This document shows, piece by piece, positions 1 through 22,127 of a stretch of DNA of 22,127 nucleotides (positions are counted from its first letter, which is position 1; every line of letters starts with the position of its first letter). This stretch comes from a virus. A model generated the notes under the pieces. That model searched no databases. It was given only the letters and a program-made list of their open reading frames with translations, and was not told the DNA's origin. The translations under genes were made by a program, and so were the position numbers. The stretch is taken from the IMG/VR virus record IMGVR_UViG_3300005253_003379, positions 1 to 22,127 of that record, one strand, 5' to 3'.

Positions 1-121
1 TTTTAATAGGGTATATCTTTCATTTAATAATCCAAATATAATTAAAAGGAATCCCAAAAGAATAACAGCAAATTGATTTGGAAATGCTTCAAAAGGTTTT
101 CCATCGGCGGTAACATCAAAA
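1..121. repeat. Left copy of 121-bp terminal direct repeat (circularity overlap)
   Basis: These 121 bases recur without a mismatch at 22007-22127. A single gene (447 down to 1, then 22006 down to 21794) reads through the joint in frame, so the repeat is best explained as assembly overlap of a circular molecule of 22,006 bp. A genuine terminal repeat of a linear genome cannot be excluded from sequence alone. Confidence 0.93.
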
Positions 122-447
122 TTAAAGTCTATTATATTTGTTACACTTCCATCTAAACAAAAACCTCCAACACTATACTCTCCTAATTGAGAAGTTTGAC
201 TTGAGTTTAAAGTAAAATTATATTCAGCTAAATTTGCTGTTGGTGTTCCCCTAACTCCTGAAAGCAAAGTTTCTTGGTTTGGTGCAAATACAGAGGCATT
301 ACAATCAGTAGTAGAAGAACAAAAACCAGCATTAATACAAACTATCTTTATATCTACCTGTTCATTTTGTTGGAAAGTTAATCCAGAAATAAGTGATACC
401 AAAAGAATACTTACAAACATTCCCATTAATATTTTTTTATTATTCAT
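1..447 (-). CDS. Signal-peptide membrane protein, N-terminal part (continues at 22006 on the circle)
   Basis: The gene starts at ATG 447 and stays open to base 1. Joining base 1 to base 22006 extends it in frame to a stop at 21794, giving 219 residues. Residues 1-25 are a signal peptide or N-terminal anchor (basic MNNKK, then a hydrophobic core). The ectodomain that follows has four cysteines and sequons NAS, NFT and NSS. The C-terminal half holds three hydrophobic helices and a very acidic tail. The start overlaps the stop of the 444-1316 gene as ATGA, so the two are probably translationally coupled in the unit that begins at 1574. I do not recognise the family. An exposed, membrane-anchored virion glycoprotein is the inference. 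Confidence 0.82.
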   Translation of the reverse strand, partial: MNNKKILMGMFVSILLVSLISGLTFQQNEQVDIKIVCINAGFCSSTTDCNASVFAPNQETLLSGVRGTPTANLAEYNFTLNSSQTSQLGEYSVGGFCLDGSVTNIIDFNFDVTADGKPFEAFPNQFAVILLGFLLIIFGLLNERYTLLK

Positions 448-1316
448 GTTCCAATTGCATATTGTACAAAATCTAAATTTACTTCTATTTCAGATGTTCC
501 AACAGAAGTTACACCAGTAGCCCAAATGTCAGATTTTTCATTTAAAATAAGTCCTGATTTTTGTTCTGCATTAATTGGTAAACTTATTCCTTTAACAAAT
601 CTTGGAACAATAACTGGAGAAAAAGGAGAAACAACATCATCCGCATTTTCTCTAATTTTTAATGCAACATCAACTTCTTTTCCTGTATCAACAGAAACAA
701 ATATCCTTGTTCCTATGAACCTTTTTCCTGCTGGAACAGTATAATGCGAAGATTTGCTAATTCCTTCTCCAATAGGAATTTCTACTTGGGTTGTTAAACT
801 TAAAGAAGCAGTTGCAGTTATTATTCCTGCATTACTCACACTATAAGTTCCAACATCTTTAACCAATAACTTATTTATCCTAATATATTCTTGAGTAGTA
901 TTTGTTGAAGTAGCAGATAAATTAACTATCTCTGAAATTTCACTAAAATTTTCATCTAAACCTTGAATTAAAACAGAATTTGCATTTGCTCCACCCAAAA
1001 TATCATTAACAGTATCTGAAGAAATAATTGATATGAATTCTGCTGTTTGTAAAAATATTAAAGTTCCTCCTTGACTTTGTATATCCTCTTCAGCAGTTCC
1101 AACAACATCATTTTGGGCAAAAATACTTCCTGTTTCTTGGCCAACAATATTTCCTTTTGTTGCTTCAATAAAATAATCTCTAGCTTTCTCACTTAAATCT
1201 ATAACTTGAGTTTGAACAACTTGAGATAAAGCGAATGGAGTAAGAACTAATAAAAACAAAAAAATAAATGTAAGAGGAGATTTTTTTCTTCGTTTCTCAT
1301 TTTGTGAGAATTTCAT
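444..1316 (-). CDS. Secreted beta-rich protein, fibre or receptor-binding-like
   Basis: 290 residues. The start at 1316 follows the Shine-Dalgarno site GAGGAG. Residues 1-31 form a signal peptide (basic NEKRRKK, hydrophobic core, likely cleavage near FALS-Q). The rest is predicted mostly beta strand, with no later membrane helix. From about residue 95 onward the layout follows a family I recall from marine phage contigs: an I-x-GLD-x-N/D-x-x-E-x-SE motif, an EYIRINK-like stretch, IPxGxG, YTVPAGK near residue 195, then VDVALKIRE near 215. Those phage proteins are generally regarded as fibre or decoration proteins. The assignment rests on remembered pattern and no search was run. The gene lies directly downstream of the candidate major virion protein. 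Confidence 0.8.
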   Translation of the reverse strand: MKFSQNEKRRKKSPLTFIFLFLLVLTPFALSQVVQTQVIDLSEKARDYFIEATKGNIVGQETGSIFAQNDVVGTAEEDIQSQGGTLIFLQTAEFISIISSDTVNDILGGANANSVLIQGLDENFSEISEIVNLSATSTNTTQEYIRINKLLVKDVGTYSVSNAGIITATASLSLTTQVEIPIGEGISKSSHYTVPAGKRFIGTRIFVSVDTGKEVDVALKIRENADDVVSPFSPVIVPRFVKGISLPINAEQKSGLILNEKSDIWATGVTSVGTSEIEVNLDFVQYAIGT

Positions 1317-1355
1317 CTAACTAAAACTCCTCTAATTAAATAATAACCAATATTA

Positions 1356-1574
1356 TCAAATAAGTCCAACATCCTGTAGACCTCCAACTGCTATATTTAC
1401 TCCTGCTACCATAATTCCCAATGCAAAGAATAATGTAACAAGATTAAGGATTGTTGCTGAACTACCAGTAACATTTCCAGATGTAGCTAATGAAATTTGA
1501 TCTGCTACGGATGGGATTAAATTTACACCAATAAGTATAGTGATAAATCCTTCAAGTAATCTTCCTAATGCCAT
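1356..1574 (-). CDS. Candidate major virion (capsid/membrane) protein, two hydrophobic helices
   Basis: 72 residues, preceded by GGAGGAGG (1586-1593), one of the strongest ribosome-binding sites here, and by the extended TATA element at 1610-1622. The protein has two long hydrophobic segments, about residues 6-25 and 44-67, joined by a short polar turn with the sequon NVT. It has almost no charge outside the N-terminus. Small two-helix proteins of this kind are the major virion proteins of spindle-shaped archaeal viruses such as fuselloviruses and Nitrosopumilus spindle-shaped viruses. The first place in its transcription unit, a strong promoter and a strong ribosome site fit an abundant product. 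The function is inferred. A small holin-like or pore-forming membrane protein is the alternative. Confidence 0.8.
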   Translation of the reverse strand: MALGRLLEGFITILIGVNLIPSVADQISLATSGNVTGSSATILNLVTLFFALGIMVAGVNIAVGGLQDVGLI

Positions 1575-1609
1575 TAATAATTTCCTCCTCCATCTCTTAA
1601 ATAATGATT

Positions 1610-1622
1610 AGTATATAAATTT
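1610..1622 (-). promoter_or_regulatory. Late-type archaeal promoter, extended TATA box
   Basis: On the minus strand this reads AAATTTATATACT, identical to elements at 13156-13168 and 19524-19536. The TATA centre lies about 40 bases upstream of the start at 1574, giving an expected leader of 15-20 bases that contains the Shine-Dalgarno site. It would drive the unit running from 1574 through the circular joint to 19536. Unlike the other two copies it has no ACTAGT palindrome downstream. Confidence 0.7.
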
Positions 1623-1638
1623 AATTAAATTAATTAAA

Positions 1639-1646
1639 TTTAAATA
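1639..1646 (+). promoter_or_regulatory. Archaeal TATA box for the plus-strand ATPase unit
   Basis: TTTAAATA lies 33 bases upstream of the ATG at 1679, with AAGGAG at 1668-1673 before the start. It is divergent from the promoter at 1610-1622. The 1619-1646 spacer is made of repeated TTAATTAAAT-like units and is extremely AT-rich, so it could also be an easily melted site. Confidence 0.55.
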
Positions 1647-1678
1647 GTTAAAGATATTGCTAAAATAAAGGAGTTGAA

Positions 1679-2038
1679 ATGCAAGAAGAAGTAAAACAAG
1701 TAAGTCGTTATAATGAAGCTGGAATGCAGATTATGCGGCTTCATGAATTATGGTTAAAAGCCGAGTTATATGCTAATAGAGGTTTATTAATTAAGTGGAA
1801 ATTTATTCTTGATTCCGTTTGGAGAGAATTATATTCTGATGTTAAAAGAAAAGAAGATGTGGAAAGTAAAGAATTCATAAAAGAAAATAATAAATTAAAA
1901 AAATCTATCTCCGAATGTAAAACACTTTCTTCAATGTACATTGCATTAGATGAAAGACATCAATTCCTAAAGTCTTTACAAGATTCTGTTGGAAAAGGAG
2001 CAATGTATATGGATGCAGACGATGACCACTTTGATTAA
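1679..2038 (+). CDS. Small charged coiled-coil protein of unknown function
   Basis: 119 residues, with AAGGAG just upstream of the ATG. It is predicted almost wholly helical: an aromatic and leucine-rich N-terminal half (residues 15-50) and a Lys/Glu-rich heptad-like stretch at about 60-85. The tail is acidic (DADDDHFD). No catalytic motif or membrane helix is seen and I do not recognise the family. It is the first gene of a two-gene plus-strand unit, and its end overlaps the start of the P-loop ATPase gene, so it may act with that ATPase. Confidence 0.8.
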   Translation: MQEEVKQVSRYNEAGMQIMRLHELWLKAELYANRGLLIKWKFILDSVWRELYSDVKRKEDVESKEFIKENNKLKKSISECKTLSSMYIALDERHQFLKSLQDSVGKGAMYMDADDDHFD

Positions 2039-2846
2039 TTATTATATTCCTTCTGAAATCAAACAACAATTAGATAATTCTAAAAAAATTGTTATGGAAG
2101 CAGATCAAGATAGAATATTTATTATTACAGGAAGAGAAGGAAGTGGAAAAAGTTGGTTGGCAATGCAACTTGCAGCATATTTAGATAACACTTTTTGTTT
2201 AGATGATGTTTGTTTTGATTCTGATTCATTTGGAAAAAGAATTAAGAGAGTAAATAAACTAAAAGCAATAGTTTTTGATGAGGCTTTTACTGGATTAAGT
2301 TCAAAAGGGGCTTTAAGTAAAGAAAACAAAAAGTTAATTAAGATTTTAATTGAATGTAGACAAAGAAATCTCTTTTTATTTATTGTTTTACCGTCTATAT
2401 TTATTTTGGATAGATATATTACTTTATTTAGAAGTCATAGTTTATTTAATACAGCAATATCCAGGAAAGATTTCAAGAATAGATACTACAAAGTTTATAA
2501 TTATCAGAATAAACATAAATTATATATTCTAGGACAAAAATATATGAGTTATGCCAAGCCAAAAATATGGAAAAAATATAGATTCTATGGAAAACTACCA
2601 TCATCAATCTCAAAAGAAGGATATCAAAAGAAAAAAACAGATTCTTTCAAGGAAAAAGAAGTTCAGGAAACTCCTGAACTAACAAGAATGACTGGATTTA
2701 GAAATATAGCAATCTATGAGTGGAAAAAAGTATCTGGAATGACTAATAAAGAACTATCAAACTACTATAAATCTCGTGGATACGACTTAAGTGAATCATA
2801 TATAGCCAAAATCATCCAAAAAGTCCGAAAAGAATACAAAATCTAA
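2013..2846 (+). CDS. P-loop ATPase (Zot/HerA-FtsK-like), possible packaging or assembly motor
   Basis: 277 residues from ATG 2013. TTG 1989 and ATG 2022 are alternative starts, and all overlap the upstream gene. Walker A is GREGSGKS at about residues 40-47 and Walker B is AIVFDEA at about 85-91. A conserved-looking stretch follows, with KENKKLIK, ECRQRNL and LFIVLPS, then an RSHSL arginine that could be a finger. The spacing of P-loop, DEA box and sensor strand resembles Zot-like and other additional-strand ATPases used in virion assembly or DNA translocation. The last 45 residues look like a helix-turn-helix (MTNKELSNYY, then SESYIAKII), suggesting DNA contact. It is the only P-loop NTPase here besides the replicative helicase, so it is the best candidate for genome packaging. 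Confidence 0.85.
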   Translation: MQTMTTLINYYIPSEIKQQLDNSKKIVMEADQDRIFIITGREGSGKSWLAMQLAAYLDNTFCLDDVCFDSDSFGKRIKRVNKLKAIVFDEAFTGLSSKGALSKENKKLIKILIECRQRNLFLFIVLPSIFILDRYITLFRSHSLFNTAISRKDFKNRYYKVYNYQNKHKLYILGQKYMSYAKPKIWKKYRFYGKLPSSISKEGYQKKKTDSFKEKEVQETPELTRMTGFRNIAIYEWKKVSGMTNKELSNYYKSRGYDLSESYIAKIIQKVRKEYKI

Positions 2847-2920
2847 AATCTTATATATATTTATTATAGTAATTAAAAAATTATTATCACCCATCCATTA
2901 CAACACTCTATTAATAACAC

Positions 2921-3142
2921 TCACCTTTTTCTTGGCTTCCATTTAATGATGATTGTTTTGCAATCTTCATATTCCAATAAACCAAGCTCTCTCATCTCCC
3001 TAATCACCGACGAGAAATTAGTTTTACCTACTCTAAATTTTCTAATTAGGGAAAGTCTAACATATTTGACTTCAAGTTTACCTTCAAAAGATCTATTGCC
3101 CAAATCTTTCATAATCACCTTGTATAATATTGGTATCTTCAT
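2921..3142 (-). CDS. Winged helix-turn-helix protein
   Basis: 73 residues from ATG 3142. ATG 3112, preceded by AAGGTGAT, is an alternative giving 63 residues. The middle reads as a winged helix: a strand with VKYVRLSLIRKF, a recognition-helix-like segment TNFSSVIREMRELGLL, then a wing strand KTIIIKW and a basic tail. It is the last gene of the long minus-strand chain that begins at 8295, overlaps the upstream gene, and converges with the ATPase unit. It may be an autoregulator or a late-gene activator. The DNA-binding call is moderately secure; the target is unknown. The 2847-2920 gap after it holds no gene. Confidence 0.7.
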   Translation of the reverse strand: MKIPILYKVIMKDLGNRSFEGKLEVKYVRLSLIRKFRVGKTNFSSVIREMRELGLLEYEDCKTIIIKWKPRKR

Positions 3143-3443
3143 ATTTTTCATAAGATTCCAGAGACACATTCAAACAGAATAGTACAGGATCTGAAATCAC
3201 CTCCTCATAAAAATCCTGATATACTTTCACATCGTGAAAGTAACTCCAAGCTAAGAATAAAATAATAGCAAAGAAAATTAAAGATTTAAGAAAACCTTGC
3301 CCAAATAAAAAGTTCTTCCATATAATTTTACCATCCCATGCAGCAGGAGATACTTGCCTGTAACCTCTACTAGTTTTTTGAATAAACAAGTCAGGCTTTA
3401 TTTCTTCAGTATCTTTTGGTATTAGTGCTTTTGTGAAGTTCAT
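3093..3443 (-). CDS. Single-pass membrane protein, unknown function
   Basis: 116 residues. A polar N-terminal region of about 50 residues includes a W-D-G-K-x-x-W-K-N-F patch. One transmembrane helix lies at about 53-68, and a tail with acidic and aromatic residues and one cysteine follows. The start overlaps the stop of the 3440-3946 gene as ATGA. Both are membrane proteins, so they probably work as a pair. No recognised domain. Confidence 0.78.
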   Translation of the reverse strand: MNFTKALIPKDTEEIKPDLFIQKTSRGYRQVSPAAWDGKIIWKNFLFGQGFLKSLIFFAIILFLAWSYFHDVKVYQDFYEEVISDPVLFCLNVSLESYEKYEDTNIIQGDYERFGQ

Positions 3444-3946
3444 TTTACCTTAATTTTCCTTTTATATAAGGGATAAGCAACCCAATAAAAAAGAAAAAAA
3501 TAAATCATTAGATAAAAGATTATACTTACTATTGGATAAAGTAGAGATAAAGTAACTCGAGAATAGTCATTTCCCAATACAACAAATGAAATAATAACGG
3601 CCAAGATTAATGCAAACCATTTAGAACTCTTTCCAAAGACATGAGTTACTATTTTATCTCTTCTTCTTGTTGGTGAAACATCATGATCATACTCGGAGAA
3701 ATGTTCTGGTTTAAGTAAAGCCATTATGTTTCTATACTTTATCATAGCAGACATTCCTTGACTATATGAAATTCCCAATCCAAAGATAAATGCAAATATA
3801 ATATACCAAAATCCTTTTATAATTAAAACAATACACACTATTGTTATTCCAATCATTTGAAAGAAATGACTTTGATATTCTACTTTAGCCAACCTTTCAG
3901 GTGGTGGACTTTTTATTGCCTGTTTCCATTGTTGGTATTTAGTCAT
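3440..3946 (-). CDS. Four-helix membrane protein, unknown function
   Basis: 168 residues. The hydrophobic segments form two hairpins, at about residues 27-65 and 110-160. A positively charged loop between them contains HDVSPTRRRDK, and the C-terminus is basic (YKRKIKVK). Positive loops and tail suggest that the termini and the central loop face the cytoplasm. The gene follows the 37-residue membrane protein by a TAA-A-ATG junction and is coupled to the next gene by ATGA. It could be a membrane-remodelling, exit or exclusion protein. The function is not recognised. Confidence 0.8.
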   Translation of the reverse strand: MTKYQQWKQAIKSPPPERLAKVEYQSHFFQMIGITIVCIVLIIKGFWYIIFAFIFGLGISYSQGMSAMIKYRNIMALLKPEHFSEYDHDVSPTRRRDKIVTHVFGKSSKWFALILAVIISFVVLGNDYSRVTLSLLYPIVSIIFYLMIYFFLFYWVAYPLYKRKIKVK

Positions 3947-3947
3947 T

Positions 3948-4061
3948 TTATTTTAATACTAAAATAATTGCTATTGCAAATAATGATGCAGAAGCAATTA
4001 CTATATAATAATACATAAGTTCCAATGTATCTGAAATATCTTGTGCTATTTTATCCTTCAT
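3948..4061 (-). CDS. Tiny single-pass membrane protein (37 aa)
   Basis: The gene begins at ATG 4061 behind AGGTGAAG and ends one base before the next ATG (TAA-A-ATG). The first 16 residues are polar (MKDKIAQDIS start). Residues 17-36 are one hydrophobic helix, and the protein ends in a lysine. The tight junctions on both sides and the ribosome-binding site support a real gene. No family is recognised. Confidence 0.72.
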   Translation of the reverse strand: MKDKIAQDISDTLELMYYYIVIASASLFAIAIILVLK

Positions 4062-4063
4062 CT

Positions 4064-4267
4064 TCACCTAAAAAACATTACCTTTACTGCACATGGCATT
4101 CCTGTTTTTTCTTCTAGTTGATGGGCAATAGTTTCTTCTAATTCTAAAATAAATCCTGATAAACTATTCAAGTAATCCTCATGTCTGAATTCTCCAATAT
4201 AGTTTCCAAAGCCATTATACTTGCCATCTTTTGATGTGTAGTGATAACTAACAAATACTTGTTTCAT
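4064..4267 (-). CDS. Small soluble protein with FVSYHY and GFGN motifs
   Basis: 67 residues from ATG 4267, chosen because AAGGAGGT lies 8-15 bases upstream; the frame itself is open to an ATG at 4306. It begins with a strand containing FVSYHYTSKDG, then NGFGNYIGEF, a helix rich in Glu and Leu, and a final strand AVKVMFF. Small proteins with a V-S-Y-x-x-x-x-x-x-G-x-G-F-G-N pattern occur as hypotheticals in many phage genomes, mostly early regions. The role is unknown. It is one of the few non-membrane products in this stretch. Confidence 0.78.
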   Translation of the reverse strand: MKQVFVSYHYTSKDGKYNGFGNYIGEFRHEDYLNSLSGFILELEETIAHQLEEKTGMPCAVKVMFFR

Positions 4268-4309
4268 TTGTGTAACCTCCTTTTTAATTTTTGTTGATTG
4301 TAGCATTTT

Positions 4310-4465
4310 TTAAGATTGATTCATGCGTGAAAGTTGCCATCCAATTACAGATAGTAAAAACCATGTAATCTGCCATTCTCTTTCAAATTCAACCCCCAAC
4401 CCTAGTAAATTTAATCCGACTAAAATAACAATAGCACTCCAAAGATAAAAATCTATATATTTCAT
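4310..4465 (-). CDS. Two-helix membrane protein (51 aa)
   Basis: ATG 4465 lies 7 bases after GGAG. Helix one is about residues 5-24, a charged turn EFEREW follows, and helix two is at about 31-45. The end is short and polar. The hairpin topology with a charged turn resembles small holins or pore proteins, but no family is recognised. The start sits one base beyond the stop of the upstream 33-residue gene. Confidence 0.7.
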   Translation of the reverse strand: MKYIDFYLWSAIVILVGLNLLGLGVEFEREWQITWFLLSVIGWQLSRMNQS

Positions 4466-4466
4466 T

Positions 4467-4568
4467 TTAAATACTCCTTAACCACCCCAAAATTATTTGA
4501 ACCACAATTGTTCCAAAGATAGTTCCTGCGAAAAATCCTGCAATGAATGCGAATAACTTACCTATCAT
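4467..4568 (-). CDS. Tiny glycine-zipper membrane protein (33 aa)
   Basis: Nearly the whole peptide is one hydrophobic helix with G-x-x-x-G type spacing (AGFFAGTIFG). That spacing favours close helix packing and oligomer formation. The ATG overlaps the upstream stop as ATGA, and the end reads TAA-A-ATG into the next gene. Coupling on both sides is the main evidence that it is translated. Confidence 0.65.
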   Translation of the reverse strand: MIGKLFAFIAGFFAGTIFGTIVVQIILGWLRSI

Positions 4569-4726
4569 TTTTTATTCTCCCATATTTCTAATAATATCCA
4601 ACATAATGAAAAACCAACTAACAAACCAGAATACCAAAAACTAAAAGGAGTTGTCCCATAATTTAAAGTTAACATTAAATATGCGATTGTAATTAACAAA
4701 GTAATGATTAATTCTTTACTTATCAT
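4565..4726 (-). CDS. Two-helix membrane protein (53 aa)
   Basis: Hydrophobic segments at about residues 5-22 and 29-47 are separated by a short NYGTTPFSF turn, and the end is charged (EIWENKK). The ATG follows directly on the stop codon of the 4727-4981 gene, and its own stop overlaps the next start as ATGA. It lies within a run of consecutive small membrane-protein genes. No recognised family. Confidence 0.68.
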   Translation of the reverse strand: MISKELIITLLITIAYLMLTLNYGTTPFSFWYSGLLVGFSLCWILLEIWENKK

Positions 4727-4981
4727 CTAAGAATACCTCTGCTCTAAATCTTTAACATAATCTCGTGTAAGATCTATTGCTTTGTTTAATTCTTCAACTT
4801 CTTCATCTTTCTTCTGCATCCATTCATATATGAAAAGGAATCCGATATTGATTATTAATCCTGATATCGTTAAAACTAATATTAATTGAGTAAAATCCCT
4901 ATATAGTTCCAGGAAATAAGACATTGTTATTCCTATTGTTATTATGCTTATTAATCCTAATACTTTTGTTATTGTTTTCAT
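4727..4981 (-). CDS. Two-helix membrane protein with C-terminal coiled coil
   Basis: 84 residues. Hydrophobic helices lie at about residues 5-25 and 31-52. A charged amphipathic helix follows from 55 to 82 (QKKDEEVEELNKA and on), with heptad-like leucine and valine spacing. This is the architecture of phage spanins, holins with a cytoplasmic coil, or membrane scaffolds; no closer assignment is possible. It is the first membrane gene downstream of the recombinase, separated by 18 bases. Confidence 0.75.
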   Translation of the reverse strand: MKTITKVLGLISIITIGITMSYFLELYRDFTQLILVLTISGLIINIGFLFIYEWMQKKDEEVEELNKAIDLTRDYVKDLEQRYS

Positions 4982-4999
4982 TTTAAACGCCCGTTTGTT

Positions 5000-5497
5000 T
5001 CATTTTTTATTTAAAGTGTTATTCTCTCCCTTAATAACATACCCCCTTTTTAATCTAGGTCTTCCAAGCTTCTTCCCTTGTTTTCTTGCCCTATCTAATC
5101 CTGCAAGAGTTCTTTCCCTAATTATATCTCTTTCAAGTTGTGAGAATGCAGAAATAATTGTGAGCATTGCTTTTCCAATAGCAGTATTTAAATCAAAGTT
5201 TTCAGTATAAGAATAAACCATAACTTTCTTTTCAATTAATCTTTCCATGTGTTCAATAAGTTCTTTTGTACTTCTTGCCCATCTATCAAACTTATAAATA
5301 ATCAAACCATCAAACTCTTTTCTCAATAATCTATTATATAATTCCCATTGAACAGGTCTTGTTTTTCTTGTAGATTCTTTTTCTTGAAATATTTTATATT
5401 GGTAATCCATTCTTTTACAATATTCAACTAAGGGGTTTATTTGATTCTCTAATACTTGGTCAGTTCTTGAAACTCTAACATATATTGCTACTTTCAT
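5000..5497 (-). CDS. Serine recombinase (resolvase/invertase), catalytic domain only
   Basis: 165 residues. The catalytic domain is complete: YVRVS places the nucleophile at Ser10 with Arg8 beside it. The loop after it contains ENQ, and the KFDRWARS motif gives Arg72 and Arg75. The long E helix AFSQLERDIIRERT follows at about 117-130. The usual GRPR hinge is present near residue 145. After it only about 15 residues remain, and they do not form the helix-turn-helix DNA-binding domain found in resolvases of about 185-200 residues. It would exchange DNA through a 5'-phosphoserine link, for dimer resolution, inversion or integration. How it finds its site without the HTH is unclear. A 12-bp inverted repeat lies directly upstream. 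Confidence 0.93.
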   Translation of the reverse strand: MKVAIYVRVSRTDQVLENQINPLVEYCKRMDYQYKIFQEKESTRKTRPVQWELYNRLLRKEFDGLIIYKFDRWARSTKELIEHMERLIEKKVMVYSYTENFDLNTAIGKAMLTIISAFSQLERDIIRERTLAGLDRARKQGKKLGRPRLKRGYVIKGENNTLNKK

Positions 5498-5508
5498 TTT
5501 AACTTGTG

Positions 5509-5639
5509 GGAAAAAGAAATTTTTATTCTACTTCTCTGAACGAGTTTCCCCGTCGCAATGATAGTTCAATTTCAACTGGATGTGAAAAGAAGGATCTAAA
5601 CACACCCAAACTAGTCATAGATTTTATATTTCTTTTTCC
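5509..5639. repeat. 12-bp inverted repeat pair flanking a 107-bp segment upstream of the recombinase
   Basis: GGAAAAAGAAAT at 5509-5520 is matched exactly by its reverse complement at 5628-5639. The enclosed 107 bases hold most of a 41-codon frame and are visibly less AT-rich than the surroundings. Position next to a serine recombinase suggests crossover sites of a small invertible segment. The purine-rich repeat could also be chance in so AT-rich a genome. Confidence 0.4.
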
Positions 5640-5648
5640 TATTATCAT
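5523..5648 (-). CDS. Possible 41-aa protein between coiled-coil gene and recombinase
   Basis: ATG 5648 overlaps the stop of the 5645-5998 gene as ATGA, the usual junction in this genome. The frame codes 41 residues, with SFFSHPVE and LRRGNSF segments, to TAA at 5523. In the same frame seven more codons lead to a second TAA one base before the recombinase ATG, the other usual junction. This suggests that the gene once reached the recombinase and now stops early, or that the first stop is read through. The G+C-rich middle is unlike its neighbours. The frame spans the inverted-repeat segment, so inversion would change it. Confidence 0.45.
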   Translation of the reverse strand: MIIGKRNIKSMTSLGVFRSFFSHPVEIELSLRRGNSFREVE

Positions 5649-5998
5649 TTTTGATTATCGCCGAGTTTGGCGAGGAGTTCTTTAACATTGACATACTTTT
5701 CAATAGGATGAAAACCATTATCAATATCAACTTGTAATTCTTCAATCATCTTTCTGAATTCGGCTTTTTGTTTTTTTAGTTCTACAATATAATTCCCTAC
5801 AACTCTTCCAGCATCTTTCAATAATTTGTCTTCATTCTTCTGCATTTCTTCTTCCATTAATTCAACCGTTCTGTCTATATCTTGTTTAGTAAATAATTTC
5901 TCATAAACTTGAAATGGCTTCCCATGATCTTTATACTCAACTAAATACTCTCTTGCTTTAACTTCTTTCAAAACTTGCGATTGGATTTTCTTGTTCAT
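5645..5998 (-). CDS. Highly charged helical (coiled-coil) protein
   Basis: 117 residues, rich in Lys and Glu and almost entirely helical. Strong heptad character lies at about 40-65 (TVELMEEEMQ) and 75-95 (ELKKQKAEF). No cysteine, membrane helix or catalytic motif is present. It starts one base after the upstream stop (TAA-A-ATG). I do not recognise it. DNA-binding accessory protein and host-takeover factor are equally possible. Confidence 0.75.
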   Translation of the reverse strand: MNKKIQSQVLKEVKAREYLVEYKDHGKPFQVYEKLFTKQDIDRTVELMEEEMQKNEDKLLKDAGRVVGNYIVELKKQKAEFRKMIEELQVDIDNGFHPIEKYVNVKELLAKLGDNQK

Positions 5999-5999
5999 T

Positions 6000-6122
6000 T
6001 TAATTTATTATTGAAATAGCAACTGCAAATATTAAAAATAATATTGCATATGTTAATCGTGTAATTGATTTAAATCTTCTTTCTTGAGATTCAATATAAT
6101 CTTGTACTGCATTTGCACTCAT
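6000..6122 (-). CDS. Small membrane protein (40 aa), C-terminal anchor
   Basis: The first 20 residues are polar and end in basic ERRFKSITR. Residues 23-39 form one hydrophobic helix reaching the C-terminus, as in a tail-anchored protein. The ATG overlaps the preceding stop as ATGA, and the end joins the next gene by TAA-A-ATG. Coupled junctions on both sides support translation. Confidence 0.68.
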   Translation of the reverse strand: MSANAVQDYIESQERRFKSITRLTYAILFLIFAVAISIIN

Positions 6123-6493
6123 TTCCCATCCCCCTTGATTTTTTTAAGAAGTAAATCTCTAACTAACTGATTAAAAACTAATGTGCTCATTGAAAGATTT
6201 TCATTTGGATTCTTAAACATAACTTCTTCCTCAATCAACTTAATTATCTCATTGGTTTGGGTGAGGGTTTTTTTAAGTCCTATGAGTTCAAACTTTACTT
6301 CTAAATATTCTTCAATCCTTTTATGATATTCTTTTGGGGCTTTCCAAAATGAAGCCAATCCTGTATGTTTTCCTGTTTTTTCCATAACCCCTTTCTCATA
6401 ACATATCCCTTGTTGGTCAAGTAAATCTATCATTACATTATGTTTCCACTCTAACTGCTGAATCTCTTTTTCAAGTTGTTTTTTTGTTTTCAT
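6119..6493 (-). CDS. Coiled-coil protein of unknown function
   Basis: 124 residues. A Lys/Glu-rich amphipathic helix opens the protein (KKQLEKEIQQLEWKH). A less regular section around GICYEKGVMEKTG follows, then a second long helix at about 55-95 with heptad leucines (EYLEVKFELIGLKKTL). The C-terminus is basic. The layout resembles small phage recombination-mediator or scaffold-like proteins, but there is no diagnostic motif. It overlaps the upstream 38-residue gene by 23 bases. Confidence 0.75.
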   Translation of the reverse strand: MKTKKQLEKEIQQLEWKHNVMIDLLDQQGICYEKGVMEKTGKHTGLASFWKAPKEYHKRIEEYLEVKFELIGLKKTLTQTNEIIKLIEEEVMFKNPNENLSMSTLVFNQLVRDLLLKKIKGDGK

Positions 6494-6587
6494 TTTTGTT
6501 TCTCCCTAAAAAGTAACCAAATAAGAAAGATATTAATCCCCATAAAATTACTAGCAATTTATCAGTAACAGATAATTGTTCAATCAT
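6471..6587 (-). CDS. Tiny single-pass membrane protein (38 aa)
   Basis: The start at ATG 6587 overlaps the stop of the zinc-ribbon gene as ATGA. A hydrophobic helix at about residues 10-27 ends at GYFLGRN, and a basic Lys-rich tail follows. Its last 23 bases overlap the start of the following gene in another frame. A weak purine-rich site (GAGGCAGGG) precedes the ATG. Confidence 0.62.
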   Translation of the reverse strand: MIEQLSVTDKLLVILWGLISFLFGYFLGRNKNENKKTT

Positions 6588-6898
6588 ATCCCTGCCTCAA
6601 CATATTTTTTAATTGCGTTTTTTAAGTCGGTGATTTTCTTTTCCATTTCTGGCATTATTTCAATACATTCAGGACACTTTTCATTTGGGGGCAATACAGC
6701 ATACCAATCTTCCAAAAATCCTAAAAACCTCTGGCATGATGCTCTTAATTTAAATATAACTTTCTCGCACTCATCACAATAAGTTATTCTTCTCTCTGAA
6801 TTCAACTTCCCACAATAATAACTTATTCTATTTGTAAATTCCCTTTCTTGCCCACATCCCTTTAATTCTTCTTCTGCGATTTGTGTTTCTGTTTTCAT
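6584..6898 (-). CDS. Cysteine-rich, probably zinc-binding protein
   Basis: 104 residues with seven cysteines. Those at about residue 15 (GCGQE), 29 (YYCGK) and in the pair YCDEC at 41-44 could form one zinc site. A later pair at 75-78 (KCPEC) and a single cysteine at about 55 could add to a second. The last 25 residues form a charged helix. Similar small zinc proteins are frequent in virus early regions as transcription or protein-contact factors. No named family is recognised. Confidence 0.78.
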   Translation of the reverse strand: MKTETQIAEEELKGCGQEREFTNRISYYCGKLNSERRITYCDECEKVIFKLRASCQRFLGFLEDWYAVLPPNEKCPECIEIMPEMEKKITDLKNAIKKYVEAGI

Positions 6899-6899
6899 T

Positions 6900-7064
6900 T
6901 TATCTATTTAAGTAATCAGACATTTCTAATTCTTCATCTATCTTTATATTTTGCAAAATCTCATTGTGCTCATCATTATCAGATAATCTTGGCATATTTT
7001 CCATCATCTTTGATTTCAAAATCAATTCTTTTGCTATGTTTTCTAATTGTTTTTCGTTTTCCAT
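6900..7064 (-). CDS. Small acidic helical protein (54 aa)
   Basis: The frame from ATG 7064 is Glu- and Asn-rich and helical, with methionine clusters in the middle and a strongly acidic second half (KIDEELEMSDYL). It ends TAA-A-ATG into the next gene. No ribosome-binding site is evident, and the 95 bases before it contain no clear ATG-started gene. The regular junction and biased composition argue that it is real. Confidence 0.62.
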   Translation of the reverse strand: MENEKQLENIAKELILKSKMMENMPRLSDNDEHNEILQNIKIDEELEMSDYLNR

Positions 7065-7083
7065 TTTATTATCAAGGGATTAG

Positions 7084-7164
7084 TTATGCTCCAACCCCAA
7101 GAGCCCCACCAAGAACAAAATCGAAAAGAGGTTCAAATGAACTGGTGAGTATGAAATTTTTAAT
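7084..7164 (-). CDS. Possible 26-aa peptide with a non-ATG start
   Basis: The frame read from ATT 7164 to TAA 7084 encodes a peptide with a protein-like look (FEPLFDFVLGGALG). It lies in a locally G+C-richer stretch and overlaps the preceding stop by a few bases. It has no ATG, GTG or usable TTG at its head and no Shine-Dalgarno site, so translation is doubtful. It may be a fragment of a decayed gene. Confidence 0.2.
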   Translation of the reverse strand: MKNFILTSSFEPLFDFVLGGALGVGA

Positions 7165-7456
7165 CTAACGGAATAACTGTATATTCTGTTTTCAAACCTT
7201 CACCTGTTTTTGAAACCTTGAATTCTTTTAACTCTGGTTTCTCTGCAACCATTGCTTTCAAGTTTTTCAAAACAGATACTGGCACACGATAATCTTCATC
7301 GTTAAGAACAACTACCTTAACTGTGAAAGTTGTTCCATCTTCTTTTGTGAATTCTCTTTCTTCAACTTGTAAATTTACTGGAATTCTCTCAAGCTCTGAA
7401 ATGTTCCTAGTTTTTGGTGTTTCGTATGCTTCTGCTTCTTCCTTTAAAGTTCCCAT
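7160..7456 (-). CDS. Conserved small viral/plasmid protein with VPVSVLK and YTVIPLD motifs
   Basis: 98 residues. A charged helical N-terminus (GTLKEEAEAYE) precedes a beta-rich domain: LERIPVNL, FTVKVVVLN, YRVPVSVLKNLK, then FKVSKTGEGL and a terminal YTVIPLD. I recall near-identical layouts in many phage and archaeal virus contigs, usually annotated as hypothetical and located near replication genes. The strand-helix-strand end could bind nucleic acid, but the function is not established. Its start follows AGGAGG. Confidence 0.8.
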   Translation of the reverse strand: MGTLKEEAEAYETPKTRNISELERIPVNLQVEEREFTKEDGTTFTVKVVVLNDEDYRVPVSVLKNLKAMVAEKPELKEFKVSKTGEGLKTEYTVIPLD

Positions 7457-7469
7457 TTTTATATTCCTC

Positions 7470-7679
7470 CTATAATTTATTTTCTCCGTTTGGAGTTTGA
7501 TTTAATTCCTCAACAACTTCTTCTGCTGTTTGATCCTTGTCAATGGATTTGTTTGGATATTTTGTTTTTAGGATTTTAATATCCTGTTCCTGTTTCTTAA
7601 GAAGTGATTCAAGTTTAGGATATTGTTCATGGAGTTTTCTTAATTCGCCTATTGTTAAATCATCAAAGTTTAGTTTCAT
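7470..7679 (-). CDS. Small charged helical protein (69 aa)
   Basis: The start at ATG 7679 is preferred over the ATG at 7712, because it follows the upstream stop by one base (TAA-A-ATG) and is preceded by GAGGTT. The protein opens with a strand (MKLNFDDLTIGEL). It continues as a long helix with heptad leucines (LEQ-type KKQEQDIKILK), and ends in a Glu/Asn tail. No family is recognised. Confidence 0.68.
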   Translation of the reverse strand: MKLNFDDLTIGELRKLHEQYPKLESLLKKQEQDIKILKTKYPNKSIDKDQTAEEVVEELNQTPNGENKL

Positions 7680-7680
7680 T

Positions 7681-7794
7681 TTAAAATCCAACCTCATCCA
7701 TTTTAATTTCAAATTTCTTCATAACCTTACAAATTTCTTTTGCGTATTCTGGGTTGTCTGTTTCAATTTCTATTGTTATTTTCTCTTTGTTCAT
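7681..7794 (-). CDS. Tiny alpha/beta protein (37 aa)
   Basis: ATG 7794 lies 5 bases after GGAGGTTG, a good ribosome-binding site, and overlaps the upstream stop. A beta strand (KITIEIETD) is followed by a helix (EYAKEICKVMKKF) and a short acidic end. The stop joins the next gene by TAA-A-ATG. Confidence 0.68.
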   Translation of the reverse strand: MNKEKITIEIETDNPEYAKEICKVMKKFEIKMDEVGF

Positions 7795-7946
7795 TCTTCA
7801 ACCTCCACTAAAAAATAATGCCAAACATACCAACAATCTCCCCATTCACTACCACCATGCAAAGATTTTGTTTGTCTTAATGTGTTAAGATAAATTGCTC
7901 CCTTTGGAACTTTATCTCCTGTTGCGAATTTATGTATTCTTTTCAT
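7791..7946 (-). CDS. Small beta-rich protein (51 aa), HKFATGDKVP type
   Basis: Starts at ATG 7946 (ATGA overlap) and ends ATGA into the next gene. The order is HKFATGDKVPKGAIYL, then a polar loop, then an aromatic-rich strand (CWYVWHYFLVEVE). Short proteins ending in W/Y-x-V-W-x-Y-F-x-V after a TGDKIP-like head occur as hypotheticals in many phages. Homology is only a pattern impression and the role is unknown. Confidence 0.72.
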   Translation of the reverse strand: MKRIHKFATGDKVPKGAIYLNTLRQTKSLHGGSEWGDCWYVWHYFLVEVEE

Positions 7947-8134
7947 TCTTTCTTTTTTGTTGGTGGGAAAATATTATTATCTAACTCTATCAAATGTTTC
8001 TTGTATCTTTCCTCTAAATTTATTTCAATTAACTTTAAAACTACAAAAACCTCGCTTGTTCTTGCATTGTGAATTTCAAACACGTTCATAACTGACTTAA
8101 CTATTTCTGAAACTCTCTCGCTTTCATCTTTCAT
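7943..8134 (-). CDS. Small helical protein (63 aa), unknown function
   Basis: ATG 8134 overlaps the stop of the first gene of the unit (ATGA) and has GGAGGCAC 12-19 bases upstream. The product is an amphipathic helical protein (SERVSEIVKSVMNVF, then EVFVVLKLIEINLEERY) with a basic end. Alternating hydrophobic spacing suggests oligomer formation. No recognised domain. Confidence 0.72.
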   Translation of the reverse strand: MKDESERVSEIVKSVMNVFEIHNARTSEVFVVLKLIEINLEERYKKHLIELDNNIFPPTKKKE

Positions 8135-8295
8135 TTTTTCTGTGCCTCCTTTATTTCATCCCACATTTTATGTTTTGAAATAAGATTATACATTCTTTGG
8201 ATTACAAATTCCAATTTCTTCAGGTTCAAGATATTTTTTTTAGCTGTTAGCTTATTTCTTAACCCCCGTGAAATCTCCATCGTTGTTTTTTCCAT
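8131..8295 (-). CDS. Possible ribbon-helix-helix regulator (54 aa)
   Basis: First gene of the long minus-strand chain, next to the divergent promoter region. The N-terminal strand TTMEISRGLRNKLTAKK matches the x-I-x-V-x-x-x-L-x-x-x-L pattern of the DNA-binding strand and first helix of ribbon-helix-helix proteins. A second helix (KLEFVIQRMYNLI) follows. Such proteins often repress their own divergent promoter. Inverted repeat ATAGATT/AATCTAT lies 19-44 bases upstream. The fold is a pattern judgement and could be wrong. Confidence 0.6.
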   Translation of the reverse strand: MEKTTMEISRGLRNKLTAKKNILNLKKLEFVIQRMYNLISKHKMWDEIKEAQKK

Positions 8296-8425
8296 TTTAA
8301 ATTCTATACTTTTATAGATTATATCCCTTATAAATCTATCGGAAATTATAGAATTATGGAAATATGAGAATACTATTTTGAAGTAGTTATAAATATTTAA
8401 ATACTCTTTGCAATTTTAAAAAGAG
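8296..8425. promoter_or_regulatory. Divergent promoter region with inverted repeat
   Basis: This region has no gene and separates the minus-strand early chain from the plus-strand replication unit. Plus-strand TATA candidates are TTATAAATA at 8387-8395 and TATTTAAATA at 8394-8403, followed by ATG 8426 with only a few bases of leader. For the minus strand, TTTATAA near 8329-8335 would start transcription close to ATG 8295. ATAGATT (8314-8320) and AATCTAT (8333-8339) form a 7-bp inverted repeat with a 12-base spacer, a possible operator. The extreme AT content also makes it a candidate origin. Confidence 0.5.
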
Positions 8426-8602
8426 ATGGACTTAACTATCTACTTAAATAAAAAAGTGCAAATAATTTTAACAAATGAATTCACATATATTGGTAAATGT
8501 ATTTCTGCAGATGAAGATAGCATAACAATCATAGATAAAAATAATTCTAATGTTTCATTAAAAAAAAGTATTATTGCAACTATCTTGGAGGTTGGAGAAT
8601 GA
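8426..8602 (+). CDS. Sm/LSm-like small beta-barrel protein (58 aa)
   Basis: First gene of the replication unit, with a very short leader. The order of elements is strand KKVQIILTNEFTYIGKC, then acidic ADEDSITIIDKNN, then strand NVSLKKSIIATILEV. That order fits the Sm1 fold (a strand ending in F-x-Y-x-G, a second strand with D-x-x-x-I-x-L) and the final Sm-like strand. In LSm/Hfq proteins this surface binds U- or A-rich RNA as a ring. Its stop overlaps the next ATG (ATGA). The fold call is inferred from the pattern; other SH3-like barrels would look similar. Confidence 0.68.
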   Translation: MDLTIYLNKKVQIILTNEFTYIGKCISADEDSITIIDKNNSNVSLKKSIIATILEVGE

Positions 8603-8721
8603 TAAGACAATGTGAAAACTGCTGGGAAAGTTATGATACTGAAAAAAAGGGAGCAAATGAATTTCATTGTTCAAAATGTAATAAAAAGAAGGGGGAAGAA
8701 GAAAATGGTATGGATTCCTGA
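8599..8721 (+). CDS. Zinc-ribbon peptide (40 aa)
   Basis: The start overlaps the previous stop (ATGA), with GGAGGTTGGAG upstream. Two C-x-x-C pairs, QCENC at about residues 5-8 and HCSKC at about 24-27, are separated by about 15 residues, a standard zinc-ribbon spacing. The end is Lys/Glu-rich. The last 17 bases overlap the helicase start. It could be a separately encoded zinc domain for the helicase or an RNA polymerase-associated factor. Confidence 0.7.
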   Translation: MIRQCENCWESYDTEKKGANEFHCSKCNKKKGEEENGMDS

Positions 8722-10177
8722 AAAAAGAGAAGTTTTTACTGAAGAAGCTCCAGAAGAAAAACCGAAGAAAAAAAGAAAACTCAAACAAATCTTTTCTCGT
8801 AGAGGACAAATTGAAAGCTTCTGGAAAGAGCAACCCTTTTTTTATGACAAATCAAAATTGTTTTGGTTATGGGATAAAGAAGATAAAAAATGGGTTAGGA
8901 GTGATGAAGTTGATTTTTTAAATTCCATTCAAGAATCTCTTGGAATTGAAACGATTAATTCAAAAACAAAAAGTGAACTGATTTCAGGATTTCAACAGAT
9001 AGGAAGGAAGAAATGCCCAAAAGAAATGGAAAAACATTGGGTTCAATTTAAAGATATGATTTACGATATAAGAACTGGTGGAAGTTTTGAAGCAACTCCA
9101 GAGTATTTTATAACAAATCCTATCCCTTACAATGTTGGAAAATCAGATGAAACACCAGAAATAGATAAATTACTTATAGAATGGGTTGGAGAAAAATACA
9201 AACAAACTCTTTATGAAATAATGGCTTACAACATTTCTTTGAACAAATTTATGCAAAGGATTATTGCTTTATGTGGTGGGGGGAGTAATGGAAAAGGAAC
9301 TTTCATTAAATTGAATTACAAATTTCTTGGAAAAGATAATTGTGTTTCAAGTGAAATAAAAACATTATCTGAAAACGTATTTGAAGCAGCAGTTCTTTAT
9401 AGAAAATTATTATGTGTGATGGGTGAAGTTAGCTATGGGGATTTAAAAAATACAAATCAATTAAAGAAATTAGGTGGAGAAGATTTAATATCTTTTCAGT
9501 TTAAAGGAAAAACTCCTTTTACAGATGAAAATACTGCAACTTGCATTTGTGCAACAAATTCGCTACCTTCAACTCCAGATAAGAGCGTTGGGTTTTATAG
9601 GAAATGGCTAATAGTTGATTTCCCAAACCAATTTGAAGAAATAAGCAAAGATCTAATTGAAAAAATCCCAGAAAAAGAATTTGAAAATTTGGCTAAAAAA
9701 TGTTTAAATATTCTAAAAGAATTATACAAAACAAAGAAATTTACTAATGAAGGGAATTTTGAAGAAAGAATTAAAAGATATGAAGAAAGGAGTAATCCTG
9801 TAATGAAATTCGTTGATGATTACTGTGAAGAAAAAATTGGATTTAATACTCCAATAAGAAATTTTACTAATGAATGTAATAAATATCTTAAAAGTAAACA
9901 TTTGAGAGTTTTAACAGCTAATCAAATTGGAAAGATATTAAGAAATGAAGGGTTTATGGTTGGAAATCGTAAGATTGATGATATTTCTAGTGTTGTTGTA
10001 TTGAATTTAATAATAAAGACAAAGAAAAACTATCGGAACTATCGGAACTATGAAAATTCTCACTCATCTTCTATATGTAATTCTATTGAGAATAATGATA
10101 GTTCTAATAGTTCTAATAGTAATATAGAAGAAGAAGAAGTAAATTTCCACGAGATCCAAAGAAAGGGAAGATATTGA
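8705..10177 (+). CDS. SF3 (D5/P4-type) replicative helicase
   Basis: 490 residues from ATG 8705, chosen because the longer frame from 8612 lies inside the zinc-ribbon gene and 8705 follows a GGGGGAAG site. A basic N-terminal region is followed by a D5-type N-terminal domain (about residues 40-180). The SF3 ATPase core comes next: Walker A GGGSNGKGT at about 190-199, Walker B LLCVMGEV at about 236-242, sensor ATNSLP at about 283-288, and GFYRKWLIVDF at about 296-306 supplying the arginine finger. A winged-helix-like segment (LTANQIGKILRNEGF) lies near 420. No primase domain is visible, so priming must come from the host. The Asn/Ser-rich tail is encoded partly by short DNA repeats. It is expected to unwind the circular genome from its origin. 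Confidence 0.92.
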   Translation: MVWIPEKREVFTEEAPEEKPKKKRKLKQIFSRRGQIESFWKEQPFFYDKSKLFWLWDKEDKKWVRSDEVDFLNSIQESLGIETINSKTKSELISGFQQIGRKKCPKEMEKHWVQFKDMIYDIRTGGSFEATPEYFITNPIPYNVGKSDETPEIDKLLIEWVGEKYKQTLYEIMAYNISLNKFMQRIIALCGGGSNGKGTFIKLNYKFLGKDNCVSSEIKTLSENVFEAAVLYRKLLCVMGEVSYGDLKNTNQLKKLGGEDLISFQFKGKTPFTDENTATCICATNSLPSTPDKSVGFYRKWLIVDFPNQFEEISKDLIEKIPEKEFENLAKKCLNILKELYKTKKFTNEGNFEERIKRYEERSNPVMKFVDDYCEEKIGFNTPIRNFTNECNKYLKSKHLRVLTANQIGKILRNEGFMVGNRKIDDISSVVVLNLIIKTKKNYRNYRNYENSHSSSICNSIENNDSSNSSNSNIEEEEVNFHEIQRKGRY

Positions 10178-10710
10178 CAGGCAAATATTCAATAAGTTCT
10201 GTGAAGTATGGAAAACAAGGAAGAAACAAAAGAACAGTATGGGCTATAAATCCAAAACCATTCAAAGAAGCTCACTTTGCAGTTTATCCTGAAGAACTTT
10301 GTGAAACTCCAATCAAAGCAGGATGTCCTGAATTTGTTTGTGTTGAGTGCAAGAAACCGAGAGAAGTGATATTTGAACCATCAGAAGAATATAAAAAATT
10401 ATTGAGAAATCAAGGGAAGGGTTGGAGTTCAGAGAGAAGAAAAGAAGCTATTAAAATAGGAAACGCATTGGCAGAAGGAACACGGCACGATATTACAGCA
10501 GATTATAGAAGAGCAGGTTATACTGATTGTGGATGTAATGTAGGATTTACAGGAGGAAGTGTTTTGGATATGTTCTTTGGTTCTGGAACAACAGGGATAG
10601 TAGCATTAAAACAAAACAAGAAATTTATTGGAATTGAATTAAGTCAGGAATATATTGAAATTGCCAAGAAAAGATTAAAACCTTTTTTAGAGCAAACAAA
10701 ACTAAAATGA
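10174..10710 (+). CDS. C-terminal half of a DNA N4/N6 methyltransferase (AdoMet-binding half)
   Basis: 178 residues from TTG 10174, which overlaps the helicase stop. RNKRTVWAINPKPF at about 17-30 and HFAVYPEEL at 34-42 are followed by a cysteine-bearing insertion (CVEC at 56-59, CGC at 119-121). Motif I is LDMFFGSGTTG at 131-141 and motif II is FIGIEL at 151-156. In the beta-class enzymes I know with this order, the catalytic S/D-PP-Y/F motif lies upstream of the NKR-VW segment. Here that whole half is absent, and the upstream frame is occupied by the helicase gene. The product should bind AdoMet, but has no visible methyl-transfer site. It may be a remnant, or may work with a host or separate subunit. 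Confidence 0.85.
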   Translation: MTGKYSISSVKYGKQGRNKRTVWAINPKPFKEAHFAVYPEELCETPIKAGCPEFVCVECKKPREVIFEPSEEYKKLLRNQGKGWSSERRKEAIKIGNALAEGTRHDITADYRRAGYTDCGCNVGFTGGSVLDMFFGSGTTGIVALKQNKKFIGIELSQEYIEIAKKRLKPFLEQTKLK

Positions 10711-10892
10711 ACCCTAGATTAACAGACATACAAAAAATCTCAAGAAGAAGATGTCAAACAAAAGGTTGCCCAAATAAAGCAATAGGAATCTTCAAAAAGA
10801 AGTTCTTATGTAAAGAATGTTATTTAAGGGCAAATCCCACTTCAAAAGATAGAAAATTTAAATATGTTAATTATATACCCTATTGGAGATAA
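10707..10892 (+). CDS. Small basic zinc-finger protein (61 aa)
   Basis: The start overlaps the methyltransferase stop (ATGA). Cysteines are arranged C-x4-C (RCQTKGC, about 16-21) and C-x2-C (LCKEC, about 35-38), which suits one zinc site. Many Lys and Arg residues surround it, and the end is aromatic (YIPYWR). The basic zinc-finger character suggests DNA or RNA binding. No specific family is recognised. Confidence 0.75.
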   Translation: MNPRLTDIQKISRRRCQTKGCPNKAIGIFKKKFLCKECYLRANPTSKDRKFKYVNYIPYWR

Positions 10893-10912
10893 AACCTAGC
10901 CACACCCTTAAT

Positions 10913-11017
10913 ATGCCCAAAACAAGCAAATCTGAACAAAGATCAACCAAAAAATCAAAGAAGCGAGAAAACAAGAGATTTCCTTATAAAAAGACAAGGG
11001 AAAAGAAGATTGAGTAA
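10913..11017 (+). CDS. Possible tiny Lys/Arg-rich protein (34 aa)
   Basis: An open frame from ATG 10913 to TAA 11015-11017, 20 bases after the preceding gene. Over 40 percent of residues are Lys or Arg (segments KKSKKRENKR and KKTREKK), and there is no hydrophobic core. There is no ribosome-binding site and the spacing is looser than elsewhere, so it could be untranslated 3' sequence. Basic tiny proteins do occur in the virion block nearby. Confidence 0.42.
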   Translation: MPKTSKSEQRSTKKSKKRENKRFPYKKTREKKIE

Positions 11018-11043
11018 TTCCCTACAATTAGAATTAGGACAAC

Positions 11044-11081
11044 CCTGTTAAGAAAAAGAGGTGATTCAAAAACTTAACAGG
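11044..11081. terminator. 9-bp perfect hairpin between convergent units
   Basis: CCTGTTAAG (11044-11052) pairs exactly with CTTAACAGG (11073-11081) around a 20-base loop. It lies between the end of the replication unit (11017) and the end of the convergent 11099-11542 gene. Position suggests a bidirectional terminator or a 3'-end stabiliser. No T-tract follows directly, so a protein-binding or recombination site is possible too. Confidence 0.5.
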
Positions 11082-11098
11082 ATTGAATATAAATAAAT

Positions 11099-11542
11099 TT
11101 ATGTTATATCAACTTCTATACTTATATTTTGTCCACAACTAAATTGGATACATGAAGTTTCAAGTGTAAAATTATTGAACCCCGAAATTAGACTTATAGA
11201 ATCTCCATCATTTATAACACTCGTAGCGTTCTTGAGTTCAATATTACAATCATTTATGAAATTCGGACAGGATACTTCTGTTAAAACTTTATTTACAGTC
11301 AAATTTAATATTGTGGGTTTTTGTCCATTACGATTAAATAGAGAAATATTTTGTATATTAGTTACATTTCCATTAGTTGCATTAACACTAAAATTTGAAA
11401 TATCCTCAACAATTAATAGAACCCCTCCAGTAGGGAAAACACTTGCTTGAATTGTATTATTGTAAGAAAATGCCCAAGCAGCAAACACAAAACTAATTGC
11501 GAATATCCCCACAATTGCATATATAAATAACTTTTTGTTCAT
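11099..11542 (-). CDS. Secreted beta-rich glycoprotein-like protein
   Basis: 147 residues. The start follows GAGGAGG with an 8-base gap. Residues 1-22 are a signal peptide (MNKKLF, hydrophobic core, cleavage likely near FAA-W). The mature part is predicted beta strand, with several N-x-S/T sequons (NVT, NIS, NLT, NFT and others) and four cysteines, SCPNF and DCN followed by SCIQF and SCG, suited to two disulfides. There is no C-terminal anchor, so it is either secreted or held on the virion by partners. The layout suits a small spike or pilin-like adhesin. Possible TATA sequences lie at 11574-11590, so it may form its own unit. Confidence 0.78.
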   Translation of the reverse strand: MNKKLFIYAIVGIFAISFVFAAWAFSYNNTIQASVFPTGGVLLIVEDISNFSVNATNGNVTNIQNISLFNRNGQKPTILNLTVNKVLTEVSCPNFINDCNIELKNATSVINDGDSISLISGFNNFTLETSCIQFSCGQNISIEVDIT

Positions 11543-11609
11543 ATTTTTTCCTCCTCTGAATATAAATTAAACTAATAAAATTTAAATATTTTTTAAGTAA
11601 AGCTAGTAA

Positions 11610-11714
11610 TTATCTTCTTCTAACTCTCTTTCTAACTGCTCTACGAACTTTTCTTCTAACAACTCGTCTAACAACTCTTCTTACCTTTTTCCTGACTTTT
11701 CTTCTTACAACCAT
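11610..11714 (-). CDS. Protamine-like peptide of eight V-R-R-x tetrads (34 aa)
   Basis: ATG 11714 follows GGAGG (spacing 8) and the frame ends at TAA 11610. After Met-Val the whole peptide is eight tandem tetrads: VRRK, VRKK, VRRV, VRRV, VRRK, VRRA, VRKR, VRRR. That is 16 Arg and 5 Lys in 34 residues, with no acidic residue. The DNA repeats correspondingly (GTTAGAAGA-like units). Such charge density is known from protamines and from viral core peptides such as adenovirus mu, so genome condensation inside the virion is a reasonable inference. It is the last of four consecutive tiny basic genes. Other readings are a membrane-active cationic peptide or a nucleic-acid silencer. Confidence 0.72.
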   Translation of the reverse strand: MVVRRKVRKKVRRVVRRVVRRKVRRAVRKRVRRR

Positions 11715-11744
11715 GATGTGTGCCTCCTCAAGTATGATTTGTGA

Positions 11745-11891
11745 TTATTTTTTCTTCACCTTTTTGAATTTTGTGATTTCAACTACCTTATTATTCCTAA
11801 ACCCCAATCTTATATCTCCAACAAACCTAAACCTAGTAGGTTTTTTTCCTGGAGGGGCTTTCATTACAACTTTTACTTTTTTAAGTACCAT
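11745..11891 (-). CDS. Small basic beta-rich protein (48 aa)
   Basis: The start at ATG 11891 is preferred over the longer frame to 11963, because it begins one base after the stop of the upstream gene. Short strands alternate with Lys/Arg clusters (KKVKVVMKAPPGKKP, RFRFVGDIRLGF, KVVEITKF), and the end is KKVKKK. No acidic patches are seen. A nucleic acid- or membrane-surface-binding role in the virion is inferred. Confidence 0.68.
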   Translation of the reverse strand: MVLKKVKVVMKAPPGKKPTRFRFVGDIRLGFRNNKVVEITKFKKVKKK

Positions 11892-11892
11892 G

Positions 11893-12039
11893 TTAAACTC
11901 TACTAACTGCTTTTGCAGTTTCTGATAATAAAGCAACTCCAATAAGAGCTGTTGCTCCTCCAACTAATAATCTACCTATTGATTTGCTTTTCTTTCTTTT
12001 TCCTTTCTTTAACTTTAATCTATATGATTTTAGTGCCAT
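11893..12039 (-). CDS. Tiny membrane protein with a very basic N-terminus (48 aa)
   Basis: ATG 12039 follows the upstream stop by one base (TAA-A-ATG). Residues 4-20 are strongly basic (KLKKGKRKKSKS). Residues 21-38 are a glycine-rich hydrophobic helix (GRLLVGGATALIGVALL), and a short polar tail follows. The design, a basic cytosolic or lumenal arm on one helix, could tether DNA to the virion membrane. No family is recognised. Confidence 0.7.
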   Translation of the reverse strand: MALKSYRLKLKKGKRKKSKSIGRLLVGGATALIGVALLSETAKAVSRV

Positions 12040-12040
12040 T

Positions 12041-12157
12041 TTATTTGTGTTTCTTTACTTTAAACTTCTTTCCTAATCTTGTCAATTTTAAACCCACAGG
12101 TGTTTTTTTCATTGCTCTTTCAATAAACTTTTTTCTTATTTCACTTATTTTAACCAT
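12041..12157 (-). CDS. Tiny basic protein (38 aa)
   Basis: The start at ATG 12157 follows the stop of the 12159-12596 gene by one base (TAA-G-ATG), and the end leads into the next gene by TAA-A-ATG. It opens with an amphipathic helix (ISEIRKKFIERAMKK) and ends in a Lys/Arg-rich tail (RLGKKFKVKKHK). Nothing catalytic is visible. Confidence 0.68.
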   Translation of the reverse strand: MVKISEIRKKFIERAMKKTPVGLKLTRLGKKFKVKKHK

Positions 12158-12158
12158 C

Positions 12159-12596
12159 TTATCTCTTTCCGAAACCTGATGGTTGGAATGGTTTTCTTAT
12201 TCCTGGAGTGATAGGTTTTTCTCCCCTCATCTTTTCAGCTTCTTCCCTCATCCCGGCAGTTCTTTTTTTATTTTCTTCCGTTCGTGCAAGGTTTTTTTGA
12301 GTATAAGTTGAAAATTTGTTAAAAAAGTTGGATGGATTATTTGCCCCAGGTTCTTGCAATCTTTTAACTCTATTCAAAGCCACAAGTTTCTGCATTCCAG
12401 ATTTCTTTGCAGCATCTTTTTTGGCTCTCCCGATTGCAATTTTTAAAGCATTTTTTTTGAACTCTTCTTGAAAAACTTGTCTTTCACGAAAATCAACTTC
12501 TCTTTGCATTCGATTCATCTCTTCTTTCTCTAATCTTTTCCTTTCTTGACTCTCTTGAAATTTTTCTTTTAGATTCCCAAGAAGATTTTCAAACAT
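12159..12596 (-). CDS. Charged helical protein, possible internal virion or scaffold protein
   Basis: 145 residues, with an extended highly charged helix across about residues 5-70 (ESQERKRLEKEEMNRMQ and on). A region rich in Lys and Arg (NALKIAIGRAKKDAAKK) and a polar section with FFNKFSTYTQKN follow. The tail is basic and Pro-rich (RKPFQPSGFGKR). Its ATG overlaps the stop of the 12596-13117 gene by one base (TAATG). Predicted coiled coil and net basic charge suit a DNA-contacting or scaffolding component. Confidence 0.76.
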   Translation of the reverse strand: MFENLLGNLKEKFQESQERKRLEKEEMNRMQREVDFRERQVFQEEFKKNALKIAIGRAKKDAAKKSGMQKLVALNRVKRLQEPGANNPSNFFNKFSTYTQKNLARTEENKKRTAGMREEAEKMRGEKPITPGIRKPFQPSGFGKR

Positions 12597-13117
12597 TACT
12601 TTCTCCTACCTGCTCTAACTCTACTTATCAAATCTCCAAATGATCCATTTTTTATGAATACCACTAAAACAAATACTACTCCAGCTAATGCTCCAAATAA
12701 AACTATTAATCCAGCTATGCTTCTATCTGATTGTCTTTCCAAATAACCATCTGGGCCAAATTCGTAAGTTACATTTATTGTTTCTCCAACGAAAGCACTT
12801 CCAGTTTGATTAACAGTTAATGCAACTGTTTTTATACCATTAATAATTCTTTCATCAATAAATACCCCTAAGTCTTGAAGAGTTAATCCAGTAACATTTG
12901 ATGCGTTTTGGGTGACAGGTGTTCCAATTAATTCTCTTCCTGTTAAAGCGATTGAAGCATTTGTTGCGGGAGCAGTATTATTTTCACTTGATACAGTGAA
13001 AGTATTTGATTGTGTGAAAACACTATCTGCAATACTTGCGAGAAAAACTACTGCGATAATTGCTCCAATAAAGACTGTGAAAATTGCTTTCCCATCTCCT
13101 TTTAACGAGTTTACCAT
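12596..13117 (-). CDS. Membrane glycoprotein with helices at both ends
   Basis: 173 residues. A hydrophobic helix at about 11-32 follows a short basic start, and a second at about 134-156 is followed by a basic cytoplasmic tail (SRVRAGRRK). The 100-residue segment between is Thr/Asn-rich, predicted beta, and carries sequons NNT, NAS, NVT and NQT. It is the first gene behind the promoter at 13141-13168, with AGAGGAG before the start, so it should be well expressed. A virion envelope protein or second major structural protein is likely. Confidence 0.8.
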   Translation of the reverse strand: MVNSLKGDGKAIFTVFIGAIIAVVFLASIADSVFTQSNTFTVSSENNTAPATNASIALTGRELIGTPVTQNASNVTGLTLQDLGVFIDERIINGIKTVALTVNQTGSAFVGETINVTYEFGPDGYLERQSDRSIAGLIVLFGALAGVVFVLVVFIKNGSFGDLISRVRAGRRK

Positions 13118-13140
13118 TATAAATTATAACTCCTCTTGAT

Positions 13141-13168
13141 TTACTAGTAATAAAGAGTATATAAATTT
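13141..13168 (-). promoter_or_regulatory. Late promoter with TATA box and ACTAGT palindrome
   Basis: The minus strand reads AAATTTATATACT (13156-13168) then CTTTA, then the palindrome TTACTAGTAA (13141-13150). The block matches 19510-19536 except for one inserted base. Transcription would start near 13135-13140, just after the palindrome, and feed the 13117 gene and the small basic genes. The palindrome is well placed for a regulator that blocks or supports initiation. Confidence 0.68.
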
Positions 13169-13176
13169 AATTAATT

Positions 13177-13446
13177 TTAAGCTGCCACAATTTTATTAAT
13201 TATCCATCCAATCATAATTGCAGAGAATACTGTTGCAAAAGCAAATATTACTGCAAATCCCCCAACTGCAGCACTGGCAATTATAATTATTGGAAATAGA
13301 AAATAAACAGTTGTATCAAATCCAATTTTCATTCTACTTGCAGCTACAAAATATAAAATAAGGAAAAGTACAACAGCTAAGGTTACACTTCCTGCAATTT
13401 CATTTACAAACAAACATTTAAAATCAATTATTTCACATGCTGGCAT
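13177..13446 (-). CDS. Three-helix integral membrane protein
   Basis: 89 residues. A short N-terminal segment with two cysteines (PACEIIDFKC) precedes hydrophobic helices at about 15-36, 44-64 and 66-86. It has few charges and many Val, Ile and Ala residues. It is the last gene of the 19504-13177 unit, starting one base after the 13448 stop (TAA-A-ATG). It sits beside another small multi-helix protein and the large surface protein, so it may belong to a membrane complex of the virion. Confidence 0.77.
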   Translation of the reverse strand: MPACEIIDFKCLFVNEIAGSVTLAVVLFLILYFVAASRMKIGFDTTVYFLFPIIIIASAAVGGFAVIFAFATVFSAIMIGWIINKIVAA

Positions 13447-13447
13447 T

Positions 13448-13888
13448 TTAATCTTTTCCTCTCAACCATTCTACGACTGTGAGTATGTATATTAAAACAA
13501 TTGGGGCCATTATAAAAGTTCCAAGTATTGCATTTAATGATATTAAATAAACTGCTATAAAAACAAAATCTGATGTTAATAATGCAAATGCAAATGCAAC
13601 CGGAATAAATAGTCTTTGTTCTGAAGGTATCAAAAGAGAAGCCCCAAGAAAAACAGTAGCTCCTGCTATTAATGCTGCGAATCCTACTCCACTATTAAAT
13701 AAACTTGTTATATCCCCAACTAAATTTGAGAAAAATGTAGAAGCGGTTACATTACCAATATCAAGTATTGCATTTAATAATATTGATCCTATTGAACAAC
13801 CAGCTCCAGAACTACAAAGTTGACCTGTTGCTATGAAAATCAAGTCCATAAAGATTAATAGTGTTATGAATGTTACTAGTTTTCCCAT
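13448..13888 (-). CDS. Multi-helix integral membrane protein
   Basis: 146 residues. The first hydrophobic stretch (about 5-22) may act as a signal sequence. A Cys-containing loop (LCSSGAGCS) and a weakly hydrophobic stretch follow, then helices at about 68-87, 92-113 and 118-138. The end is short and charged (EWLRGKD). It is directly coupled to the 924-residue surface-protein gene by TAA-A-ATG. No transporter motif is found. Confidence 0.77.
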   Translation of the reverse strand: MGKLVTFITLLIFMDLIFIATGQLCSSGAGCSIGSILLNAILDIGNVTASTFFSNLVGDITSLFNSGVGFAALIAGATVFLGASLLIPSEQRLFIPVAFAFALLTSDFVFIAVYLISLNAILGTFIMAPIVLIYILTVVEWLRGKD

Positions 13889-13889
13889 T

Positions 13890-16664
13890 TTATCTTGGCA
13901 CTCTTATGAATAACCTCCTGAATATGAAAAATAAACCTGGTAAAGTTAATAATATTGCTATACCAAATTGATTACTAAATTCTCCCAAACTATTTATTCC
14001 TGAATCTGTTGTAGAAACCGCTAGACCTGTATCAAGCCAACCAACAATACTAAATGCCCATGTCATTAATAATAAAACAGCAATATTGCTTTCACTTGTT
14101 TCTATTACTTTTCCTACATTCATGAATATCAATACTCCTGCCATAAATGATAAAACAATTAATAACCTAATAAATTCTGTAATTAATTCATTATCCTTAG
14201 CTAAAGTAAATTGTGTAAAAATGGAGTAATCTCCTGCAAAAGTCGTAAATATAATCCAAGTTCTTGTTACACTAATTGTTTCTTCTGCAGTTTGAATAAG
14301 GAACTTTCCAAATAGTCTTGTATTATTTCCAGTATCTAAAGTTCCGGTTAAATTTCCAACACCAGCATTACTTACAAATAATAATTCAACATTGCTTGAA
14401 TTTGTTATATTCATGCTAATAAAAGTTATTGTTGTTAAGTTACTTGTAACATTGAATGTAAATGGAATAATAGTATTATTTGGAAGTGTTGAATTCAATG
14501 GACTTATTACATAACTTGTTCCTCTGGTTATAATTGTTCCATTTGCAATTGCTTCTGCTCCTGTTCCCAAAACAACTGTTCTTAAGTCTGCTGTAGGATT
14601 AAAACCAAATACATTTTCTGCAAAAGGTACTTTGGTGAATGTTGCAGTATATGTTTCATCAGGATCTAAGAAAAAACTAATAAATCCCGAACCATCTGTA
14701 AATCCTGAAGTTATCGTAACTGTAGTTACTCCAATTAGTCTTGTTATTACTGCTTTAACATCTATAACAGTATCTCCATTTATTGTTACTGTTTTGAAAG
14801 GGGAAAAAAGCCCTAAAGATGTTGGAAGCAAAAATAATACTTGATTTAATGTTACATTTGATAATACTGTTGTCAATAAAAAACTTCTTTGTTGACTTAT
14901 ATCATTATTATAACTCATAACTAAATCTATATTTAATTCTCTATCACCAGGATCTAAACAAAAAGTATAATTTAAATTTTCAGTAGCATTTGAAAAAGAT
15001 AAGGTTTTATTTACATTAGTAATTGTCCCTAGTGAATATACAAATGTAGAAGCAATTGTTGCAGTAATATCTTCTTGTGCTAATGTTTCATTTCTGAATG
15101 ATATGTTTAAGTAAGGAATGTTTAAAGGAGCTGCAGTACAAAGAGTAAAATTAGTAGCATTTATCAATTGGGAACCATTTATTGTTGTTTGGTTCGATCC
15201 ATCAAGTGTGAAATTGAAGAAGAAAGATTTTGTACCATTATTAACTGGGATTGTTATTGCTCTTGTGATGTTGAAATCATTTCCACCTAAACCTGTTATA
15301 GTTGCTCCTGTATTTATTGTTCCATCATAAATTAAACTTGCACTACTTGGGGTTGTACCATTTGTAGTTATATTTATTGTAAATTCTTCATTTGCTGTTT
15401 CAAAAGAAGAGGCATTAAAAGTAAATGAGTTTAAAATAAAATCCCCAATAGTAAATGTTCTAATTGTTGCATTACCACAATTATTTGAAGTATCACAAGC
15501 TTCAAATGTCCAGTTATGAATACCATTAGATATATTTAATGTAAAAATGTAATCTGTATTATTTATTCCAGAAGAGTTAGTTGTATTAAAAACCCCATCA
15601 AGAATTAAACTTACATTGGAAATTCCTCCAGGATCAACAACACTACCGTTAAAAGTAATTGATTGAGTTGTAAAGTTAGCATTATCTATAGGAACATTTA
15701 AAGTTATATCTGGTGCAATAGAGACACTTACAGTAATACTTTCAACATTATATAAATTAGCTGGATCTGCTGGTATTGGAAAACTTCCTCCCCTCTCCCA
15801 AACAATAAATGTTCCTGCTATTTCTCCTCCAGAAGCCCCAAATCTAAAAGTATAAGATGCTCCCCCATCATCAACTACTATCCAATAAAAAGTATCATTA
15901 AATAATTCAAAATTAAATGTTGCATTATCTCCAGAAAAACTTGCATTAGCGAGAATTGAGCCATCAGTATCATTTAAAACATACGCCTCTGATACAGCAA
16001 CGGTTGAAGCTTTTGTTATTGTTATTATATTAATTGAGCTCGTATTTGGAGAAACAATTTTTATTCTGGCCCCAATTCTATCTGAAGAACTTCCCGAACT
16101 AATAAATGATACTCCATGTGCTTCTACTTGTATAATCTGTGCGTGTTTATCTATTTTTTTACCTGCAATTGCCCATATAATATCAAGATGATCTTTTAAT
16201 CTTACTTCTACTTCTACTCCAATCCTTAGATTTCCTTTGGGAATATCTCTTAAATTATAGTCTAACCATTCTCCATTAGAACATTTATTGATTGTTCCAT
16301 TTACAGTTTCAATATCTTTACAAGTTCCCTCTTTAAAATAAACATATTTCCAATTTCTTTCAACTAATTCTCCTTTTCTTACATTTATAAGTTCAATATC
16401 TCCAAGTCCATTAAAGTAAATTTCAGTAAAATTAAAATCATACCACATAACAACTTGTTTTCCTGCTCCAACTTGCTTAACATAATTTATAGAAGGATGG
16501 CTTTTTAATTCTGCACTACCATAATTAATCCCCAATCCAAACCAATTCTTTAATTCAACTTTTAAATCATTATTTGAATAAATTAATTTATTATCCCATT
16601 CTGCTGCACTTATAGTTCCAACTAATAAAACCATAACAAACATCATTAACATTAATTTTTTCAT
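13890..16664 (-). CDS. Large Ig-domain surface protein (candidate spike), C-terminal membrane helices
   Basis: 924 residues. A signal peptide (about 1-20, cleavage near ISA-A) leads into a long beta-rich ectodomain with dozens of N-x-S/T sequons. Around residues 310-405 a clear Ig-like repeat is seen: ITLNVPIDNANF, then VSLILDGVFN, then HNWTFEACD and a Cys pair. An NGEWLDYNLRDIPKGN-type segment near 125-145 resembles DPANN surface proteins I recall. Three hydrophobic helices and a basic tail (RRLFIRVPR) close the protein at about 820-924. In size and layout it parallels the large end or attachment proteins of spindle-shaped viruses. Receptor binding is inferred. Confidence 0.85.
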   Translation of the reverse strand: MKKLMLMMFVMVLLVGTISAAEWDNKLIYSNNDLKVELKNWFGLGINYGSAELKSHPSINYVKQVGAGKQVVMWYDFNFTEIYFNGLGDIELINVRKGELVERNWKYVYFKEGTCKDIETVNGTINKCSNGEWLDYNLRDIPKGNLRIGVEVEVRLKDHLDIIWAIAGKKIDKHAQIIQVEAHGVSFISSGSSSDRIGARIKIVSPNTSSINIITITKASTVAVSEAYVLNDTDGSILANASFSGDNATFNFELFNDTFYWIVVDDGGASYTFRFGASGGEIAGTFIVWERGGSFPIPADPANLYNVESITVSVSIAPDITLNVPIDNANFTTQSITFNGSVVDPGGISNVSLILDGVFNTTNSSGINNTDYIFTLNISNGIHNWTFEACDTSNNCGNATIRTFTIGDFILNSFTFNASSFETANEEFTINITTNGTTPSSASLIYDGTINTGATITGLGGNDFNITRAITIPVNNGTKSFFFNFTLDGSNQTTINGSQLINATNFTLCTAAPLNIPYLNISFRNETLAQEDITATIASTFVYSLGTITNVNKTLSFSNATENLNYTFCLDPGDRELNIDLVMSYNNDISQQRSFLLTTVLSNVTLNQVLFLLPTSLGLFSPFKTVTINGDTVIDVKAVITRLIGVTTVTITSGFTDGSGFISFFLDPDETYTATFTKVPFAENVFGFNPTADLRTVVLGTGAEAIANGTIITRGTSYVISPLNSTLPNNTIIPFTFNVTSNLTTITFISMNITNSSNVELLFVSNAGVGNLTGTLDTGNNTRLFGKFLIQTAEETISVTRTWIIFTTFAGDYSIFTQFTLAKDNELITEFIRLLIVLSFMAGVLIFMNVGKVIETSESNIAVLLLMTWAFSIVGWLDTGLAVSTTDSGINSLGEFSNQFGIAILLTLPGLFFIFRRLFIRVPR

Positions 16665-16978
16665 CTTCTTTTAACTCCTGTCCAATTTCTAACTAACCAC
16701 ATTATAGAAGCTAAAAAAAAAGCTCCTATAAACCATACCATTCCTATTCCTGTAACAAAACAAACTGGTCTTTTATTTAATTTATCGAATTTATCATCAT
16801 CATCAAAATCACTTTGATTAAAGTTTGGAGTTCCAGGACAATTTAAAAAAGCATTGCCTCGAGCTTCATCAAACGTTTCTTTAAAAGGATCAATAGTTGC
16901 GACTAAAGCTAAAGTAAGTATAAGAAATACAGTTAGTAATGCAAATCCTATGGTTGATTTTTGTCCTTTTTTATTCAT
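16661..16978 (-). CDS. Two-helix membrane protein with cysteine ectodomain
   Basis: 105 residues. A basic MNKKGQK start and hydrophobic helix (about 9-27), an acidic ectodomain with one cysteine in each of LNCPGTPNF and RPVCFVTG, then a second helix (about 78-95) and basic end VKRR. I recall the NCPGTPNF...CFVTG pairing from DPANN contig proteins, always hypothetical. The start and stop both overlap neighbours as ATGA, placing it between the 788- and 924-residue proteins in one coupled set. Confidence 0.78.
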   Translation of the reverse strand: MNKKGQKSTIGFALLTVFLILTLALVATIDPFKETFDEARGNAFLNCPGTPNFNQSDFDDDDKFDKLNKRPVCFVTGIGMVWFIGAFFLASIMWLVRNWTGVKRR

Positions 16979-19341
16979 TTTACTTTTAAATTCATCGGAA
17001 TTTTCTTTAATTTCTTTGCTCGTTGAATTGCTTTAACTTCTGTTCTTGTATTTAATCTTTTACTTCTTCTTTCAATAATTGTAAATGTATTCTTTTTTCT
17101 CAATGGAGATTTAGGAACAGGTCTTCTAAAAGTAGCTGCAGGAATATTGATTTTTTTAATATCTTTTTTAATTGGTTTTTTATTTGATGGAATTATTCTT
17201 CCACTAGCTGCTAAAGTTGTATCTAAAACTTTCAATAATCTTCTTTTAGCTCTATTTTCTGGAAGGTTGCTGGCTATTTTTTTGAATTTTCCTTGTCTTC
17301 TAACTAAAACATTAAAACTTTTTCCTGAAATCTCAAATGGGATTTTCTTAAATACTTTTTTCTTCACTCTCTTTTTAGGAAAAGGTATTGGCGGTGGAAG
17401 AACTCCAAATCTTTTTAATCTTGGTCTTAGTTTTAAACCAGTCTTTAATGAATTCCTTAAGAGTTGTCTTAAAGCCAATCTTGAAGCTAATCTTTGCCTT
17501 AGTATTAACCTTTGCCTTCCTCTTTGAATTGTTTTTGTTTCTGTTCTTTGTTTTAGTACTAATTTTTGCCTTTCTTTCTGTCTTTGTTTAACTCTTTGAG
17601 CAGAAGTTAATCCTACTTCTACAAATCCTGCTTGAGCTAACTTGAATTTTTCTCCTAAAGATAATTTTGATCTTGCGATTCTCCTTTGATTTCTTGCTTT
17701 ATTAGTAGCAACTCTTCTTTCTTCTCTAATTCTTCCTGGAGTTTTTCTTTTTGGAACAAGAACTGTAATAGGTCTTTCTGGTATAACTCTTGCTTCTACT
17801 CTTGGAATTATCTCAACTTTTGGGAGTTTAATTATTTCTTTTTCAACTAAACCCAAAATAAAGTTTTCAAAATTTCTTTTTTCTTGTGGCGTTCTTAATC
17901 TTTTCTTTAATTCTGCTAATATTTTTGCTTGTTCCTTTGGGGTTTTAGCTAAAGCTATTCTTCTTTCAATTGCAGCTAAAGCTTCTCTACCTTTTCTTAT
18001 ATCTTCTGGATCTAATTGTTCTAACTCTCCAAATCTTCCTCCCTTTTTCTTTTTTAAGAATCTTCCTAGTTCATCAAATCTTGTTTCTCCTCTCCTTCCT
18101 GGAGGAATAGCTTTTTTTAATAAATCAGTAACTTGTTTGAATTCTGCTTCTGCTCGAGGCAAAGCTTTTAATCCTGTTACTGAAAATCCTGCACCGAATG
18201 AAATTAAACCAATTGTTTGTAATATCGCTGCATCTATTCCTTCTTGGTCAAATGTTCTTTTAACACTAAGTCCTGCAGCACCTGTTAATGTTATTGCTCC
18301 TAATCCTCCTATGGCATTTATTGATTTTTGGAATTTTGGATTTCCAGTTAATGTTCTTGGCAATAATCTAGCCCCTGCACCACGTATTAATGTTACTACT
18401 TTTCCTATTCCTGCCCCTAAAACAAAACCTCCAACAATTTCTTTAGTTATATCTCCTATTCTTTCAGCTTGTATTGGAGTAAACTTAAAAACTCCTTTTG
18501 GATCTGATAATGCTTGTTTAAATTTACTTTCAGAGAATTTTCCTAACCCAAGTACTGTAGGAACTCCTGGAGGAATAGCTTTTTGTAACGCATTTCTTAA
18601 GTCTACATTTTTAATAAATCTAAGTTGGGGTTGGCTTTCTCTTATATTTCTAACTAATTGTTCTATATTAGTTTCTGCTACCCTGACAACTCCTGGAGGA
18701 ATTTCAGGAGGAGCGACTCTAATAGGAATTGGTTCTCTTAATTGCCTTGATAATTGTAAAGCAATATCTTCAAAACCCACTAGTTTTTTTCCAATAACAA
18801 TTGGTTCTACTCCTTCTAATGTTCTACTTTGCTTTGTAATTAAATCTTGAAATCCTTTTAATTCCCCATCAATAAAAATAGGTTCTAATCCTCTCTCTCG
18901 TAATTCTCCAATTTGTTTTTCTATTCCTAATCTAACTGCAGTTGTTTTACCTGCAGATATTTGTTTAAAAAATTCTTGTTCTTTTCCAGATAAACCAATT
19001 ACAGCTCTAGGATCATCTGATTGAAAAGCTTTCAATGCTCTATTAAAAGCAGCTTGTTCTTCTTGTTGTACTCTTATTTGTGATTCAATAGCACTAACTT
19101 CTCTGGATGCTTCATCTAAACTCTTTTCTATAGGATTTAAAATTGCTAAAGCTCGTTTTCTAATGTCACTTAATCTTTGTGCTTCAGTTTGTCTTTGTGC
19201 TATACTTTGTTTAGTTTGTTGTCTTACTTGTGCTGCAGTTAATGCTAGTTGTTGAGTTCTTTGTTGTATTTGTTGTCTTTGACTAGCTACTAAACCTCTT
19301 TGTGTCTGAATACTTGCTCGAGCTTGGGCTACTGTTACCAT
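16975..19341 (-). CDS. Large basic coiled-coil protein with a glycine-rich membrane-like core
   Basis: 788 residues. The N-terminal 130 residues are a Gln/Arg/Ala-rich coiled coil (TQRGLVASQRQQIQQRTQQ). A mixed region to about 290 follows. Hydrophobic glycine-rich stretches lie at about 300-385 (VGGFVLGAGIGKVV, then LGAITLTGAAG, then LISFGAGFSVTG). The C-terminal half is very rich in Lys and Arg (RRERK-type runs). There is no signal peptide. A coiled coil plus central hydrophobic helices resembles tape-measure or internal membrane-penetration proteins, but no tail genes are present. An internal virion protein, or a DNA-membrane linker, is the inference. It is coupled to the next gene by ATGA. 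Confidence 0.8.
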   Translation of the reverse strand: MVTVAQARASIQTQRGLVASQRQQIQQRTQQLALTAAQVRQQTKQSIAQRQTEAQRLSDIRKRALAILNPIEKSLDEASREVSAIESQIRVQQEEQAAFNRALKAFQSDDPRAVIGLSGKEQEFFKQISAGKTTAVRLGIEKQIGELRERGLEPIFIDGELKGFQDLITKQSRTLEGVEPIVIGKKLVGFEDIALQLSRQLREPIPIRVAPPEIPPGVVRVAETNIEQLVRNIRESQPQLRFIKNVDLRNALQKAIPPGVPTVLGLGKFSESKFKQALSDPKGVFKFTPIQAERIGDITKEIVGGFVLGAGIGKVVTLIRGAGARLLPRTLTGNPKFQKSINAIGGLGAITLTGAAGLSVKRTFDQEGIDAAILQTIGLISFGAGFSVTGLKALPRAEAEFKQVTDLLKKAIPPGRRGETRFDELGRFLKKKKGGRFGELEQLDPEDIRKGREALAAIERRIALAKTPKEQAKILAELKKRLRTPQEKRNFENFILGLVEKEIIKLPKVEIIPRVEARVIPERPITVLVPKRKTPGRIREERRVATNKARNQRRIARSKLSLGEKFKLAQAGFVEVGLTSAQRVKQRQKERQKLVLKQRTETKTIQRGRQRLILRQRLASRLALRQLLRNSLKTGLKLRPRLKRFGVLPPPIPFPKKRVKKKVFKKIPFEISGKSFNVLVRRQGKFKKIASNLPENRAKRRLLKVLDTTLAASGRIIPSNKKPIKKDIKKINIPAATFRRPVPKSPLRKKNTFTIIERRSKRLNTRTEVKAIQRAKKLKKIPMNLKVK

Positions 19342-19342
19342 T

Positions 19343-19504
19343 TTACTTTTTTTTCTTATTAAAAATGACTAATTCAACAAAAAGATCTTCACCAAATTTA
19401 ATTGTAGGATCAATCTTTTTAATTTGTTTTTTAGAAAGAGGCACATTTAATTGATTATTTTTTTTATTAATAAATACTTTCCTAACCATACTTTTCTTAA
19501 CCAT
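19343..19504 (-). CDS. Small basic beta-rich protein (53 aa), possibly AbrB-like; nearly leaderless
   Basis: ATG 19504 is chosen because the longer frame from 19543 would start inside the TATA box. Transcription is expected about 25 bases after that box, near 19505, so the message probably has little or no leader. The sequence KVFINKKNNQLNVPLSKK then GEDLFVELV recalls the swapped-hairpin DNA-binding fold of AbrB-type regulators, but the match is weak. It is the first gene of the unit with the 788- and 924-residue proteins. A regulator or a small structural protein is possible. Confidence 0.65.
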   Translation of the reverse strand: MVKKSMVRKVFINKKNNQLNVPLSKKQIKKIDPTIKFGEDLFVELVIFNKKKK

Positions 19505-19508
19505 AGAT

Positions 19509-19536
19509 TTTACTAGTAAAAAGAGTATATAAATTT
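19509..19536 (-). promoter_or_regulatory. Late promoter with TATA box and TTTACTAGTAAA palindrome
   Basis: The 13-base element AAATTTATATACT (19524-19536) is followed, on the minus strand, by CTTT and the 12-bp palindrome TTTACTAGTAAA (19509-19520). It begins at the stop codon of the 19536-19778 gene. It drives the 19504-13177 unit. The match with 13141-13168 extends over about 27 positions with one gap. Confidence 0.7.
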
Positions 19537-19778
19537 TATTCAATCTTTTTTTCCTTAATTATTTCTCCACTTATATAACAACTACAGATTTTAGAACGAT
19601 CATCATAAGTATAACTATCATAAGTAATTATTTTATTTCCACCACAAATATCATACATACAAATGTCTTCTTCATTTAAATCTTCTATTGCTTGGAAAGT
19701 TAACCAAATTAATATTGAAGTTTCTAATACAAACAAAATAATGAATACTATTGATGTTATTTTCCACCCATTAGCCAT
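19536..19778 (-). CDS. Single-pass membrane protein with disulfide-prone ectodomain (80 aa)
   Basis: The start at ATG 19778 (MANGWKIT) is preferred to 19793. It overlaps the preceding gene by 8 bases. A single helix at about 9-28 is followed by an ectodomain with five cysteines (DICMYDICGG, then KICSCY) and acidic and Tyr residues. The order C-x3-D/N-I-C then YYDD-like then I-C-x-C-Y matches small proteins I recall from DPANN genomes. The end is basic. It is the last gene of the 1574-19536 unit. Confidence 0.74.
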   Translation of the reverse strand: MANGWKITSIVFIILFVLETSILIWLTFQAIEDLNEEDICMYDICGGNKIITYDSYTYDDRSKICSCYISGEIIKEKKIE

Positions 19779-20055
19779 TTTTCTTTTTATCAAAAGGAGA
19801 AATTATTTGTCCTTTCTCGTCCCTAGTCCAGTTAATTCTTTTAATTTCATCTTTGATTCTCTTTGTTTCACTATCTTCAATATCATTATTGCGTATACCG
19901 AAAAACTGTTTTATTTTATCAATCATCAATAATCCTTTGTCTTTTTCATTAGTTTTCCCTATTACTCTATAAATTACATTATCTGCCCAGCCCCAATCGA
20001 AGAAAGTGAGCTTTGCTGTTAAAAAGCCCTTTCTTATTTGTTTTTTAACCTTCAT
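19771..20055 (-). CDS. Basic soluble protein (94 aa)
   Basis: The start at ATG 20055 shares one base with the upstream stop (TAATG). The frame is open further to 20106, but that part overlaps the preceding gene. The N-terminal half has an aromatic segment (LTFFDWGWADNVIYRVIGK). The second half is a Lys/Asp/Glu-rich helix (ETKRIKDEIKRINW) and a basic end. No membrane helix or catalytic motif is seen. It follows a tail-anchored protein and may bind it. Confidence 0.72.
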   Translation of the reverse strand: MKVKKQIRKGFLTAKLTFFDWGWADNVIYRVIGKTNEKDKGLLMIDKIKQFFGIRNNDIEDSETKRIKDEIKRINWTRDEKGQIISPFDKKKNG

Positions 20056-20627
20056 TATACATAATTCACAAGGATAACTATGCCAACCAAAATAACTAAT
20101 CCCCACAAAATCATTTGTTTAATTGTGAATTTTCCGTCTAATCCTCCTCCAGTTCTTACTAATTCTGCTGCTCTTATTCCCTTTAAAACGTGTTGTTCTA
20201 ATTCAGCAAACTTTTCTCTCATAGATTCATCATCCCATTTTTTTGTTCCAAGAGGAATCAAATCCCATTCTCTAATAATTAATAAAGGAATTTTGTCTTT
20301 AGAAATTGTATAGACACAATCTCTATCTTCATGATAAATTTTTCCATTAACATTAAAGAATCCATTTCTAGTTTCAACTTGCATTAAATCTGCATTTCCA
20401 TTATTTCTAAGATAAACTATTGCAACTTTACTAGGTTTCTTGAATTTTTTCTTATTAAAAGTCTTTTCCCACCATCTTTGATCTATTTTCTTCTTTTTTT
20501 TCTCTTTTACTTCAGAAATAACTGGAACTTCAGAGACAGGATTACTTACCTCTTGTAACATCTTTTTCCCTTGATCACTTTTATTAAGATCCTCTAAGAA
20601 TTTTTTAATCTCTTCTTCTTTATTCAT
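20055..20627 (-). CDS. Tail-anchored protein with a conserved-looking beta domain
   Basis: 190 residues. A charged helical and Lys-rich N-terminus (EKKKKKID) leads to a beta domain at about 65-130: VAIVYLRNNGNADLM, then RNGFFNVNGKIYHE, then PLLIIREWDLIPLG. A helix (MREKFAELEQHVLKGIRAAEL) follows, and one transmembrane helix ends the protein. The domain faces the side opposite to export, as there is no signal peptide. The conserved look of the strands suggests a widespread but unnamed family. Its start overlaps the upstream stop by ATGA. Confidence 0.78.
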   Translation of the reverse strand: MNKEEEIKKFLEDLNKSDQGKKMLQEVSNPVSEVPVISEVKEKKKKKIDQRWWEKTFNKKKFKKPSKVAIVYLRNNGNADLMQVETRNGFFNVNGKIYHEDRDCVYTISKDKIPLLIIREWDLIPLGTKKWDDESMREKFAELEQHVLKGIRAAELVRTGGGLDGKFTIKQMILWGLVILVGIVILVNYV

Positions 20628-21133
20628 CTTTTTCTTTTACCTCCTTTTAAATTCTCTATATTACTAACTCTCACTTTTTTCCTAATTGAATCCATCTTTC
20701 TTGTAACATTTAGATTCATTGTAAATCCCTCTTTACTCATTCCTGAATCTGTTACATTTAAAATCTTTTGACGAAAATAATTTGAAACATTATTAACAAC
20801 TTTTTTATTTGTATCTGATAATTCTTCAGCCATTTCATCAAGATAAAACTTAGAAATATCTTCCATGTCAAGTAAAAATCTTACATTAAACATAGGCTTT
20901 CCTAATTCCCATTCATCAAGATAAGTTGTTCTTACTGTATCTAGAGATTTAACAGCATTACTCAAAAAAGTGTGTTGGTTATGTTTCTCTTCAGGTTCAG
21001 GGCTTCCATATCTTTCTTGCCACTCTTGATTATTTTCAAAACGATCTTGATCTGAATCTTCTGCTGCTTCCTCTTGCATATCTTGCAATTCTTCTAATTC
21101 TTCTTCTGTTAAGGGTGGTGGTTCTTGTGGCAT
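20624..21133 (-). CDS. Soluble acidic/helical protein, possible inner virion protein
   Basis: 169 residues. The first 50 residues are Glu/Gln-rich and probably disordered or coiled (TEEELEELQDMQEEAAE). The rest is helical and contains TVRTTYLDEWELGKPMF, then VRFLLDMEDISKFYLDEM, and ends in a basic tail (KGGKRKR). I recall the VRTTxLxExELGxPxFxVRFLLDxED pattern from archaeal and phage contigs, without a known function. The acidic head and basic tail suit a protein linking the membrane set to DNA. Confidence 0.76.
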   Translation of the reverse strand: MPQEPPPLTEEELEELQDMQEEAAEDSDQDRFENNQEWQERYGSPEPEEKHNQHTFLSNAVKSLDTVRTTYLDEWELGKPMFNVRFLLDMEDISKFYLDEMAEELSDTNKKVVNNVSNYFRQKILNVTDSGMSKEGFTMNLNVTRKMDSIRKKVRVSNIENLKGGKRKR

Positions 21134-21134
21134 T

Positions 21135-21329
21135 TTAATATATCTTCTTTTCTATGTTTGGCTGTTGCCATTTATTTGAATCTATTATTACTGGTTTTTC
21201 TTTTGGTTTACTCATCCATTCTTTAACTTTAGTAACAATTGGATGATTTCTTTGAACTAATCTACTCCAAATTAAAAAACCAAATCCTGCAAATACTAAT
21301 ATTACTGTGAGTAATTCTACTAAAGTCAT
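21135..21329 (-). CDS. N-terminally anchored small membrane protein (64 aa)
   Basis: ATG 21329 is chosen because it overlaps the upstream stop as ATGA; ATG 21347 lies inside the previous gene. One helix at about 4-23 (VELLTVILVFAGFGFLIW) is followed by a basic tail with Pro and Lys (MSKPKEKPVIID). The stop leads by TAA-A-ATG into the 169-residue gene. No family is recognised. Confidence 0.72.
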   Translation of the reverse strand: MTLVELLTVILVFAGFGFLIWSRLVQRNHPIVTKVKEWMSKPKEKPVIIDSNKWQQPNIEKKIY

Positions 21330-21592
21330 CCTCTTATCTTCCTCCATCCTGATTTTTTAAAATCATTTGTTATATCTAATGCAATTTCTTTTTCTGTTCT
21401 TAACTTTGCTAGTTCCTCGAGTGTTTCTTTATCTATTTTCATTTTTTTAATCTTATCTTTCTGTTCTTCAAGTTTGTCTAAATCTATTTTAAGAGGAACA
21501 TTGTTTAACTCTGCTGCTAAAAAAGAAATTACCCTTCCATTTATGAAGACTCTTCTTAATGCTGCACCACGTGTGAATGATATTTGTTTCAT
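21326..21592 (-). CDS. Small charged protein (88 aa), unknown function
   Basis: The start at ATG 21592 follows GAGGAAGAG and overlaps the preceding stop (ATGA). The much longer frame to 21739 covers the neighbouring gene and is not credible. A short beta part (ISFTRGAALRRVFINGRVISFL) precedes a Lys/Glu-rich helix at about 30-70, and the end is basic (KKSGWRKIRG). It is soluble and lies between two small membrane proteins. Confidence 0.73.
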   Translation of the reverse strand: MKQISFTRGAALRRVFINGRVISFLAAELNNVPLKIDLDKLEEQKDKIKKMKIDKETLEELAKLRTEKEIALDITNDFKKSGWRKIRG

Positions 21593-21771
21593 TGTCTCTT
21601 CCTCAATGAAGCACCACTTAAAGCTGTAATAACTCCTATTAACCCTCCAAAAGTTAAAAGTAACTTCCATTTTAAAGTCGGAGCAAATGCAAATATAAAA
21701 ATTGTTAATGGAATCATTAAAAATGCAAACTTTATCCATGTTTTTACATCATAGAATTCTTCAAAACCCAC
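21589..21771 (-). CDS. Two-helix membrane protein with GTG start (60 aa)
   Basis: The start is GTG 21771, fixed by AGGAGGTGA six bases upstream, a near-perfect complement of the 16S tail. Helices lie at about 13-31 (IKFAFLMIPLTIFIFAFA) and 34-51 (KLLLTFGGLIGVITAL), and the end is basic (LRKRQ). A strong ribosome site behind the large gene that crosses the circular joint suggests independent initiation and perhaps high yield. It could be a second small virion membrane protein. Confidence 0.75.
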   Translation of the reverse strand: MGFEEFYDVKTWIKFAFLMIPLTIFIFAFAPTLKWKLLLTFGGLIGVITALSGASLRKRQ

Positions 21772-21793
21772 TTAAAATCACCTCCTTTTATTA

Positions 21794-22127
21794 TCATTCA
21801 AATTCCTCCTCTTCTCCCCCTTGCTCTTGTTCAAATCTTTCTTCTTGTTTAGTTCTTGAAAAAGCATCTTCTATCAAGAACCAAAATCCTATTCCAATTA
21901 AAACAGAACCTAGAGCTAAACCAAATAAGGTAGTATGATTAATGAAATTATATCCTGGAAATAAAGTTAAAACTCCCATTACCATTAAAATGATTGATCC
22001 CATTTGTTTTAATAGGGTATATCTTTCATTTAATAATCCAAATATAATTAAAAGGAATCCCAAAAGAATAACAGCAAATTGATTTGGAAATGCTTCAAAA
22101 GGTTTTCCATCGGCGGTAACATCAAAA
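21794..22127 (-). CDS. Signal-peptide membrane protein, C-terminal part (start at 447 on the circle)
   Basis: This is the rest of the gene listed at 1-447. The window's right end repeats bases 1-121, so the frame enters at the right edge and runs to TGA 21794. This part holds three hydrophobic helices (FAVILLGFLLIIFGLL, then GSIILMVMGVLTLF, then TLFGLALGSVLIGIGFWF). An acidic tail follows (EQEQGGEEEEFE). It should not be counted as a separate gene. Confidence 0.82.
   Translation of the reverse strand, partial: FDVTADGKPFEAFPNQFAVILLGFLLIIFGLLNERYTLLKQMGSIILMVMGVLTLFPGYNFINHTTLFGLALGSVLIGIGFWFLIEDAFSRTKQEERFEQEQGGEEEEFE
22007..22127. repeat. Right copy of 121-bp terminal direct repeat
   Basis: Identical to bases 1-121. 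An odd-length exact overlap is typical of a de Bruijn-graph contig that closes on itself. On the circular map this segment should be counted once. Confidence 0.93.

Follow-up and report, generated by a model that had tools for sequence, protein, structure and literature searches.

A putative protamine-like core peptide of basic tetrads in the virion operon of a spindle-shaped archaeal virus

A 34-residue peptide composed of Val/Arg tetrads is encoded near the end of a long minus-strand virion operon in the window, by which we mean the whole 22,127-nt stretch of DNA analyzed here. With a probability of about 0.62, this is a protamine-like virion core peptide that would bind and neutralize the DNA of a spindle-shaped archaeal virus. 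Comparison with close relatives indicates that the gene is real, that its position is conserved and that conservation acts at the protein level.

The tetrad gene and the virion operon

Capsid searches identified four viral contigs at 88-90% capsid identity (G001 to G004, hereafter the close relatives); G005 followed at 63%, and six further contigs at 46-52%. G001 to G004 share much of the virion block with the window, and the features surrounding the tetrad gene are as follows:

11610-11714, minus strand: tetrad peptide gene, 34 aa, MV-(VR[RK]x)8, with counterparts in G001, G002 and G004
11723-11727, minus strand: GGAGG ribosome-binding site, 8 nt 5' of the ATG, with an equivalent GGAGG in G001, G002, G003 and G004
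11733-11746, minus strand: conserved leader AATCACAAATCATA, directly upstream of the ribosome site of the tetrad gene
11745-11891, minus strand: 48-aa basic peptide with the conserved core PTRFRF..IRLGFRNN, direct upstream neighbour of the tetrad slot here and in G003 and G004
11893-12039, minus strand: 48-aa peptide with a Lys/Arg-rich N-terminus and a hydrophobic C-terminus, weakly like a capsid-protein helix
12041-12157, minus strand: 38-aa peptide rich in Lys, with a counterpart in G001 at 55% identity
11099-11542, minus strand: 147-aa downstream neighbour of the tetrad slot, here as in G003 and G004, with a hydrophobic segment at its N-terminus
12159-19341, minus strand: upstream virion block with genes of 145, 173, 89, 146, 924, 105 and 788 aa, syntenic in relatives

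Translation of the minus strand at 11610-11714 yields MVVRRKVRKKVRRVVRRVVRRKVRRAVRKRVRRR, laid out as MV-VRRK-VRKK-VRRV-VRRV-VRRK-VRRA-VRKR-VRRR, in which 8/8 tetrads match V-R-(R/K)-x. With 16 Arg and 5 Lys, 21 of the 34 residues are basic and neither Asp nor Glu occurs, a short, Arg-dominated and acid-free composition that is protamine-like. The original prediction had described this pattern after Met-Val, and its charge, just as the translation gives them; it had also called a proper ribosome site, which is present and reads GAGGAGG in its longer form. No ORF is found on the plus strand of the same interval. The 14-nt leader is also present in G001 and, with 1 mismatch, in G002, despite the different upstream genes there. 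Within the window the leader occurs a single time.

Four tiny basic genes lie in the order 12041-12157, 11893-12039, 11745-11891 and 11610-11714, the tetrad gene being the last of them, as had been proposed. They share the block with an SSV-like capsid protein and a large, putative surface protein, and this block is conserved in the four close relatives. The 924-aa product is probably a surface or end protein. The 11893-12039 peptide gave weak tblastn matches at the capsid loci of G002, G003 and G004 (E 0.001-0.009); by its sequence, it may serve to anchor DNA to capsid or membrane. Its hydrophobic segment resembles the N-terminal helix of the capsid protein. The block also encodes a Gln/Arg-rich basic protein of 788 aa (16975-19341, minus strand), which is 56% identical in G001 and just 23-27% identical in G002 and G004, and which matched no known family.

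Conservation of the tetrad slot

The slot is occupied by MVNGRRVKKAVRRVKRKVKRVARRAGRKAARRTVRRKKR in G001, MVNGIRKKVRKAIRKKVRKAVRKKVRKAIRKAVKKRRRRS in G002 and MARLGRPKGSKTRRTTRRTARRTARRTTRRVLRRKKK in G004, in each case within the cluster of small genes that follows the 145-aa gene, and by a 20-aa basic peptide with no period, MARKKARKKKRVGRPRKKRR, in G003. Both flanking neighbours of the slot are the same in G003 and G004 as in the window; the PTRFRF peptide is absent from G001 and G002, where the tetrad peptide is still the last of the cluster. Counted in units of (non-basic)(basic)(basic)x, the run is 8 units long in G002, 6 in G001 and 6 in G004, and shuffling produced a run as good 0, 5 and 2 times per 50,000, respectively. 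That close relatives carry this pattern in the equivalent position thus argues for a real gene. The original prediction had asked for such a search and had named frameshifts, stops or loss of the tetrads as grounds for refutation; the frame is open in the close relatives, and three of the four (G001, G002 and G004) keep basic tetrads. The family so far has four clear members and one doubtful one.

Across these relatives, the basic dyad every four residues is constant and the first tetrad position is V, I, A or T. Valine at every first place, which had been singled out as a hallmark, is therefore true of the window peptide and fails as a conserved feature; the G004 peptide has mostly Thr in the Val places and is 19% hydrophobic. 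AT-hook-like GRPR/GRPK motifs are confined to the counterparts in G003 and G004.

The window and G002 peptides are identical at 18/32 residues, and a different codon is used at 10/18 of these. For this pair pS was 0.79 (saturated) and pN was 0.25, a predominance of synonymous changes of the sort that had been sought and one that, resting on 32 codons of limited composition, is suggestive and not a formal test. When the alignment was shifted by one or two tetrads, pN rose to 0.32-0.40.

No ORF with a run of more than three units was detected in the more distant relatives (some of these records were read in part), in His1 or in the portion of the SSV1 sequence covered. Together with the 20-aa G003 version, which has no tetrads, the lack of the peptide in distant relatives with the same capsid type indicates that virions of this type can do without it. 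Searches for close relatives with the 89-, 145- and 521-aa proteins returned no match. The capsid protein is present in two tandem copies in G004 (L125:10001-10453) and G005 (L138:10001-10586), comparable to VP1/VP3 of SSV1.

Chance and DNA-repeat origins

No composition-preserving shuffle of the residues reached the eight in-register V-R-(R/K)-x units of the peptide (0/200,000, with a maximum of six), and dinucleotide shuffles of the window never gave even four units (0/100). The eight 12-nt units of the gene have a mean mutual identity of 65%, compared with an expected 69% (sd 4%) when synonymous codons are drawn at random from this genome's usage, which indicates that the period is held at the protein level and does not reflect recent tandem duplication. 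In GTDB genomes, at least 119 stretches with five VRRx-like units were recovered. Among those listed, most had units 0.9-1.0 identical on a 9-nt measure (0.71-0.78 for the tetrad gene on the same measure), and they lay in arbitrary frames, often with the start codon absent. A 12-bp DNA microsatellite origin was rejected on the codon-level unit identity together with the contrast with true microsatellites in public genomes.

Virus identity and host

Two features of the window bear on the identity of the virus:

1-121: direct terminal repeat, 121 nt, with an identical copy at 22007-22127
1356-1574, minus strand: gene for the 72-aa major capsid protein, of the type known from spindle-shaped viruses; it opens the virion operon, which spans the circular junction

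The terminal repeat indicates a complete genome, circular or circularly permuted, of approximately 22 kb and 30% GC. The capsid protein showed approximately 42% identity to VP1 of SSV1 and SSV2 over 94-96% of its length in tblastn (E ~1e-5 to 5e-5), and it matched the Pfam families VP1_VP3 (E 8e-4) and His1_capsid, both below the curated cut-off. This VP1-like gene points to a spindle-shaped virus of the fusellovirus/halspivirus type, an assignment made by the capsid gene. Products on the replication side include a DNA methylase and a primase/helicase-like protein. A TATA-box-like sequence of the AAAGAGTATATAAATTTAATT type is present three times (1606-1626, 13152-13172 and 19520-19540), and these boxes are likely archaeal promoters.

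Among 371 genomes from the same phylum as a Woesearchaeota assembly (DPANN), the capsid protein was also found in two genome bins, both of one order. The contigs concerned, G274:C4 and G358:C27, carry homologues of further virion proteins besides the capsid, and they are possibly proviruses or binned viruses. G358:C27 also carries an ORF judged by eye to be tyrosine-recombinase-like. The host would thus probably be a DPANN archaeon, an assignment inferred from binning, as the flanks of the virion genes on both contigs are not clearly cellular. No paper on spindle-shaped viruses of DPANN was found in the literature searched, which lay mostly outside subscription journals.

Predicted structure and helical geometry

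AlphaFold2 modelled the tetrad peptide as one helix over residues 2-33 (pLDDT 89, pTM 0.44), which for a short charged 34-mer is weak evidence. The full-length hydrophobic moment was 0.20 at 100 degrees and 0.88 at 90 degrees, the best angle, and 18-residue windows were moderately amphipathic (0.65). Designed Arg/Val antimicrobial peptides (LBU/WLBU) are spaced for amphipathicity at a period of 3.6, and one such peptide gave a moment of 1.18 at 100 degrees. The tetrad peptide has the Arg and Val composition in common with them and differs in its spacing at a period of 4.0, with which the Val stripe would wind round an alpha-helix. The low moment at 100 degrees therefore favours DNA binding over a straight amphipathic membrane helix.

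Comparison with known families and systems

The tetrad peptide showed no homology to any known DNA-binding family and no Pfam match, and no match was obtained against phage records or solved structures. A search of 180 genomes from the order of the likely host, run without a positive control, found no similar peptide. When viral contigs were scanned for V-R-[RK]-x arrays, most of the matches listed were of the out-of-frame, serine-codon or DNA-repeat kind and none was a clear relative.

Baculovirus P6.9 and adenovirus mu/pX are tiny Arg-rich virion peptides that condense dsDNA. The tetrad peptide is likewise tiny and Arg-rich, with no sequence match to either; to our knowledge, neither has a strict period of four. 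HMGA-type AT-hook peptides target AT-rich DNA. The GRPR/GRPK of the G003 and G004 counterparts is flanked by basic residues in AT-hook fashion, and the window peptide differs in having no GRP core; the Pfam AT-hook model matched no version of the slot peptide. The motifs in G003 and G004 suit a genome of 30% GC.

A precedent in a spindle-shaped virus is SSV1: its virions contain Sso7d, a chromatin protein of the host, as well as the DNA-binding protein VP2 (PMC9608457, PMC4158269). VP2 is scattered in distribution and reported to be dispensable (PMC4158269, PMC9608457). Like VP2, the tetrad peptide is small, very basic and encoded alongside the capsid genes of a spindle-shaped virus; unlike it, it has tetrads, whereas VP2 is 74 aa long and has none, and it falls outside the VP2 Pfam family. 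The profile PF25632 (Fusello_VP2_Capsid) scored SSV1 VP2 at 138 bits and gave the tetrad peptide no score, and tblastn detected no VP2 homologue in the window. The peptide would thus be an analogue of VP2, not a homologue.

Binding to DNA is known for peptides built from KPAA tetrads, for which a helix wrapped around the DNA has been modelled (PMC9239181). KPAA repeats make up the tails of the histone H1-like proteins AlgP and PhaF of Pseudomonas, and these tandem tetrads with regular basic residues resemble the eight units seen here. The tails contain proline and one Lys per four residues, are long and disordered, are attached to a folded domain in a larger protein and vary in copy number, whereas the tetrad peptide has two basic residues per tetrad, no proline or KPAA, and is free-standing at 34 aa. 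Since DNA-binding period-4 basic repeats (KPAA of AlgP/PhaF) and SSV1 VP2 are already known, the "new kind" of core peptide in the original prediction claims too much.

Proposed function and alternatives

The DNA-binding or condensing role that had been suggested remains the best reading, given the basic period-4 design and the position in the virion block. As a protamine-like core peptide it draws on the conserved basic dyad, the AT-hook-like relatives, the hydrophobic moments and the KPAA and SSV1 precedents. From these sequence data, we infer its presence in the virion, the timing of its expression, its binding and condensation of DNA and its helical form on DNA. The peptide would be produced from the virion operon and would bind the 22-kb AT-rich viral DNA through Arg/Lys pairs spaced every four residues, folding to a single helix once bound. 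The phosphate charge would then be neutralized and the genome made condensable in the virion, a role that in SSV1 is attributed to VP2 and Sso7d. More tentatively, and doubtful in our view, the peptide could represent a separate class of viral chromatin peptide, an uninterrupted helix in which dyads at a period of 4.0, not 3.6, make the charged face wind round the helix, so that it could follow a groove of the DNA; such peptides would be natural polycations of nearly pure design that condense AT-rich genomes, and would be interchangeable with the AT-hook-bearing versions in sister viruses.

Any very basic peptide could also bind RNA, acidic lipids or the capsid. A linker that coats DNA or bridges it to the negative inner face of a lipid-containing spindle envelope, or to the capsid protein, with no bulk condensing, is unlikely, even though the same genomic evidence would fit it. 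The neighbouring 48-aa peptide, in which a basic arm is coupled to a hydrophobic helix like that of the capsid protein, makes basic-to-membrane bridging plausible in this virus; the tetrad peptide itself has neither a membrane segment nor a conserved non-basic face. A factor acting on viral or host DNA or RNA in the cell, through nucleoid-like compaction or interference with replication or translation, would suit a basic composition that fits RNA and DNA alike and a gene at the operon end. We regard it as rather improbable, as the gene is contiguous and co-directional with virion genes in the relatives seen and has a strong ribosome site.

Very unlikely is a membrane-active cationic peptide of the lytic or antimicrobial type, for entry, egress or the killing of competitors, an option that the original prediction had left standing. 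The LBU-type composition and the moderate amphipathicity of the 18-residue windows speak for it; against it stand the low full-length moment with its winding Val stripe, the hydrophobic stripe largely lost in G004, the AT-hook-like motifs in two relatives and the lack of an apparent signal peptide. That the ORF is no gene, only a chance ORF or a 12-bp microsatellite read in frame, is exceedingly improbable and appears in the main to be already refuted by the relatives: such microsatellites are common in public genomes, but the tetrad units are no more alike than random synonymous codons would yield, the ORF is conserved with its ribosome site and leader, and its pS far exceeds pN.

Implications

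The organization of DNA in spindle-shaped virions is poorly known, and work on SSV1 implicates VP2, which is poorly conserved, and a chromatin protein borrowed from the host. On the core-peptide reading, the present group of viruses, which probably infect DPANN archaea, would supply a minimal polycation of its own, with a near-pure Val/Arg tetrad design. As the peptide is small enough for synthesis, DNA condensation by a period-4 basic helix is directly testable, and the peptide may offer a simple natural scaffold for work on DNA compaction.
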